The notes under the pieces are model-generated. The model was given only the letters and a program-made list of their open reading frames with translations, was not told where the DNA came from and did no database searches. From Tenggerimyces flavus (GTDB lineage: Bacteria; Actinomycetota; Actinomycetes; Propionibacteriales; Actinopolymorphaceae), in NCBI RefSeq assembly GCF_016907715.1, contig NZ_JAFBCM010000001.1:7068001-7132000 (forward strand): a stretch of 64,000 nt of DNA, given 5' to 3'. Positions 1-64,000 of this stretch are shown piece after piece; the first letter of the stretch is position 1, and each line of letters begins with the position of its first letter. Position numbers and translations under genes: made by a program.

Positions 1-3000
1 CCGCTGCAGAACGGCCTCGATCTCACCGAGCTCGATGCGGAAGCCGCGCACCTTCACCTGCTGGTCGCTGCGCCCGAGGAAGTGGATCTCGCCGTGCCAG
101 TCCCAGCGGACGAGGTCACCTGTGCGGTACATGCGGCCGCCCGGCGCACCGTACGGGCAAGCGACGAACCGCTCTGCCGAGAGCCGGCGACGCCCGACGT
201 ACCCGCGGGCGACGCCAGTGCCGGCGACGTACAGCTCGCCCGGCACGCCGACGGGCACCGGCCGGAGCAACCGGTCGAGCACGTAGACGCGTGTGTTCCC
301 GGTCGGCTTGCCGATCGGCACCGGAGCGCCGGGCTGCCGGTCGAGCGGAACGAGGCTCGCGGTCGCGAACGTCGTCGTCTCGGTCGGCCCGTACACGTGG
401 AAGGTTCGGGTGTTCCGCATGGTCTCCACCACGCGGTCGACGATCGTCACCGACACGGCTTCGCCGCCGAACCACACCTCCTCCAGCCGGTCGAGCACGT
501 CGGGCGCCTCCTCGACGAGGAGGTTGAACAGCGGCGTGATGATGAACATGCCGGTCGGCTCGTACTCGTCCATCAGCGCACGGAGGCCGTCGGCGTCGAG
601 GGTCTCGCCGGGGGCGAGGATCAGGTGCCCGCCCTGGAGCAGCGGGACCCACATCTCGTACGTGGACGGGTCGAACGCATGGGCGGAGTGCATGACCACG
701 CGACGGTGCCGACCGGAGGTGAACGCCGGGTCGGCCGCCAGCTCGACCACGTTGGCGTCGGTGACGGCGACGCCCTTCGGCGTGCCTGTCGTTCCCGACG
801 TGTAGATGACGTACGCGAGCTGGTCGCGCGCACGTTCGACCTCGACAGGTTCGTCGGGATAGCCGTCGAGCCAGTCGCCGCCGGCGACGATCGTGTGCGG
901 GCAGCCCGTCATGCCGTCGGGCAACACGGTTCGGTCGGTGACGAGGACGGGCGCCGCGACGTCGTCGACGATCCAGTTCAACCGATCTGGTGGATAGCGG
1001 TGGTGCAGCGGGACGTACGTGCCGCCGGCCTTCAACGTCCCGAGCACCGCGACGAGCAGCTCGATCGAACGGTCGAGGTAGATGGCGACCGGAGTCTCGC
1101 GGCCCACGCCGAGGCCACGCAGCCGGTGCGCGAGCCGGTTCGCCGCCCGGTCGAGCTCGGCGTAGGTCAGCGTCGTGCCCAGGTGGGAGATCGCGGGTGC
1201 GGACGGGATCGCCCGGGCGTGCGACTCGACCAACGCGGTGACGGAGGCGTGCGGGACTCGTGCGGCGGTGTCGTTCCACGCGTCGAGGATCCGTTCGGCC
1301 TCGCCGGGCAGGAGGACGTCGAGGTCCTCGAGGCGGACGTCGGGACGGTCGGCGACCGTACGGAGGACGACGAGGAAGCGCGCGACGAGCTCGCGGGCGG
1401 TCGCTTCGTCGAACAGGTCCGCGCTGTAGCCGAGCCGGCCCGACAGGCCTGCGGGCTCGCCGTCGGCGGCGACGTTCTCGGCGAGGTCGAACTCCAGGTC
1501 GAACCGCGCGACGTCGAGGTCGACCTGGACGACGTCGCTCCGCAGATCCGGGAGGGTGAGGGCGGCGTCAACGTTGTTCTGCAACGCGAGCAGCACCTGG
1601 AACAGCGGGTGCCGGGACGGGGAACGATGCGGGTTGATCCGCTCGACCACACGCTCGAACGGCACGTCCTGATGGGCGTACGCGTCCAGCGTGGTGGCGA
1701 CGACCCGGCGCAGCAGCTCGTCGAACGTCGGCTCGCCCGATGTGTCGACCCGAACCACGAGTGTGTTGACGAAGAATCCCACGAGCTCGTCCAGCGCCTC
1801 GTCGTCACGACCAGCGACGGGAACGCCGAGGGGAAGGTCGGTACCGGCACCGAGCCTCGCGAGCAGGGCGGCGAGGGCGGCGTGCAGCACCATGAACAGC
1901 GTCGCGTCGCGTTCGCGGGCGACGCGTCCGAGCGCGGCATGGGTGGCGGCGTCGAGCTCGAACGCGACGTTGCCGCCGCGATGGCTCGGCTCGACGGGTC
2001 GCGGTCGGTCCGTCGGCAGCTCGAGCTCGTCCGGCAGGCCGGCCAGCGCGCTCTGCCAGTAGGCCAGCTGCTGGGCGATGCGGCTGCCCGGATCGTCCTC
2101 GTCACCGAGGACCTTCTGTTGCCAGAGGGTGAAGTCGGCGTACTGCACCGGGAGCGGGGCGAAGGATGGTGCCTCGCCTCGGACACGGGTGGCGTACGCC
2201 TCGCTGAGGTCACGGACGAACGGCAACGTCGACCAGCCGTCCGTGGCGATGTGATTGGTGACGAGCAGCAGCACGTGCTCGGTCGCCGACTGAGCGAACA
2301 GCCAAGCACGGAAGGGAATCTCGCGCGCGAGATCGAAGCCGCGCATGGCGTACTCGCGGAGGCGGTCGTCGCCGTCGACGAGGGTCAGCACGGGACCGAC
2401 CGACTGGGCGTCGAGGATGACTTGGCGCGGCACACCGTCCACGTCGGGAAAGACCGTGCGCAGGCTCTCGTGCCTGCGAAGCACATCGCGCAGCGCCTCG
2501 TCCAGCGCCGTACGGTCGAGCTCGCCTGAGAGACGGACGGCGTCGGCGACGTTGTACAGCCCACCGGCGGGTTCCCAGTCGTTCAGGAAGCGCAACCGTT
2601 GTTGAGCAGGTGACAACGGTACGACCTCGGGGCGTGGCACCGCCCGCAACGCCGGGCGGTCGTCGACCGCCGCGTGCTTGAGGTGGGCGGCGAACCCGGC
2701 GACGGTGGGAGCCTCGAACAGGCCGCGCAGACCAAGCTCCGCACCGAGCGCCGACCTGAGGCGCGACACGACGCGCGTCGCGGTCAGGGAGTGCCCGCCG
2801 AGCTCGAAGAAGTCGTCGAACGCCCCGACTCGTTCGACGCCGAGGACGCGTGCCCAGACGCCGGCGACGAGCTCCTCCACTGGCGACCGCGGCGGAACGA
2901 ACGCGTCGTCAAGCTCGCGTTGACGGTCACCCGGAGCGGGCAGCGCGTCGCGGTCGAGCTTGCCGTTCGCGGTGAGCGGCAAGGACTCCAGGAGCAAGAA

Positions 3001-6000
3001 CGCGGCCGGCACCAAGTAGTCCGGCAGGGTCGCGGCGACGTGCCGACGGAGCTCGGCTGCGGTCGCGTCTGCCGCGACGTAGGCGACCAGGGATCGGTCG
3101 CCCGTCTCGTCGCGTACGGCCAGGACCGAGGCCTGCCGCACGTGCGGGTGCCGCGCCAGCGTCGCCTCGACCTCACCGGGCTCGACCCGGATGCCGCGGA
3201 TCTTCACCTGGTCGTCGACGCGGCCGAGGAACTCCAGCTGGCCGTCCGCACGCCACCGGACGAGGTCGCCGGTGCGGTACATCCGCTGTCCAGGTTGGCC
3301 GAACGGGCAGGCGACGAACCGTTGCGCGGTCAGGCCGGGCTGGTCGAGGTAGCCGCGCGCCAGGCCCGCGCCGGAGACGTACAGCTCACCTGGAACGCCG
3401 ACCGGCACCAGCCGCAGCGACCCATCGAGCACGTACACGTGCTTGCCGCCGACGGGCCGGCCGATCGGCGTGGCCTTGCCGGGCCCGAGGAGATCGTCGC
3501 TCATCGTCGTGCAGACGGTGACCTCGCTCGGCCCGTACGAGTTGATCATCGTGCGACCAGGTGCCCAGCGCTCGATCAGCGCGGGCGGGCTGGCGTCGCC
3601 GCCGACGCTGATCGTCCGCACCGACGCGAGGCTGTCCGGCGGCATCGCCGCGAGCGCCGCGGGCGTGAGGTCCATGTGCGTGATGCCGTGCCGCGTGACG
3701 AGGTCGGCGAACGCCTCGCCGGGCAGGATGTCCTCGCGACCGGCGAGCACGAGCGTCGACCCAGTCGAGAACACGATGCAGAGCTCGGAGATGTGCCCGT
3801 CGAAGCTGAGCGACGAGATCTGCAGTGTCCGGCTGACCGCGGTCGCTCGGTGGTAGGCGACCTTGGTCACCGCGTGCGTGGGAAGGCCCTCATGGGTCAG
3901 CGCGACGCCCTTCGGCCGGCCGGTCGAGCCCGACGTGTACAGCACGCAGAGGAGGTGCTTAGCCGACAGCGGCACCACGCGGTCGGCGTCGGTGAGGTCG
4001 GTGCCTTGGAGCGTGGCGAGCTCGGCCACCACTGCCGGGTCGTCGAGGACGAGCAGCGGCACCTCACCCGCCGGGCACGCTGGCGCTGTCGCGCGGGTCG
4101 TCAGCAGAACGGTCGGCCTGGCCTCGTCGAGCACCGACCCGATCCGTTCGGCCGGATGGCTCAGCTCCAACGGCAGGTACGCGGCGCCGGCCTTGAGCAC
4201 TCCGACGAGGGCGATCACCGTATCGAACGAGCGCGGCAGGGCCAACGCGACGAGCTGGTCGGGACCGATGCCGCGGCGCACAAGAGCGCGGGCGAGCTGG
4301 TTCGCGCGGCGGTCGAGTTCGGCGTAGGAGAGGTCCTCCTCGCCGTGGACGAGGGCGGTGGCGTCCGGTGTGAGTGCGGCCTGCCGTTCGAGCAGTGCGT
4401 GGATCGAGCCTACGCCGGCGAGATCGACCTGAGCTCCGCTCCACTCCTCGAGCAGGCTCCGGTGCTCGTCCTCCGACAGAAGCTCGAGCCGTTCGACCGG
4501 TGTGTCCGGGTGGGCGGCCGCCTGCTCGAACAGGCGGACGAGCCGGTCGACCAGGCCGCGGACGGTCGCCGCGTCGAACAGGTCGACGGCGAAGTTCATC
4601 GCGCACGCCACGCCGGCCGGCGTTCCGTCGTCGGCGCGCAGGTCGGCGACCTCCCAGGCGAGGTCGAACTTCGCCGTACCGGCGTTCATCGGCTCGAACG
4701 CGCACCCGAGGTCGCCGAGCGCCGGAAGCTCGTCGTCGACCGAGGTGATCATGACCTGGAACAGCGGGTTGCGCGACAGTGAGCGGGCTGGGTCGAGTGC
4801 CTCGACGAGCCGCTCGAACGGCAGCTCGGAGTTCGCGTACGCCGCGGCGTCGGCGTCCCGGACCCTCCGCACCAGCTCGCGGAATGTCGGGTCGCCGGAC
4901 GTGTCGGTCCGCAGCACGATCGTGTTGACGAAGAAGCCGACGAGATCGTCGAGTGCCTCGTCGGTGCGGCCGCCGATCGGCGTGCCGATGGGCAGGTCGG
5001 CGCCGGCGCCGGAACGAGACAGCAGCAACGCGAAGCCGGCCTGCAGCACCATGAAAAACGTCGAGCCCTCGGACATGGCCAGGTCCGCCAGGCGGCCGTG
5101 CAGCTCCGGGCTCAGGCTGAACCGCACCGTGTCGCCGCGATGGGACGGGACGGCCGGACGGGCGCGGTCGGTCGGGAGCTCGAGCTCGTCCGGGATCCCG
5201 GTCAGGGTCGACGTCCAGAACGCGAGCTGGCGCGACATCGGGCTGTCCGGATCGGCCTCGTCGCCGAGCAGCTCGCGCTGCCAGAGCGCGTAGTCGGCGT
5301 ACTGCACCGGCAGCGGAGCGAGGTCGGGCTTCGTCCCCGCGCAGCGCGCGGTATAGGCGTGGGACAGGTCGCGGACCAGCGGGTTCATCGACAGGTTGTC
5401 ACCGCAGATGTGGTGCAGCAACAGCAGCAGGACGTGCTCGTCTTGGCCGAGGACGAACAGCGTGGCCCGTATCGGCAGCTCGGTCGCGAGGTCGAAGCCA
5501 TGGTTGGACGCCGCCGCGAGCGCGTCGCCGAGGCGTTCTTCCGTCGTGTCGACGACCTCGAGGTCCGGGGTGACCTCCGCCGGCAGCACCACCTGGTGCG
5601 GGTCGCCGTCGGCGTCGCGGTAGATCGTGCGCAGGCTCTCGTGCCGCCGGACCAGGTCGTCGATCGCCAGCCCGAGCGCGTCCCTCCGGAGGTGGCCCTC
5701 GAGCCGGAGCGCTACCGGGAGGTTGTACTCGGTCGAGTCGCTAGACAGCTGGTCGAGGAACCACAGCCGGAGCTGGGCGAACGACAGCGGCACGCGCTCC
5801 GGCCGGGCCCTCGGTGCGAGGACCGGCTGCGCGGCGGAAACGGTCCGCGCCGGCAGCCGCTTGACCAGCCGGGCGACGGTGGGCGCCGCGAACAACGTCC
5901 GCAGGCTGAGGTCGACGCCGAGCGCCGTACGGATCCGCGCGACCGCGCGCGCAGCAGTCAGCGACAGTCCGCCGAGCTCGAAGAAGTCGTCGTCGACACC

Positions 6001-6132
6001 GACCCGTTCGACCCCGAGCAGGTCCGCCCAGATCTCGGCGATGATCTCCCCCGCCGATGAGCGCGGTGCCTCGTACGCCGTCGGACGACCCGGGTCGGGG
6101 TCGGTAACGAGCGGCTCGTTCGGCAGTGACAT
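1..6132 (-). CDS. Nonribosomal peptide synthetase, partial (PCP-C-A-PCP-C-A, runs off left edge)
   Basis: One open frame of 2044 codons with no stop, from ATG 6132 to base 1, so the C-terminus is missing. Domain order read from motifs: peptidyl carrier protein (FELGGLSL, Ser about residue 57), condensation (HHICGDN about 240, a variant of HHxxxDG), adenylation ([12 protein letters not shown] about 730, YGPSE), carrier (FELGGHSL about 1110), condensation (NHIATDGW about 1291, first His replaced by Asn) and adenylation ([11 protein letters not shown] about 1780, YGPTE). NRPSs assemble peptides on phosphopantetheinyl carrier serines. Odd: it opens with a carrier domain without its own adenylation domain, so it probably receives an acyl or aminoacyl unit from another protein. 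By hand alignment the adenylation pockets begin D-G-S and D-P-Y; I do not predict substrates. It is transcribed away from the MFS exporter at 6271. Confidence 0.93.
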
Positions 6133-6270
6133 CCCCGAACCTGCCTTTCGCCAGCCAGCAGATCCCCCTGATCACCCTGACCGTTCGTGCGTACTCTGAC
6201 CCACGGTATCCAGCGTTGGAAACTTCGACGGTTCGACGACCGACCGATCCAGGACACGGAGGCGCGCCAG

Positions 6271-7524
6271 GTGCGGTGGGAAGGGGACGGCGTCTGGCGA
6301 GACCGCGACTTCCGGATCTTCTTCGTCGGGCATGCCCTGTCGTTCGTCGGCGTTCAGGTCGGCGCGGTCGCGCTGCCGCTCGTCGCGTTGCTCACCCTGG
6401 GCTCGTCGGAGGCCGAGGTCGGCCTGTTGCAGGCGTGCGCGAAGCTGCCGTACCTCGGTATCCCGCTGCTCGCGGGTGTATACGTCGACCGTCGGCGCAA
6501 GCGGCCGGTGATGATCCGGGCGAACGCGGTGCGTGCCGCCGCCCTGCTCGCCATCCCGATCATCGGCTGGTGGGGCGGGCTGTCGTTGCCGCTGCTCTGC
6601 GTCCTCGCGGTCGTCGTGGGCACGTGCGCGATGGTGTTCGAGGTCGCCGAGCTGGCGTACGTGCCGTCGCTTGTCGGCCGCGACCGGCTGACCTCGGCGA
6701 ACTCGGCGACAGTGGCAAGTATCGGCGCCGCCGACCTCGGCGGACCGGGACTCGGCGGGGTGCTCGTCCAGGTGCTCGGGCCAGCGTGGACGGTCGGAGC
6801 GAATGGCCTGACCTGCCTGCTGTCGGTGTTGACGCTAAGCCGCCTTCGGCACGTCGAGACGTCACCACCACCGCGCGAGCGTCGGGACCTGTGGGCGGAG
6901 CTCGTCGAAGGGCTCCGTGCGGTGCTTGACGAGGCGCGAATGCGTGGCATCGCGTTCCAAGGGCTGGTGTTCAACCTGTTCCACCAGGGCTTCCTGGTGT
7001 CGTTCCTGCTGCTCGCCGTCGGTGCTGGTGGTGTCGGGCCAGGGTGGTACGGGCTCCTGCTCGGCATCGACGGCGGCGGGGCGATGGTCGGGGCGGCGCT
7101 CACTCGCCGATGGGCGGCCCGCCTCGGGTACGGGCGGGCGTTCCTCACTGGAGCTCTGCTCGGGACCGTCCCGTGCGTGGCTGTCCCGCTCCTCGCGGCC
7201 GCCCCGGATCCGTGGCGGCTGGGCGCGTGGGTGGTGCTGTTCGGCATCGCCGGGTTCGGGACCGGGATGATCCTCGTGATCGGCTTCACGTTGCGCCAAG
7301 CCTTCACCCCGGATCACCTGCTCGGGCGAATGAACGCGAGCATGCGGCAGCTGCTCTACGCCGGCATCCCGGTCGGCGCCGCAGGCGCCGGCCTGCTGGC
7401 CAGCGCGATCGGAGCGCGGCTGACGGTGCTGGTCAGCGCGGTGGGCCTGGTCACGTCCGTGCCGTTCGTGCTCCGACTCGTCTCGCTGGGGGAGCTGCCA
7501 CATCCGGACGCTTCACAACGTTGA
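6271..7524 (+). CDS. MFS transporter (enterobactin-exporter/MFS_3-like)
   Basis: A 417-residue membrane protein with about 12 hydrophobic segments. FRIFFVGHALSFVGVQVGAV opens the first segment, and the loop DRRRKRPVMI lies between segments 2 and 3, as in EntS-type major facilitator drug or siderophore exporters. An upstream in-frame GTG exists at 6187, but GTG 6271 has GGAGG eight bases ahead of it and leaves the protein starting just before the first membrane segment. It is divergent from the NRPS (138-bp gap) and 88 bp upstream of the RiPP precursor, so export of either product is a reasonable inference. Substrate cannot be read from the sequence. Confidence 0.9.
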   Translation: MRWEGDGVWRDRDFRIFFVGHALSFVGVQVGAVALPLVALLTLGSSEAEVGLLQACAKLPYLGIPLLAGVYVDRRRKRPVMIRANAVRAAALLAIPIIGWWGGLSLPLLCVLAVVVGTCAMVFEVAELAYVPSLVGRDRLTSANSATVASIGAADLGGPGLGGVLVQVLGPAWTVGANGLTCLLSVLTLSRLRHVETSPPPRERRDLWAELVEGLRAVLDEARMRGIAFQGLVFNLFHQGFLVSFLLLAVGAGGVGPGWYGLLLGIDGGGAMVGAALTRRWAARLGYGRAFLTGALLGTVPCVAVPLLAAAPDPWRLGAWVVLFGIAGFGTGMILVIGFTLRQAFTPDHLLGRMNASMRQLLYAGIPVGAAGAGLLASAIGARLTVLVSAVGLVTSVPFVLRLVSLGELPHPDASQR

Positions 7525-7592
7525 AACAGCTCTGTGCTTACCATCCCTGAAGGGGCGAGGCGAGAGTTGCTACGGATCGGCGTATCCCTGCC

Positions 7593-7606
7593 GGGGAGGG
7601 AGGTGA
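7593..7606 (+). promoter_or_regulatory. Strong ribosome binding site of the RiPP precursor
   Basis: GGGGAGGGAGGTGA lies six bases before ATG 7613. It is the strongest Shine-Dalgarno-like sequence in this part of the window and supports translation of the short precursor gene, as expected for a substrate made in excess over its enzyme, whose own start is a weak TTG. Confidence 0.85.
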
Positions 7607-7612
7607 GATCCA

Positions 7613-7750
7613 ATGGCCGCGAACCTCAAGAAGACCGCCATCCGCACCGCAAAGGTCGCTACGGGCGGTGCCATCTCGATGAACGGTGCCATTTCCATGA
7701 ACGGTGCCATCTCGATGAACGGCGCCATCTCGATGAACAAGCCGAAGTGA
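7613..7750 (+). CDS. RiPP precursor peptide with four GAISMN repeats
   Basis: A 45-residue peptide too short for usual gene finders. Residues 1-18 form a short basic leader containing NLKKTAIRTAKVATG; residues 19-42 are four exact tandem GAISMN hexapeptides; the tail is KPK. The codons differ between repeats (ATC TCG versus ATT TCC, GGT versus GGC) while the amino acids do not, which suggests selection on the protein. It sits 76 bp upstream of a radical SAM enzyme of the family that matures ribosomal peptides, on the same strand, with a strong ribosome binding site. Inference: it is the substrate, and the repeated Ile, Ser, Met or Asn positions are candidate C-methylation sites. The repeats contain no Cys, so lanthionine or sactionine chemistry is unlikely. 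I do not recognise this core from any described RiPP. Confidence 0.88.
   Translation: MAANLKKTAIRTAKVATGGAISMNGAISMNGAISMNGAISMNKPK
7667..7738 (+). repeat. Four tandem 18-bp repeats encoding GAISMN
   Basis: Four in-frame units of GGTGCCATCTCGATGAAC. Unit 2 carries two synonymous changes and unit 4 one; units 1 and 3 are identical. No unit is partial, and the array ends three codons before the stop. Number and register of units could vary by slippage between strains. Confidence 0.95.
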
Positions 7751-7826
7751 CGTCCGTTCACTCTGGTCGCTGTTCGGCCGCCGTCGTCGCGCGGCGGTCG
7801 GGCAGCGTGACCCTCGGGGGTGTGCC

Positions 7827-9707
7827 TTGCGACTCGTCCTCGCGTCGATGCCCTGGCAGGCGCTGCATCGGCCGTCGTTGCCCATCGGCATCCTGCACGC
7901 GCTGGTCGCGCGGGACTGCCCGGACGTGGACGTCGTGGAGTTCCACGGCGGGCTCCGCTGGGCGGAGTACGTGTACGACCGGTGGCCCGAACCGGAGGCC
8001 GTCGCCCAGCTGAGCAAGGTCGCCGAGGACGGTGTGTTCCACGGTCTCGGCGAACTGGTGTTCGCGAGCGAGCTACGCGACGACCCGGCCTGGCGGCTCG
8101 ACGAGCTCGCCGACGCCGCGCGCCGGGCGGACGTCGACGTCGATGCCGTCCGGTTCATGCGCTCCTGCGCTGAGGACTACGTCGGCGCGGCCGCCGAGGC
8201 GCTGCTGGCGGTCGACCCCGACCTCGTCGGGTTGACGACGACGTTCATGCAGAACCTCCCGAGCCTCGCGTTGGCGCGCCGCCTGAAGCAGCTGCGTCCG
8301 AGCGTGCGCGTCGTGCTCGGCGGGGCCAACTGCGAGGGTCCGATGGGGCACGCGGTGCATCGCAACCATCCGTACGTCGACTACGTCGTCCGCGGGGAGG
8401 CGGAGGAGGTGTTTCCCCTCCTGCTGCGGCGGATCCGCTCTGGCGAGTCTGTTGTCGAGCTGCCTGGTGTGTGCTGGTGGGACGGTAGCCGTTCGGTCGC
8501 CAACCCGGTCGCCAGGCACAGCGTTCCGCCCGCGGTCCTGTGCGCGCCCGACTACGACGGCTGGCAGGAGGTGTTGGAGGCCTCGCCGCTGCGGGAGTTC
8601 CTCTCCCCGGAGCTGGTGCTCGAGTCTGCGCGCGGCTGCTGGTGGGGGGAGAAGCACCACTGCACATTCTGTGGTCTGAACGGCGCGATGATGGCGTTCC
8701 GAAGCAAGCCGGCCGCGACGTTCTGGGCCGAACTCTCGAGTCTGGTCGAACGGCACCAGATCCTCGACGTCTCGGTGGTCGACAACATCCTCGACATGGG
8801 CTACTTCAGCAGCCTGCTACCGCTGATGACCGAGGCCGACTGGGATCTGCGGGTGCACTACGAGGTCAAGTCGAACCTCCGCGCGACGCAGATCGCCGAC
8901 CTCGCCGCCGCCGGGATCGTCGTCGTGCAGCCGGGCATCGAGAGCCTGAACGCGCGGGTGCTCGATCTCATGGACAAGGGCGTGACGGGCGCGGCGAACG
9001 TGCAGACACTGCGCGAGTGCGAGGACCACTCGCTGACTGTCGAATGGAACTATCTGTACGGCTTCCCGGGCGAACTCGCCTCCGACTACCGCGGCGTGCT
9101 CGACCAGCTGCCCGCCCTCGTTCACCTGCAGCCGCCTGGCGGCGCCTCTCGGATCGTGCTGGAGCGCTTCAGCCCGTACTTCGAGCGGCCCGAGCTCGGC
9201 TTCGCGCGGCGTGAGCCGATGGGGTTCTACCAGCAGGCGTACGACCTTCCGCGTGCCGAGCTGGACGATCTCGCGTACTTCTTCGGTTGTGACGACGCCG
9301 GGATCGACGACCAGCTTGCCGGCGAGCTGGCGGCCACGATCTCCCAGTGGCGGCGGCTGTATCCGTCGTCCTCGCTTACCGCGCGCACGGACGGCGGCGC
9401 CGACCTCGTCATCGAGGACCGCCGTGCGGGATGGGCCGCGAGCGAGCACCGGCTCGGCGGCTGGCAGGCCGCGGCGTACCGTTCGCTCGACCGCCGCGCC
9501 TCGCCGGAAGGACTGCGCCGCCGGCTGGAGCGGGACGGTGTCGGTGTCTCGGTCGATGTCCTGGTCGACTGGTTGCGCGCGCTGCTCGTTGACGGGCTGG
9601 TTTTCGTGGACGGCGCGGACTGGGTGGCGCTCGCCGTGGCGGACACGCCTTGGAAGGCGTTCGCTCACGGTGGCCATACGCGTGAACCCGCCGAGGTGAC
9701 GGGATGA
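7827..9707 (+). CDS. RiPP maturation radical SAM C-methyltransferase (B12-type)
   Basis: A 626-residue protein. The N-terminus MRLVLASMPWQALHRPSLP and the cluster motif CWWGEKHHCTFCGLNG (Cys271, Cys279, Cys282: CX7CX2C rather than CX3CX2C) are typical of the RiPP-maturation radical SAM family I know as TIGR03975. A cobalamin-binding-like segment precedes it (about residues 95-200: VGLTTTFMQNLPS, VVLGGANCEG). Relatives use a 4Fe-4S cluster, S-adenosylmethionine and cobalamin to methylate unactivated carbons of peptide substrates. The start is TTG 7827 behind GGGGGTGTG; no in-frame ATG or GTG lies nearer, and the protein aligns from this residue. The stop overlaps the next start (ATGA), so the two are translationally coupled. 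Expected substrate: the peptide at 7613. Confidence 0.92.
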   Translation: MRLVLASMPWQALHRPSLPIGILHALVARDCPDVDVVEFHGGLRWAEYVYDRWPEPEAVAQLSKVAEDGVFHGLGELVFASELRDDPAWRLDELADAARRADVDVDAVRFMRSCAEDYVGAAAEALLAVDPDLVGLTTTFMQNLPSLALARRLKQLRPSVRVVLGGANCEGPMGHAVHRNHPYVDYVVRGEAEEVFPLLLRRIRSGESVVELPGVCWWDGSRSVANPVARHSVPPAVLCAPDYDGWQEVLEASPLREFLSPELVLESARGCWWGEKHHCTFCGLNGAMMAFRSKPAATFWAELSSLVERHQILDVSVVDNILDMGYFSSLLPLMTEADWDLRVHYEVKSNLRATQIADLAAAGIVVVQPGIESLNARVLDLMDKGVTGAANVQTLRECEDHSLTVEWNYLYGFPGELASDYRGVLDQLPALVHLQPPGGASRIVLERFSPYFERPELGFARREPMGFYQQAYDLPRAELDDLAYFFGCDDAGIDDQLAGELAATISQWRRLYPSSSLTARTDGGADLVIEDRRAGWAASEHRLGGWQAAAYRSLDRRASPEGLRRRLERDGVGVSVDVLVDWLRALLVDGLVFVDGADWVALAVADTPWKAFAHGGHTREPAEVTG

Positions 9708-10159
9708 TCGTTCTGGGGCAGGAACCTGCGGCGACCGTTCGGTACCTCGCGACGCTGCGGGACGGACTGTCGGCCGGGAAACTCCCTGTATGGGAAGGCG
9801 GTCTGTCGCCGGTGCTGGACCTCGACCTCGTATGCCACCTGCCACCGCCGACCAACCATCCGGAATGGACTGCGCGGTTCCGGCCGGGGCTGTGCTACTA
9901 CCGCCACGGACCCGGATTCGTGGAGGTGAAGGACACCCGCACGCCCGCGACCGCGGCCCGCTTCGTGATCGACGACCCCGACCTGCTCAGCTGCTTCCTC
10001 CGCTGCCTGAACCCGACGCCGATCGCCGGGCTCGGACCGGCCGACACGGAGGCGGTCGAGGCACTCGTCGACGAACGCCTCGTCCTTCGGTTCGATGACA
10101 CCCTGCTCACCCTTCCCCACCGCATGACCCGCTGGCCGATACCAGCTATGGCGTCCTGA
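9704..10159 (+). CDS. DUF5825 family protein, RiPP operon partner
   Basis: 151 residues, start ATG overlapping the radical SAM stop by four bases. It resembles the DUF5825 proteins that accompany actinobacterial RiPP-maturation radical SAM genes. No catalytic motif, signal peptide or membrane segment is visible; the middle (LDLDLVCHLPPPTNHPEW, FRPGLCYYRHGPGF) looks like a small beta-rich fold, and the C-terminal third (FVIDDPDLLSCFLRCLNP) is helical. Because it is coupled to the methyltransferase, an accessory role in substrate recognition or a second modification is the natural inference, but no activity is established from the sequence. Confidence 0.8.
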   Translation: MIVLGQEPAATVRYLATLRDGLSAGKLPVWEGGLSPVLDLDLVCHLPPPTNHPEWTARFRPGLCYYRHGPGFVEVKDTRTPATAARFVIDDPDLLSCFLRCLNPTPIAGLGPADTEAVEALVDERLVLRFDDTLLTLPHRMTRWPIPAMAS

Positions 10160-10211
10160 GACGATCTCTTGCTGTCGCGTCACGTTCCGTGCAGCTGCGT
10201 CGTCTTGGGGC

Positions 10212-10325
10212 ATGTCGACCGCCGCAGTCATCCTGTACCTCGCCACGATCACGGCGAACGCCGTCTTCGCTGCCGCCGACCTCGTCGGGGGCACGGTTCG
10301 TGCTCGCGAGCGGCTACGGCAGCCG
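10212..10325 (+). pseudogene. DoxX-like protein, N-terminal remnant
   Basis: ATG 10212 begins a frame reading STAAVILYLATITANAVF, resembling the first membrane segment of small DoxX-like membrane proteins. The family continuation (ARFVLASGYG) is present but in another frame, after a GGGGG run near 10290. After that the sequence enters the 3' end of the convergent glycosidase gene. A decayed, truncated gene. Confidence 0.4.
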
Positions 10326-13300
10326 GACGCCCAGCACGCCCTTGAGGTAGTGCTCCTTCACCTCGGCCGCTGACAACGCGTGGTCGTAGATCGCGACCTC
10401 GTCCATCGAGCCAGCCAACCTCGTCGCGGCGTCGTCACCTCGGGCGCCGAGCTTGACCGTCGCGACCCCGTCGGTCGGGTTGCCCGCCGCGGAAACGACG
10501 GCCTCGAGCTCGCCGTCGAGGTAGAGCCGCTTCTCGGTCGCGTTCGACGTCGCGACGACGTGGTGCCACTCGTCCGGCGTCACGTTCGTCTTGCCGTTGG
10601 CCGTGGCCACGATGACGGTCCCGTTCATCACGAGGAACTGCAGCTTCCGCAGGTGCAGCATCCGCAGCGCGATGCCGTTGCGGGCGGGTGCGTCGTACTT
10701 CTCGAACAGTCCCTGTTGGTAGCCCTTCGGGATCTTGAACCAGCCCTCGAACGACGTCGGCACCGTCGTCGGCGTCACGGGCGGAACGTCCGGCAGCTCG
10801 ACGTAGCCGCCCGTCAGCCGCGTCGCCCGGTCGGCGTCGCCGGCGATCGCGCCCGGTTCGCCGCGCGTCGCGGTGCCGCGGACGGTCCCGGTGGTCCCAT
10901 ACGGCGAGCTGTCCGCCGCCGACGTGCTCCCCGACGGCTCGCCCAGCCGCCAATACCCGGTCGGCCGGTCACCCCGGACGAGGTCGGCGTAGGCCTCCGC
11001 GACCGGCCGCGCGATCTCGATCGTCGTGGAGAAGGTACCCTCCGGGCCCGAGGCCGGAGTTGTGCGGAACGTCAAGGTGTGCTTGCCCACCGCGGCGGTG
11101 GCCGAGATGGAAGCGGTGACCCGCACTTTGGGATGGACCAGTTTCCCGTTGCTGGCAAGGGCAAAGGGTGTGGCCGGCGCCGTGACGCCGGGCGTGCTGC
11201 TCGCCAAGGTGAGCGAACCGTCGACGACCCCACCGCCCAGCGTCTCCATCGTCACATCGAACGCGACCTGCTGTCCGGGCTGGAACACCTTGCGACCCGG
11301 GTCCACGCGCACTGGCTCGGCCTGGTCCCGCCGCGCTGCGGCGACGGTCTCGTACGTCCCGCGAACGGCCACCTGCCCCGTCACCACACCAAGGTCGACC
11401 GTGTCACCGGAGACCGGACGCGCCTGCCCGTTCACCGTTGCCGATGCCAGCCGGTGCCCCGCGGGAGCCCGCAAGGAGAAGAGGACCTTCTGTGGTGCGG
11501 CACCGGCCCGCGACGGCAGCGTGACGTCCGCGGTGACGGTGTTCGAAGCGAGTTGCGACTCGATCTCGTACGACACCGGCCCGAACTTCGTCGGCAGGTC
11601 GGTCACCGCGATCCGCTTGCCGTTCGCCAGCCAACCGCGCGGCGTTGCCGGCGTGAGCCGCAGCGTCGTAGGCATCCCGTCGGCGGCGAGATCCTCACGG
11701 ACGAGCATCAGCCGCAGAGCCTCGAGGTAGGTCGCGTTGTTCGCCGACAACGGTGGGAAGTACTGCGTGCGGTAGTACTCGCCGATCTCCGGACAGCTCG
11801 ACACCGTGACGCCCTCGCCGCCGACGAATGTGTGCGGCGTCAGGTCGTGCGCGAGCTTGCCGTAGAAGTTGAGGATCAGCCGATCGGTTTCCTCGTTGTC
11901 GGCGAGGAATCGCACGCGCGAGTAGCCGTACTGCTCGTCGACGCCGGTCGTCCGGTAGCCGGGCGGTGAGCCGCCGAACTGGTTCGCGTTCTCCAGGTAG
12001 CAGATGCCGGGGTCGACACCCATGAGGTTGAACCTCGTGAGACCGAGGAATGTCGCGCCGTGGTTGTAAAGGTACTTCAGCATTCCCTTCGCCTGCGTGC
12101 TTCCTGGTTCCCAGAGTCCGGTCGCGAGGAAGTACGGGATGATGAGGTTCCAGTAGCTGCCCAACGTGGTCGCCGAGATCTGGTCGTACGGCGCCGGCGC
12201 ATCCTCGTCGAGCAGGCTGATCGGGACGAAGATCGAACCGTCCGGCAGCGTCGTCTGCGACTGGGTGATGGCCGCCCGAAGTGAGGCGGCGTGCTCGTTC
12301 GCCTCGCTGGTGAACGCGTTCGCCTCCGTGGTGCGTCCCATCCGCCGCAGCGCGATGCCCATATCGCGCATGCCGCGCCAGCCCTCGGCCTGGTGGTGGA
12401 TGCCGTAGATCTCGTCGTCGATGTCGGAGGCGTATCTGGCCTTGGCCAGGAGGCCGTTCGGGTCGGCGTCACGCTGGTCGCGGAAGTCCGCGAGGTAAGA
12501 CTGCAACGTGGCGAGGTTGTCGAGCACGTAGTCGGCGTCACCGGTGAGCAGGTAGTGCGACGCGGCGCTCTGCAGCTTGAACCCCTTCTCCCAGCTGCGG
12601 AAGAAGGTCGCCTGCTGACCGCGGCGCAGGATCTCCTCGAGGTTGGTGCGGAAGTCCGTGGCGTAGCCGAACTCGCCGAGCACCTGTACCGACGCCGACA
12701 CCTCGGGGACGAAGGCGAACTCGTTCGTCGTGCCCTCGTACGGGTTGCCGATGCTCTGCTGCCAGCCCATGACGAGGTTCTGGATGAGGAGGTTGCGCAT
12801 CGCATCCATCGCGTACGGCTCGGGCACCTCGACGGTCGCGCCGCCGGCGAGCTGGCCGTTCCAGTACGACGCGATCGCCGTCTTGGCCGCGTCGTACGCG
12901 GCGGGTGTGACGGCGAAGGCGCCGAGGTTGGCGGGAGTGTTCGGCAGGACGAGGTTGACGGTCGTACCGGCTGCGGTCGCCTGGACGGGAAGGGTGAGCG
13001 TTGACGCCGACCAGGTCGCGCCGGCGCCGCTCCACGCGAGGTACGTCGTCGCGCCGCTGGCGATCCGGTTGCCGGTGAGCGTCGCGGTGTTCACGCCGGA
13101 GCCGACGAGGCCGACCCGCAGCTGTTTGGCTGCATTGCCTCGTGCGGTGAAGCGGACGTGGCTGACGAGCTGGCCGTTCAGTCTGGTGACGAAGGCTTCG
13201 CGGTCCCAGCGCACGCCCTGGCTGTCGGTGTAGGACGTGGCGAGGATCGGCAGGTGTCCGCCGGTGAGCTTCGGGTCCTGCAGCCGGGCGATGTCGCTGC

Positions 13301-13754
13301 CGTAGATCTCGTTGCCGCCCCCGACCCGGAACGTCGCCGTCCGCCGCGGCACGTGCAGATCACCGCGGGACCAGTTGGTGAGAATCTGACTGCCGTCGAG
13401 GACATGCAACGCGAAGGCGCGACCGGTCTGCCAGGCCTTGTGGTTCGGCTTGGGATAGGTGAGCGGGAGATAGACCCAGGACGAGTCGGTGAGGACGCGA
13501 TCGGCCTGGTTGGCGGGAACGAGCAGCGGCTCGACGTTCTCGAGAGTAGGCCCCTCCGGCCCGGCGATGAGCTTCTCGCCCCACCGATCGCGCGTCTGCC
13601 AGAGCGCGTCGTCGACGTTGGTGACGTAGTCGCGGGACAACGGAGGCTGGGCCGGCCCAGTCCCATCGGGTCCCGTCCGTGCAGTGGCAGGCTGCGCAAC
13701 GGCGGCACTGACAGCGAGAACGGAGAGGGCAACCACCACGGCGACGCGACGCAT
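10314..13754 (-). CDS. Secreted glycosidase-like protein with C-terminal LamG domain
   Basis: 1146 residues from ATG 13754, which has GGGGAG six bases upstream; a longer frame from 13823 lacks such a site and would put charged residues before the signal peptide. Signal peptide: MRRVAVVVALSVLAVSAAVA followed by QPATARTG. The centre (about residues 310-750) has the alternating helical hairpins of six-hairpin glycosidases (LLIQNLVMGWQQSIGNPYEG, SHYLLTGDADYVLDNL, DIDDEIYGIHHQAEGWRGM). A beta-rich linker follows, and from about residue 930 a laminin-G/concanavalin-like domain (GYWRLGEPSGS, GWFKIPKGYQQGLFEKYDA, DEVAIYDHALSAAEV). It probably acts outside the cell on a polysaccharide. Exact glycoside hydrolase family and acid/base residues cannot be assigned. 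It lies near a sugar-uptake operon. Confidence 0.85.
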   Translation of the reverse strand: MRRVAVVVALSVLAVSAAVAQPATARTGPDGTGPAQPPLSRDYVTNVDDALWQTRDRWGEKLIAGPEGPTLENVEPLLVPANQADRVLTDSSWVYLPLTYPKPNHKAWQTGRAFALHVLDGSQILTNWSRGDLHVPRRTATFRVGGGNEIYGSDIARLQDPKLTGGHLPILATSYTDSQGVRWDREAFVTRLNGQLVSHVRFTARGNAAKQLRVGLVGSGVNTATLTGNRIASGATTYLAWSGAGATWSASTLTLPVQATAAGTTVNLVLPNTPANLGAFAVTPAAYDAAKTAIASYWNGQLAGGATVEVPEPYAMDAMRNLLIQNLVMGWQQSIGNPYEGTTNEFAFVPEVSASVQVLGEFGYATDFRTNLEEILRRGQQATFFRSWEKGFKLQSAASHYLLTGDADYVLDNLATLQSYLADFRDQRDADPNGLLAKARYASDIDDEIYGIHHQAEGWRGMRDMGIALRRMGRTTEANAFTSEANEHAASLRAAITQSQTTLPDGSIFVPISLLDEDAPAPYDQISATTLGSYWNLIIPYFLATGLWEPGSTQAKGMLKYLYNHGATFLGLTRFNLMGVDPGICYLENANQFGGSPPGYRTTGVDEQYGYSRVRFLADNEETDRLILNFYGKLAHDLTPHTFVGGEGVTVSSCPEIGEYYRTQYFPPLSANNATYLEALRLMLVREDLAADGMPTTLRLTPATPRGWLANGKRIAVTDLPTKFGPVSYEIESQLASNTVTADVTLPSRAGAAPQKVLFSLRAPAGHRLASATVNGQARPVSGDTVDLGVVTGQVAVRGTYETVAAARRDQAEPVRVDPGRKVFQPGQQVAFDVTMETLGGGVVDGSLTLASSTPGVTAPATPFALASNGKLVHPKVRVTASISATAAVGKHTLTFRTTPASGPEGTFSTTIEIARPVAEAYADLVRGDRPTGYWRLGEPSGSTSAADSSPYGTTGTVRGTATRGEPGAIAGDADRATRLTGGYVELPDVPPVTPTTVPTSFEGWFKIPKGYQQGLFEKYDAPARNGIALRMLHLRKLQFLVMNGTVIVATANGKTNVTPDEWHHVVATSNATEKRLYLDGELEAVVSAAGNPTDGVATVKLGARGDDAATRLAGSMDEVAIYDHALSAAEVKEHYLKGVLGVRLP

Positions 13755-14039
13755 GCGCGACTCCCCAGGACGAGATGGAAAAGGTGCGGCCCAGTATGAA
13801 GGTCGCTTCTTCACGTCCGTCAAGGCTTCGACACCAAAGCGCCAGCCGCGCGCCAGCGCATCACCTCCCGTGCCAGGGCATTTCGGACTCCTTTACGCAG
13901 AACGGACAATCCGATCCCAGCTGACCCAGGAACAGTGAGCGGCAGATCTTCGTTCATCGTGCGCGAATCGGCGGATCGTCCACCCTCCAACGTCAAGGCT
14001 TCCTTGACGCGGCCATGGCCGACAGTGCCCGCAGAAAGC

Positions 14040-15083
14040 TCAGAAGCTCAGTACGACCTGCAACGCGTCGTCGGGGGTCTTGTCGAGCAGGTCGAACATC
14101 GCCGCCGCGTCGGTGAGGGGGCGGACGTGGGACACGAGGGGCGTCAGCTGGAGACGGCCGTCGATCGCGAGCCCGAGGACCGTGGTGTTGAGCCGGTACC
14201 GGTCCCAGCGATGGGCCAGCGCCGGGGCGACTCCGGAGATCTGGGACGACACCACCGAGACGCGGTTGAGGTGGAACTCCTCCCCCAGCCGCAGCCCGAC
14301 CGCATCGCCCGGAACGAGGCCAGCCGCGACGACGCGTGAGCTGTACGCAGTCGCCCGGATCGCCTCGTGCAACGCCCGGGCGTTGCCGCTGACCTCGATC
14401 GCGACGTCGGCACCGCGCGCACCGGTGAGGTCGCGGATTCGTTCGGCGACCTCGCCCTCGCGTGCGTCGAGTGTGACGTCCGCACCGAGCTCGCGGGCAA
14501 GGGCCAACCGAGACGGGATCAGGTCGACACCGACGACGCGGGCCCCGTTCAACCGAGCCAGCTGGGCGACGTTCTGCCCGAGCACTCCGAGGCCGAAGAC
14601 CGCCACGGTCTCGCCGACGTGGATGTCCGCGTCGAGCACGACGTTGAGGCCCACCGCACCGATGTGGCTGAACACTCCGATCAGTGGATCGGCGTCGTCG
14701 GGCAGGACGCGGGCCGCGGCGTGCTCCGCCGCGACCACAGCGGACGAACGGTGTCCCCAGGTCCCCCACACGCGTTGTCCGACGCGGACCTGCGTGACCC
14801 CGAGTCCCAGCTCGGCGATGGTGCCGACCTCCTCGTACCCGCTGTTCGACACCGGGTACGGGAACTGCGCCTCCCCCGCCACGAGCAGTCGCCGTTCGCT
14901 GTCCCAGCGCTGCTCGAGGTAGCGGTTCGTCCCGCGGTAGTACGTCATCTCGGTGCCCGCGGAGATCCCGGAATACAGGGTGCGCAGGCGCACCTCGCCC
15001 TCGCCGAGCGCGGCTTCGGGCTCCGACCCGATCGACACCACGCCGGGTGCGTCGAACCGCATTACGAGGCTTTCGTCAACCAT
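14040..15083 (-). CDS. Zinc-type alcohol/polyol dehydrogenase (MDR superfamily)
   Basis: 347 residues from ATG 15083 with GGAG eight bases upstream; a frame from 15116 would overlap the upstream gene more and has no site. Medium-chain dehydrogenase layout: N-terminal GroES-like part (LYSGISAGTEM, GYEEVGTI, VGQRVWGTWGHRSS) and a Rossmann part with GLGVLGQNVAQLARLNG binding NAD(P). The GETVAVFGLGVLGQ and GADVAIEVSGNARALHEA stretches are typical of sugar or polyol dehydrogenase-like members; the canonical structural zinc cysteines are absent. It overlaps the stop of the isomerase by eight bases, so the two form one operon divergent from the sugar ABC importer. A damaged second copy of the C-terminal half lies at 31214. 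Confidence 0.88.
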   Translation of the reverse strand: MVDESLVMRFDAPGVVSIGSEPEAALGEGEVRLRTLYSGISAGTEMTYYRGTNRYLEQRWDSERRLLVAGEAQFPYPVSNSGYEEVGTIAELGLGVTQVRVGQRVWGTWGHRSSAVVAAEHAAARVLPDDADPLIGVFSHIGAVGLNVVLDADIHVGETVAVFGLGVLGQNVAQLARLNGARVVGVDLIPSRLALARELGADVTLDAREGEVAERIRDLTGARGADVAIEVSGNARALHEAIRATAYSSRVVAAGLVPGDAVGLRLGEEFHLNRVSVVSSQISGVAPALAHRWDRYRLNTTVLGLAIDGRLQLTPLVSHVRPLTDAAAMFDLLDKTPDDALQVVLSF

Positions 15084-15897
15084 GCTGAGCACTCCGCTCG
15101 ACATTGCGCAGAACACGGACCGCTGCCGGCAACACCATCGTCGGCGGACCCGACAGCCGGCACTCGAACGCGCTCCAGCCTTCGTACCCCGACGCCACCA
15201 GCGCCTGGTACGTCGCCGCCCAGTCGACGTGCCCCGCGCCCGGCTCCAGCCGGTTGGAGTCGGACACCTGCACGTGCCCGAGGAGCGGACCGACGTTCTG
15301 CAACGCCGCTGGAGGATCCGTCTCCTCGATGTTCATGTGGTACGTGTCCGCGACCACCCGGACGGACGGCAGACCGACGGCGTCGCAGAGCTCCATCGCC
15401 TGCGCGAGCGTGTTGACCATGTGGTCCTCGTAGCGGTTCAACGGCTCGAGGCAGAGCAGGACGCCCTCGGACTGGGCGTGCTCGCCGAGCCGCCGGAGCC
15501 CGTCGAGCAGCACCTCGCGGTCCTCCTCCGGTGAGCGCGGTGGCTCGTACGGCGGCAGCCGACGGGAGAACATCGCGTACGACGCCGGCGTCATCGCGAC
15601 CCGCCCACCGAGCTCGGCCATCACGCTGAGCTGCGACGACAGCTGCCGGATCGCGTCCTCGCGCTTGTCCCGGTCGAAGTCGCCGAGGAAGTGCAGCATC
15701 TGCACGCACACGGTCGGCATCGGGACACCGTTCGCGGCCGCGCGCCGAAGCTCGGGCAACCGGGCCTCGAACGCCAGGTCACCCGGCCCGAGCAACTCGA
15801 TGCCGTCGAAGCCAGCCGCCTGCGCGAAGTCCCACTTCGCCTCCAGCGTGTCTCCGGGCAGCAAGCGTTCCTGACAGCTGAGCTTCCACCCGGCCAC
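15076..15897 (-). CDS. Sugar phosphate isomerase/epimerase (TIM barrel)
   Basis: 273 residues, AP-endonuclease-2-like TIM barrel. Recognisable strands and metal ligands: GFDGIELLGPGDL near the start, LCLEPLNRYEDHMVNT (Glu ligand), VVADTYHMNIEETDP (Asp and His ligands), GHVQVSDSNRLEPGAGHVDW (His) and SAFECRL (Glu). These match the xylose isomerase-like fold family that interconverts ketoses or inosose derivatives. First gene of a two-gene operon with the dehydrogenase, reading away from the ABC importer; probably degrades the imported sugar or polyol. Confidence 0.9.
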   Translation of the reverse strand: MAGWKLSCQERLLPGDTLEAKWDFAQAAGFDGIELLGPGDLAFEARLPELRRAAANGVPMPTVCVQMLHFLGDFDRDKREDAIRQLSSQLSVMAELGGRVAMTPASYAMFSRRLPPYEPPRSPEEDREVLLDGLRRLGEHAQSEGVLLCLEPLNRYEDHMVNTLAQAMELCDAVGLPSVRVVADTYHMNIEETDPPAALQNVGPLLGHVQVSDSNRLEPGAGHVDWAATYQALVASGYEGWSAFECRLSGPPTMVLPAAVRVLRNVERSAQHG

Positions 15898-15949
15898 GTC
15901 GGACCCTCCTCGTCTCCGGCCACCAGAGTATCGCTCAACTCTAGGCGAA

Positions 15950-15971
15950 TTAAGTCTTGTCGTGAGCTTAA
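15950..15971. promoter_or_regulatory. Candidate operator in divergent sugar promoter region
   Basis: TTAAG and CTTAA form an inverted repeat separated by 12 bases in the 192-bp region between the divergent isomerase and ABC operons. It is the only AT-rich dyad there, and a ROK-type repressor is encoded at the end of the ABC operon, so it may be the repressor site. The half-sites are short and the assignment is inferential. Confidence 0.35.
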
Positions 15972-16089
15972 AAGGGGTGTTCTATGTCGGTACTCGTTGA
16001 TCACACGGCCTTGGTGGGGGCGACGCGTCCAACCGTTCGGGTCGAAGCCGCCGTGCCGATAGCGCGAGGAACTCGAAAGGTGCGTGACC

Positions 16090-17493
16090 ATGCGTTCTCC
16101 ACGGATCCGCGCGCTCGGGCTCTCCCTGGCGTTGCCCGTCGTGTTGATAGCCGCCTGCGGCGGCGACGGATCGGGTGGCGGCGGCGAGGGTGGCGGAACC
16201 GCGACCCTCAAGGTCCTCACGGTCGAGGACATCAACGACCGGGTGCAGGCGCAGAAGAAGATCCTCGCGAACTTCACCGCGGCCACCGGCATCAAGGCCG
16301 AGTTGACCGCGGTCGCCGAGGACCAGCTGACCACGACGCTGACATCGGCTGCCGCGGCCGACGACCTGCCGGACATCATCGCGGCGGTCCCGCTCGCCAC
16401 GATCACGCAGCTGCGCACCGACGACCTGCTCGACACCGAGGCCGCGAAGGCGATCGTCGACAGCCTGGGCACGGATACGTTCGCGGCCAGGTCGTTGGAG
16501 CTGACGAAGAACGGTGACGAGCAGCTGTCCGTGCCGAGCGACAGCTGGCCGATGTTGCTGTACTACCGGAAGGACCTGTTCGAGAAGGCCGGTCTGCAGC
16601 CGCCCACGACGTACGCGGCCATCAAGGCCGCCGCCGCGAAGCTGGACCAGGGCGGCACCGCGGGCATCGTCGCCGCTTCGGCGCCGCAGGACACGTTCAC
16701 CCAACAGACGTTCGAACATCTCGCCGTGGCGAACGGCTGCCAGCTCACCGACCGCGAGGCGATCGCGCTCGACAGCGGCAACTGCGCCGAGACGTTGCGC
16801 TTCTACTCCGACCTGATCCGCGAGCACTCCGTCGCCGGCAACCAGGACGCGGACACCACGCGCGCCGCGTACTTCTCCGGTCGCGCTGGGATGATCCTGT
16901 GGTCGTCGTTCCTGCTGGACGAGCTCGCCGGTCTGCGCAACGACGCGATGCCTAACTGCCCGGAGTGCAAGACGGACAAGACGTTCCTCGTGAAGAACAC
17001 GGGCATCGTGTCGAACCTGCAAGGACCACAGGGTTCTGAGCCGGCGACGTTCGGTGAGGTCGTGTCGTTCGCGGTCCTCCAGGACGCGGCGACCGACGAG
17101 GCCAAGCAGCTCGTCGAGTACCTCATGAGCGACGGGTACGAGGACTGGCTGAAGATCGCGCCGGAGGGCAAGGTCCCCACCCGTTCGGGTACGAAGGACG
17201 CGGCCAACAGCTATCGCGAGGCCTGGCAGGCGATGGACTCTGGCGTCGACACTAAGGCACCGCTCGCCGACTTCTACGACGCCGCGACGCTGGAGGCCGT
17301 CCAGGGCGGTCTCGACGGCTTCACCCGGTGGGGCTTCGGGCAGGGTTCGGGCGAGCTCGCCGCCGCGGTGGGCGGTCAGTTCATCGTTCCGAAGGCGCTG
17401 TCGGAGCTGATCACGTCCGGTGGCGATCCCGCCCAGGTCGCCAAGGGCGTGGCGAAAGAAACGACGACCCTCAAGGAAGAGCTCGGCTTCTGA
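16090..17493 (+). CDS. Sugar ABC transporter substrate-binding lipoprotein
   Basis: 467 residues. Lipoprotein signal ending in LIAAC, followed by a Gly-rich spacer and the extracellular solute-binding family 1 fold (TLKVLTVEDINDRVQAQKKI, VPSDSWPMLLYYRKDLFEKA, FSGRAGMILWSSF). ATG 16090 is preferred over GTG 16084 because GAAAGG lies nine bases before it. It delivers a sugar, sugar alcohol or oligosaccharide to the two permeases that follow. No ATPase gene is in the operon, so a shared MsiK-type ATPase encoded elsewhere is expected, as is common in actinomycetes. Confidence 0.93.
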   Translation: MRSPRIRALGLSLALPVVLIAACGGDGSGGGGEGGGTATLKVLTVEDINDRVQAQKKILANFTAATGIKAELTAVAEDQLTTTLTSAAAADDLPDIIAAVPLATITQLRTDDLLDTEAAKAIVDSLGTDTFAARSLELTKNGDEQLSVPSDSWPMLLYYRKDLFEKAGLQPPTTYAAIKAAAAKLDQGGTAGIVAASAPQDTFTQQTFEHLAVANGCQLTDREAIALDSGNCAETLRFYSDLIREHSVAGNQDADTTRAAYFSGRAGMILWSSFLLDELAGLRNDAMPNCPECKTDKTFLVKNTGIVSNLQGPQGSEPATFGEVVSFAVLQDAATDEAKQLVEYLMSDGYEDWLKIAPEGKVPTRSGTKDAANSYREAWQAMDSGVDTKAPLADFYDAATLEAVQGGLDGFTRWGFGQGSGELAAAVGGQFIVPKALSELITSGGDPAQVAKGVAKETTTLKEELGF

Positions 17494-17505
17494 CCGGACG
17501 TTCGC

Positions 17506-18528
17506 ATGGCCGCACCGCCTACCACCACAGGGCCGAGCAAGGCATCGCGATCCGGCGGGACCCCTTCGGGTAGGGGTTCCGCCGGGCGGCGGCCGCCGAC
17601 GCTGCGCGAACGTGACGCCCGCAGTGGTCTGCTGCTGATCTCACCGACGCTGATCATCGTCGTGGTGGTCGTGGTCGTACCGCTCGCGTGGTCGGCGCTG
17701 ATCGCGTTCCAACGCATGCGGCTCATCAACGTCGGCCGCACGGGTCTGTTCGATGACCTGACGCTGCGGAACTTCGTCACGGTCTTCTCCAGCGACGCAC
17801 TCTGGTCGAGCCTCGGCACCACGGTGTTCTACACGGTGGGGTCGACGTTCCTCGCGATCGTGCTCGGGCTTGTGGCGGCGCTGCTGGTGCGGCGGCCGTT
17901 CCGTGGTCGTACGTTCGTCCGCGCGGCGATGCTGATCCCGTACGTCGCGCCGGTCGTGGCGGCGACGTTCGTATGGCGGGTGATGCTCAACCCGGAGTTC
18001 GGTATCATCAACACCTGGGGCACGCGGCTGTTCGGGTGGGACGATCCGGTCGCGTTCCTCTCGCAAGCTCGCGCCGACGTCTCCTTTCTGGGGTTGGAGA
18101 TTCCGATCCCCGTCGCGCTGCTGACGGTGATCGCGTTCGAGGGGTGGCGGAACTTCCCGTTCGCGTTCTTGTTCATCCTCGCTCGGCTGTCGGCGTTGTC
18201 GGACGAGGTCGAGGAGGCGGCGATCGTGGACGGCGCCACGCCGCTGCAGCGGTTCCGGTACATCGTGCTGCCGCAGCTGATGCCGGTGATCGCGGTGCTG
18301 GTCGTGCTGCGGTTCATCTGGACGTTCAACGAGTTCGACAGCATCTTCCTGCTCACCGGCGGCACGGCCGGCACGAACGTGGTGAGCGTGCGGGTCTACG
18401 AGCTGCTGACCGTCCAACGCAACGTTGGCGGGGCCGCTGCGCAGTCGGTGTTCCTCGCGCTCGTTCTCCTCGTACTGGTGGGGACGTATCTGCTGGTGGT
18501 CCGGAAACGGGGAGGGCAGCAACTGTGA
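17506..18528 (+). CDS. Sugar ABC transporter permease, MalF/UgpA type
   Basis: 340 residues. Six membrane segments after a short Ser/Gly-rich cytoplasmic N-terminus (LLISPTLIIVVVVVVVPLAW is the first). The EAA loop that docks the ATPase is visible as EEAAIVDGATPLQRFRYIVL. Starts 12 bp after the binding protein and overlaps the second permease by four bases (GTGA), so it is translationally coupled. Confidence 0.94.
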   Translation: MAAPPTTTGPSKASRSGGTPSGRGSAGRRPPTLRERDARSGLLLISPTLIIVVVVVVVPLAWSALIAFQRMRLINVGRTGLFDDLTLRNFVTVFSSDALWSSLGTTVFYTVGSTFLAIVLGLVAALLVRRPFRGRTFVRAAMLIPYVAPVVAATFVWRVMLNPEFGIINTWGTRLFGWDDPVAFLSQARADVSFLGLEIPIPVALLTVIAFEGWRNFPFAFLFILARLSALSDEVEEAAIVDGATPLQRFRYIVLPQLMPVIAVLVVLRFIWTFNEFDSIFLLTGGTAGTNVVSVRVYELLTVQRNVGGAAAQSVFLALVLLVLVGTYLLVVRKRGGQQL

Positions 18529-19412
18529 GCACGTACAACGCTCCCTGGACGCGCGACCGGGTCGAACGTTCGGTCCTCCGGGTGCTGCGGTGGGTGGGCA
18601 TCGCGTTCTTCCTGGTGATCACGCTCGTGCCCTTCTACTACATGGTGATGCTGTCGCTGCGGCCCATCCAGGACCTGTTGCTGCGGCCCGGCTCGTTGTT
18701 CGTGGAGCTCGGCAACATCACGTTCTCGACGTACCGTGAGGTGCTCGCGCCGGTTTCCTCAGGTGGGCAAGGGTTCCTCGGGTTCCTGCGCAACAGTCTG
18801 CTCGTCGCGGGGTCGTCCATGCTGCTGGCGTTGGCCATCGCGATCCCCGGCGCGTACGCCGTGAGCCGGCTGCCGTTCGTCGGGCGGCGGCAGGTGAGCG
18901 CGCTGTTCCTCGCCGTGTACCTGTTCCCCGGCATCGTTCTGGCGATCCCGATGTTCGTCGTGCTGACTCGGCTGCAGCTGCGCGGCTCGTTGATCGGGCT
19001 CGTGCTCGTGTACATCGCGCAGACCGTGCCGGTGGCCGTGTACACACTGCGGAACTACTTCGCGACGATCCCGGAGAGCATCGAGGAGGCCGGCCTCATC
19101 GACGGGCTCGGCCGGCTCGGGGTGATCCGCCGGATCAGTCTGCCGCTGGCGCTGCCGTCGATCATGGCGACGGGCATCTTCGTGTTCATGATCGCGTGGA
19201 ACGAGTTCCTGTTCGCGCTGCTGTTCCTGGTCGACCGGCGGGAGCAGTGGACGGTCTCGTTGGGGCTCTCGCAGCTGTCCGGATCGGTCGAGGTGTCGAC
19301 GACCGTGCTCATGGCGGGATCGGTGGTCATTACGATTCCGATCGTGGTCCTCTTCTTCCTCACCGAGCGGCTCCTGACCGAGGGCCTCACGAGCGGCGCG
19401 GAAAAGGGATGA
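18525..19412 (+). CDS. Sugar ABC transporter permease, MalG/UgpE type
   Basis: 295 residues from GTG 18525, inside the stop of the upstream permease; a longer open frame from 17973 is only read-through of the upstream gene's shadow frame. Six membrane segments (VGIAFFLVITLVPFYYMVML first), EAA loop EEAGLIDGLGRLGVIRRISL. Pairs with the MalF-type permease to form the channel. Its stop overlaps the ROK regulator start (ATGA). Confidence 0.94.
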   Translation: MSTYNAPWTRDRVERSVLRVLRWVGIAFFLVITLVPFYYMVMLSLRPIQDLLLRPGSLFVELGNITFSTYREVLAPVSSGGQGFLGFLRNSLLVAGSSMLLALAIAIPGAYAVSRLPFVGRRQVSALFLAVYLFPGIVLAIPMFVVLTRLQLRGSLIGLVLVYIAQTVPVAVYTLRNYFATIPESIEEAGLIDGLGRLGVIRRISLPLALPSIMATGIFVFMIAWNEFLFALLFLVDRREQWTVSLGLSQLSGSVEVSTTVLMAGSVVITIPIVVLFFLTERLLTEGLTSGAEKG

Positions 19413-20602
19413 GCGGCGGCATCACCCCGACCTCTCCGGGCGAGATCCTGGAGCTCATCCGTTCCGGCCAGGTCACCACGCGGCGCGAGCTGCAGGACCT
19501 CACCGGGCTGTCGCGGTCGACCGTCGCGCTGCGGCTGGCGCCGTTGATCGCCAACGGGTACGTGCGTGCGCGGGTGCGCCGGTCGGGGTCGGCAGGACGG
19601 CCAGCGAACGCGCTGTCGTTCGACGAGACCGGCAAGCTCATCCTCGCCGCGGACCTCGGGGCGACCCACGGCCGGTACGCGCTAACCGATGCCGCGGGGA
19701 CCGTTCTCGCGGAGTCGGCGGGTGAGCTGTCGATCGGGTCGCCGCCGCAGACCGTACTGCGGACGGTGATCCGGCGCTTCCGCGACCTGATCCGCCGCAC
19801 TGATCGTCCCGTCGGCCAGCTGGCGGGGATCGGGATCGGCGTTCCGGGGCCAGTGGACTACGCCCGAGGGCGGCCGGTCCAGCCTCCGATCATGCCGGGC
19901 TGGCATGACTATCCGGTGGCTGCCGAGCTGTCCGCGGCGTTCGACTGCCCGGCGTTCGTGGACAACGACGCGAACATCATGGGGCTCGGCGAGATGCGGA
20001 CGCACTATCGCGAGGAAGCGAGCCTGCTGTTCGTCAAGGTGAGCACGGGAATCGGTGCCGGCGTGATCCTGTCGGGGCGGCCGCAGCACGGGGTCGCGGG
20101 AGCCGCCGGCGACATCGGACACATTCGCATCGCCCACCCTGTCGAAGGCCGACGCTGCGCCTGCGGAGCGTCCGGATGCCTGGCCGCCCACGCGAGCGGT
20201 GCCGCGTTGGCGCGACGGCTGTCGGACGCCGGCTTGCCAGCCGTGTCTAGCCTGGACGTCGTTCGTCTCGTCCACGAAGGGCATCCGGACGCGATCGAGG
20301 CCGTCCGCACGGCCGGATCACTGCTCGGCGAAGTGCTGTCGACCGCGATCGCCTTGCTCAACCCGTCCGTCCTCGTGCTCGGCGGCGACCTGGTGCTGAC
20401 CCACGAACACTTCCTGCTGAGCGTGCGACAGGCGATCTACGAACGGACCGTGCCACTAGCCACTCGTGACCTGGCGATCGCCGGAAGCCAACTCGGCATC
20501 CGCGCCGGAGTGGAGGGCGCGCGACACATGGTGGTCGACGAAGTCTTCTCCGCTGAGGCAGTCGACGCTCGCCTTGAGACCCTGGAGACCGCCGGTGGTT
20601 GA
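19409..20602 (+). CDS. ROK family transcriptional regulator
   Basis: 397 residues. N-terminal winged helix (about 10-60: EILELIRSGQVTTRRELQDL, GLSRSTVALRLAPLIANGYV) followed by a ROK sugar-kinase-like domain: ADLGATHGRYAL (phosphate-binding loop), GIGIGVPGPVD, VDNDANIMGLGE, GIGAGVILSG, GHIRI and the zinc motif CACGASGCLAAHA. Such proteins repress sugar operons and sense sugars through the ROK domain. Last gene of the ABC operon, coupled by ATGA. Target and ligand are inferred from context only. Confidence 0.92.
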   Translation: MSGGITPTSPGEILELIRSGQVTTRRELQDLTGLSRSTVALRLAPLIANGYVRARVRRSGSAGRPANALSFDETGKLILAADLGATHGRYALTDAAGTVLAESAGELSIGSPPQTVLRTVIRRFRDLIRRTDRPVGQLAGIGIGVPGPVDYARGRPVQPPIMPGWHDYPVAAELSAAFDCPAFVDNDANIMGLGEMRTHYREEASLLFVKVSTGIGAGVILSGRPQHGVAGAAGDIGHIRIAHPVEGRRCACGASGCLAAHASGAALARRLSDAGLPAVSSLDVVRLVHEGHPDAIEAVRTAGSLLGEVLSTAIALLNPSVLVLGGDLVLTHEHFLLSVRQAIYERTVPLATRDLAIAGSQLGIRAGVEGARHMVVDEVFSAEAVDARLETLETAGG

Positions 20603-20762
20603 GACCCGCACTCGCGGTCGGAGCATCGTGCGCGTCTTCGATCGCAGAGCTCCCCTCACCCCATGTCGGGCGAGTCCTGGCGGCTCGGCAGCTAGCGTGC
20701 GATGACCAGCACGGTAGTCCCGGCCTGTTCGATGCTGTGGGCTGCACGTCTGTCAACGCCGG

Positions 20763-21405
20763 TCACCTGCCGCGCGGCCCATCCGGTGAGATGGTGGCGG
20801 TGCAGTGATTGGGTAACGGTCGCTGCGAGCGCGTCACGGGACAGGCATCGTGTGCCAGCCCTGGACAGGTCGAGGACGACGGAACGGACCCGGGTAGCGT
20901 AGAGGGACTCCTCCTCGTCGGCTTCCGCGCCGGCGTCAGACCCAGCGCCTCACAGGTACCCCGGAGTCCCGGGTCCACCGAGAGGTCTCCCGGCACTCCG
21001 TCCCTGTCAGTGACGCAGCCGACGAGCGACGGGGTCATGCGCGGAAACCGAAGATCGCGAGCATCCCCGACATCGCCAGTCCGCCACAGATCGCGGCAAG
21101 TCTGGACAGGATCCGTGGCGGTGAGACGAACTCCGTGGACAATCGTGGCATCGGACCCGCGAACGGCGCGGTCGTTACATTGAACCATCGTGGTGTCACC
21201 AGCTCCGCCGACGGTGAACACCCCGGCGGCTGCCACCCGCACCGAGCCCGAGGCCGGAAGCGATCGTGGCTGCGGCGAACATTCCGAGGACGTGCGCTCG
21301 CTGTGGCCGCCTGCGACGATGCACAGACAGCTCGGACAGCAGGTGCTCGCGGCGTACAGCCGTTCGACCGGCAGGCAGGTTGCGCTCTAGTGGAAGCCTC
21401 GTCAT
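20763..21405 (-). pseudogene. CU044_5270-like membrane protein, frameshifted
   Basis: ATG 21405 overlaps the stop of the truncated sigma factor (ATGA). The N-terminus MTRLPLERNLPAGRTAVR is like the cytoplasmic start of CU044_5270-type proteins encoded next to ECF sigma factors, followed by a hydrophobic stretch (MFAAATIASGLGLGAGG). The frame stops at 21196, and a matching C-terminal part (VQTCRDLWRTGDV, TPSLVGCVTDRDG, GTCEALGL) continues in another frame to 20763. Some central sequence also seems missing. Probably dead together with the sigma gene. Confidence 0.5.
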
Positions 21406-21644
21406 CCTCGCATCTCCTCGGTGCTTGCCCGCAACGCTCCGGGGCGCTGGGCGGATTCCTGATGGTCAACCTCGGCGAGCCGCGCTCTGGCGCGGGCCAG
21501 CCGCGACCGGACGGTTCCAACGGGCACGGCGAGCGCGATCGCCGCCTCGGCGTAGCTGAGGCCGTCCCAAACGCACAGAGCTAAGACGTCTCGCTGCGAA
21601 CCTGGCAGCTTGCCGATCTCGTGCAAGACGGTTCCTATGGTGGC
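21402..21644 (-). pseudogene. ECF RNA polymerase sigma factor, 3' part only
   Basis: From the edge of the IS3 arm the minus strand reads EIGKLPGSQRDVLALCVWDG then LSYAEAAIALAVPVGTVRSR, a clear sigma-70 region 4 (DNA-binding helix-turn-helix for the -35 element). Region 2 is absent: the gene is cut at 21645 by the composite mobile element. I could not find the missing N-terminal half beyond the element's other end (26090-26385), so insertion was accompanied by deletion or rearrangement. Confidence 0.75.
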
Positions 21645-21680
21645 GCTGACCCGCTTTGACGGACACGGTGGTTGTATCGG

Positions 21681-22166
21681 TCAGGCCGCGCAGGTGGTGG
21701 CGGTGGTTTCGTAGGCGGTGGGGCTGAGGTAGCCGAGTGTGGAGTGTCTTCGTCTGGTGTTGTACCAGCCTTCGATGTAGTCGAAGATCGCGGCACGGAG
21801 GGCGGTGTGTGATGGCCAGGATCGGTTGTCGATCAGCTCTGTTTTGATGGTGGCGAAGAACGACTCGGCGAGGGCTTTGTCCCAGCACTGTCCGGTGCGT
21901 CCGACCGACAAGGTGACGCCTAATGCTGTTGCTGCGTGGGTGAACTGGGCCGAGGTGTACTGGCAGCCGCGGTCAGAGTGGAAGATCACCCCAGCGGTCG
22001 GGCGACGCGCGGCCACGGCGTTGCGGAGGGCCTGCTCGTCCAGATCGGTGCGCAGGTGGTCGGCCATCGCCCAGCCCACCACACGGCGAGAGGCGATATC
22101 GATCACGGTGGCCATGACATAGCGGGGTAGGCCCATCCTTCCCAGGTGCGGATGTAGGTGATGTCC
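21681..22166 (-). pseudogene. IS3-family transposase OrfB, C-terminal fragment (left arm)
   Basis: Reads the DDE core of IS3-type integrases: ATVIDIASRRVVGWAMADHL, FHSDRGCQYTS, WDKALAESFFATIKTELI, FDYIEGWYNTRRRHSTLGYL. The part upstream of DITYIRTWEGWAY is missing at the RIT junction, and about 10 surplus bases (CCCGCTATGTCATGG in place of a short codon run) put WEGWAY and ATVID in different frames. The same defect is present in the right arm, so the frameshift predates the duplication. Confidence 0.85.
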
Positions 22167-22246
22167 TATGCCGACCTTCGGTTTATGCCGACGTCGCGGG
22201 CGACGGTGCGTGCCGGTGGGGCTTCGGGGCTGGGGAGGTCGGCATA
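22167..22246. repeat. RIT left terminus with TATGCCGAC motifs
   Basis: TATGCCGAC occurs at 22167 and 22184, then inverted as GTCGGCATA at 22238-22246, one base before the stop of the last recombinase. The other terminus (25487-25567) carries the mirror arrangement with the same 17-bp step and nearly the same gap (45 versus 46 bp). These are probable recombinase binding sites. Confidence 0.75.
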
Positions 22247-22247
22247 G

Positions 22248-23237
22248 TCAGAGGGCCGTGAGCCAGGCGAGGATGTCGGGCTCAGGCTGGTAGGTGCCGG
22301 GTCTCACGTCGGGTGGCCTGGTTCGGTCGATGGCGGCCTGTTTGATGGCCATGTCGGCGTGGAGGTAGGCGTCGGTGCTGTGGGTGTCGGCGTGTCCGAG
22401 CCAGAGCGCGATGACGGAGACGTCGACTCCGGCGGCGAGGAGGTTCATCGCCGCGGTGTGCCGCAGTGTGTGCATCGTGACGTGCTTGCCGGCGAGGCTC
22501 GGGCAGGTCGTCGTTGCGGTGATGAGGTGTTTGGCGAGCCGGTGCTCGAGCGCGTCGCGGGACAAGGGTTGCCCGTGGGGACCGCAGAACAGCGCAGTGC
22601 CGGGGCGGTTGATCCGTTCTGCGAGGTAAGTGGTCATGATGGCCACGGCTGCTCGGGTCAGCGGGGTGACGCGTTGGCGTCGCCCTTTGCCGGTGCAGGC
22701 AACGTGGGGGCCTGCGCCGAGGTGGACGTCGTCGACGGTCAGGGAGCAGATCTCGCTGATCCGTAGACCGGTCTGCACTGTCAGGGCCAGCAGGGCGTGG
22801 TCGCGTCGCCCGGTCCAATTCGTGGCGTCGGGTGCGGCGAGGAGTGTGTCGACCTCGTCGGTGGTGAGGAACTCGATGACAGCCCTGGTTGTGCGTTTGG
22901 GTGGGATCGCGAGGACTTGGGTGATCGTGGCGGCGTGCTCGGGATGGTCGGGCAGTGCCCGGGCGAGCACGGAGCGGATCGCAGTCAGTCGGGCGTTGCG
23001 TGTCCTGGCGCTGTTGCCACGCTCGTGTTCGAGGTGGTCGAGGAACCCGGCGACGTTCGTTGCGGTGATGGCGTCGAAGTCGAGTGCGTCCGCAGGAACC
23101 CCGAGCGTCGCAGTCAGGTGCTTCAGCAGCAGCCGCCACGTGTCGCGGTAGGACGTGATCGTGTTGGCGGACAGGTCGCGCTGGGTGTGCGCGAAGGTCG
23201 TGAAGTATGCCTGCAGACTGGCGGCCAGAGCGTTCAT
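22248..23237 (-). CDS. RIT element tyrosine recombinase, third gene (RitC-like)
   Basis: 329 residues. SAM-like N-terminal domain (about 1-110, SANTITSYRDTWRLLLKHL) and catalytic domain with the full set: Arg in QTGLRISEICSL, Lys in CTGKGRRQRVTPL, HTLRHTAAM, LGHADTHSTDAYLHAD (Tyr nucleophile). Such enzymes cut and rejoin DNA through a 3'-phosphotyrosine. ATG overlaps the previous stop (ATGA). Together with the two upstream genes it forms the conserved trio of RIT elements. Confidence 0.93.
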   Translation of the reverse strand: MNALAASLQAYFTTFAHTQRDLSANTITSYRDTWRLLLKHLTATLGVPADALDFDAITATNVAGFLDHLEHERGNSARTRNARLTAIRSVLARALPDHPEHAATITQVLAIPPKRTTRAVIEFLTTDEVDTLLAAPDATNWTGRRDHALLALTVQTGLRISEICSLTVDDVHLGAGPHVACTGKGRRQRVTPLTRAAVAIMTTYLAERINRPGTALFCGPHGQPLSRDALEHRLAKHLITATTTCPSLAGKHVTMHTLRHTAAMNLLAAGVDVSVIALWLGHADTHSTDAYLHADMAIKQAAIDRTRPPDVRPGTYQPEPDILAWLTAL

Positions 23238-24199
23238 GACGGTTCTCCTCCGTCACCCTGCTCGTCGGGTTCGAGCATCCCGGCGGCAAGGGCCATGAGC
23301 TCGCCGGTCGCGGTCAGGTACCAGTAGGTGTGGGCGGCATCGGAGTGCCCGAGCCAGGTGGTGAGCAGCGACAGGACCCGGTCGGGATCCCCACCGTGGG
23401 CGTAGGCCGCGGTCATGTGCGCGGTGGCAAAGGTGTGTCTCAGGTCGTGCAGGCGGGGGCGTGCCCTGGCGCGCGGGGTGAGCCCGGCAGCCTCCCTGAC
23501 TCGTTTGAACATGGACTGGAAGGACACGTAGGCGTAGCCGGTCCCCTGGGAGGTCACGAAGACCGGCCCGTGGGGATCGGGCTGGGTGGCTGTGCGGGCA
23601 GGGAGAGCGATGTACTGCTGCAGCGCGGTCGATGTCGACGGGTGGACCGGAACGAGCCGCTCGTGAGACTTGGCAGCCTTGATCACTAACACGTCGTTGT
23701 CGGGGTCGATGTCATCGACTCCCAGGTTCAGCGCTTCGCTGATCCGCAGGCCAGTGGCGGTGAGTAGACCGATAACGGTGCGGAGGGTCGCGGCGATCCG
23801 CTCGTCGGTGAACTCGATGTCGCAGGCGACGAGCAACGCATCGATATCGTTCTGGGTGTAGATGAAGGGAACCGCCCTGGGCTTCCTGGCCGGCAGTAGC
23901 CCGCTGGGGATGACCGGGACGTCGACACCGTTAGCGTTCAGGTAGCCGGCAAAGCGGCGGACCAACGACAGGCGGGTCGCCCACCACGAGGGGTGCGCGT
24001 CGGGATTGAGCCGGGCCCACGTCACGGCGTCGTCGATGGTGAAGGTCTGCCTCTGGCCGCGTGCTTCGAGCCAAGTGCAGAACAGGCCGACCTGCCGTTC
24101 GAGATCGCCCAGCTGGAACCCCAGCGCCCGGCGCATCACCAAGTACTCGTCGAGTCGCTCACGCAACGTCGGCGTCGTCGGGGTTGTCGGCGTCGTCAT
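23234..24199 (-). CDS. RIT element tyrosine recombinase, second gene (RitB-like)
   Basis: 321 residues from ATG 24199, which overlaps the stop of the first recombinase; a longer frame to 24508 is shadow. Unusual N-terminal MTTPTTPTTPTLRERLDEYL run. Catalytic motifs: TATGLRISEALNL, AAKSHERLVPVH, LHDLRHTFATAHM, LGHSDAAHTYWYL. All catalytic residues look intact. Coupled on both sides by four-base overlaps. Confidence 0.93.
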   Translation of the reverse strand: MTTPTTPTTPTLRERLDEYLVMRRALGFQLGDLERQVGLFCTWLEARGQRQTFTIDDAVTWARLNPDAHPSWWATRLSLVRRFAGYLNANGVDVPVIPSGLLPARKPRAVPFIYTQNDIDALLVACDIEFTDERIAATLRTVIGLLTATGLRISEALNLGVDDIDPDNDVLVIKAAKSHERLVPVHPSTSTALQQYIALPARTATQPDPHGPVFVTSQGTGYAYVSFQSMFKRVREAAGLTPRARARPRLHDLRHTFATAHMTAAYAHGGDPDRVLSLLTTWLGHSDAAHTYWYLTATGELMALAAGMLEPDEQGDGGEPS

Positions 24200-25434
24200 C
24201 AGGGCACCTGCCCGAACGGGACGACCAGCTCGCGCAGCGACACCAGGTCGACCTTTGCGTAGGTCATCGTGGTGACGGTGTAGACGTGGCCCAGAAGCTC
24301 CTTGGCTTCGGTCAAGGAGCCACCCGCAGCCAAGACGTCCATCGCGGCGGTGTGCCTCAGCCGGTGCGCGCGGATCTGATCGATCCCGGCCAGGTCTGAC
24401 AGTCGCGCGATGATCCCCGAGAGCCCCGCGACCGTCATCATCTGGCGCGGTGCCCTCAGCCGCACAAACACCGCCCTGTCCAGCGCGGGTGGTCGTAGTC
24501 GCAGCCACGCTTCCAGCGCCTGGCCCACGTCGACCGGGAGCGGCAGCGTGTGCTCGCGGCCCTTGCCGGTGACCTTCAGGAGTCCGCTGGCCCAGTCGAT
24601 GTCGTCGAGCCTGAGACGGGCGGCTTCACCAGCGCGCAGGCCCAGCCGCACCAAGGTCACGACGACGGCCCGGTCCCGTGTCCCGATGGCCGTGGCCGGA
24701 TCGCACACGGCAAGCAAGCCTGCGACCTGCTCGGCGTCCACCCCTCGCGGCACTGAACGTCGCGTCCCAGCAGGCTTGAGGATGCCGCCGGTCAGGTCGC
24801 GGTTGAGGCGGCCGGTGGACAACGCCCACCGCAGTAGACAGCGGACCGATCCGACGATGTGAGCACGAGCTACGACACCATAGGGTCGGCCGCGTTCGGC
24901 GATGTAGGAGTTGACGATGGCCGCGTCGAGCCGGTCCCATTCCACCGACCCGTCAGTGGCGGTCATCTCGTCCAGGAGGCTGGCCGCGTAATGACAGTAG
25001 GCCACGATGGTCTTGTCGGTCAGACCACGCTGTTCACGCATCCAGGAACGCCAGTCCTCCGCCGCGGCCTGGACCGGCGTGAGTTGATCCGGCCTCTTCC
25101 TGGCTGCGCCCAGATAGCCAGCGGACGCCAAGAACCGGCTCATCGTGCCCGTCCAGCGCTGCACGCTGGCGCAGGGAAGTTCTCGGGAGAGTTCAGCTGC
25201 GACGAACTCGGCGAGCACGTCCTCGTCGAGGTCATCGACACCGGCGCCGACTTCCTCCATCCACATGCTCAGCCGCTCCAGCAGGTTGCCGATCCCGGCT
25301 GCTGAACCCAGCGAGTACCCCTGTGCGGCCGACCATGCCGAGCACTCGCCCAGCACCGTTGGCGCCAAGGGACCCACCGCAACCCGTGGGATCCGAACTG
25401 GATACGACCGGGCAGTTGACGATCTCTTCGTCAC
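24199..25434 (-). CDS. RIT element tyrosine recombinase, first gene (RitA-like)
   Basis: 411 residues. GTG 25434 is chosen because GGAGGT lies seven bases ahead; ATG 25440 or GTG 25443 would sit on top of that site. Long N-terminal DNA-binding region (to about 190) and catalytic domain with RLGLRAGEAARLRLDD, TGKGREHTLPL, AHRLRHTAAMDVLAAG, LGHVYTVTTMTYAKVD. Largest of the three recombinases, transcribed first, as in other RIT elements. Confidence 0.92.
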   Translation of the reverse strand: MTKRSSTARSYPVRIPRVAVGPLAPTVLGECSAWSAAQGYSLGSAAGIGNLLERLSMWMEEVGAGVDDLDEDVLAEFVAAELSRELPCASVQRWTGTMSRFLASAGYLGAARKRPDQLTPVQAAAEDWRSWMREQRGLTDKTIVAYCHYAASLLDEMTATDGSVEWDRLDAAIVNSYIAERGRPYGVVARAHIVGSVRCLLRWALSTGRLNRDLTGGILKPAGTRRSVPRGVDAEQVAGLLAVCDPATAIGTRDRAVVVTLVRLGLRAGEAARLRLDDIDWASGLLKVTGKGREHTLPLPVDVGQALEAWLRLRPPALDRAVFVRLRAPRQMMTVAGLSGIIARLSDLAGIDQIRAHRLRHTAAMDVLAAGGSLTEAKELLGHVYTVTTMTYAKVDLVSLRELVVPFGQVP

Positions 25435-25486
25435 GGACATCACCTCCAGACACTCCGTGTCTGAAGGGTCAACCGGGCTACGCGAC

Positions 25487-25567
25487 TATGCCGACCTGCC
25501 GAACCTCAACACCGCCGCTGACCTGCGTCATCGCCAGCGACGTCGGCATATTCCGAAGGTCGGCATA
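25487..25567. repeat. RIT right terminus with TATGCCGAC motifs
   Basis: TATGCCGAC at 25487-25495 and inverted copies GTCGGCATA at 25542-25550 and 25559-25567, ending exactly at the IS3 junction. Mirror image of the left terminus. Confidence 0.75.
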
Positions 25568-26053
25568 GGACATCACCTACATCCGCACCTGGGAAGGATG
25601 GGCCTACCCCGCTATGTCATGGCCACCGTGATCGATATCGCCTCTCGCCGTGTGGTGGGCTGGGCGATGGCCGACCACCTGCGCACCGATCTGGACGAGC
25701 AGGCCCTCCGCAACGCCGTGGCCGCGCGTCGCCCGACGGGCGGGGTGATCTTCCACTCTGACCGCGGCTGCCAGTACACCTCGGCCCAGTTCACCCACGC
25801 AGCAACAGCATTAGGCGTCACCTTGTCGGTCGGACGCACCGGACAGTGCTGGGACAAAGCCCTCGCCGAGTCGTTCTTCGCCACCATCAAAACAGAGCTG
25901 ATCGACAACCGATCCTGGCCATCACACACCGCCCTACGTGCCGCGATCTTCGACTACATCGAAGGCTGGTACAACACCAGACGAAGACACTCCACACTCG
26001 GCTACCTCAGCCCCACCGCCTACGAAACCACCGCCACCACCTGCGCGGCCTGA
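25568..26053 (+). pseudogene. IS3-family transposase OrfB, C-terminal fragment (right arm)
   Basis: Same fragment as 21681-22166 in opposite orientation, with about four substitutions over 522 bp (for example PTG instead of PTA before the GVIFHSDRG motif). It begins inside DITYIRTWEGWAY, carries the same internal frameshift, and ends TTCAA* 36 bp before the IS end at 26089. Confidence 0.85.
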
Positions 26054-26089
26054 CCGATACAACCACCGTGTCCGTCAAAGCGGGTCAGC

Positions 26090-26385
26090 CCCAGACCACG
26101 ATCACGAATCAGACGATCGCGCCCGCGCTGCGAAATGCAGGTGCAAGCCGCGATCATCGGTGCTGCTCGGCATCGATTGTGCGTGTCGGCGAAGGCTTCG
26201 GTCACGGAAGACCATGTCAACGAATCGCTCGGCTGACGCGGTTCGCTCGACGGTGGTCCCCTCACCACGGTCGCCAAACGACTCCGAGTCCCTCGGCGCG
26301 AGGCCGGGCCCGCTGTGAAGCGGGCTCGGTAACGGGTCCGCCGGCTGGTGACGTTCGTTCTGCTGGTCGTCTTCGCGACGGCCAC
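26090..26385. other. No recognisable gene
   Basis: This stretch sits between the composite element and the penicillin-binding protein stop. I see no convincing reading frame on either strand, and in particular no sigma-factor region 2, which should be here if the element had simply inserted into the sigma gene. Confidence 0.5.
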
Positions 26386-28680
26386 CTAGCCTGAGACGTT
26401 GATCACGACCCAGTTGCCGCGTGCCCACAACGTCCCCGCGACCGGACTCTGACGGGCGACACCCCCCTTCGACCACGGTGCGCGAACCGGCTCGCCCAGG
26501 AGGACGACAAAACCGGCTTGCTCCAGCAGCTCGCGTGCCTCCTCGGCGCTGTCGCCGAGGACGTTCGGTATCTGGACTTCGTGCGTCTCGAAGGCCGGTG
26601 GGACCGGAGTCACCGGATGGGGGCTCGGCTTAAGTCCGAGAGCACCGCTCATCGCTCCGAGCCAGATTGGGCCGGCCAGTCGGCCGCCCCAGACGTCGTT
26701 CGAGCCGCGCCGTTGGCCGCCGATCCGCTGTCCGAGCAGGGTTCGCAGAGGTGTGTGGGCGTCCTGGACGACCGCGTAAGCGGCCAGCTCAGTGGTGTAT
26801 CCGGCGAATGAGACTGCCTGGCGTTCGTTGTTGGTGCCGGTCTTGCCGGCGGCTTGGTGCCCCTCCAGATGCATCCGGCGTCCCGTCCGTCCAGGGTCGT
26901 CGCCGTCGATGACCTGCCGCAGCACCGAGGTCACGCCGTCCGCGACGTATGGCCGCAGCACTTGACGGCACCCGGGCGTGCGGATGGGAACGCGGTTGAG
27001 CTTGCGGTCGAGGACCTTCGTGACAGCGGTCGCGTTGCAGTGCTTGCCGCGGGCGGCGAACGTCGCGTACGCCTCGGCCATGGACAGCGGTGTGACCTCG
27101 TTGACGCCGAGCGTGAACGAGCCGACCTGCTTCAACGGTTTGCCGTCACCGCGCTTGATGCCGGCGTTGGCGGCGATCGTCGCCGGGGCGCAGAGACCGG
27201 TCTGTCGTTCGAGGTTGACGAAGAAGGTGTTGACCGACCTGACCGTTCCCCTGACGAGGTCGACCACCGGAGAGCCCGGGTCGGTGGAATTGGACACCCT
27301 CCACGGCCGGTCGTCCCGCCAAGCTCCCCGGCAGGTCGGGATCCGTTCGAGGGCGGGGACCACCAGAGTCTGAGGCGAGGGGAGCCGGGCGTGGACGGAA
27401 ATGCCTTGTTGGATGGCGGCGGCGAGTACGAACGTCTTGAACGTCGAGCCCGGCTGCACCCCGATGCCGCCGTTGAAATTCTGCCCGACATTGTAGTTGA
27501 CGTACGTCTTGCCCCTGCCCTCGCCGTAGCGTCGGCTCTGCGCCATTGCCTTGATGTAGCCGGTGCCGGGCTGGACCATCGACACCGCCGAGAACACCGC
27601 GTCGGTGGCGCGCACCTGCTGGTCGATCGATCGCTGCGCCGCGTCCTGGGCCTTCGGGTCGATCGTGGTGTAGATCGCTAGACCGCCCTCTTCGATGAAC
27701 TTCATGCGCTCCCGCTTGGTCCGACCGAGGGACGGGTCGTTGAGCAGAACCTGCAGCGCGTAGTCACAGAAGAACGGGTACTTGGAGTTGAAGCAACCGC
27801 GGCGGGTCTCGTTGATCTTCAGCCAGAGCCCGGCCTTGCGGTACTTGTTGTAGTGATGTGCGGTGATGTAGCCGAGGTCGTGCATCCGGGAGAGCACCAA
27901 GTTGCGCCGAGTAATGACCGGCTTCCAGTTCTTCACGGGGTCGAGGCCGTTGGGGTCGCGCACAAGGGCCGCGAGCATCGCCGACTGGATCAGGTTGAGC
28001 TTCTTCGCCGTGGTACTGAAGAAGTGCTTTGCGGCTGCCTCCACGCCGTACACACTGGCGCCGAAGTAGACGATGTTCAGGTACTTCTCCAGGATCTCGT
28101 CCTTGGAGTGCTTCTCCTCCAGCCCGACGGCGTAGCGCAGCTCCTGCAGCTTGCGCTCGTAAGTGTCGTCGGTGACCTTGTCCTTCTCCGCCTGGGTGGT
28201 AGCCGACTCGAACAGGACGAGCTTCACGTACTGCTGGGTGATGGACGAACCACCCTGCTGGATCGAGCCACCGGCCTGCTGGTTGCGGACGAGCGCCCGC
28301 ATGGTGCCGCGGAGGTCGAGCGGGCCGTGTTCATAGAACCGGGCGTCCTCGATCGAGATGATCGCCTTCTGCATCGTCCTGGAGATCTCGGTGAGCGGCA
28401 CGTTCTTGCGGTTCTCGTCGTAGAACGTGGCTAGCTTCTTGCCCGTACCGTCGAACATCACGCTCGACTCCGGCAGCGGCGGCTCGGGGAGCACGCTCGG
28501 CAGGCTCTCGAAGCTGTCGATGGCGGCGCGGGTGGTGACCCCGATTGCCCCGGCGAGCGGGATGACCAAACCGGCGACGAGCACACCGGCGAGCCCGCTC
28601 ACCACGACGAACATAGCGAGCTGCATGACGACCACACGGGGTCCCCTCGGCCAGAGCCTCGATCTGCGCCTCGGTGACAT
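26386..28680 (-). CDS. Bifunctional penicillin-binding protein (class A) with PASTA domain
   Basis: 764 residues from ATG 28680, with GGAAGG eight bases upstream; GTG 28701 has no site. One membrane segment (VVVMQLAMFVVVSGLAGVLV), glycosyltransferase family 51 domain (catalytic Glu in ISIEDARFYEHGPLDL; GGSSITQQYVK; YLNIVYFG), then transpeptidase with PGSTFK (active Ser), RSVNTF (SxN) and AAGKTGTNN (KTG). The C-terminal 70 residues form one PASTA repeat (VQIPNVLGDSAEEARELLEQ). It polymerises and cross-links peptidoglycan at the outer face of the membrane. Appears intact despite mobile DNA on both sides. Confidence 0.95.
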   Translation of the reverse strand: MSPRRRSRLWPRGPRVVVMQLAMFVVVSGLAGVLVAGLVIPLAGAIGVTTRAAIDSFESLPSVLPEPPLPESSVMFDGTGKKLATFYDENRKNVPLTEISRTMQKAIISIEDARFYEHGPLDLRGTMRALVRNQQAGGSIQQGGSSITQQYVKLVLFESATTQAEKDKVTDDTYERKLQELRYAVGLEEKHSKDEILEKYLNIVYFGASVYGVEAAAKHFFSTTAKKLNLIQSAMLAALVRDPNGLDPVKNWKPVITRRNLVLSRMHDLGYITAHHYNKYRKAGLWLKINETRRGCFNSKYPFFCDYALQVLLNDPSLGRTKRERMKFIEEGGLAIYTTIDPKAQDAAQRSIDQQVRATDAVFSAVSMVQPGTGYIKAMAQSRRYGEGRGKTYVNYNVGQNFNGGIGVQPGSTFKTFVLAAAIQQGISVHARLPSPQTLVVPALERIPTCRGAWRDDRPWRVSNSTDPGSPVVDLVRGTVRSVNTFFVNLERQTGLCAPATIAANAGIKRGDGKPLKQVGSFTLGVNEVTPLSMAEAYATFAARGKHCNATAVTKVLDRKLNRVPIRTPGCRQVLRPYVADGVTSVLRQVIDGDDPGRTGRRMHLEGHQAAGKTGTNNERQAVSFAGYTTELAAYAVVQDAHTPLRTLLGQRIGGQRRGSNDVWGGRLAGPIWLGAMSGALGLKPSPHPVTPVPPAFETHEVQIPNVLGDSAEEARELLEQAGFVVLLGEPVRAPWSKGGVARQSPVAGTLWARGNWVVINVSG

Positions 28681-29310
28681 GGGTGGCACCTTCCCGCTCA
28701 CCCCAAGCGTGCCACCGATGCGGCCTCCCTCAAACCTCCCTGCGCCGAATCGGCCTCCTCGACTTGCTCTGGAAGCGGCCAGGATCTACTCCTGTTCTCG
28801 TTGCGGGACTCGGTTCTGCCCAACGGCCGCAGTCGCGGCGTAGGCCGACAAGTCGATGACGACATGAGCCGCGCACCCGGTGGCCGGCAGGCTGCTCGCG
28901 AGTCCACGCAGTTCGGCGGCCTCAGCCGGCGCCGCCGATGGCGGGCCCGTGGGTCTTGAAGCGCAAGGCCGTTCGCGGCTGAACGCGGCCAGCGCCACCT
29001 GCTCGAGCTCGATAACGTGACCGGTGTCGCGGACTAGGCGGCCAACACCGTCGGGAGCGCGCCGTTGTGCGGCGAAAGTGGCGCCGCCGGCAGTCACGAC
29101 CCGAGCTCATCCGCGCGAGTCGAGCGCCGACCATGCGGGGCGGAACGGAGTAGGATTGCGGCGGAACGCGACCAGACCCCTGCGCTCTGACGGCGCGCTC
29201 GACCTCAAGCTCGACGGGCAACGCCCACCACCGGCCCAGGTCTGAGCCACTCCACCGCGACGAGCTCGGCGACCGTGGTGCGTTGACCGTTGACGACGCG
29301 GCGTCGCTCG
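28681..29310. other. Non-coding or decayed stretch
   Basis: About 630 bp between the penicillin-binding protein and the IS21 remnant. Frames on both strands are short and have no recognisable motif. It includes the promoter region of the penicillin-binding protein and perhaps the lost 5' end of the IS21 element. Confidence 0.5.
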
Positions 29311-30464
29311 TTTAGGCGAGCACGCAGCCCGTCCTCGCGGCACTCGAAGCGTTCATCGAGGGCCATCTGCACGCGTTCCATGTGCTGGGTGGCGTGCCGT
29401 TCGACAAGATTCGCTACGACAACTTGAAGTCCGCGGTGTCGCGGGTGCTGTTCGGCAGGAACCGGCCGAGTCGCAACGGTGGATCGCGTTCCGCAGCCAC
29501 TACGGCTTCGACGCGTTCTACTGTCAACCCGGTGGTGACGGCGCGCACGGAAAATGGTGGCGTGGAAGGCCAGGGCGGCCGGTTCCGCCGCACCCACCTG
29601 GTCCCAGTGCCGAAGGTCGACAGCCTGGTCAAGTTGAACACGCGGCTCGAGGGCTACGACCGCGCCGATGATGCCCGCCGGATCGCGAACCGGACCCGCA
29701 CCGTCGGAGCCGACTTCGCCCTAGAACACCCGTTGCTGCAGCGGCTGCCGGCGGAACCGTTCGGGGCCGGGCTCTGGCTGACCTCACGCGTCGATCGGCA
29801 CGCACGGGTGATGGTGCGCCAGTGCCAGTACTCGGTGCCAGCCCGTTTCATCGGTCGCCGCGTCCGAGTCCGGCTCGGCGCCTCAGATCTCGTCGTCCTC
29901 GACGGCCGCACCGGGATCGCGAGTCATGCCCGCTCGGTCCAGAAGGGCTCCCAGACCATGCTGCTGGACCACTACCTCGAAGTGCTTGTCCGCAAGCCCG
30001 GCGCTTTACCAGGCTCCACCGCCTTAGCCCAGGCCCGCAAGCAAGATCGGTTCACCTCCGCGCACGAGGCGTTCTGGGCCGCGGCAAGGAAACGACACGG
30101 CGACGCCGTCGGCACCCGCGCACTGGTCGAGGTGCTGCTCCTGCACCGCCACCTCGCCTTCGACGACGTAATCGCCGGGCTGACCGCCGCGGTCAGCGGT
30201 GCGACCAGCGCCGACGTCGTCGCGGTCGAGGCCCGCCTACACGCCAACCTCGCTGATCCCGCCGCTGATCGGGCCGCCGGTCGGGGCAAAGACCGCCAAT
30301 CGCCAACACCGCAAGGCCGAGATCTCCGTCGGCGGGGAACGGGTGGTGTCGCTGACCGAACGCCGGCTGCGGGACTTCCCGCCGGATCCTCGGCCCTTGC
30401 CCACCGTCGACCAATACGACGAACTGCTGCCCAAACCTCACCCCGGCCACACTGCAAACGCTGA
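29311..30464 (+). pseudogene. IS21 transposase IstA, truncated and frameshifted
   Basis: Starts mid-protein at PVLAALEAFIEGHLHAF, continues GVPFDKIRYDNLKSAVSRVL, then shifts frame around 29460 (AFRSHYGFDAFYCQPGG in a second frame) and returns for GGVEGQGGRFRRTHLVPVPK. A third frame carries the C-terminus VVSLTERRLRDFPPD. At least three lesions; cannot make an active transposase. Confidence 0.8.
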
Positions 30465-30479
30465 GTCGAGAGGATCAGC

Positions 30480-31120
30480 ATGGGCCCACGCCGCCGCCGC
30501 GCGATGACCGAAGAGGCCGCCGAGACAGCCGTCGACCAGGCCTGCCGCTCGCTGCGACTGCCGACCGTCCGGTCCCGCGTCACCGAGCTCGTCGACATCG
30601 CCGAACGCGAACAACTCACCTACCGCGGGTTCCTCGCCGAACTCCTGCTCGCCGAGTGCGACGACCGGGACCGGCGCCGCTCCGCCCGCCGCGTCAAGCC
30701 GCCGGGTTCCCACGGGAGAAGTGGCTGGCCGACTTCGACTTCGACGCCAACCCCAACATCAACCCCGCCGCCATCCACACCCTCGCCTCCTGCGCCTGGG
30801 TCCGCACCGGCGACCCGCTCTGCCTCATCGGCGACTCCGGCACCGGCAAGACACACCTGCCGATCGCGCTCGGCATCGCCGCCGCACAAGCCGGCCACCG
30901 AGTGAAGTACACCCTGGCCACCAAGCTGGTGAACGAACTCGTCGAAGCCGCCAGCGTCGCCATCGCCTCCAATGAATCCTTTGCCGGCTGGACGAAAACC
31001 TTCACCGACCCACGACTCTGCGCCGCCAGCGTCGACCGACTCACCTTCGCCGGCAACATCATCCAAACCGGCACCGACTCCTACCGCCTCGCCCACGCCC
31101 GCACCCTCAACGCCAGCTGA
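30480..31120 (+). pseudogene. IS21 helper ATPase IstB, frameshift plus internal deletion
   Basis: N-terminus TEEAAETAVDQACRSLRLPT, frameshift near 30705, then FPREKWLADFDFD and Walker A GDSGTGKTH. After LVNELVEAA the text jumps to NESFAGWTKTFTDPRLCAA, losing roughly 80 residues that include Walker B. C-terminal RLTFAGNIIQTGTDSYRLAH is intact. Confidence 0.85.
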
Positions 31121-31213
31121 CCAAGCCCCGGAGATGATCCTCAGTCCGGCACCACGCTCGGAAGGTGGGGCCAAATCAAGCCGCCACCATGGGGCCAGAT
31201 CAGGTTGACACTC

Positions 31214-31745
31214 AACCTCAGGTCCTCGAAGCTCAGGACCACTTGCAGAACCTCCTGCGGGGTCTGGTCGATGAGCTCGAACCTCGCCGCCGCCTCGGTG
31301 ATCGGCCGGATGTACGACACCAACCGCGCAGCTGGATCCGTCCGGCGATCGCGAGGCCGAGGACCGGGGTGTTGAACCGGTACCGGTCCCAGCGGTGCGG
31401 GAGCGCGGGAGCCACCCCGGAGATCTGGGAGGACACCACCGGCACCCGGTTGAGGTGGAACTCCTCCCCCCGCCGCAGGCCGACGGCGTCGCCAGGGACG
31501 AGGCGCGCCGCGATCACGCGGGAGCTGTAGGCCACCGAGCGGACGGCCTCGTGCAACGCACGCGCGTTGCCGCTGACCTCGATCGCCACGTCGGCGCCAC
31601 GACCTCCCGCCAGGTCGCGGATCCGTTCGGCGCCGTCGCCATCGCTCGCGTCCAACGTGACATCGACGCCGACGACGCGGGCGCCGTTCAGCCTGGCCAG
31701 CAGACGATCTCGCCGATGTGGAGGTCGGCGTCGAGCATGACGTTC
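31214..31745 (-). pseudogene. Fragment of a second copy of the zinc-type dehydrogenase
   Basis: Strongly similar to the C-terminal half of the intact dehydrogenase at 14040-15083: RGADVAIEVSGNARALHEA, FHLNRVPVVSSQISGVAPAL, then after a frameshift near 31330 IRPITEAAARFELIDQTP and EVLQVVLSFEDL. Two internal deletions remove the GLGVLGQNVAQ nucleotide loop and a stretch after NGARVVGVD. The N-terminal half is absent. A paralogue destroyed by, or before, the IS21 insertion at its 3' end. Confidence 0.8.
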
Positions 31746-31788
31746 CTCGACGATCGACCAAGCGCGTTTGAGGCGTAGGATCCCACGG

Positions 31789-32121
31789 ATGGCCTACGAC
31801 GACGAGCTTGCGGACCGCGTGCGAGAGCTGCTGGCGGGCGAGTCGGGAGTGACCGAGCAGCGCATGTTCGGCGGGTTGGCCTTCCTCCTCAACGGGAACA
31901 TGGCCCTTGCCGTGAGCCGGCAGGGAGGAATTCTGGTCCGAGTCGACCCTGAGGACGTCGACCGGCTCCTTGCCTCCTCTCGCGCCGAGGCGGCCGTCAT
32001 GGGTGGGCGGACGATGCGAGGGTGGCTGCGGGTCCACGCCACGCGGCTTCGTACCATCGAGCTCGCCCGTTGGGTGAGTCGAGGCGTCGAGTTCGCGAAG
32101 TCCCTGCCTGGGAAGGACTGA
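31789..32121 (+). CDS. TfoX/Sxy N-terminal domain protein
   Basis: 110 residues, single TfoX-N-like domain: DDELADRVRELLAG, EQRMFGGLAFLLNGNMALAV, GGILVRVDPEDVDRLLA, MRGWLRVHATRL. Small stand-alone proteins of this type are common in actinomycetes; unlike gammaproteobacterial TfoX they are not shown to control competence. ATG 31789 begins at the domain edge. Its stop lies three bases from the end of the convergent PEP-synthase-like gene. Confidence 0.85.
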   Translation: MAYDDELADRVRELLAGESGVTEQRMFGGLAFLLNGNMALAVSRQGGILVRVDPEDVDRLLASSRAEAAVMGGRTMRGWLRVHATRLRTIELARWVSRGVEFAKSLPGKD

Positions 32122-32124
32122 CGG

Positions 32125-34494
32125 CTACCCGGTCACGCGACCGGCGCCGCCGTCGACCGTTACGATCTGGCCGTCTACGAGTGTGGCGGTGCCCCTTCCC
32201 GTCGCCATGATCGCGGGGATGCCGTACTCCCTGGCGATGATCGCGGCGTGCGAGGCGACGCTCCCGGAGTCGACGACGACGGCGGCGGCGAGGTGGAACA
32301 GGGGCGTCCAAGCCGGGTTGGTATACGGGCACACGAGTATGTCGCCCTTGCGCAGAGTGGCGAAGTCGCTCGTTCCGAGGACGACTCGCACCGGCCCGGT
32401 GGCTCGCCCGCTGGCCGCTGGCGCCCCGGTAAGGAGAGCGTCGTCCCCCGTGTCCGGTACGTCCGACAGTGCGGCGACGTCGATCATCGGGACGTCCGCG
32501 AGCTCTTCTCGGCGGGCCGCTCTGCACGCGACCGCGGCGCGGAGGCGCGAGGCCTCGGCATCGGGAACGCTTGGCACGTGAGGAATGCCCTCGAGCTCCT
32601 CAAGCCGCAGGTGGAACACCTCCTCCGGCTCGTTCAACACGCCCTCGTGGTGGAGCCGCGTGCCGATCTCGAGCAGTGCTCGACGAAGCACCGACATAGG
32701 ACGGGTCATGTGATAGTGCGTGTCCTCGCGGAAGGCGATGCCAGCGCTCGCCACAGCGACTAGTCGCTCCACCGATCGCCGCGTCGGTGACCATCGCATT
32801 GCCGTATGCGTACGGAGTGCGTTCATTGCGAGCTCCGCACGGGTGGTGGTCTCGGACGCCTCGGGCTGGCTCGCCATGGCGGCGAGCATGCCAAGGACGG
32901 CTGCGGGTTCCTCGCTCCAGGTCGGCGCCGACACGTATGCCGGGCTCGACGTCTCGCGGTGCCCGTGGCGGTGGAGAAAGTCGGCGAGGGCGTCGCCGAA
33001 CTCCGCGAGCTCGGCACGTTCCCTCAACTGGTGCAACACCTCAGGTGACTCGAGTTCGACGAACGCGCGCGCCAGGGAGGCATCGGCACGAACCCTCCGC
33101 GCGAGCATGTCCAGCTCGGCGTTCGCCTCGGCCGTGAGCGTCGGCGCGCCGATGATCAGGTCCGCGAAGAGGGCACGCCGGCCGAGGGCGCGGAGGACCA
33201 ACCAAAGGCCTACGCCTGCCAGCAGGACCCGTGGCAGGTACGACTTTCGGAGCTCCACGATGGGCCTGGCCAGCGCCATGATCCGACGAGGCGAACCGAC
33301 AAGCGCCGGCCACGACAGGGAGGCCGGTTGCTGTCGGGCCACCTCCTCCAAACCTCGTTCGAACTCGCGGAACCGCGGGTCCTCGGTCCACCGCGTGTGG
33401 TCGTGGCGCGCTGCTCGGCTGACCACCCGGAACGGCGCGGTCAGAGTACGGGGCGTAGGCCGCAGGGCCGGCGGGACGAACCGTTCCACGATCCCGTCGA
33501 TCTCGGGTAGTGCCTGCTCGAAGGCGTTCGAGATGCCGAAGAACTCGGTCAGCAAGCCACCCTGGAGCCCAAGCGGGCCGTGCGGGACCCAGGTGGTCAT
33601 GTCCAGGGGGTACGGGCGGCTGTTGATGTAGTCGGCGATCGTTCGGGCGAACCTGCGCTGCCTTCCGGTGAGCGGTGGGGCGGGTAGGGCGGTCATGGGC
33701 CGGGCCTGCACGAGCCAGATCGTGCCCTCCGCCGAGGCCCATTCGATGTCCTGCGGGCAGCCGAAGTGGCGGGCGACGATGCGCCCGAGTCGTGCGAGCT
33801 CACGGAGCGACCTGCGGGACATCACCGGACGGATCGATCTCCCGCGACCGCTGGCGCCATTCGCCTGACCTCCTCCTCTCGACCATTCCGTCAGACGGTC
33901 GCGACGACCGAGGACGTAGTGGTCCGGTGTGACCAGGCCGGAGACCAGCGCTTCCCCTAGCCCTTCGCAGGCGTCGACTACGACCTGGTTGCGGTCACCG
34001 GTCACCGGGTGGGCAGTGAACATCACGCCCGCGTGATCGGCATCGACCATGCGTTGGACGATCACCGCGATCCTCGCCTGCCCGGTGATGCCCTGCCGCT
34101 GTCCGTACGCGAGCGCTCGCTCCGTCGACAGGGAGGATTGGCACTGCCGTATGGCCTCAAGAAGGCTGTCGAGACCGCGCACGTCGAGGAACGTGTCGTA
34201 CTGCCCGGCGAACGTCGCGTCCGGAAGATCCTCCGCGGTGGCGCTCGATCGTACGGCCACCGGCCCGTTCCCAAGGGTCCGATAACCCTCGACGATCGCC
34301 GCACGCACGGATGCGGAAAGGTGCTCGACGCGAGTCGTGACGATGAAGGCCTCGGGCACCGGTAGGCCTTTTCGCGCGAGCTCGCCGAGGTTGGCGCCCT
34401 TGCCTCCGACGAGGCTGACGTCCTCGGCGCCCACTTCGCCGAGCCAGACGATCGGCTCGTCGAGATCGGCTGTCTTACGCTGGCTGACGGTCAT
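32125..34494 (-). CDS. PEP synthase/rifampin phosphotransferase-like protein
   Basis: 789 residues from ATG 34494 with GAGGAG seven bases upstream. N-terminal pyruvate-phosphate-dikinase ATP-binding domain (VSLVGGKGANLGELARKGLP, AVRSSATAEDLPDATFAGQY, MFTAHPVTG), a helical middle domain, and a C-terminal swivelling PEP-utiliser domain with the phosphorylatable His in GSVASHAAIIAREYGIPA. This three-part layout fits rifampin phosphotransferase (ATP-dependent antibiotic phosphorylation) as well as PEP synthase-like proteins; the choice cannot be made by eye. Ten bases downstream of a TetR regulator in the same operon, which favours induction by a small molecule. Confidence 0.82.
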   Translation of the reverse strand: MTVSQRKTADLDEPIVWLGEVGAEDVSLVGGKGANLGELARKGLPVPEAFIVTTRVEHLSASVRAAIVEGYRTLGNGPVAVRSSATAEDLPDATFAGQYDTFLDVRGLDSLLEAIRQCQSSLSTERALAYGQRQGITGQARIAVIVQRMVDADHAGVMFTAHPVTGDRNQVVVDACEGLGEALVSGLVTPDHYVLGRRDRLTEWSRGGGQANGASGRGRSIRPVMSRRSLRELARLGRIVARHFGCPQDIEWASAEGTIWLVQARPMTALPAPPLTGRQRRFARTIADYINSRPYPLDMTTWVPHGPLGLQGGLLTEFFGISNAFEQALPEIDGIVERFVPPALRPTPRTLTAPFRVVSRAARHDHTRWTEDPRFREFERGLEEVARQQPASLSWPALVGSPRRIMALARPIVELRKSYLPRVLLAGVGLWLVLRALGRRALFADLIIGAPTLTAEANAELDMLARRVRADASLARAFVELESPEVLHQLRERAELAEFGDALADFLHRHGHRETSSPAYVSAPTWSEEPAAVLGMLAAMASQPEASETTTRAELAMNALRTHTAMRWSPTRRSVERLVAVASAGIAFREDTHYHMTRPMSVLRRALLEIGTRLHHEGVLNEPEEVFHLRLEELEGIPHVPSVPDAEASRLRAAVACRAARREELADVPMIDVAALSDVPDTGDDALLTGAPAASGRATGPVRVVLGTSDFATLRKGDILVCPYTNPAWTPLFHLAAAVVVDSGSVASHAAIIAREYGIPAIMATGRGTATLVDGQIVTVDGGAGRVTG

Positions 34495-34504
34495 CGAGTT
34501 CTCC

Positions 34505-35158
34505 TCATGTACGCCGCGAAGTGCCCGGCCGCGTGCATTCCAGGAACCACCTGACGTGTGTCCGCGCTCGCCTCCGCGCCTGCTTCCTGTCCTCGTCGTC
34601 GGCACCCGCGTGGAGGTGGTCGAGTCGAAGAGTCACGACGGGCGCGATGAACTCCCACGCCAGATGCTCGGCGGGGAAGTCAGCTCGGATGGCGCCCTCC
34701 CGCATCCATCGTTGAAACAGGGCGCCGAGACGCGCGCGAGTCTCGGCGACGCTCGCCCAGAACGTGTCGGCCACCACCGGCGAGGCCGGACCGCCCTCCC
34801 GCAGCAGGAAGCTGAGGAACCTCCTGGCCTCGTCCTTCTCCCAGGCAGTCAAGAGCGCACGGACTATCTGGGGAAGGACAAGGTCGGGCGGAGCATCGCG
34901 TTCCGCCACTTCCAGAGCAAGCAGGCGATCTTTGCCGCCCTTCTCGTCGACTCCACCACCGCGGTGCTCGATGTGGCGGTGCGCAAGGCGGGCGTAGATG
35001 GCGCTCTCCCGGACACCCACGCCCCGCGCGATCTCTCGGATCGAGGTTGCCGCGTAGCCGTCGCGGGCGAAGCCCGCGAGAGCGACGTCGAGGATCCTGC
35101 GATGCGTGGTTGCCCCGTCCACTTTCCGTGGGCGCCCACGCGTTGGGCGAGGTTGCAT
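34505..35158 (-). CDS. TetR family transcriptional regulator
   Basis: About 217 residues. Helix-turn-helix at the N-terminus: RRILDVALAGFARDGYAATS then IREIARGVGVRESAIYARLAHRH. The C-terminal part is a variable ligand-binding helix bundle. The start is uncertain: ATG 35158 gives the common MQPRPTRGRPRK opening; ATGs at 35170 and 35182 are alternatives and none has a clear ribosome binding site, so the message may be leaderless. Upstream are two palindromes likely bound by this protein. Probably represses itself and the PEP-synthase-like gene. Confidence 0.88.
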   Translation of the reverse strand: MQPRPTRGRPRKVDGATTHRRILDVALAGFARDGYAATSIREIARGVGVRESAIYARLAHRHIEHRGGGVDEKGGKDRLLALEVAERDAPPDLVLPQIVRALLTAWEKDEARRFLSFLLREGGPASPVVADTFWASVAETRARLGALFQRWMREGAIRADFPAEHLAWEFIAPVVTLRLDHLHAGADDEDRKQARRRARTHVRWFLECTRPGTSRRT

Positions 35159-35185
35159 GGAGATGACCATGAAACGAATCATAAA

Positions 35186-35199
35186 TGAACGATCGTTCA
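35186..35199. promoter_or_regulatory. TetR operator candidate 1
   Basis: Perfect 14-bp palindrome TGAACGATCGTTCA just upstream of the regulator start. Shares GAACGATCGTT with the second site, 34 bp away centre to centre. Confidence 0.65.
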
Positions 35200-35221
35200 C
35201 TCGCCAGTCATGAAATAAACG

Positions 35222-35231
35222 AACGATCGTT
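35222..35231. promoter_or_regulatory. TetR operator candidate 2
   Basis: AACGATCGTT palindrome flanked by AT-rich bases (AAATAAAC upstream), a likely promoter zone for the TetR operon. Same core as site 1. Confidence 0.6.
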
Positions 35232-35777
35232 AAGAACTTGACCAGCGGAATCGTCGTCGAAGAAGCGGCGAACGTCGAACTACTTCGCTGTCAGGACCAT
35301 GTCGAACTCTGCGATGCCCTTGAGCTCGCATGTCGGGTGGTGGAAGTCGCGCGCGCACTGACCTGGGAACGCGCACTCAGACAGGCACGCTCCGACGAGC
35401 TCGACGCTTCCTACGCCACCGCGCCGATCCGCTGCCTGCACTCGCTCCTGGACGACTCCCACCTCGGCGGAGCCTGACGTCCCCGCAATAGCCCACGACT
35501 TGATCACCCGCGTAGAGGAGGAATGATGAGCCTGAGCAGCAACTCGATCCAGACCTCGGTCGCGGTCTCCGACCAGACCCGCTCCACCTGCACCAGCTGG
35601 AGCAGCTGGTGCACCACCGCGCCGGCAGGCGCATCTGTTGGTCGGGGCGCTGGCACATTCGAGCAAGTGGCGCGGCGTGCTCGCCGACGCCGAAGACTTC
35701 CCGCACCTTCTGCCTGTGCTGGAGTCCTCCATCCCCGAACTGACGGGCACGGCCTCCTAAGAAATCCCCGCGGAGCG
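35232..35777. other. Unassigned stretch with possible decayed frame
   Basis: No intact gene recognised. A good ribosome binding site (GAGGAGGAATG) precedes ATG 35526, but the frame is odd (Ser/Thr-rich, then Arg-rich). In a second frame a protein-like tail reads LLVGALAHSSKWRGVLADAE and ends at the stop near 35760, suggesting a frameshifted remnant. I cannot assign a family. Confidence 0.4.
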
Positions 35778-35804
35778 TGTAACGCCTTGGCGTACTGCTG
35801 ACAC
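35778..35804 (+). promoter_or_regulatory. Candidate ECF-sigma promoter of the MFS/hydrolase/sigma operon
   Basis: TGTAACGC at 35778, a 14-base spacer, then GACAC at 35800-35804, ten bases before the MFS ATG. The same two boxes with the same spacer and the same distance to a start codon occur at 39177-39203. The GTAAC-type -35 box and the short spacer fit ECF sigma recognition; the sigma encoded in this operon is the obvious candidate. The transcript would be leaderless or nearly so. Confidence 0.6.
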
Positions 35805-35813
35805 TGCACCGCC

Positions 35814-37415
35814 ATGAGCACACAACTTGTCGAGCGGACGCCCCTAGCTGCGCGGAAAGCAACACGGCGCGAGTGGATCGGCCTTGCCGTCCTCGCGCTC
35901 GCCTGCTTGCTGTACGTGATGGACCTGACGGTGCTGCATTTCGCGGTTCCGGCCATGAGCGCCGACCTGCAGCCGACGAGCACCCAGCTGCTTTGGATCA
36001 TCGATGTGTACGGGTTCATGGTGGCTGGCGCGCTCGTCACGATGGGCACCCTCGGCGATCGGATCGGCAGGAGGCGGTTGCTGATGGTCGGTGCAGCCGC
36101 GTTCGGAGTCGTGTCGATCCTGGCGGCGTTGTCGACGAGCTCGGAGATGCTGATCGTCAGCAGGGCGCTCCTCGGGATCGCCGGTGCGACGATTGCGCCG
36201 TCGACGCTGTCGCTGATCTTCCACATGTTCCAGGACCCGAGGCAGCGGACGTTCGCGATCGGGATTTGGGTCGGCGCCTTCTCTGCCGGCAGCGCGATCG
36301 GTCCCGTCCTGGGCGGAATCCTGCTCGAGAGGTTTTGGTGGGGCTCGGTGTTCCTGCTGGCGTTGCCGGTCATGGCCGCGCTGCTCGTCCTCGGGCCGAG
36401 GGTGCTGCCGGAATATCGTGACCCGAAGGCCGGCCGGCTCGACCTTCTCAGCGCCGGCATGTCGGTCGTCGCGCTGCTCGGCGTGGTTTTCGGGTTGAAG
36501 CAGATCGCCCAGGACGGCCTCGCCGCACTGCCGGTGGCGACCATCATCGGTGGCGTCGTCGTGGGAGCGCTGTGGGTTCGCCGTCAGAAGCGGCTCGCCA
36601 ACCCAATGATCGACCTCAGCCTGTTCCGGGTGCGGCGTTTCAACGTCGCGCTCGCCGTCAACTTCCTAGCGATCTTCGTACTGGTGGGCTACTTCCTGTT
36701 CGTCGCCCAGTACCTGCAGCTCGTTCTCGGGCTGTCAACACTTGAGGCCGGTCTGTGGTCTGCGCCGTCAGCCGTCGGATTCATCCTGAGCTCCCAGCTC
36801 GCGCCGCGGGTGCTGCAGCGCGTTCGGCCGGCATACGTGGTCGCGGGCGGCCTGGCAGCCTCATCGATCGGGCTGTTCCTTCTTACCCTCGTGGGGACGC
36901 AGCAGGGCCTACTCTTGCTGGTGGCGGGAGCGGTGGTGATCTCTCTCGGTATGGGTCCGGTGTTCGGCCTGACCACGGAGATGGTCGTGGGCTCCGCCCC
37001 GACGGAACGAGCCGGTGCGGCGTCAGGCATCGCGGAGACCGCCTCCGAACTCGGCGGAGCGCTCGGCATCGCCGCCCTCGGAAGCGTCGGGATCGCCATC
37101 TATCGCGGCGGGATCGCTCGCAATCTGCCGGAAGGCGTGCCCGCGGACGCCGCGGACGCGGCGCGGGACACCCTTGGCGGAGCGGTCGCGGCCGCTGGGA
37201 CCCTTCCCGACCCTACGGGCGCGGCTCTGCTGGACGTGGCGAGGGAGTCGTTCGTGGCGGGCCTGCAACTGAGCTCACTCGCCGCAGCTGTCGTCGCCGC
37301 GGGGATCGCCGTGGTAGCGGCGGTCGCGTTGCGCGACAAGGCATCAGACGGTGCCGTAGACCAGCCGACCGACGAGGTCGAGACGTCCGACGAGCCCCTT
37401 CCCTGCGCAGCATGA
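35814..37415 (+). CDS. MFS drug transporter, DHA2 (14-segment, EmrB/QacA) type
   Basis: 533 residues with about 14 hydrophobic segments. Motif A is seen as GTLGDRIGRRRLLM after segment 2; DLTVLHFAVPAMSADLQPTS carries the acidic residue of segment 1; motif C region GIAGATIAPSTLSLIF. Proton-driven export of cationic drugs or antiseptics is typical of the family. First gene of an operon with a hydrolase, an ECF sigma factor and an anti-sigma factor, so export is probably part of a stress response. Confidence 0.92.
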   Translation: MSTQLVERTPLAARKATRREWIGLAVLALACLLYVMDLTVLHFAVPAMSADLQPTSTQLLWIIDVYGFMVAGALVTMGTLGDRIGRRRLLMVGAAAFGVVSILAALSTSSEMLIVSRALLGIAGATIAPSTLSLIFHMFQDPRQRTFAIGIWVGAFSAGSAIGPVLGGILLERFWWGSVFLLALPVMAALLVLGPRVLPEYRDPKAGRLDLLSAGMSVVALLGVVFGLKQIAQDGLAALPVATIIGGVVVGALWVRRQKRLANPMIDLSLFRVRRFNVALAVNFLAIFVLVGYFLFVAQYLQLVLGLSTLEAGLWSAPSAVGFILSSQLAPRVLQRVRPAYVVAGGLAASSIGLFLLTLVGTQQGLLLLVAGAVVISLGMGPVFGLTTEMVVGSAPTERAGAASGIAETASELGGALGIAALGSVGIAIYRGGIARNLPEGVPADAADAARDTLGGAVAAAGTLPDPTGAALLDVARESFVAGLQLSSLAAAVVAAGIAVVAAVALRDKASDGAVDQPTDEVETSDEPLPCAA

Positions 37416-37461
37416 ACCTCTCGGCCACCGCCGACCACATCAAGCCTCAAGGAGAACCCTG

Positions 37462-38196
37462 ATGTCGCTCTACGTCCAGCTCGGTGAGGTGTACACCTAC
37501 TACGAAGACGACGGCGCCGGGGAGGCTCTGGTGCTCTTGCACCCAGGGCTCGCCGACTCCCGGTCCTTCGAGCTCAACGTGCCAGGCCTGGCTGAGCAGT
37601 TCAGGGTGTTCAGGCCGGATCGGCGAGGTCACGGCCGCACCCCAGACGTCGACGGCCCGATCTCCTACGAGCAGATGGCGCGGGACACGATCATGTTCCT
37701 CGAGCAGGTCGTCGGTGGACCGGCCTTTCTGGTCGGCCACAGCGATGGTGCTCCCGTTGCCTTGCTGGTGGCGCTGAGGCGGCCGGATCTGGTCCGCAGG
37801 CTCGTCGTCGGCGCCGGCGTCTTCCACCACGACGGCTGGGCGCCCGGCGTGATCGACCTCGACGAGGAGACCACAGCGTTCTTCATCGAGTACCACGGTG
37901 CCGTGTCACCTGACGGGCCACAGCACTTCCCCATCTTCGCAGCGAAGATGCACCGGATGCATACCGACGAGCCCACACTCACCATCGCCGATCTCGCCGG
38001 CTACCCAGGGCCGGCGATGGTCATGGTCGGCGACGGCGATGACGAGATCCCCATGTCGCATACTCTTGCCTTCCGCGACGGATTGCCGAACGCTCAGCTT
38101 GCCGTCGTTCCTGGCACCGCGCACGGGCTGTTCGCCGAGAAACCCGACCTGTGCAATCGGATCGTCATCGACTTCCTCACCGAGGAATCGGTGTGA
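37462..38196 (+). CDS. Alpha/beta hydrolase
   Basis: 244 residues. Nucleophile elbow VGHSDGAPVALLVALRRPDL (GxSxG), oxyanion region LLHPGLADSR, acid in MVGDGDDEIP, catalytic His in GTAHGLFAEKP. Short cap. Preceded by AAGGAGAACCCTG, a good ribosome binding site nine bases before ATG. Substrate unknown; lies between a drug exporter and the sigma factor of the same operon. Confidence 0.9.
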   Translation: MSLYVQLGEVYTYYEDDGAGEALVLLHPGLADSRSFELNVPGLAEQFRVFRPDRRGHGRTPDVDGPISYEQMARDTIMFLEQVVGGPAFLVGHSDGAPVALLVALRRPDLVRRLVVGAGVFHHDGWAPGVIDLDEETTAFFIEYHGAVSPDGPQHFPIFAAKMHRMHTDEPTLTIADLAGYPGPAMVMVGDGDDEIPMSHTLAFRDGLPNAQLAVVPGTAHGLFAEKPDLCNRIVIDFLTEESV

Positions 38197-38255
38197 GAAC
38201 GACCGAGACGTCACTGTCCAAGCCGCGCCATCGATTGGGTCGCTATGCTGCGCGG

Positions 38256-38940
38256 ATGGATCTGGAACGGCGCTTCGCACAACCGTTCCCGTCCGACGCG
38301 ACGCTGGTGGCCTGGTTGCAGGATGGGGACGAGGCCGCGTTCGCGCTCGTTCTCGACACCTGGTCTACGGGGATGCTCCGGCTCAGCAGGACGTTCGTCT
38401 CGACGAGCGAGTCCTCCTCCGAGGTGGTCCAGGAAACCTGGCTCGCGGTGCTGCAGGGCATCGCGAAGTTCGAAGGTAGGTCGTCGCTCAAGACATGGGT
38501 CTACCGGATACTCGTCAACACGGCCAAGCGGCATGGTGTGCGGGAGCACCGCACGGTTCCATGGAGCAGCCTGACGGACGAAGACGAAGGACCCACAGTT
38601 GATCCTTCGCGCTTCTTTGCCGCAGGCGAGCCCTATGAGGGCCACTGGCGGGAGTTCCCCCAACGCGTGGCCGACACCAGAGCAAGAGATGCTGGCCGGC
38701 GAGACGCGCCGCCAGGTGACATTGGCGCTCGAGCGGCTGCCCGAGCGCCAACGGGCCGTCATCACCCTGCGAGACGTCCAGGGCTACACCTCGGAGGAGG
38801 TGTGCGCGATCTTTGAGATCTCAGCGGCCAACCAGCGCGTCCTGCTCCACCGTGCACGGGCCTACGTCCGAGGTGCGTTGGAGACCTACTTCGCCACAGG
38901 CGAGGCCGTTCACCAGCGGAACGGGGAGGCGGAGTCGTGA
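38256..38940 (+). pseudogene. ECF sigma factor, one-base frameshift in a C run
   Basis: Region 2 is in the first frame (DGDEAAFALVLDTWSTGMLR, VQETWLAVLQGIAKFEGRSS, WVYRILVNTAKRHG). Region 4 is in the next frame (LERLPERQRAVITLRDVQGY, CAIFEISAANQRVLLHRARA). The join is at the CCCCC of about 38660: removing one C gives the usual REFPNAWPTPEQEMLAGE. So this is a single-base insertion, real or a sequencing error. The end overlaps the anti-sigma start (GTGA). If the error is in the read, the gene is intact. Confidence 0.85.
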
Positions 38941-39173
38941 GCGACCTGGCCTGCAGCGAGTTCGTGGAGCTCGTCACCGCGTTCATCGAAGGTGGACTCG
39001 ACCCGGACATGGAGAGCCGGTTCGTCGATCACCTGGCGCTTTGCCCGGGCTGCGAGGGATACCTCGACCAGATCCGTCAAACCATCCATACCCTCGGCGA
39101 GCTGCCGGAAGACAGGCTGTCGGAGCAGGCGCGACACGATCTGCTCAGTGCGTTCCGCAACTGGACCCGCTGA
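38937..39173 (+). CDS. Anti-sigma factor, zf-HC2 type
   Basis: 78 residues, GTG start inside the sigma stop. Zinc-binding anti-sigma pattern HLALCPGC with upstream Cys and Glu-rich helix (ACSEFVELVTAFIEGGLD). No membrane segment, so a soluble anti-sigma factor. It should hold the ECF sigma inactive, with zinc/cysteine chemistry as a possible sensor, as in the ZAS family. Confidence 0.88.
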   Translation: MSDLACSEFVELVTAFIEGGLDPDMESRFVDHLALCPGCEGYLDQIRQTIHTLGELPEDRLSEQARHDLLSAFRNWTR

Positions 39174-39176
39174 TCA

Positions 39177-39203
39177 TGTAACGCTTCTGGGGGATGCCGA
39201 CAC
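39177..39203 (+). promoter_or_regulatory. Candidate ECF-sigma promoter of second anti-sigma gene
   Basis: TGTAACGC at 39177, 14 bases, GACAC at 39199-39203, ten bases before ATG 39213. The match to 35778-35804 extends to the start codon (GACACTG-A/C-ACC-CCATG). Confidence 0.6.
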
Positions 39204-39212
39204 TGAACCCCC

Positions 39213-39386
39213 ATGATCGATCTGACGTGCCAAGAGCTCGTCGAGCTCCTGACCGACTACCTCGACGGGGCGCTGGACGCCGAGACCAAGCAAGGCGTCG
39301 CCGACCACTGCGCGATCTGCGGCGGTTGCGGACCGTACCTCGAGCAGTTGCGCCAGACCATCGCCGTCCTCGGCCGGCTTCGATGA
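39213..39386 (+). CDS. Second small zf-HC2 anti-sigma-like protein
   Basis: 57 residues, missed by length cut-offs. Aligns with the first 60 residues of the anti-sigma factor just upstream: LTCQELVELLTDYLDGALDA, HCAICGGC, YLEQLRQTIAVLGRL. It keeps the zinc pattern (HxxxCxxC) but lacks the C-terminal 20 residues. Has its own copy of the operon promoter, so it is probably made when the sigma factor is active, as extra negative feedback. Confidence 0.75.
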   Translation: MIDLTCQELVELLTDYLDGALDAETKQGVADHCAICGGCGPYLEQLRQTIAVLGRLR

Positions 39387-39639
39387 CGCGCGGACTCAGG
39401 AAAGACAGCCCAAGGCTCCACCTCGGAGGAACACTTCTGGCCCCACCCGAAGCGCGCGACCCCCAAAGATCTCAACCTGGCTGGTCGCGACCGTAACGTG
39501 AAGGACAAGCCGTCACGTGCCGTTTGGGCCCTTCGCTGCCGACTACGACGGGTTGCGTGCCGTCACCTGATGGTTGCCGACAATCGGGTCGAAGTGCAGG
39601 TACCTGCCCGCCTGGGTTGTTGCGGGATAGCTTGGCGGC

Positions 39640-40413
39640 ATGGATGCATATCGCCATGTCAAGGTCAAGCGGGACGGTGACACCGTCCGGATCACGATGA
39701 ACCGGCCGGAGCGCCGCAACGCGCTGTCTGGGGAGCACCTGGGCGAGCTGCGGGCGGCCTTCGCCGATGCGGGCGAGAGCGACGCCACCGGGATCGTGCT
39801 GGCTGGCGCGGGCCCGGTGTTCTGTGCGGGGCACGACTTCGCCGACGTCGCCGCGCGGGACGTGGTCGGGGTCCGTGACCTGCTGCGCTCCTGTACGGAG
39901 CTGATGGGAACAATCCAGTCAGTCCCGCAGGTGGTGATCGCCCGCGTGCATGGTCTGGCTACCGCGGCCGGGTGTCAGCTGGTCGCCTCCTGCGACCTGG
40001 CGATCGCGGCAGAGTCCGCGGCGTTCGCCCTGCCCGGGGGCAAAGGGGGCTGGTTCTGTCACACCCCGGCGGTGCCCGTGGCGCGCAGCATTGGCCGCAA
40101 GCGTCTGATGCAGCTCGCCCTCACAGGCGAGCCGGTCGATGCGCGCACCGCCGCCGGCTGGGGGCTGGTCAACGAGGCGGTTCCCGACGCCGACCTCGAC
40201 ACCGCCGTCGAGGAATTGCTGCGGCTGGCGACCCGGGGCAGTCGGCGCGGCAAGGCCGTCGGCAAGCAGGTCCTCTACTCGCAGCTCGACCGACCGGAGG
40301 CGGACGCGTACGCGATCGCTGTCGAGGTCATGGCCTCGATGTCCGCCTCTCCCGGGGCGCGGGAAGGCATGACCGCGTTCCTGGAGAAGCGGGCCCCGTC
40401 CTGGCCCGACTGA
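39640..40413 (+). CDS. Enoyl-CoA hydratase/isomerase family protein
   Basis: 257 residues, crotonase fold. ITMNRPERRNALSGEHLGEL near the start, oxyanion-hole segments AGAGPVFCAGHDFADV and HGLATAAGCQLVASCDLAIA; the acidic residue of canonical hydratases in the second helix is not obvious, as in several detoxifying crotonases. Acts on acyl-CoA thioesters in the cytoplasm. No operon partner; neighbours on the right are decayed. Confidence 0.92.
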   Translation: MDAYRHVKVKRDGDTVRITMNRPERRNALSGEHLGELRAAFADAGESDATGIVLAGAGPVFCAGHDFADVAARDVVGVRDLLRSCTELMGTIQSVPQVVIARVHGLATAAGCQLVASCDLAIAAESAAFALPGGKGGWFCHTPAVPVARSIGRKRLMQLALTGEPVDARTAAGWGLVNEAVPDADLDTAVEELLRLATRGSRRGKAVGKQVLYSQLDRPEADAYAIAVEVMASMSASPGAREGMTAFLEKRAPSWPD

Positions 40414-40583
40414 CGGTACTCAGGGACGGATTCTCAGGAGGGCTGCCGACGTGGGCCGCGCCGGCACGCGGCCGGCTCCTTGTCGCTTCCGACTGTGACG
40501 GGTTCGCACCCGCCAGAGTACGGTAAGGGCCACAGGTGGGTCAGAGTTGTTACGCGGGTTGTAACGCGAGAGGGGTGTTGTCG

Positions 40584-41273
40584 ATGGACGTGGACCGCGC
40601 CCGGGCTTTGCGCAGCGTGCTGTCTGGCACCGCGTGGGTGGAACGGACGAGGTCCTTTGCCCGTGCGTTGCGGTTCGCGGGGCACGACAGTGGCGGGTTG
40701 CTGCTGGTCGGGACTCCGCGCGAGGAGCCGTGGCACCTCACCGCGCACCTGGATGACGAGGCCCGCTGGTCGGAGATCCCCGAGCTCCGACCGACGTTGG
40801 TGCGCCACTAGGTCCCGGCGAACGCGCCGGTTCACCTTGCTGTCGACCTGAGCCGGCTGGAGGCCACTCGTCGCGGGGAGACGCTGTTGATCGTCGCCCC
40901 CTCGCAGGTGCCCGGCGGGATCCTCGAGCGGTTCGACGATGCACGCCGGCGGGGTGCGACCTTGTTGGCGCTCGAGGCGGGTGACCGGGAGGTCCGTTCC
41001 CTAGCGCACGAGTCCCTGACGGTGCTCGACGCCGAGCCGAAGGTGTTCGATCACGACGCGCTGTGGTTGCCGGCGACGGATCGGCCGGACCGACTGATCG
41101 TCCCGGACGCGCCGGGTTTCGGGTTCGAGACCGCGCAGCACCTGGTGAGCCTTGCCGCCGGGGAGCAGGCCGCGCCGGTCGGTCGGCGCCGTGGGTTCCG
41201 GGACAAGCTGGGCCGCCTGCTCGACCGGATCTCCGGCGACTCCGTAGTCGATCACTCGCTGGCGGGCCGGTAG
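40584..41273 (+). pseudogene. Hypothetical protein interrupted by an amber codon
   Basis: ATG 40584 reads 75 codons to TAG 40809-40811 and continues in the same frame for another 153 codons (VHLAVDLSRLEATRRGETLL, VLDAEPKVFDHDALWLP, RRRGFRDKLGRLLDRISGDS). Together they would make a 229-residue protein of unknown function that sits directly before a tsaD copy. One substitution explains the defect; the damaged state of tsaD next door argues for a dead segment rather than recoding. Confidence 0.6.
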
Positions 41274-41279
41274 GCCGAG

Positions 41280-42310
41280 GTGTCGATCGTTCTGGGGATC
41301 GAGACGTCGTGCGACGAGACGGGTGCCGGTCTCGTCGCGGACGGGGTGCTGCTGGGCGAGGGGTTGGCCTCCAGCATGGACGAGCACGCCCGGTTCGGTG
41401 GCGTCGTGCCGGAGGTGGCGGCGCGCGCACGTGCACGCCCTGCAGCCCTGTGTCGACAAGGCCTTCGCCAACGCCGGGATCGGTCTCGACGCGGTGTCGG
41501 CGGTGGCGGTGACGGCGGGACCGGGCTTGGCGTCGTCGCTGCACGTCGGTGTCGCGGCGGCCAAGGCGTACGCCGTCGCGACGGGCGTGCCCCTCTACGG
41601 TGTCCATCATCTGGCCGGGCACGTAGCCGCGGATACCCTGGTCCACGGAGCGCTGCCCCGCCGGTGCGTCGTGCTGATCGTCTCCGGGGGCACACGTCGC
41701 TGCTCCTGGTCGAGGACCTCGCGACGGACCGGATCGTCCACCTCGGCGACACCCTGGACGACGCCGCCGGGAGAGCTTCGACAAGGTCGCTCGGTTGCTC
41801 GGGCTGTCCTACCCCGGCGGACCGGCGATCTCCGCCGCGGCCCAGGGCGGCGATCCCGAGGCGATCGCCTTTCCTCGCGGCCTCACCAGGCCGCAGGATC
41901 CGCCGTACGCGTTCTCCTTCTCCGGTGTGAAATCCGCGGTCGCGCGGTGGGTGGAGCGGACGGCGCTCGACGGCGGTCCGGTCCCGGTAGCTGACGTCGC
42001 TGCATCTTTCCAGCGAGCGGTCGTCGACGTCCTTGTCCGCAAGGCGATCCGCGCATGCGAAGACCAGAGCGTGGACGCACTGGTCATCGTCGGCGGCGTC
42101 GCAGCGAACGCGAGCCTGCGTGTCGCGGCCGAGGAGGGCTGTGAAGCGGCAGGGATCGAGCTGCGGGTCCCGCCGCCACGGCTGTGCACCGACAACGGCG
42201 CCATGATCGCCGCGGTCGGTGACCTACTCGTCCGGGCGGGCGCGGCACCCTCGCCGCTCGCGCTCAGCGCTGTTCCCGGAGTCGAGCTGGAGTTCGCTCG
42301 GCTCGGCTGA
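41280..42310 (+). pseudogene. tsaD: tsaD copy with three frameshifts
   Basis: All parts of TsaD (tRNA N6-threonylcarbamoyladenosine transferase) are present in order but in three frames: [16 protein letters not shown] to about 41440; [20 protein letters not shown] and the metal-binding HHLAGH to about 41695; [20 protein letters not shown] to about 41780; and [32 protein letters not shown] to the end. TsaD is essential, so a functional copy should exist elsewhere in the genome. Confidence 0.88.
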
Positions 42311-42491
42311 CCATCCTGCGCTCCTCCGGTCGGCCGCGGTCGCCCGCCGGGGGCGCGTTGTTGCGCGTCTGCCTTACCTGATCACCCGCCGACCTCGGTG
42401 TCCGGCATGTGCATACTGGCCGGTCGCGGCCTGGTCGGGAGTAGCCCGCGTCGGTGGAGACGGTGCATCAGCCCGGTGCAGCCGAGTCCGA

Positions 42492-43743
42492 TCATGACCG
42501 GAAAGAGCCAGGGAAGGCTGGGAGCGCCGTGGCGCGGGCGAGGTCGACGAACAGGCCGGTGGCTGTGTTCCCTATCAGGACGCCGAGCCCGGCGATGGAG
42601 AAGTAGACGCCGTAGTAGGTGCCCGTGCGTCGCTCACCGCTCAGCAGCGGGATCAAGTCCATAGCGAACGGCTGGCTGATCATGGAACCGACGGCGAACA
42701 CGACCGTCCACAACACGATCGGGGCGAGGTTGACCGCTGCCGCCAGCGCTGCGGCCGGTCCGCGATCTGATTCGGCTAGGGGAGGAGCGCTCCGCCGACC
42801 ATCAGCGGCAGGAACGAGACGGTCATCAGCGACAGCCCGATGACGATCGCGCGTGGTCCTGACCAGCGTGCCCGGGCCGCGGCGGTGACCCGAGTTTGGG
42901 TCGTGATGACAAGGAGACATGAGAGCGTGAACATCGCGGTGACACCAAGGTTGCCGCCGGTGAGGCGCTGGATCTCCAGCGGTAGTCCGACGTAGATCTG
43001 GTTGGCCAGGACCAGCCAGCCGCCGCCCATGCCCAGCGCGAAGAGCAAGAACGACCGGTTGCAGAGCACGTGGCGCCAATCCATCCAGACCGAGTCCGTC
43101 GATGTGGCCTCCAGCCCGCGACGGTATGGAAGCAGGCACAGCACGAACAGCGCGAGCAGGGCGAAGACGCTGGACGCGACCAGCGTGACGAGCCCGAAGT
43201 TCACCGCCAACAGGGCAAGGCCGATCAGCGGGCCCAGCAGCTCTCCGACCTTGGCACAGGCCAGGTCGAGCGCGAGGCTTGGACACGGTCGGCGCCGACG
43301 GCTTCTTGGGCCAGATAGGACCGCGAGGCCGGGCCGAACAAGACACCCCCGAGACCTGTCAGCACCGCGGCGACCACCACGATCGGGAGCGTGGTGGCGA
43401 ACCCGAACATCAAGAAACCGATCGCCCGAACGAGCGCTCCGGCAACGATGAGGGAACGGCAGCCAAGGCGGTCCGAGAGCGAGCCGCCCACCACATACAG
43501 CCCCTGCTGGCAGAAGGTCCGCAGCCCAAGGACCAGACCGATGACCCCCGCGGTGAAGCCGAGCCCCTGCTGGAGGTGGGCCGCCAGGAACGGCACCAAC
43601 ATGTAGAAGCCGATGGTCATGAACAACCCGCTGATCACGATCACCCGAACCGGCCGCGTCGCAACTCGAAGCTGCGCCCACAACCCCAGGCCACTTGCCC
43701 GAACAGCGGCCCGCACACTCGCTGGATCCGATGAGCCTGTCAT
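42492..43743 (-). pseudogene. MFS transporter with two frameshifts
   Basis: Start ATG 43743 overlaps the larC stop. Segment 1 (VRVIVISGLFMTIGFYMLVP, GGSLSDRLGCRSLIVAGALV) is in one frame to about 43270, the middle (SLALDLACAKVGELLGPLIG, LVLANQIYVGLPLEIQRLTG) in a second to about 42790, and the end (VFAVGSMISQPFAMDLIPLL, YYGVYFSIAGLGVLIGNTAT) in a third. A 12-segment drug-exporter-like protein, MdtH/MFS_1 type, no longer made whole. Confidence 0.85.
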
Positions 43744-44320
43744 TGCGTCACGCCAGACGCCGCAGACCCCGCAGACACGGCCGCGGCGAACCCATCGCCC
43801 ACCAGGAGACGGAGCGTGTTGGCGCGACCGGGCGTCTCCCGGCTCCCGGCACCGATGCCCTGGCGGGTGACCCGCATGGGAGGCTGCGCGGACCAGGCGT
43901 CAACATGAGTCGCGAGCAGGGCCGCCCCGGTGGGAGTGCACAATTCTACGACCGACCCAGCACCCGTGCCGTCGGTGTCGCTGGTGTCGCCGGCGTAGGA
44001 CGGTGCGCCGGCGGCGACCAGGAGTTCGACGACCGCGGGCGGCGGCACCGGGAGCCAACCGTGTGCCGCCTGCACTGTCCCGGAGCCGACCGCGACGGGT
44101 GTGGCGTGGATCCGGGCCAGTCCGAGATGGGCGAAGCCCGCGCTCACGCCGACGATGTCGGCGATCGCGTCGAGGGCCCCGACCTCATGGAAATGAATCG
44201 CCTCCGGCGTGGTGCCGTGCACGCGGGCCTCTGCCTCGGCGAGCCGGCGGAAGGTGTCGTACGCGGTCAGCCGGACCGGGTCGGCCAGACCCGCGGCGTC
44301 GAGGAGCTCGCGGATGTCGA
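43740..44320 (-). pseudogene. larC: larC fragment (nickel-pincer cofactor synthesis)
   Basis: Reads the middle of LarC: VDIRELLDAAGLADPVRLTA, TTPEAIHFHEVGALDAIADI, HGWLPVPPPAVVELL, ELCTPTGAALLATHVDAW. The N-terminal part before DIRELLDAAG and the C-terminal region are missing, so it covers about half of the roughly 400-residue protein. LarC inserts nickel in pincer cofactor biosynthesis; no larB or larE is seen nearby. The end overlaps the MFS pseudogene start (ATGA), so they once formed an operon. Confidence 0.75.
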
Positions 44321-44322
44321 CC

Positions 44323-45213
44323 TCACGACGTGTGGGTGCGGAGGAATGTCAAGAACTCGGTCCTGAAGGCCGAAGGAGCAGTCTGCTCAGCGTCGGCGTA
44401 GAGCACCTGCTGAGCATGGCCCGTCCCGGCCGGCAGAACGATGGCCTTGCTGCCGGCCGGTCGCGTGACAGCGGCCAGGTCGCGAAGCTCGCCGGCAGTC
44501 GCCGCCGTGTCGTCCTCCGCGAGGACGTACAGCACGGGGACCTTCGCCTCCCGCGCTGCGGCCTCGTACGTCTCGAACTCCCCCGAGACCGGCGGTTGCG
44601 ACAACCCGAACGGCGACAGGGCGACCGTCCCGCGGAGGGGGCTGTCGGGTCGGGCCGCAGCGACGATGACGTCCGGCGCACCCGCCGACGCCCCCACGAC
44701 GACGACGTCGCGCGCACCGCGTTCGGTCAGGTCGGCGATGATCGCGTTCAGGTCGGCGAGGCCGTCGGTCGGGTCACCGCAGTCGCTCGCGCCGACGCAG
44801 TCCCTGTCGTACGCGACAACGCGAAAGCCTTCCTTCGGCAGCCAGCCGAGCTCGCGGTACCACACGCACAGTCCGCGCAATCCGGATCCGTGGATCAACA
44901 CCACACCGCGCGTTCCCGTCCCGGCGTGGAGGGCGTAGAGGCGTCGACTCTCGTCCTGGTGGACGTAGGCAGGCTCGGCATCGACGGGCTCGCCGTACCC
45001 GGAGCATCGCTCCTCGCCCGCCGGCGGCGTCGTCGGCGTGGGCGACGAGGACGCGGTTGGGCTCGCCTCGACCTCTTCGCTCGCCGACGCCGACGGCGAC
45101 GGTCCAGCCACGTCGGAGTCCTGCGTCCCGCAAGCCACCGCCATCGTCAACAGCGCAAGGGCAAGCGCCACGGCGATGCCGTTCCGACCCCGCGATTGTT
45201 CGTACGTTCTCAT
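44323..45213 (-). CDS. Secreted alpha/beta hydrolase lipoprotein
   Basis: 296 residues. Signal ALALALLTMAVAC with lipobox Cys, then a Ser/Pro/Thr-rich linker (about 30-70) tethering the domain outside the membrane. Hydrolase motifs: oxyanion HGSGLRG, nucleophile VVVGASAGAPD, catalytic His TGHAQQVLY. Start ATG 45213 behind GGCGGA. Frame is clean over its full length although both neighbours are decayed. Substrate unknown. Confidence 0.82.
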   Translation of the reverse strand: MRTYEQSRGRNGIAVALALALLTMAVACGTQDSDVAGPSPSASASEEVEASPTASSSPTPTTPPAGEERCSGYGEPVDAEPAYVHQDESRRLYALHAGTGTRGVVLIHGSGLRGLCVWYRELGWLPKEGFRVVAYDRDCVGASDCGDPTDGLADLNAIIADLTERGARDVVVVGASAGAPDVIVAAARPDSPLRGTVALSPFGLSQPPVSGEFETYEAAAREAKVPVLYVLAEDDTAATAGELRDLAAVTRPAGSKAIVLPAGTGHAQQVLYADAEQTAPSAFRTEFLTFLRTHTS

Positions 45214-45231
45214 GTTCCGCCGATCAGCAAT

Positions 45232-45630
45232 CTAGGTGTACCCGTGCGCACCGTTCCGTCTACTTCGGCTTCGTGCCGCGTGGCGTCGGCGCGACTCGAT
45301 GATGCCGGTCGCGAATGGTGTCCGCTCGCACATGACGACCGTCCGGAGCGCCACGAGTTCACCATCTCGCACTTGCGCAGAAATGGACAGGTGCTGGTTC
45401 ACGGCCGGTTTGCTCTGCTCGACGATGACCGCCAACTCCGTCGTCGAGTGCGGCACCTCGAGCGACAGGGAGGATCGCGGCCCGAGTCCGGCCGACCAAC
45501 GCCGCAACGCGTCGTTGTCCTCGTCGGCCAGGTTCCCTTGCCACCAGCCCAGGTGGAAAGGCTCGTCGTTCGCGCTTCGGCCTGTAGACGATGGAGGTGT
45601 CGGCCGGGAATCCAGCACGGCGTTCACCAC
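45232..45630 (-). CDS. Possible small hypothetical protein
   Basis: 132 codons from GTG 45630 ending 18 bp before the lipoprotein start on the same strand. The middle reads like protein (FHLGWWQGNLADEDNDALRR, SLEVPHSTTELAVIVEQSKP) but there is no clear ribosome binding site and no family I recognise. It may be a remnant. Confidence 0.3.
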   Translation of the reverse strand: MVNAVLDSRPTPPSSTGRSANDEPFHLGWWQGNLADEDNDALRRWSAGLGPRSSLSLEVPHSTTELAVIVEQSKPAVNQHLSISAQVRDGELVALRTVVMCERTPFATGIIESRRRHAARSRSRRNGAHGYT

Positions 45631-46242
45631 GACTGGGCGAGAAGAGGTGGCATGTATCTGACCTTGCGACGTGCGAGCTCCGAACGCCGGATCAGCCAGT
45701 GGCGGTACATGCGATCACGACTGTCAACAGGCATGCGAAGAATGGTGCTCCGGTATGTGGTGGTGTTCCAGCGTACGCTCGGATCGACCAGCTCGAGACG
45801 TTCAACTCCTTCGGCCGACTGGCTGCCACGTGCACCCGGCCACATACGGACTACTCGTGGTTCCTGCGGCGCGTGGAGGGCTGCACACGGCTGCCGCTGG
45901 GCGGCGTCGCCGAGGTCGCCGCCGTCGTCTCCCACCATCACGCCTACGCTCTCGCTCGGGCCCACAGCGAGGCCTTCTGGAATGCTTGTCTCGTCCGCCG
46001 AGCGGGGCGATCCAGCGCCGGACAAGCCCTCGGACAACAAGGGTCGCTTTCCCGAACTACAGCATCCAAGTTGGGAAATCACCAACTCGGCGCGACTCGG
46101 CTACTTTGTCGATGTACCGCAACGGGAAATCGTCCTCGTTCAGGTGCAGTGGATCGGCTGATCCGATGTCACCCGTCGACGCCGCGGGTGGGGACGGGCT
46201 CGGCCGGGTGACCTGCTTGGATCCGTTGGGCGTATGCCGCTA
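45631..46242. other. Unassigned stretch
   Basis: Lower GC than its surroundings. Open frames exist on both strands, but none shows a start with a ribosome binding site or a recognisable motif. Ends at the IS630 insertion site. Confidence 0.4.
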
Positions 46243-47456
46243 GTGCCTCAGCAAGAAACGTTGGCGTTGTAATCGTGTCGCGTTGACCGGTCTGGTGGTG
46301 GGTCTGGAGGCTTGCTGCTGGAGGTGGGTCATGGCGCGTCAGCCTGAGGTGTTTGTGCGGTCGTTGGAGCCGGAGGAGGCGCAGCGGCTGGTGAAGATCA
46401 CGCGGTCGACGAGGGATCGGGTTCGGCTGCGGCGGGCTGGGGTCGTGCTGGCGTCGGTTCAAGGCCGGTCCGCGAGTGAGATCGCGGTCATGTTCGCCGC
46501 GAGTGATGGCTATGTGCGGGAGGTGATCCACGCGTTCAACGAGTCCGGGTTCGCGGCGTTGAACCCAAAATGGAGCGGGGGTCGACCGGCGACGATCGGC
46601 CCCGCGGTGCGTGAACAGATCTGCCGGATCGCCTCGTGCAAGCCGGTGGAACTGAGGCTGCCGTTCACGACCTGGAGTTTGACCAAGCTGGTGGAGTATC
46701 TGGCCGGCCAGCGGATCACGGTCAGCACCGAGACGGTCCGGCAGATCCTGCGCAAGGCCGGCATCAGCTGGCAGGCCACCAAGACTGCGACATGAGCGTG
46801 GAAGGCCAGCAAGGATCCTGAGTTCGCCGCGAAGATGGCCCGCATCCTCGATCTATACGACCATCCACCGGCGGACAGATTCGATGGTCGGGTGATCTGT
46901 GTGGACGAATTCGGGCCGCTGAACCTGCAGCCACGACCTGGCCGAGGCTGGTTTCCCCTCGGCAGGCCGGACCGCCGACGCGCCACCTACACTCGCCGCG
47001 GCGGGGTGCGGCACATGTTCGCCGCGCTTGATCTGGCTACCGGTCTGATGTTCTACCGGTTCCGGGACCGCAAACGCTGGATGGAGTTCGCCGACATCAA
47101 CAAGGACTTCTGCAAGCAGCTGCGACCCGCTTCCCGGTCGGAAAGCTGTACCTGATCTGCGACAACTACGGCCCGCACGGCAAGGCCGAGGTCGTCGACT
47201 GGTGCACCGACCACGGCATCGAACTCGTCTACACCCCGACCAACGCGTCCTGGCTGAACTGGATCGAGTCCGAGTTCACCGCGGTCCGCTACTTCGCGCT
47301 CAACGGCAGCGACTATCCCAGCCACAGCGCCCAACAAGCCGCGATCGCCGGCTACATCCGCTGGCGCAACCAGCGCTGTCACCCCAAACGCCACTTCGCC
47401 ATCGGCTCCAAGATCCGCCAACCCGATTACCTACCCAACGTTGCTTGACGCGGCAC
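46243..47456 (+). mobile_element. IS630-family element (defective)
   Basis: Terminal inverted repeats begin GTGCC and share CAAG and AACGTTGG inside the ends; each end abuts TA (46241-46242 and 47457-47458), the IS630 target duplication. On the right the TA is part of the stop codon of the neighbouring minus-strand gene. The transposase inside is broken. Confidence 0.85.
46331..47449 (+). pseudogene. IS630-family transposase, nonsense and frameshift
   Basis: ATG 46331. Helix-turn-helix (RLRRAGVVLASVQGRSASEI), stop TGA 46793-46795 in frame after WQATKTAT, then the DDE domain (GRVICVDEFGPLNLQPRPGR) in the same frame, a frameshift near 47130, and YLICDNYGPHGKAEVVDWC, SWLNWIESEFTAVRYF in the last frame. 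All three acidic residues are still encoded. Confidence 0.88.
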
Positions 47457-49096
47457 TAGCGAAAGAGGCGCCTGAATAGGCCCTGTATTGGGTTGCCCGC
47501 CCGCTGCTCGGTGGTCGTCCTGGTTTGATCGCCGGCAGAACCACCGTGGTCTGGTGGGGACCATGGCCGTACCCAGGCACGGCGGGCCTCGGGATCAGAG
47601 AAGGCCTGGCGCAGCTGGTCGACGTCAAACTTGATCGGGAGTGCCTTGGTGAGCAGCGCAAGACCAAGGCCGCCTGTGCGCTCGATGGCCGCGCGGTGTT
47701 CGGGTGAGGCCTCGACGTTCCAGACGCCGTTCACGATGTTGTGGTCGCCGGCCGCGACTGGTGTCGAGATCGTGAAACCGTCGGAGGTGAGTTCAACGTA
47801 GGTGTTGGCCACAGCCGGGGGTACTGAGTCGACACCTTTGTCGAACCCGACGTCGGCAAAGGGGTCGAGGGTGGCGTTGCGGCAGCCACCGCGGCCGCGG
47901 GCGATGAGAACTTGCTCGCAAGAGGGGTTAACCGCCACTAGCATTAGAGCATCGTTGGATGGCCCCACTGTCATCCCGGTGGCTTGGTAGGTGGGCAACG
48001 ACATCGAGCTGCCGATGCCGGCAAGGCCGGACGATCGGCACACGGAGTGATGCAAGCTGAACAGAACCTTCTTGGGGCCATCAAGGCCGGTAGCGGTGAC
48101 GTCGGCTTTGGCGCCGATCGGGTCGCCACACGTCTGACACGACACCGGCCATAGGTTGACCATGGCCAGCTGTACCGCATCCGTGCCAACGAACTCGGTG
48201 ATCTCCTTGCTGACGGTGTACTCGACCTGTGTCTGATCGTGAATCTTGCGACTAAGCTGGGCCCTGTAGGCCGGATCGTTTCTGCGATCGGCTAATCCGC
48301 TTTCTTCCTTCGTCGCAAGGGATCCTTCAGGTGAGAACCCAGCCTGGGGCTCGGTGCTTATCCAGCCGGTCGCTACGCGTCCGGCGCGCGTCAGTCGGTC
48401 GATGTCCTGGAGGGTGGGGATCTCGTCGGGAGGAAGTGCGTTGGAGACGGCGAGGATGATGCCCTGCAGCTGGCGCACACGATCAGCGACCAGGTCGGGA
48501 CACTCGGCTTGCCAATGGATCGGCGTATCGCGAATGCGTACGTTGATAGTGTGATCGTCAAGGTCGGCTGTGATGGCGGGTACCGGCTCGACGCTCATGT
48601 AGCCGTCGCTAGGGACCTTCAGGCCGAATTTGACATAGCTGGTCGAATCGACCATCCACTTGTTGCTTTGGCGCCGGAGCATCACATGCTCGACCGTGGG
48701 GTTAACTAGCAGGACGGGACGGTCGTCGCGCTGGCCGTGCTGCCTTGTTCCGGGCAGCAGGCTACAGACGGTGAAGTACGACACGAGTGGTGCGTTGGTG
48801 AGGCGGAGACTCGCGGTCCACTCAGCTGGCTGGCACCGCTGGTGGTGGAGTGAGGCGGCGGCGAACCCTGCAGGTGAGAAGTCCATGACTTGCACCGTGG
48901 GTCGTTCGGATCCCTGCTCCCACCCGCAGGTCTGACAGTCGCGTGGCCAAAGGTTCGCGGCCAGCTCCTCGAGTCCGCTCGCGCCGAGCTCGCGGGCAGT
49001 GCGCTGGTCCACCTCGAACGGATAGTCGTCAGGCACCCTCGGCGCGTGGGAGTTGAACCTCGCTCGTAGCTGGCGGATGCGCTTCGCCTTGCCCAC
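47456..49096 (-). CDS. Unknown protein with two Cys/His (CxxC...HHxxC) modules
   Basis: 546 residues from GTG 49096 (GGAGG about 11 bases upstream). No family recognised. Two internal copies of one module: copy 1 LWPRDCQTCGWEQG, SLHHQRCQP, then RPVLLVNPTVEHVMLRR and FGLKVPSDG (about residues 40-175); copy 2 LWPVSCQTCGDPIG, SLHHSVCRS, then LMLVAVNPSCEQVLIARG (about 315-430). CxxC plus HHxxC suggests zinc binding. A third copy is in the protein at 49845. No signal peptide or membrane segment; the C-terminus ends basic (RRLFR). The IS630 copy inserted exactly in the stop codon, and the TA duplication restored TAG. Confidence 0.8.
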   Translation of the reverse strand: MGKAKRIRQLRARFNSHAPRVPDDYPFEVDQRTARELGASGLEELAANLWPRDCQTCGWEQGSERPTVQVMDFSPAGFAAASLHHQRCQPAEWTASLRLTNAPLVSYFTVCSLLPGTRQHGQRDDRPVLLVNPTVEHVMLRRQSNKWMVDSTSYVKFGLKVPSDGYMSVEPVPAITADLDDHTINVRIRDTPIHWQAECPDLVADRVRQLQGIILAVSNALPPDEIPTLQDIDRLTRAGRVATGWISTEPQAGFSPEGSLATKEESGLADRRNDPAYRAQLSRKIHDQTQVEYTVSKEITEFVGTDAVQLAMVNLWPVSCQTCGDPIGAKADVTATGLDGPKKVLFSLHHSVCRSSGLAGIGSSMSLPTYQATGMTVGPSNDALMLVAVNPSCEQVLIARGRGGCRNATLDPFADVGFDKGVDSVPPAVANTYVELTSDGFTISTPVAAGDHNIVNGVWNVEASPEHRAAIERTGGLGLALLTKALPIKFDVDQLRQAFSDPEARRAWVRPWSPPDHGGSAGDQTRTTTEQRAGNPIQGLFRRLFR

Positions 49097-49124
49097 AGCA
49101 CACCGTCCTCCGCATCGACAGACC

Positions 49125-49139
49125 TTCCAACAGTTGGAA
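49125..49139. promoter_or_regulatory. Palindrome TTCCAACAGTTGGAA, operator candidate
   Basis: Perfect 7-1-7 dyad between the divergent 546-residue gene (start 49096) and the antitoxin gene (start 49216). AbrB-type antitoxins autoregulate through such dyads, so it may serve both genes. Confidence 0.5.
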
Positions 49140-49215
49140 TTTCCGACACCTCAGGTCATGATAGAGCTTGACGGCTGCATGGACGGCTGGCCGGACGATA
49201 TGGAGTAGCCCCAGC

Positions 49216-49551
49216 ATGAACACGGATCACCCTCAGACTTCCGAGGGGGACGACGAGGGGGTTGTCGGTCGAGCACAAGTGCGCAGTAAGAGTCAGATCA
49301 CGCTCCCTCGCGAAGTGCGCGACGCTCTCCACCTGGAGCAAGGCGACGTTGTCGAGTTCACGGTCACCCCGGATGGGGACGTGAAGTTGCGTGCGATGAC
49401 GACTATCCCGACCGATCAACGCTGGTTCTGGACCGAGGAATGGCAGGCTGGCGAGCGGGAGGCGAGCGCAGACATCGCTGCGGGCCGTACCCGCTTCTTC
49501 GAGTCCGACGAGGAGTTCCTCGCATACCTGCACGATCCGGACAAATCTTAG
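49216..49551 (+). CDS. AbrB/MazE-type antitoxin
   Basis: 111 residues. Swapped-hairpin DNA-binding domain at about 18-60: RAQVRSKSQITLPREVRDAL, EQGDVVEFTVTPDGDVKLRA. The acidic C-terminus (ADIAAGRTRFFESDEEFLAY) is the likely toxin-binding tail. ATG 49216 chosen with GGAG ten bases upstream and because the longer frame from 49168 adds unlike residues. One base before the toxin gene. Confidence 0.85.
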   Translation: MNTDHPQTSEGDDEGVVGRAQVRSKSQITLPREVRDALHLEQGDVVEFTVTPDGDVKLRAMTTIPTDQRWFWTEEWQAGEREASADIAAGRTRFFESDEEFLAYLHDPDKS

Positions 49552-49552
49552 G

Positions 49553-49843
49553 ATGCCGACGTACGAAATCTCGCCTCGGTTCGCCCGGGAACACCGCAAG
49601 CTCACTGCGGAGCAGCGCGTCCAGTTCGCAAGCGCGGTAGGGGACTTCATCGCCGAGCTTGGAACAGGCCAGTTCACCCCTCGACTCCGGGTCAAGCGGG
49701 TCCAGGGAACTGCGGGAGTGTGGGAGATGACCTGGGCGCCCGATGGTCGTGCCACCTTCGAGTTCGGACGCGGTCCCCACCCCGGCGTCCCTCACGTGAT
49801 CTGGCGTCGGATCGGCACCCACGAAATCTTCTCTAACCCGTAG
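49553..49843 (+). CDS. RelE/ParE-like toxin
   Basis: 96 residues, small basic alpha/beta protein: YEISPRFAREHRKLTAEQRV helical pair, then strands LRVKRVQGTAGVWEMTWAP, RATFEFGR and HVIWRRIGTHEIF. This is the RelE/ParE superfamily layout, with conserved Arg/Trp and a C-terminal HxIF-type end. Coupled to the antitoxin. Ends one base from the convergent ATPase gene. mRNA interferase or gyrase inhibition cannot be told apart by eye. Confidence 0.8.
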   Translation: MPTYEISPRFAREHRKLTAEQRVQFASAVGDFIAELGTGQFTPRLRVKRVQGTAGVWEMTWAPDGRATFEFGRGPHPGVPHVIWRRIGTHEIFSNP

Positions 49844-49844
49844 A

Positions 49845-51257
49845 TCATGACCCGCCCGTCGCTTTCCGCAGCTCGCCCAGGAGAGCAACTTCCTCCTGGC
49901 TCATGAGTAGAACATTAACGCGGGTCAACTCCGCGAGCAGGCCATCCGCACCGCTGTCGGCAACCTGCCGGACAGACCCGACCACAAGGACGAGACCAAT
50001 CCCCACCCCCGGCCCGGCCTTGGCGATCCGCTCCGCGGCCCGTGCTACGCGAATATCCGCAAGAACTGCTCCTGCATCGTCGACCAGAAACACGATTCCG
50101 GGACGCCCCTGGGTCACGTCGCTGGCCGGCTCGATGCGAAACGACGGTAGCGAGTTCCGACGATCAACCTCGTCCGCCCAGGCTTCAAGCAGGTTCGCAG
50201 TGGCAGTTCCTGAGCTTGTGACCTCGGCAGCGGAGGCGAAGGTGTCGGCCAGGCCTCCGTCGAGGGGATCCGCCACGATGCAATGGAAGACCGTCGAAGC
50301 GATCGCCTCGACGGCGATCACCCGCAGGTTCATGGTCTTTCCGATGCCCCGCGGGCCGGCGATCAGACCGTTCTCTACACGGACCCCGGGAGTGTGGAGT
50401 TGCCAATAGGCGGGCCCGTCCATGCCTACGCCGATCTCGAACCTGCCGGTCGCCGAATCGTAGGTGACCCCGCCGAACGGTACGAACTCCGGTAGCCAGT
50501 CCACCTCGTCGACCGAGTGGGGATCAGCAATTACACCGTGCGCCGTCACGCCAGCTGGCGGCTCGGACGGATCCAGCTCGGCGAGTGTCAGACCGATCTC
50601 ACCTGAACGCAGGACTCGCTTCAGCGGCTCGGGGTTCTCGAACATGGTTGGTTCGACCGCAGTAGACACTCCGAGAACGACGCCCCGGCAACGTCGAATC
50701 CGATCCGCGATACGTCGATCGGCCGGGTCCAGCGGGCACACCCAAACACGATCGCCACAGCGAACGACCAGGCGCTCGTCTGAAAGCCACGACGTGACCA
50801 GCCCGGTGGAGTTCACGGTTGGCTGGAACGGCGGCGGCTTCAGGCCGAAGGTTCGGTAGCGATCGACAGTCATGGCCTTGTAGCGGCCGTCGGGACCACA
50901 GGTGAGAGCTACCTCCTCAAGACTTGGATTTACCACGAGAACCGGCCAGAGTTCCGCGGTGGCCGGGTCGCCGAAAGGAACCATGATCAGTCGGGCGCTC
51001 GTCGTCTGCATCGTACGCTGGCGGGTGGACCGCACCCTCAGCGTGGACCACTGCGGCTGCTCGCAACGCGGATGGTGCAGGCTGGCTATCACCTGATGTC
51101 CTTCGTCGCTGACGACCAAGGCCGGACTGTCGACGCCGATCGGTTCACCGCATGACTGGCAGGCTCCGCTCCACAAGTTGCGAGATAGCTCCGTCAAACC
51201 ATCTGCACCCAGTTCGGAGCGGGTGAACCCATCCACGCGCAAACGCCCAACGGCCAT
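49845..51257 (-). CDS. Cys/His-module protein fused to FtsK/HerA-like P-loop ATPase
   Basis: 470 residues from ATG 51257 (TTG 51290 also possible). The N-terminal third is the same module as in the 546-residue protein: LSRNLWSGACQSCGEPIG, SLHHPRCEQPQW, LWPVLVVNPSLEEVALTC, RTFGLKPP. The C-terminal half is an FtsK/TraB/HerA-type motor: Walker A IAGPRGIGKTMNLRV (about 315), Walker B GIVFLVDDAGAVL (about 400), arginine-rich RVARAAERIAKAGPGVGIG. Such ATPases move DNA or, rarely, proteins. The Walker A Gly-Lys-Thr looks functional. No membrane segment. Confidence 0.8.
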   Translation of the reverse strand: MAVGRLRVDGFTRSELGADGLTELSRNLWSGACQSCGEPIGVDSPALVVSDEGHQVIASLHHPRCEQPQWSTLRVRSTRQRTMQTTSARLIMVPFGDPATAELWPVLVVNPSLEEVALTCGPDGRYKAMTVDRYRTFGLKPPPFQPTVNSTGLVTSWLSDERLVVRCGDRVWVCPLDPADRRIADRIRRCRGVVLGVSTAVEPTMFENPEPLKRVLRSGEIGLTLAELDPSEPPAGVTAHGVIADPHSVDEVDWLPEFVPFGGVTYDSATGRFEIGVGMDGPAYWQLHTPGVRVENGLIAGPRGIGKTMNLRVIAVEAIASTVFHCIVADPLDGGLADTFASAAEVTSSGTATANLLEAWADEVDRRNSLPSFRIEPASDVTQGRPGIVFLVDDAGAVLADIRVARAAERIAKAGPGVGIGLVLVVGSVRQVADSGADGLLAELTRVNVLLMSQEEVALLGELRKATGGS

Positions 51258-51522
51258 CCACCCATTCTCGCGGATAGAAGTGGGGCGCAACTTCGTTGGC
51301 TAGCAGCCGGCGTAGGCGCCATCCGTCGGATAGCTATCGCTGCGTCGTAGAACTCGTGTGGGCAGCGACTCCGGGTCGAACCGACTGCGGGCGGCGTTGA
51401 CGCTGGAGGGCGGCCAGCGTAGAGCTTGTCGACGCGACCGATCCGACGACAAGGGCATGTCGGCTCCAGGCCGAAGGCAGACGATCGTGAAGCAGCGGGC
51501 GGCCGCGAGGCAGAATGGCGCC

Positions 51523-52363
51523 GTGAGACTGCTGGTCTTGGGGGGCACCTGGTTCCTTGGGCGATGGATCTGTGAGCGCATTGGCTCGCGGTTGGGACGT
51601 GACCGCGTTCAATCGTGGCCGCGGCGGGTCTGACGTGGCCGGGGATCACCACCGTGAGGGGTGACCGGAGCCGTATCGTGGACATCCGACGGCTCAGCCA
51701 GCGCAGGCCCCTGTTGGCGATCTCCGGCCTGGCCGGCGCGGCGGACGTACGGAGCTTTCAAGGCCGGATGTGAACGCGCCGTCGGTATGCATGTGGATCC
51801 CGAACGGGTCTGGATCCTGCGACCTGGCGTCCTGCTGGGGCCCGTACGAGTATGTCGGGAGACTGCCCTGGCTCTTGCGCCCCATGGCCAAGGGCGGCCG
51901 AGTCTTCGCGGCGGGTAACCCAGGGCGCACCATCCAACCTGTCGATGTGCGGGACCTAGCCGAGTTCGCCCTTGATTGCATCGTTACGTCCCTCAGCGGG
52001 ACGATGAACGTCACAGCACAGTTGGAGCAAGCCACCTACGGCGCGATGCTCGAAGAATGTCGCGTCCGCACCCGCGGGGAAGCCGAGCTTGTCTGGGTAG
52101 ACGACGCCTGGCTAGAACGCCAGCAAGTACGCCAGTGGGCTGAGATTCCACTGTGGCGAACCGCCACGGGGGCCTGGAACGTTCGCTCCGATCGAGCATG
52201 GGAGGCCGGCCTCCGATGTCGGCCACTCGACGAGACTATCGCCGACACCTGGACCTGGCTCGGGAACCACGAACTCATGCGGCACGGGCGTCGGGACGAG
52301 ATCGGGCTCGCACCCGTCAAGGAGCAGGCGCTACTCGACGCCTGGCGGCAAGCACATCAGTAG
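51523..52363 (+). pseudogene. NAD-dependent epimerase/reductase (SDR), broken
   Basis: GTG 51523 starts a Rossmann motif VRLLVLGGTWFLGRWICE; the frame then shifts (ALARGWDVTAFNRGRGG), the central catalytic region with YxxxK is mostly deleted, and the last 170 residues (GNPGRTIQPVDVRDLAEFAL, GTMNVTAQLEQATYGAML, DETIADTWTWLGNHE) are in a third frame. Extended SDR protein of the RNA-binding/isoflavone-reductase-like kind. Confidence 0.8.
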
Positions 52364-53131
52364 TTGTTGAGCCACCAGCAGGCAGAGCAGGGCGTTGCGC
52401 CTCGGCGGGATGAAGTCTTCAGGTTCCACATCCTCCGCAGCCCACGCGCCGGGTAGACGAGCCTCGCCGGTCGCCGGTCGTCACAGTCGAACGCGAAGTT
52501 CGGCCAGACGAACGCCGACGGCAGCAGCACCAGGCCCGACTGCTCCGCCCACTCGGGCGACGAGCGAAGAACTTCGACCCGCAACGGATCCCCCGGCGCC
52601 TGCCGGTCGGCCCCAGCAACCCCACCACGACGATGCGTCTCTCATCAGCGCCGCGAAACTCGACGTCGTCCTCCAAGATCTCCTGGATGGTCCCCCAATG
52701 CGGCTCGATGGCGACCGTCTAGTACCGCCACAGCTCGTCCGCGAGTCGCGGCATCGCCTTCTCCTTCGAAGCGAGCAACGCGGACGCTCTGGGGAGGTTC
52801 TCGCCCCACCTCGCGTTCACGTCGCGCAGCAGGCCGTCGACGGGTTGGCTGCGCAGATGGTCCAGCTGCGCGCTGAATGAGACCTCGGTTCCGATGGCCC
52901 CGCCGAAGAAGACACTCGGCAAGCGTCGCCGAGCGGACACCAGGTTCCGCAGGAGTGCGAAGTCGAGGCTCCGGAGGTCGGCACGGATCGATTCGAACCA
53001 GGACTGGTGGACGGCCGGAACCGTCCCGGACGCCAGGGTGCACGGGCTCTCGACCACTTCCGCCATGGGCGACGTCGCCGCGCCTGCTCCACGTCGGCCG
53101 CGCTCATCCTTACCCGTATCACCCCAGCCAT
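52357..53131 (-). pseudogene. ArsR-type regulator (DUF5937-like), broken
   Basis: Parts in order: MAGVIRVRMSAADVEQAR (ATG 53131), frameshift, PAVHQSWFESIRADLRSLDF, TAG at 52719-52721 inside ELWRY-TVAIEPHW, EILEDDVEFRGADERRIVVV, a further frameshift at a G run near 52592, and GLVLLPSAFVWPNFAFDCDD, LVYPARGLRRMWN. The middle and tail match DUF5937-containing ArsR regulators, which normally end in a winged helix; that helix is not found here. Confidence 0.6.
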
Positions 53132-53409
53132 GCTTGGGGAACGCGGCTTTGCCCGCAAGGATTCGGTCAGGCCGAAATCAACGCCGATCATTACGCACTG
53201 GCTTGCTCGGCGGTAGCTCACGCTATTCACCTGATGACTCCGTACGTTCCAGGCGAGAGCCAACGGTTCACTCCTATGCGAACCGTCCGCTCCCGGCTAC
53301 CCGGGTGGGATCGTGCCTTCCCAGTCCTCGTGACCGAGTCGTCCGACCGAGCGGTCCCAGAGCGAGAGTCCCAGGGAGCCGCTCGCCGTCCGTAGAACAC
53401 ATGCTGCTA

Positions 53410-54557
53410 GTGTCCTCCGCCTGAAATTCGTTGGGTAAGTCTACGATGGGTTCGTGGCGAGGACTGGTCGGCCGAAGGCTGTGTTGGTGTTGACCGATGA
53501 CGAGCGTGCGCAGTTGGTGCGGTGGTCGCGGCGGGCGAAGTCGTCTCAGGCGTTGGCGTTGCGGTCGAGGATCGTGTTGGCCTGTGCGGTGCCGGGAGCA
53601 ATGAACACGCAGGTGGCGGCCGATCTGGGGGTGTCGGGGAACACGGTGAACAAGTGGCGGCGGCGGTTTGTGGACCGGCGGCTGGAGGGACTGGTGGACG
53701 AGCCGCGGCCGGGTCGTCCACCGTCGATCCTGTTGGACCAGGTGGAACAGGTGTTGACCGCGACGTTGGAGCAGGCGCCGCCGAACGCAACGCACTGGTC
53801 GCGGACGTCGATGGCCACCCGCAGTGGGTTGTCGCCGTCGACGGTTGGGCGGATCTGGCGCCGGTTCGAGCTGAAGCCGCATCGAACCGACGGGTTCAAG
53901 CTCTCTACCGACCCGCTGTTCGTGGAGAAGGTCGTCGACGTGGTCGGCCTGTATCGCCATCCGCCGGACAAGGCGATCGTGTTGTGTGTCGATGAGAAGT
54001 CCGGCATGCAAGCACTGGACCGCTCCCAGCCGGTGCTGCCGATGATGCCCGGCATGCCCGAGCGTCGCAGCCACGACTACGTCCGGCACGGCGCCTCAAG
54101 CCTGTTCGCCATGTTGATTACCGCGTTCAACATCGCCGATGGCACCGTCCTCACCGAAACCCATCGACGCCGCCGCGCGATCGAGTTCAAGACGTTCCTC
54201 GTCGCGATCGACAAGGCCGTCCCGACCGAACTCGACATCCACGTCGTGTGCGACAACCTGTCCACCCACAAGACCCCGGCCATCCGCGACTGGCTCGCCA
54301 AGCACCCGCGGTTCCACATGCACTTCACCCCCACCGGATCGTCCTGGCTCAACCAAGTCGAACGCTGGTTCGCCTACCTCACCACACAACTGCTCCGCCG
54401 CGGCGTCCACAAGAGCGTCCACGCACTCGAGAAAGACGTCCGCACCTGGGTCAAGAACTGGAACAACGACCCGAAACCATTCGTCTGGACCAAGACCGCC
54501 GACGAGATCCTCAACTCCCTCGCCCGATATATCCAACGAATTTCAGACGGAGCACAC
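53410..54557 (+). mobile_element. IS630-family element, apparently intact
   Basis: Inverted repeats share CTGAAATTCGTTGG and CTCCG near both ends (left 53410, right 54557), flanked by TA at 53408-53409 and 54558-54559. The right TA and the next base form the transposase TAG stop, as at the other IS630 copy's neighbour. Different subtype from the 46243 copy. Confidence 0.88.
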
Positions 54558-54560
54558 TAG
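53454..54560 (+). CDS. IS630-family transposase
   Basis: 368 residues, GTG start. N-terminal double helix-turn-helix ([34 protein letters not shown]) and DDE catalytic domain: [35 protein letters not shown]. Uninterrupted frame with all catalytic residues, so this copy may still be active. Confidence 0.95.
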
Positions 54561-54904
54561 TCGCCGACGGCGTAGCCGGCGAGCTCGGACGTGACCGTTC
54601 CCGGTGGATGCCACTGGGTGCTGGCCGGAACGAAGGCCATGCAGGGCACGTAGAACCAATGCTCGAGCGAGCCGTTCACGCCGCGGGCGAACACATCCGT
54701 CCGCGCTGACCGGGCTGGCGGCGGTCCCCGACGCGCAGCGGCCCGAGGTGGCCGGACGGATCCGGCGCCGGATGACGGAGGTGCTCGAGACGGTGAACGA
54801 GGATCCGGCCGCCTTCCTGATCACGTCCCCGTTCACGATCGCGACCATCCGGCGACGCTGAATCCGTTTGCGGCGCCCAGCCGCGATGCGACAGGCTCGG
54901 GCGC
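54561..54904. other. Remnant downstream of IS630
   Basis: A plus-strand tail ending at 54861 reads LAAVPDAQRPEVAGRIRRRM and DPAAFLITSPFTIATIRRR, resembling the C-terminus of a regulator or methyltransferase, but nothing upstream is intact. Otherwise empty. Confidence 0.35.
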
Positions 54905-55930
54905 ATGAGCAGGCTCCCCGACACCGAGCGGCTGACGTTCCGGCGGTTCACCAATGCCGATCTCGACAACGTCGAGCAGCTCAACGGTGACGCCGAAGTC
55001 ATGCGCTTCCTCGACGGCGGTCCGCAGCCGCGGGCCGAGATCGAGGAACGGGCGCTGCCAGAGCTGATCGCCGACCAGAACGAGAACGGCCTCGGGCGAT
55101 GGGCGGCGGAGACCGTGGACGGAACGTTCGTCGGCTGGTTCTCGACGCACGCCAGGACGCCCGACGACGGTCCGATGGAGTTCTGGGCCAGCTCGGACGA
55201 CCCCACCGTCGTCTCGATCGGCTACCGCCTCAGCCGAGCCGCGTGGGGCAAGGGCTACGCGACCGAAGGCGCGAAGGCCTTGCTCCGTTGGGCATTCCTC
55301 ACCCTCGGCGCCACCGAGGTCGTCGCGTCGACGATGGCGGTCAACAAGGGATCCCGCAACGTCATGGAGAAGATCGGCCTACGCCACGACCGGACGATCC
55401 ACCTCGACTGGCCGGACCCCCTTCCCGGCACCGAGCACGGCGAGGTCGAGTACCGCCTGCACCGCGACGAGTGGATCACCCTCCGCCCCGCCCGACCGGA
55501 CGAGGCAGGGGAGCTGACCGAGCTGGTCATGAGGTCGAAGGCCTACTGGGGCTACGACGACGCGTTCATGGCCGCCTGCCGGGAAGAGCTCACCGTGCGT
55601 CCGGAGGACATCGAGCAGCGCCGGATGTTCGTCGCCACCGCCGGCGACGAGCTCGCGGCCGTCGCCACGCTCGACGGCGCGCCGCCCGACGGCGAGCTCG
55701 GCACGCTGTTCGTCGATCCCGCGTTCATCGGTCAGGGCTTGGGCAAACGCCTCTACCGGCACGTCACCGCGCTCGCTCGCGCGATGGGCTTCGCGAGCCT
55801 GTCGATCGACGCCGACCCCAACGCCGAGCCGTTCTACAAGGCGATGGGTGCGACCAGGGTCGGCAGCGCGCCGTCGGGCTCCATCCCCGGGCGCGAAGTA
55901 CCGTTGATGCGCGTCGATCTCGCGTCCTAG
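54905..55930 (+). CDS. Tandem GNAT acetyltransferase
   Basis: 341 residues, two GNAT domains. First (1-185), RimJ/RimL-like: TERLTFRRFTNADLDNVEQL, acetyl-CoA loop RLSRAAWGKGYATEGAKALL, NVMEKIGLRHD. Second (about 190-335), phosphinothricin/GCN5-like: ITLRPARPDEAGELTELVMR, LFVDPAFIGQGLGKRLYRHV, FYKAMGATRVGS. Both acetyl-CoA-binding loops (Q/RxxGxG/A) look functional. Targets unknown. Its last three bases overlap the stop of the convergent sulfatase remnant. Confidence 0.9.
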   Translation: MSRLPDTERLTFRRFTNADLDNVEQLNGDAEVMRFLDGGPQPRAEIEERALPELIADQNENGLGRWAAETVDGTFVGWFSTHARTPDDGPMEFWASSDDPTVVSIGYRLSRAAWGKGYATEGAKALLRWAFLTLGATEVVASTMAVNKGSRNVMEKIGLRHDRTIHLDWPDPLPGTEHGEVEYRLHRDEWITLRPARPDEAGELTELVMRSKAYWGYDDAFMAACREELTVRPEDIEQRRMFVATAGDELAAVATLDGAPPDGELGTLFVDPAFIGQGLGKRLYRHVTALARAMGFASLSIDADPNAEPFYKAMGATRVGSAPSGSIPGREVPLMRVDLAS

Positions 55931-56290
55931 GCGGGTACGTCGCCCACCTCGGCCTGGACGCGGGCGAGCTCCTCGGTGAGCTCCTTCACCACAGTCGCGT
56001 ACGCCGGATCGTCATACCTGCTGTGGAGTTCGCGCGGATCCCGCACGAGATCGAACAGCTCCCACTCGGGCGGCCGCGACTCCGACGACGCGCCCGCCTG
56101 GCCGAGGCCGGAGCCGTAGTAGTAGACGAGCTTGTGCTCCTTGGTCCGTACGCCGTAGTGCGAGCAGACGTGGTGCGACGTGTCGAGATGCTCCCAGTAG
56201 CGGTAGTACACCGACGCCCGCCAGTCGTCCGGTCGTTCGCCGCGCAACAGCGGCAGCAGGCTGTGCCCCTGCATCCGGGCGCGGGCGGGA
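55927..56290 (-). pseudogene. Sulfatase C-terminal fragment
   Basis: About 120 codons: GHSLLPLLRGERPDDWRASV, YYRYWEHLDTSHHVCSHYGV, KLVYYYGSGLGQ, WELFDLVRDPRELHSRYDDP, matching the C-terminal subdomain of arylsulfatase-type enzymes. The catalytic CxPxR half is absent. Confidence 0.75.
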
Positions 56291-57066
56291 CGTGTTGCTG
56301 GTCGCCATAGACGTACGCGATGGGCCGGGCGCCCTGCGAGACTGCCGCCCCAGTCTCCACGATCGGCGCCGCCCCGGCCTGCTGACGAAGCGGTGCCCCA
56401 GCCCGCCGTTCGCGGAACGATAGAACGCCTGCTGCTGTTGCCCCACGGCATATCCGACGGGCTCGGAGGTCACGGTTCCCGGCCGGCTCCCCAGTCGTCG
56501 AGGTGGGGCCACGCTCCCCAAGAGATCGGGCGACCACGTCCAAAGGCGAACGGAGTCGTCGTAGCCTCGCACGAGGACGTGCTGCTCGACTCCGTGGACG
56601 AACATCAACGGTTGACCTTGGTCGGGCCGCCCGCCCACTCGTCTGTGGCGCGGCCGCCGCCCTCGGTGTACCACCAGTGCGACACGCCGCCGGGCGATCC
56701 GGCGCGCTGGACGACGTGTTGCTGAAGGTCGTCGCGGTCACGTACGCCGTTCCCGGGATGCGTGTCCCGGTGCCCATCCACCGGGTGTCCGGTGCACGGC
56801 CGGTGCGGCCGATGATGGGAGCGAAGTCGCCATAGGTGGGGACTGGATTCGCCGATCCCAGACCACCTGCGACAGCGACGCCAGCGGCGCGGTACCTCGC
56901 AGCGCTTGAACCGCCCGACTCGGAAGCCGTCGTAGATCGGAGCGGGATTGATCACGTTGCCCGGACCCGAGTGGAGGAAGTCGATGTTGCTGTTCTGGAG
57001 GCGGTAGCCCTCGCCGAAGGGGCTTGGAGAGCCGGTGGAGCCCACAGGGGTGCAGGTTCGACCCAC
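56291..57066 (-). pseudogene. Lectin-like (PLL/DUF346-type) protein fragment
   Basis: In several frames: NVINPAPIYDGFRVGRFKRC, then HWWYTEGGGRATDEWAGGPT, FVHGVEQHVLVRGYDDSVRL, SEPVGYAVGQQQQAFYRSAN. Repeated W and VRG/YRS units suggest the beta-propeller lectin repeats often found on secreted actinomycete enzymes. At least three frameshifts. Confidence 0.45.
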
Positions 57067-57716
57067 GGTTCACCCCTGGCGGGCTCCGCTTTCCCCTTTG
57101 AGATCAGCTGCTCCAGCCGGCGGGGGACGGACGAGCGATCGATGTGGCCGGTGTGGTGGGTTGATCTGGCGAGGGCCGGTGGATGCGAGTCCGGACCGGT
57201 GTCACGGCCGGTGAGGATCCAGTCCGCGGCGGCCTCGAGCACGATCAGGGTGCGTTCGGCCTGCTCGGGACTCAACGCGGCCACCAGCCGGGTCAGCTCC
57301 TGCGACGACTCCCTCACCCAGCCCAGTATGCGCTGCTGCAGACAGTGACCACCGTCGCCCCGACGAGCTGGACGTCACGGCCGACCTGGCCGCCAAGCTC
57401 CCGGATCGAAGCCCCTCCACTCGGGCACCACACAAGGCCCGCGCGAACAACTCCATCCAGGACCCAACGGTGGGTGGGTCCGGCCCGAAATGCCCTCGAC
57501 GCCGCGAACACCGACAGGTGGATCCCGGTTAGATCGCCCGGCTGGGTCGCGCTGAAGCTGCCACGGTCAGCCGCCGTCCGTGGACTGGTCGCCGGCACCG
57601 CCGCAGGGCCTGCCCGACACGGGTTGTCGCGAGTCTTGACGAACCGGTGGTTCTCGCAGTGGGATGGGCCGTTTCACCACGCCGTACCGGACTGACGCGG
57701 CCTGAGGAGGTGTTGC
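57067..57716. other. Decayed stretch
   Basis: The minus strand has a helical segment ESSQELTRLVAALSPEQAER ending a regulator-like frame near 57210-57317, perhaps a MarR tail. No intact gene. The last 20 bases carry the ribosome binding site (GAGGAGGTG) of the next gene. Confidence 0.35.
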
Positions 57717-58034
57717 ATGGAGCCGACAGAGATAGCCCAACCCGAGGTAGCCCAACCCGAGGAGGTGAGGCGGGCGCAGGCGATGGTCCGGGCGGCGATC
57801 GGGGAGCGCCTATCCCCGTACGGTGCGGTCAATTGGCCCGCGGTCGACGCGGCGGTCCTCGACATACACGATGAGGGCGAGGGGCATATTGTGATCCATG
57901 TGGACAGCGACCGGAACGCGGTCGTTGCCGAGACGGTACTCGCCGCCCTCGGTGCGGTGGTGCGGCGTGACGAGTCCTACGATCCGTTCGCTCCTGGCCA
58001 TACAGGGATCCGGCTGGTGGCTGAGATCAAGTAG
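57717..58034 (+). CDS. Small hypothetical protein, paralogue of 58446 product
   Basis: 105 residues with GAGGAGGTG before ATG. After a short acidic N-terminus with a repeated AQPE unit comes a compact alpha/beta domain: AVNWPAVDAAVLDIHDEG, HIVIHVDSDRNAVVAETVLA, VVRRDESYDPFAPGHTGIRL. The same pattern (NW, VD-x-RNA, RD-x-x-Y, F-x-PG) is in the convergent gene at 58446. No known family recognised. Confidence 0.75.
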   Translation: MEPTEIAQPEVAQPEEVRRAQAMVRAAIGERLSPYGAVNWPAVDAAVLDIHDEGEGHIVIHVDSDRNAVVAETVLAALGAVVRRDESYDPFAPGHTGIRLVAEIK

Positions 58035-58222
58035 GCGGTCGAACCGCTGCCCGCCCTTCCCCGGTGGCGCCTCTTTGCGGTCGAGCGGTGCAGCCAAGTG
58101 CCACGGCGGGGTCGGTGGAGATGATGCCATGGTCAACCATGCAGGTCGCCGAGTTCGTGTGTCAGACCGTCTGAATCAAGCTCGCGGCCGGGGTGGGAAC
58201 CAGAAGGCCGGCATGCTGTCGG

Positions 58223-58414
58223 TCAGACCTGTTCGGCCTTCCGTCGTTCAAGCTCCAGGTCGGCGAGCCGCTCGAGGGCGATCCGCTGAACGCGCGTCAG
58301 GACGAAGACCATCGTCAACTGGCGGGCGAGGTAGTGCGGGTTGTCCGCGCACGTCATTGCCAGGGCCGCGCGGCCGATCTGGTCCGGCGACATCTCGGCG
58401 GTCTCGAGGATCAT
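58223..58414 (-). CDS. Small helical hypothetical protein
   Basis: 63 residues from ATG 58414, starting 31 bp after the stop of the 58446 gene on the same strand, so probably the second gene of that operon. Almost entirely helical: MSPDQIGRAALAMTCADNPH, TRVQRIALERLADLELERRK. No homologue recognised. Confidence 0.5.
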   Translation of the reverse strand: MILETAEMSPDQIGRAALAMTCADNPHYLARQLTMVFVLTRVQRIALERLADLELERRKAEQV

Positions 58415-58445
58415 CACGCACCCCGCCTGGGGCCGTCTGCGTTGG

Positions 58446-58808
58446 CTAAAAGTCCCGCCGCCAGTGCCCACCGCTGTCCGGCGCCGGCTTGACGATCAGC
58501 CGCACGCTGCGGCTGCCCGGCTCGAACCGGTTGTAGAGCGGGTCGCGCTGCACGGTGGTGCCGGCGGCGCGCAGGCTGCGTTCGACAACCGTGGCGTTTC
58601 GCTCGATGTCCACACGCATCACGACCGCGGCTCGGCCGACCGGTGCGTACCCGTGAGCCGGTTCGACCGGCTCGACCGCCAGGATGGCTGCCTTGACAAC
58701 ATCCCAGTTGATCTGGCCGGTGGGAAACAACCGGATGGCCAGCGTCCGCATGATCAGCGAGTGCACCCGAAGTGAGGACGGTTCTGACGCTGGGCCTGAC
58801 TCGCTCAC
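58446..58808 (-). CDS. Small hypothetical protein, paralogue of 57717 product
   Basis: 120 residues from GTG 58808 with AGGGAGG six bases upstream. Shares with the 57717 product GQINWDVVKAAILAVEP, VMRVDIERNATVVERSLRAA, VQRDPLYNRFEPGSRSVRL. The two genes converge with a 411-bp gap, suggesting an old inverted duplication. Upstream (58931-59115) lies a structured repeat that, read on the minus strand, ends in a terminator-like hairpin before this gene. Confidence 0.75.
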   Translation of the reverse strand: MSESGPASEPSSLRVHSLIMRTLAIRLFPTGQINWDVVKAAILAVEPVEPAHGYAPVGRAAVVMRVDIERNATVVERSLRAAGTTVQRDPLYNRFEPGSRSVRLIVKPAPDSGGHWRRDF

Positions 58809-58930
58809 GGCTACCTCCCTTGCACACCCGCGACTACCGCTCCCCTCCCCCCGTGGATCGCGCACGTCCAACGACAGCACCCGGGTCCTGTTACGGCCGC
58901 TGTCCGCATCCGGACGGCTGCCGTGCCGAC

Positions 58931-59115
58931 GAAGAAGCGACCCCCACCGAAACGGGGGACGAGCACGATGGGGGTCGCCTACTGCTGTCGCGTCCCCGGC
59001 CCGTTGAGACGAGGGAAGGGCCAGAACGGTCAGGCCCTCCGCCGGCCGGAACAAGTGGGTCGAGGGACCCGCCGGCGAAGATGACCTATAGACGCGACCA
59101 CACGAACAGCCGCTC
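58931..59115 (-). repeat. Structured repeat, copy A (candidate RNA leader)
   Basis: 10-bp perfect hairpin GCGACCCCCA (58937) / TGGGGGTCGC (58969), then an 8-bp long-range stem GTCGCGTC (58987) / GACGCGAC (59091) enclosing the conserved GGGACCCGCCGGCG (59064). Copy B at 63731 keeps both stems and the box while loops differ. On the minus strand the hairpin comes last and is followed by TTCTTC, like a terminator, upstream of the gene at 58808. Confidence 0.6.
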
Positions 59116-59194
59116 AACTGTGCCGGCCCGGGCGGCTGCCCCTGTTGACTATGTCAGCGTCGTCGAGCCGCCATCCGTTACTCACACTGCCATG

Positions 59195-59500
59195 GCGTGC
59201 CACCGGACCTAACCTGCGCAAGCCGGTGGGAACCCCGGCTGCCAGCGCCGAGCCGGGAGGCACAAAGAGATCCGGACGAGCGGCGGCGGTCGGGGCGACC
59301 AGTCGCCCGAGCTGGCGATAGGCCTCGACGACCGTGCCGCGCTCAACGCCCAGGTCCGCGGCCAACATCCGTGTCGACGGCAGCCGCGGTCGAGTGCGAG
59401 GCGACCTCGCGCGGCAAAGCGCAGGGCGCGCACGATTTGCGCCGCGAGTGAGCCCCCGGGCCGAAAGCGGTCGAAGATTCCGCCATCGATCTGGACCAGG
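59195..59500 (-). pseudogene. MocR/GntR-type regulator, N-terminal remnant
   Basis: GGIFDRFRPGGSLAAQIVRA in one frame and RLPSTRMLAADLGVERGTVV EA-type winged-helix text in another; the aminotransferase half of MocR regulators is missing. Divergent from the NmrA-like remnant. Confidence 0.6.
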
Positions 59501-59533
59501 TAATGAACCGCTCCACGGGAATCCCTCAAGGCT

Positions 59534-60282
59534 TTGACGATTTTGGGGCCGGGGCAAGAGATCACGACCGGCGACTACGCACGGCCCGAGGCGTTGGACG
59601 CGGCGCTCGTAGGAACACGGCACCTCTTCCTCGCGGTTCCGACGGACAGGGCCCCGAGATGCTCTACTCGAGGGCAACCTGGTGGACGCCGCGAAACGCG
59701 CTGGAGTCGGCCACCGCGTGTACCTGTCGGCCCCAGACCGGGGCGGGAGCCGGACTTCGCGATCGCGCGGCTCCACCGCGAGACCGAGCGACGGATCGAG
59801 AGCTCTGGGTTGGCGTGGACCCACCTCCGGCCGATCGCCTTTATGTCCAACGTGCTGCTGAGTCTGGAGTCGATCCGTACCGAGCGCCTTCTACACGCCA
59901 GCGGGCGAAGGCATGATCTCGGCGTCGATCCCGACGACATCGCCGCAGTCGCGGTCGCGGCACTGACCACCGATGGCCACGAGGGCGCGCCGTACGTTCT
60001 GACCGGGCCCGAGGCGCTGTCCCATGCCGAACAGGCCGAACGGCACGCGGAGTCCGTGGGAAAGACGATCCGCTACGTCGACGTCAGCGAGGACGCAGCC
60101 AGGCAGGCCACGCTCCGGGACAGCGTCCCGCCGACGCTGGTCGAGGATCTGCTCGAGTTCTACTCGCTTGTCAAGGCTGGTGAGCGAGCGTTCGTCACCT
60201 CGACCTCGACCTCGAGCGGGCGACGGGCCGCCAGCCGCGTACGTTCGTCGACCACGTCGAGCGTCACGCGGCCGGGTTCTAG
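59534..60282 (+). pseudogene. NmrA-like NAD(P)-binding protein, broken
   Basis: The N-terminal GxxGxxG loop is missing; EITTGDYARPEALDAALVGT and HLFLAVPTD are followed by a frameshift carrying EGNLVDAAKRAGVGHRVYLS, then ETERRIESSGLAWTHLRPIA, DDIAAVAVAALTTDGHEGAP. Typical of NmrA/SDR5-type quinone-reductase relatives. Cannot bind its cofactor. Confidence 0.75.
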
Positions 60283-60318
60283 CCGGTGCTCGACATGAGC
60301 TCTGGCTAGATTCATCCC

Positions 60319-61180
60319 ATGGACGAGAGAGAACTGCTCGCTCGCTCCGATGGCTCGGTCACTCGCAGCCGGCTCGCTCAAGACCTCGGAGCGCTCGGGC
60401 TTGCCGACGGCGACGTGGTCATGGTCCACACCCAGATGTCGGCCATCGGGCTACGTGGCGGGCGGGACCCGAACGGTCATCGACGCACTGCGCGACGTCG
60501 TCGGCGACAGTGGGACCCTCATGGTCACCTGCGGGTGGAACGACGCCTTGCCGTACGAGTTCGCCGACTGGCCTTTCGCTTGGCAGAGCGCGGTACGCGC
60601 CGAGCATCCGGCGTTCGACCCCGCGACGAGCGAGGCGGACCACAGCTACGGCCGTCTCCCGGAGGCTCTGCGCCGGTGGCCGGGCGCCGTCCGGAGTCGC
60701 CACCCTGACGCAAGTTTCGCAGCGCTGGGCGCGGCTGCGGACGACCTCATGAGGGATCATCCCTGGGACGACCCCCATGGTCCCGACAGCCCCTTGGCTC
60801 GGCTCGTCGAGCGGAAGGGAAAGGTCCTCCTGCTGGGCGCTCCGCTCGACAGCATCACGCTCCTCCACCACGCCTAGGCGCTTGCCGTCGCGCCGGGGAA
60901 GCGGTTCGTCACGTACGAGCTGCCGCTCCTCGTCGATGGTGGACGCGTGTGGAAGCGGTTCCGTGACGTCGACACCTCCGAGGGCGCCTTCGACTACTCG
61001 GACGTGGTACCGAAGGGCCGATGGCCATTCGCCGTCATCGGCGAAGACCTGTTCGCCTCTGGAGTGGGCATCCGGGAAATGGTCGGCGCCGCCGAGAGCT
61101 ACCTTTTCGACGCCGCTGCTGTCGTGAGGTTCGGCATCGACTGGATCGAGCGGAAGCTGGCAACTCCGCCGACCAACTGA
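60319..61180 (+). pseudogene. AAC(3)-family aminoglycoside acetyltransferase, broken
   Basis: ATG 60319: SRLAQDLGALGLADGDVVMV then frameshift near 60450, GGTRTVIDALRDVVGDSGTL, HPDASFAALGAAADDLM, LLGAPLDSITLLHHA, TAG at 60875-60877, and in the same frame RFVTYELPLLVDGGRVWKRF to the end. AAC(3) enzymes acetylate the 3-amino group of aminoglycosides. Two lesions, no resistance expected from this copy. Confidence 0.85.
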
Positions 61181-61278
61181 GCCTGCGTCTCGCGCGCACG
61201 TGTCCGGTCCCTCTGAGCAGGCCGCGATCTTCCCGGTGTCGTCTCGTTGCGATCGATCAGCTGAGTTACTGGGCGGAG

Positions 61279-61905
61279 ATGATGAAGTCAACCTCGCAGG
61301 ATGCCGCGCTGGAGGCGATCGCCGACGCCACGGCAGCCGAGGACGGGGTCAGCTCTGTGTGGGCGCTCGGGTCCGCAGCCGGCAACGACCTCGATCGGTT
61401 GAGCGATCTCGACGTGGCCCTGGTGACCGACCACGAGGTCGACCTGTCGCCGTGCCGAACGAGGCCGCCATCCCCGGTACCGCGCGCCGTAGGATCCAGG
61501 CGCAGGGGCGTACGGTCCCCCGATCCCGCCTCGATGCCGGACATACCGGAGGCGGTCAACGAGCTCCGATTCCTCGCAGCGCAGGCCGCGGCGAAGGCCG
61601 CCAGGCGCGATCTGCTGATCGGCGGCCATGTCGTTTTTGAGCTGCCACGGCGCTGCCAGACCATGGCCATGGCGCTTCGCGATCGCGAGGCGGGCACGAC
61701 GATCCACCGGTTCCGGGGGTCCGTGGAACGAGGTGGCCGGCCGCGCCCTCAGCCTCGTTCACTGCCAAGACAACGGCCTGGACAGCATTCTCGAAGTGGT
61801 CGACGGCGCCAGCCGACAGTTCGATGAGCTCGCCCTCGTCTGGTGGCCCTCCTACATCGCCGACTGGTCAGGCCTCAGGATCCTGCTGGATCGAGCACGA
61901 TCCTG
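61279..61905 (+). pseudogene. Nucleotidyltransferase-domain protein, broken
   Basis: Begins ALEAIADATAAEDGVSSVWA then LGSAAGNDLDRLSDLDVALV, the GS-x-D-x-D metal motif of small nucleotidyltransferases, in one frame. The later part (ALSLVHCQDNGLDSILEVVD, ELALVWWPSYIADWSGLRIL) is in others. Confidence 0.6.
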
Positions 61906-62663
61906 AACTGATCAGGAAGGTGGTTCAGAGGACTGCGAGTCCCCCGGGACCTGGACGACGACACGGAGCCCAACGCTCCCTGCCACGCCCACGCCCAGCG
62001 GCCTCCGCGCGGGAGAGGTTTGCGGACGGTGGAGTTGGCCAGGCCACGCTGCTCAGCGATCTGCCGGCTGGACGCACGCCACCGCATCCGTCCGCGCTGT
62101 CGGGTCCACGCTTTGCCACTGCGCGTTCTGTCCAGCAGCACGACCCGAAGCGGCCGGACGTCGACTCGGGTATCTCGGCCCGTCCCGGTTCTCGCCCAGG
62201 GCTGAGGGGTCGGCCGGCGGCAGGCTTCCGTCCTCTCAGTCGACCTCGTCGTCCGGTGGACCATAGCCAAGTTGGTGAGCAAGCCGAGCTCGTCTGTGCT
62301 CCCCCACCGCTCCACGATCTGTCCCTGGTGGTAGCGAGCGATCTGCACCCCGCGGACCTGGACGCCCTGGCTAGTCGCGGGCACGCCATGAAAGTCACCA
62401 GCGTGAGTCCCGGTCAGTGTGTACGCGATGGCCACCTGCTCCCCGTCGGCGACCACTGACTCGGTGTCGATGCGCAGGTCCGGGAACGCTTCGAACATGG
62501 TGGCAAAGAACGCGCGGAAGCCGTTCGCTCCGGGCGACTGGTCGGGTCCCGGATCATGGTCCAGGGCATCCTCCGCGAAACCGTTCTCGATGCCGTCGAG
62601 ATCATGCGCGTTGATCGCCGCCCCGAGCCGCTCGGCGGCTGCAATGTTCTCGTCGCGAGCCAT
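61875..62663 (-). CDS. SnoaL-like ester cyclase with aberrant C-terminal read-through
   Basis: ATG 62663 with GGAGG seven bases upstream. Residues 1-137 form a SnoaL/NTF2-like domain: NIAAAERLGAAINAHDLDGI, FFATMFEAFPDLRIDTESVV, TGTHAGDFHGVPATSQGVQV, GQIVERWGSTDELGLL. Members isomerise polyketides or bind small ligands. The usual stop soon after this point (about 62250) is missing and the frame runs on for 125 low-complexity residues, so a frameshift near the 3' end is likely. The domain itself may still fold. Confidence 0.7.
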   Translation of the reverse strand: MARDENIAAAERLGAAINAHDLDGIENGFAEDALDHDPGPDQSPGANGFRAFFATMFEAFPDLRIDTESVVADGEQVAIAYTLTGTHAGDFHGVPATSQGVQVRGVQIARYHQGQIVERWGSTDELGLLTNLAMVHRTTRSTERTEACRRPTPQPWARTGTGRDTRVDVRPLRVVLLDRTRSGKAWTRQRGRMRWRASSRQIAEQRGLANSTVRKPLPRGGRWAWAWQGALGSVSSSRSRGTRSPLNHLPDQFRIVLDPAGS

Positions 62664-63259
62664 TCCAGAACCTCCAGTGCCAGGGTCATCCTCCGTCGAC
62701 CTTCTTCACGGCCACGGTGCCCTCGGTCCTCCTCGACAAACGCCCGCGGTGCGGAGCGGTACAGGAGCGCGAAAGAGGCAGTCCATCAGCGGCAGTAGCT
62801 GATTGCCTCCCTGACCAACGCTCGAACCGAGGTCGCCCGCGCATCCCTCGGCGCTGCGCGAGCTGATCGCTATGCGTGAGTCGACGGACCAAGAAGCACC
62901 GCGAGCCGCGATCTCGCCCAGCTTCTCGACCACGCGGCACTCGTGCTGCGGTCCGCGGATACGTTCGGCAGGCTGACGGCGTCGACCGGGGAAGAGCGTG
63001 CCGACGATGTGCAGGGAAGCCGGCCGATGACGGGATGCGGTCGGCTCCCACAGCACTGGTGCGTTTGACCTCCGCGCCTAGCGACCCACTCGGGCCGACG
63101 TATCCGCCGGCGGCCGCCGTCATCCCTACGACAGCCTTCCCCCCGCCGCATCTGGCGTTCACACCATGTCTACCTGACGGTGGCGGGCTCCCGCGGTTAC
63201 ATGCGGACCATGGTTCGCATGCCGGGTGACCAGGGTGCCGTGGATGTTCCTGACCAGGC
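62664..63259. other. No recognisable gene
   Basis: About 600 bp in which I see only shadow-like Arg/Pro-rich frames on both strands. Confidence 0.4.
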
Positions 63260-63513
63260 AGTAGCCGCCGCTGTCGCCGCGGCTGCCTACCTCAGGGTGC
63301 TGGTGCCGGCGAAGATCGATGTCGTGCCGGTCCGTACGACCTGGATGCCAAGGGTTGCCCAGTTGACGCCGTTCTCGCTGTGTAGAAGGTGATCGTGCGG
63401 CTGGAGGCGCCGTGCCCGCCTATCTGGGGTCGAAGCTCGGGCTGATCCTCGACAACGAGTCGGCTACCGGTCTGATCGTCGGCGTACCGGGTTGACACCG
63501 TGACGTACCACAC
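63260..63513 (-). pseudogene. Carbohydrate-binding-type module fragment
   Basis: TITFYT in one frame and HSENGVNWATLGIQVVRTGT, TSIFAGTSTLR in another: the end of a LamG/discoidin-like module of secreted enzymes, frameshifted and without a parent gene. Resembles domains such as that at the end of the 10314 protein in kind, not in sequence. Confidence 0.5.
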
Positions 63514-63679
63514 GGCCTTGCGCCTGATCGAGGCGCGCTGGCCGTGGCTCGGGGTCTTGCTTGGTGCGAAGCGGCAGCCGACTTACGTGACTATGGTCGA
63601 CAGCAAGCTCAGGCATTCCCTGCCGTACGAGTAGCATGAGCCGGCCGCCCGACCGGCCGGGAAACCGGACGGCGGCAAC

Positions 63680-63714
63680 GAGCGCCCGTTACGCGAATCG
63701 CTTAACGGGCGCTC
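63680..63714. terminator. Strong hairpin, terminator-like
   Basis: GAGCGCCCGTTA and TAACGGGCGCTC form a perfect 12-bp stem with an 11-base loop, followed by CCTTGT. Bidirectional or intrinsic terminator-like, or one arm of the adjacent repeat B. Confidence 0.55.
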
Positions 63715-63730
63715 CCTTGTGCTGCGATGA

Positions 63731-63900
63731 TCGGGAAGCGACCCCCATCGCTCAGGGGGGATGTGATGGGGGTCGCCTCACTATGGTCGCGTCTACGCCC
63801 GTGTCAGGGTCGCTCCGACGGCAGGAACGGGGGTGGGGGACCCGCCGGCGGAGACTGGGCGATGGACGCGACCCACACGGACAGCCGCCCCAGGCGCACC
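63731..63900 (-). repeat. Structured repeat, copy B
   Basis: GCGACCCCCA (63738) / TGGGGGTCGC (63767) hairpin and GTCGCGTC (63786) / GACGCGAC (63865) long-range stem with GGGACCCGCCGGCG-like box between, as in copy A. Flanks also agree (AAGCGACC before; CACACGGACAGCCGC after). No gene recognised within 250 bp on either side. Confidence 0.6.
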
Positions 63901-64000
63901 TGGTGAGCAGCTGCTCGTGCCGTCTTGTTCAGCGTTGTACATGTTCCCCCAGGACCCGCGAGATTACTCCCGCTTGACCGAAGTGGGAAGCGGCGTCCCG

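Follow-up and report, generated by a model that had tools for sequence, protein, structure and literature searches.

The window (the whole stretch of DNA that was analysed, 64 kb in length) holds three consecutive genes on the forward strand: a small open reading frame for a 45-aa peptide (7613..7750), a gene for a B12-dependent radical SAM (rSAM) enzyme of 626 aa with a TTG start (7827..9707), and a gene for a DUF5825 protein of 151 aa (9704..10159). The translation of the first, MAANLKKTAIRTAKVATGGAISMNGAISMNGAISMNGAISMNKPK, confirms the four exact GAISMN repeats reported in the initial annotation. The peptide consists of a leader region, MAANLKKTAIRTAKVATG (7613..7666), followed by the predicted core (GAISMN)x4, built of 18-bp units (7667..7738), and a final KPK. 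The repeat unit contains neither cysteine nor aromatic residues, in agreement with the earlier remark that the core lacks Cys. The strong ribosome-binding site noticed then is likewise present, as GGGAGGTGA at 7598..7606, and the AGGGAGGTGA form of this signal is common to the precursors of relatives L038/L039. No sigma-70-like promoter was found between positions 6000 and 10400, and no Rfam match between 5500 and 11000.

The rSAM enzyme matches TIGR03975 (RiPP maturation radical SAM C-methyltransferase) with 541.4 bits, against an NCBI cut-off of 281.85, and both the B12-binding (PF02310) and Radical_SAM (PF04055) domains score above their cut-offs. Its cluster motif, C(WWGEKHH)C(TF)C, corresponds to the CX7CX2C pattern, which is kept in all 126 homologues checked. 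The proposal that enzymes with this motif act as peptide C-methylators is backed by the clavusporin pair, for which this function is reported in PMC12257519. The DUF5825 protein, a predicted partner of the enzyme, is identified by a profile match of 71.7 bits (cut-off 25), and its ATG start overlaps the rSAM stop codon (ATGA), which bears out the earlier description of two coupled genes behind the repeat frame. This domain is uncommon: it is single-copy in its own genome, occurs in 2 of the 148 genomes of the relatives search (own genome included), and in 6 of 396 genomes across the phylum, four of them above the curated cut-off.

An AlphaFold2 model of the DUF5825 protein, built with 38 sequences, reaches a pLDDT of 93.7. 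Its C-terminal half, with strands at residues 64–69, 72–77 and 85–89, helices at 92–100 and 112–123, and a wing, is predicted to adopt a winged-helix arrangement. This half superimposes weakly on the leader-bound RiPP recognition element (RRE) TbiB1 (Z 4.2, rmsd 2.7 over 67 residues), a score that ties with general winged helices, and the similarity of the fold to MccB is also weak (Z 3.4). A Foldseek search with DUF5825 gave no significant match (best E 0.57). Taken as a model, the fold makes an RRE-like binding of the leader by DUF5825 plausible.

Between the precursor and the rSAM gene, folding tests identify a G+C-rich hairpin (7765..7812, forward strand), with an inner stem of 16 bp (7769–7784/7791–7806) plus extensions, a dG of -44.4 kcal/mol and a z score of -2.8 to -3.3 in two runs. 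Comparable hairpins lie in the same place in L010 (z -4.2), L035 (-3.9), L038 (-3.7), L045 (-3.3) and L068 (-4.5), as well as after the precursor of the Streptomyces clavuligerus locus L091 (z -4.2), and analogous ones follow the precursors of L039 and L073. A hairpin is visible, at non-significant scores, in L014, L066 and L071, and none was detected in L012, L020 or L053. The comparison is limited to relatives with intergenic room, many Streptomyces loci having almost no gap. As the window hairpin has no T-run, it is likely to act on RNA stability or by partial attenuation, and so to set the ratio of precursor to enzyme transcript in favour of the precursor.

Upstream of the precursor, a candidate exporter gene of the MFS type (PF05977/PF07690; 6187..7524, forward strand, open from a GTG at 6187, with the GTG at 6271 as the likely start) ends 89 bp before the small frame on the same strand. 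It diverges from an NRPS gene (1–6132, reverse strand), with condensation, AMP-binding and carrier domains, two of each in the part seen, so that the RiPP operon lies right next to an NRPS cluster. The placement of MFS genes varies in relatives: in many Streptomyces of the window's clade the gene directly follows DUF5825, in L038/L039 it is upstream and divergent, and in clavusporin loci it is upstream. The MFS and rSAM trees agree for the Streptomyces and Micromonospora members, and the window MFS sits on a long branch. Owing to its divergent sequence and the facing NRPS gene, this transporter may serve either the RiPP operon or the NRPS. Thus, the MFS gene that the initial annotation put forward as a possible exporter does exist, but it stands beside a divergent NRPS and is no clear orthologue of the MFS of the clade; the accompanying observation that the operon encodes neither a peptidase nor a dedicated ABC exporter agrees with its gene content. 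Directly downstream of the operon, a convergent gene (10317–13823, reverse strand) encodes a large protein that looks secreted and carries a Laminin_G_3 domain at its C-terminus.

Relatives of this locus were gathered as 80 loci from 84,980 species, with more obtained through whole-genome searches, and L091 was recovered from a plasmid collection. In rSAM trees, the window enzyme falls outside the clavusporin clade, which holds the S. clavuligerus enzyme, and clusters with L129, L010 and a set of Streptomyces loci (97% SH-aLRT); the sister set to this group comprises the Micromonospora loci L038/L039 together with L049 and L130. Within this wider clade, a short frame just upstream of the rSAM gene carries the motif [IL][KR][KR]xx[VI] in 35 of the 40 loci examined, compared with 2 of 2,956 small frames preceded by a ribosome-binding site elsewhere in the loci. 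The 35 loci are mostly from Streptomyces and not independent, the separate lineages being L010, L038/L039, L129 and L130. Common starts are MEIKKVVVRE..., MEIKKVAVRAQ..., MKIKKVAIKK..., MAIKRVEIKN... and MVLRKVRIVGG..., a pattern from which L049 (MKIKVENVKR) and the L131/L148 subgroup depart. In the two lineages nearest to the window, the leaders are MEIKKVAVRAQTK... (L010) and ...VLRKVRIVGG... (L129).

The repeat frame carries this motif near its N-terminus as LKKTAI, within MAANLKKTAIR, and is one of only two bearers among the 219 small frames preceded by a ribosome-binding site in the 64 kb. Scored on a leader profile built without it, the window leader beats 99.8% of its own shuffles (34 of 20,000 match or exceed it), and the profile ranks the repeat frame 5th of 577 small frames in the window. 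A profile HMM search over the own genome returned 13 weak matches (E 1.2–9), the repeat frame not among them; such a short profile does not suffice for detection across a genome, and the motif was therefore tested against control frames instead. The clade-wide leader motif, together with the operon architecture, supports at sequence level the assignment of the repeat frame as a RiPP precursor. The same two features, with the clavusporin pair, also uphold the earlier description of a RiPP-type operon formed by a precursor, a member of the B12-rSAM C-methyltransferase family and DUF5825.

The array itself is ordered, across 7667–7738, as GGTGCCATCTCGATGAAC / GGTGCCATTTCCATGAAC / GGTGCCATCTCGATGAAC / GGCGCCATCTCGATGAAC. 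The four units show three nucleotide differences, every one of them at a third position and synonymous, as the initial annotation had described; since 12 of the 54 possible single changes (22%) are synonymous, the probability of three out of three is ~0.011, which hints weakly at selection acting on the peptide. With a score of 125, the array is the highest of the seven Tandem Repeats Finder rows in the window, the next scoring 84. The double-unit pattern occurs at this locus only in its own 8.5-Mb genome, and a search of 391 other genomes of the order, tolerating up to 3 mismatches, gave no match. A search for tandem GAISMN peptides found no other case in 396 genomes of the phylum or in 72,556 plasmid records; the five best non-self matches inspected are all away from rSAM genes, and three of them are themselves short tandem repeats. 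Repeats of 18 bp of the GA[IV] type do occur in other genomes (L159, L161 and L164), as unlinked minisatellites, none of them near an rSAM gene.

None of the 80 related loci, nor any of the further loci from the whole-genome searches, encodes a repeat peptide, so the expectation that relatives would carry such peptides fails. The initial annotation had also held that its reading would fall if homologous rSAM/DUF5825 pairs consistently lacked a repeat; taken literally, this is what was found, but the precursor stands, a leader peptide being present in those 35 of 40 clade loci. With the hexapeptide repeat missing from every relative examined and tandem GAISMN confined to this locus in the searches made, the repeat looks like a lineage-specific, local innovation; because the relatives lack it, the boundary between leader and core is not delimitable by comparison. 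In a neighbouring subclade, L148 and L150 hold upstream of the rSAM gene longer precursors with a degenerate ALTVT(N/P/R)LAE-like motif, at most two-fold, which among the relatives is the sole further indication of an internal duplication. The precursor of L035, MESNEAPGDDTRAKPEIKPEIKPEIKKVAVRD..., located ~265 bp upstream of its rSAM gene, has a KPEI stretch expanded three-fold ahead of the leader motif.

An amphipathic beta-strand was considered for the window repeat and rejected, given that the hydrophobicity of the GAISMN unit does not alternate significantly (p 0.20 among unit orders), in contrast to the two-residue alternation of clavusporin-type cores, which is significant at 180 degrees (p 0.002–0.014). 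Because of this weak alternation, a surfactant role of the product, which is possible, lacks support from the sequence.

Altogether, these data argue for a RiPP operon that is sister to the clavusporins, whose precursor has a repeated core that is probably C-methylated by the B12-rSAM/DUF5825 pair. That the pair acts iteratively on the four-fold core, so that the product is either one C-methylated peptide of strict periodicity or four C-methylated hexapeptides identical to each other, is a more tentative proposal, which we hold at slightly less than an even chance. A competing view accepts the operon as real and regards the repeat as no more than a minisatellite that has expanded in a spacer or tail tolerant of it, with the enzyme acting at the leader–core boundary or sparing most repeats. 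The unlinked 18-bp minisatellites mentioned above, the lack of repeats in every relative and the KPEI expansion of L035, which lies on the leader side, are all consistent with it; however, the differences among units are exclusively synonymous, the array keeps the reading frame, is perfect at the protein level and sits where the core is expected, and the window frame offers no alternative core, all of which makes this explanation unlikely.

The chemistry could also differ from methylation, the enzyme introducing a cross-link, an epimerisation or a cyclisation into the repeats, as B12-rSAM enzymes catalyse other reactions too, and that of the pbs cluster cross-links ortho-tyrosines (PMC12257519). 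The enzyme is, however, a DUF5825-paired member of TIGR03975, the clavusporin homologues of this pair C-methylate, and the core provides neither an aromatic residue nor a Cys for a cross-link, so we regard it as quite improbable. Even a substrate role could be denied to the 45-aa product, which would then be a structural or regulatory small protein with a beta-helix-like repeat, placed by chance before the rSAM gene; a sub-threshold likeness to beta-repeat Pfam models (DUF5649, 17.9 bits, cut-off 25) points weakly in this direction. Nevertheless, a beta-helix needs more than four units, and the leader motif common to the clade, the conserved position and the arrangement of ribosome-binding site and hairpin are those of a precursor, which leaves this last explanation very improbable.

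In the preferred reading of a C-methylated repeat core, the LKKTAI leader would recruit the rSAM/DUF5825 pair, probably via the winged-helix half of DUF5825, and the enzyme would methylate unactivated carbons at a matching position in every GAISMN unit, with methylcobalamin and SAM supplying the methyl groups and the radical. Since branched aliphatic residues are frequent targets of the B12-rSAM methyltransferases known from RiPP pathways, Ile would be the first choice as the methylation site, with Met, Ala or Asn as further possibilities. The leader would be removed by a protease encoded elsewhere in the genome, and the MFS pump may export the resulting periodic peptide, which would bear up to four or more additional methyl groups. 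As parts of this model, we infer that all repeats are modified and at which residues, how many methyls are added, and that the peptide is cleaved, exported and either surface-active or used as a signal.

C-methylation of unactivated carbons is hard chemistry, for which DUF5825/B12-rSAM pairs have recently been recognised. If the iterative reading is true, this enzyme class has a multi-repeat substrate in which the number of repeats sets the length of the product. A perfect four-fold core also represents a built-in assay, in which each unit is an identical substrate, and mass steps in fours would therefore report on processivity, site and leader dependence. What is new here is the hexapeptide repeat core, which was not found in the literature searched; the chemistry class and the gene pair were already known. 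The novelty claimed initially therefore holds for the core, but the clavusporin precedent had been missed and the system as a whole is less new.

Among known systems with repetitive precursors, TvgA/TvgB consists of a tetrapeptide (TVGG) repeat precursor and a radical SAM enzyme that modifies it repeat by repeat (PMC9062424), but this enzyme belongs to a different radical SAM family and forms cyclopropylglycine instead of methylating. The CefA (Cys-every-fifth) loci, exemplified according to its annotation by L093 from Methylomagnum, resemble the window in having a periodic precursor beside a TIGR03975-type enzyme. Their repeats, however, are Cys-based, their enzymes are 31–41% identical to that of the window, no DUF5825 was found in them, and L093 carries a second rSAM/SPASM enzyme, unlike the window. 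An unannotated CefA-like peptide with Cys repeats, CVIQQCVRPCVISQCTVISQC..., is also present on a Paracoccus plasmid (L096), ~490 bp upstream of a TIGR03975-like homologue.

The clavusporin (mpc) operon of Streptomyces clavuligerus was reportedly described by Zhang & Seyedsayamdost (doi 10.1038/s41589-025-01882-8). By its name, gene content and host, L091 is inferred to be the clavusporin locus; its annotation lists an MFS, an alpha/beta hydrolase, the rSAM enzyme and DUF5825, and its 39-aa precursor, MQKDVIHNDPLAGDEENRKPSVGITITVPFRNAEDADED, lies 189 bp upstream of the rSAM gene and is not listed among the annotated genes. Precursors overlooked in this way would be recovered by combining small-ORF calling with the leader motif. 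The homologous B12-rSAM/DUF5825 pair C-methylates residues in clavusporins (PMC12257519; reference in PMC12026744), and their leader is removed by the prolyl oligopeptidase MpcP, as stated in PMC12951456. The window has the adjacent B12-rSAM and DUF5825 genes expected of a clavusporin-type operon, and shares with mpc the order of short precursor, hairpin, TIGR03975 B12-rSAM and DUF5825, with an MFS nearby. Nonetheless, its enzyme shares 45% identity with the homologue on the S. clavuligerus plasmid and belongs to a separate clade. The window precursor is without the clavusporin leader M(Q/R/E)K-x-(V/I)-x-x-N-(D/N)-P (QKDVIHNDP in clavusporin), having the [IL][KR][KR]xx[VI] motif instead, and its GAISMN x4 core differs from the one short core of the ITIT/VTVT type. 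One further locus, L057, has two tandem precursor genes (cores VSVSVSF and VSVMVYVTF) before a single rSAM gene. While the clavusporin operon includes a linked prolyl-oligopeptidase-like hydrolase, the window operon does not, and no MpcP-like hydrolase was detected in the 64 kb; a hydrolase of this type is linked in 26 of 34 loci of the clavusporin clade versus 0 of 41 in that of the window.

The window also resembles the IKK-leader DUF5825/B12-rSAM operons of Streptomyces, Micromonospora and other actinomycetes, a group defined in the present analysis, whose rSAM clade includes the window enzyme (50–55% identical to the nearest). They share with it the leader motif, the gene order and the lack of a linked protease, and differ in their precursors, mostly of 23–40 aa without a tandem-repeat core, and in the MFS gene that in many of them directly follows DUF5825. 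With a leader of its own and no linked protease, this sister clade suggests a substrate recognition and a maturation separate from those of the clavusporins.
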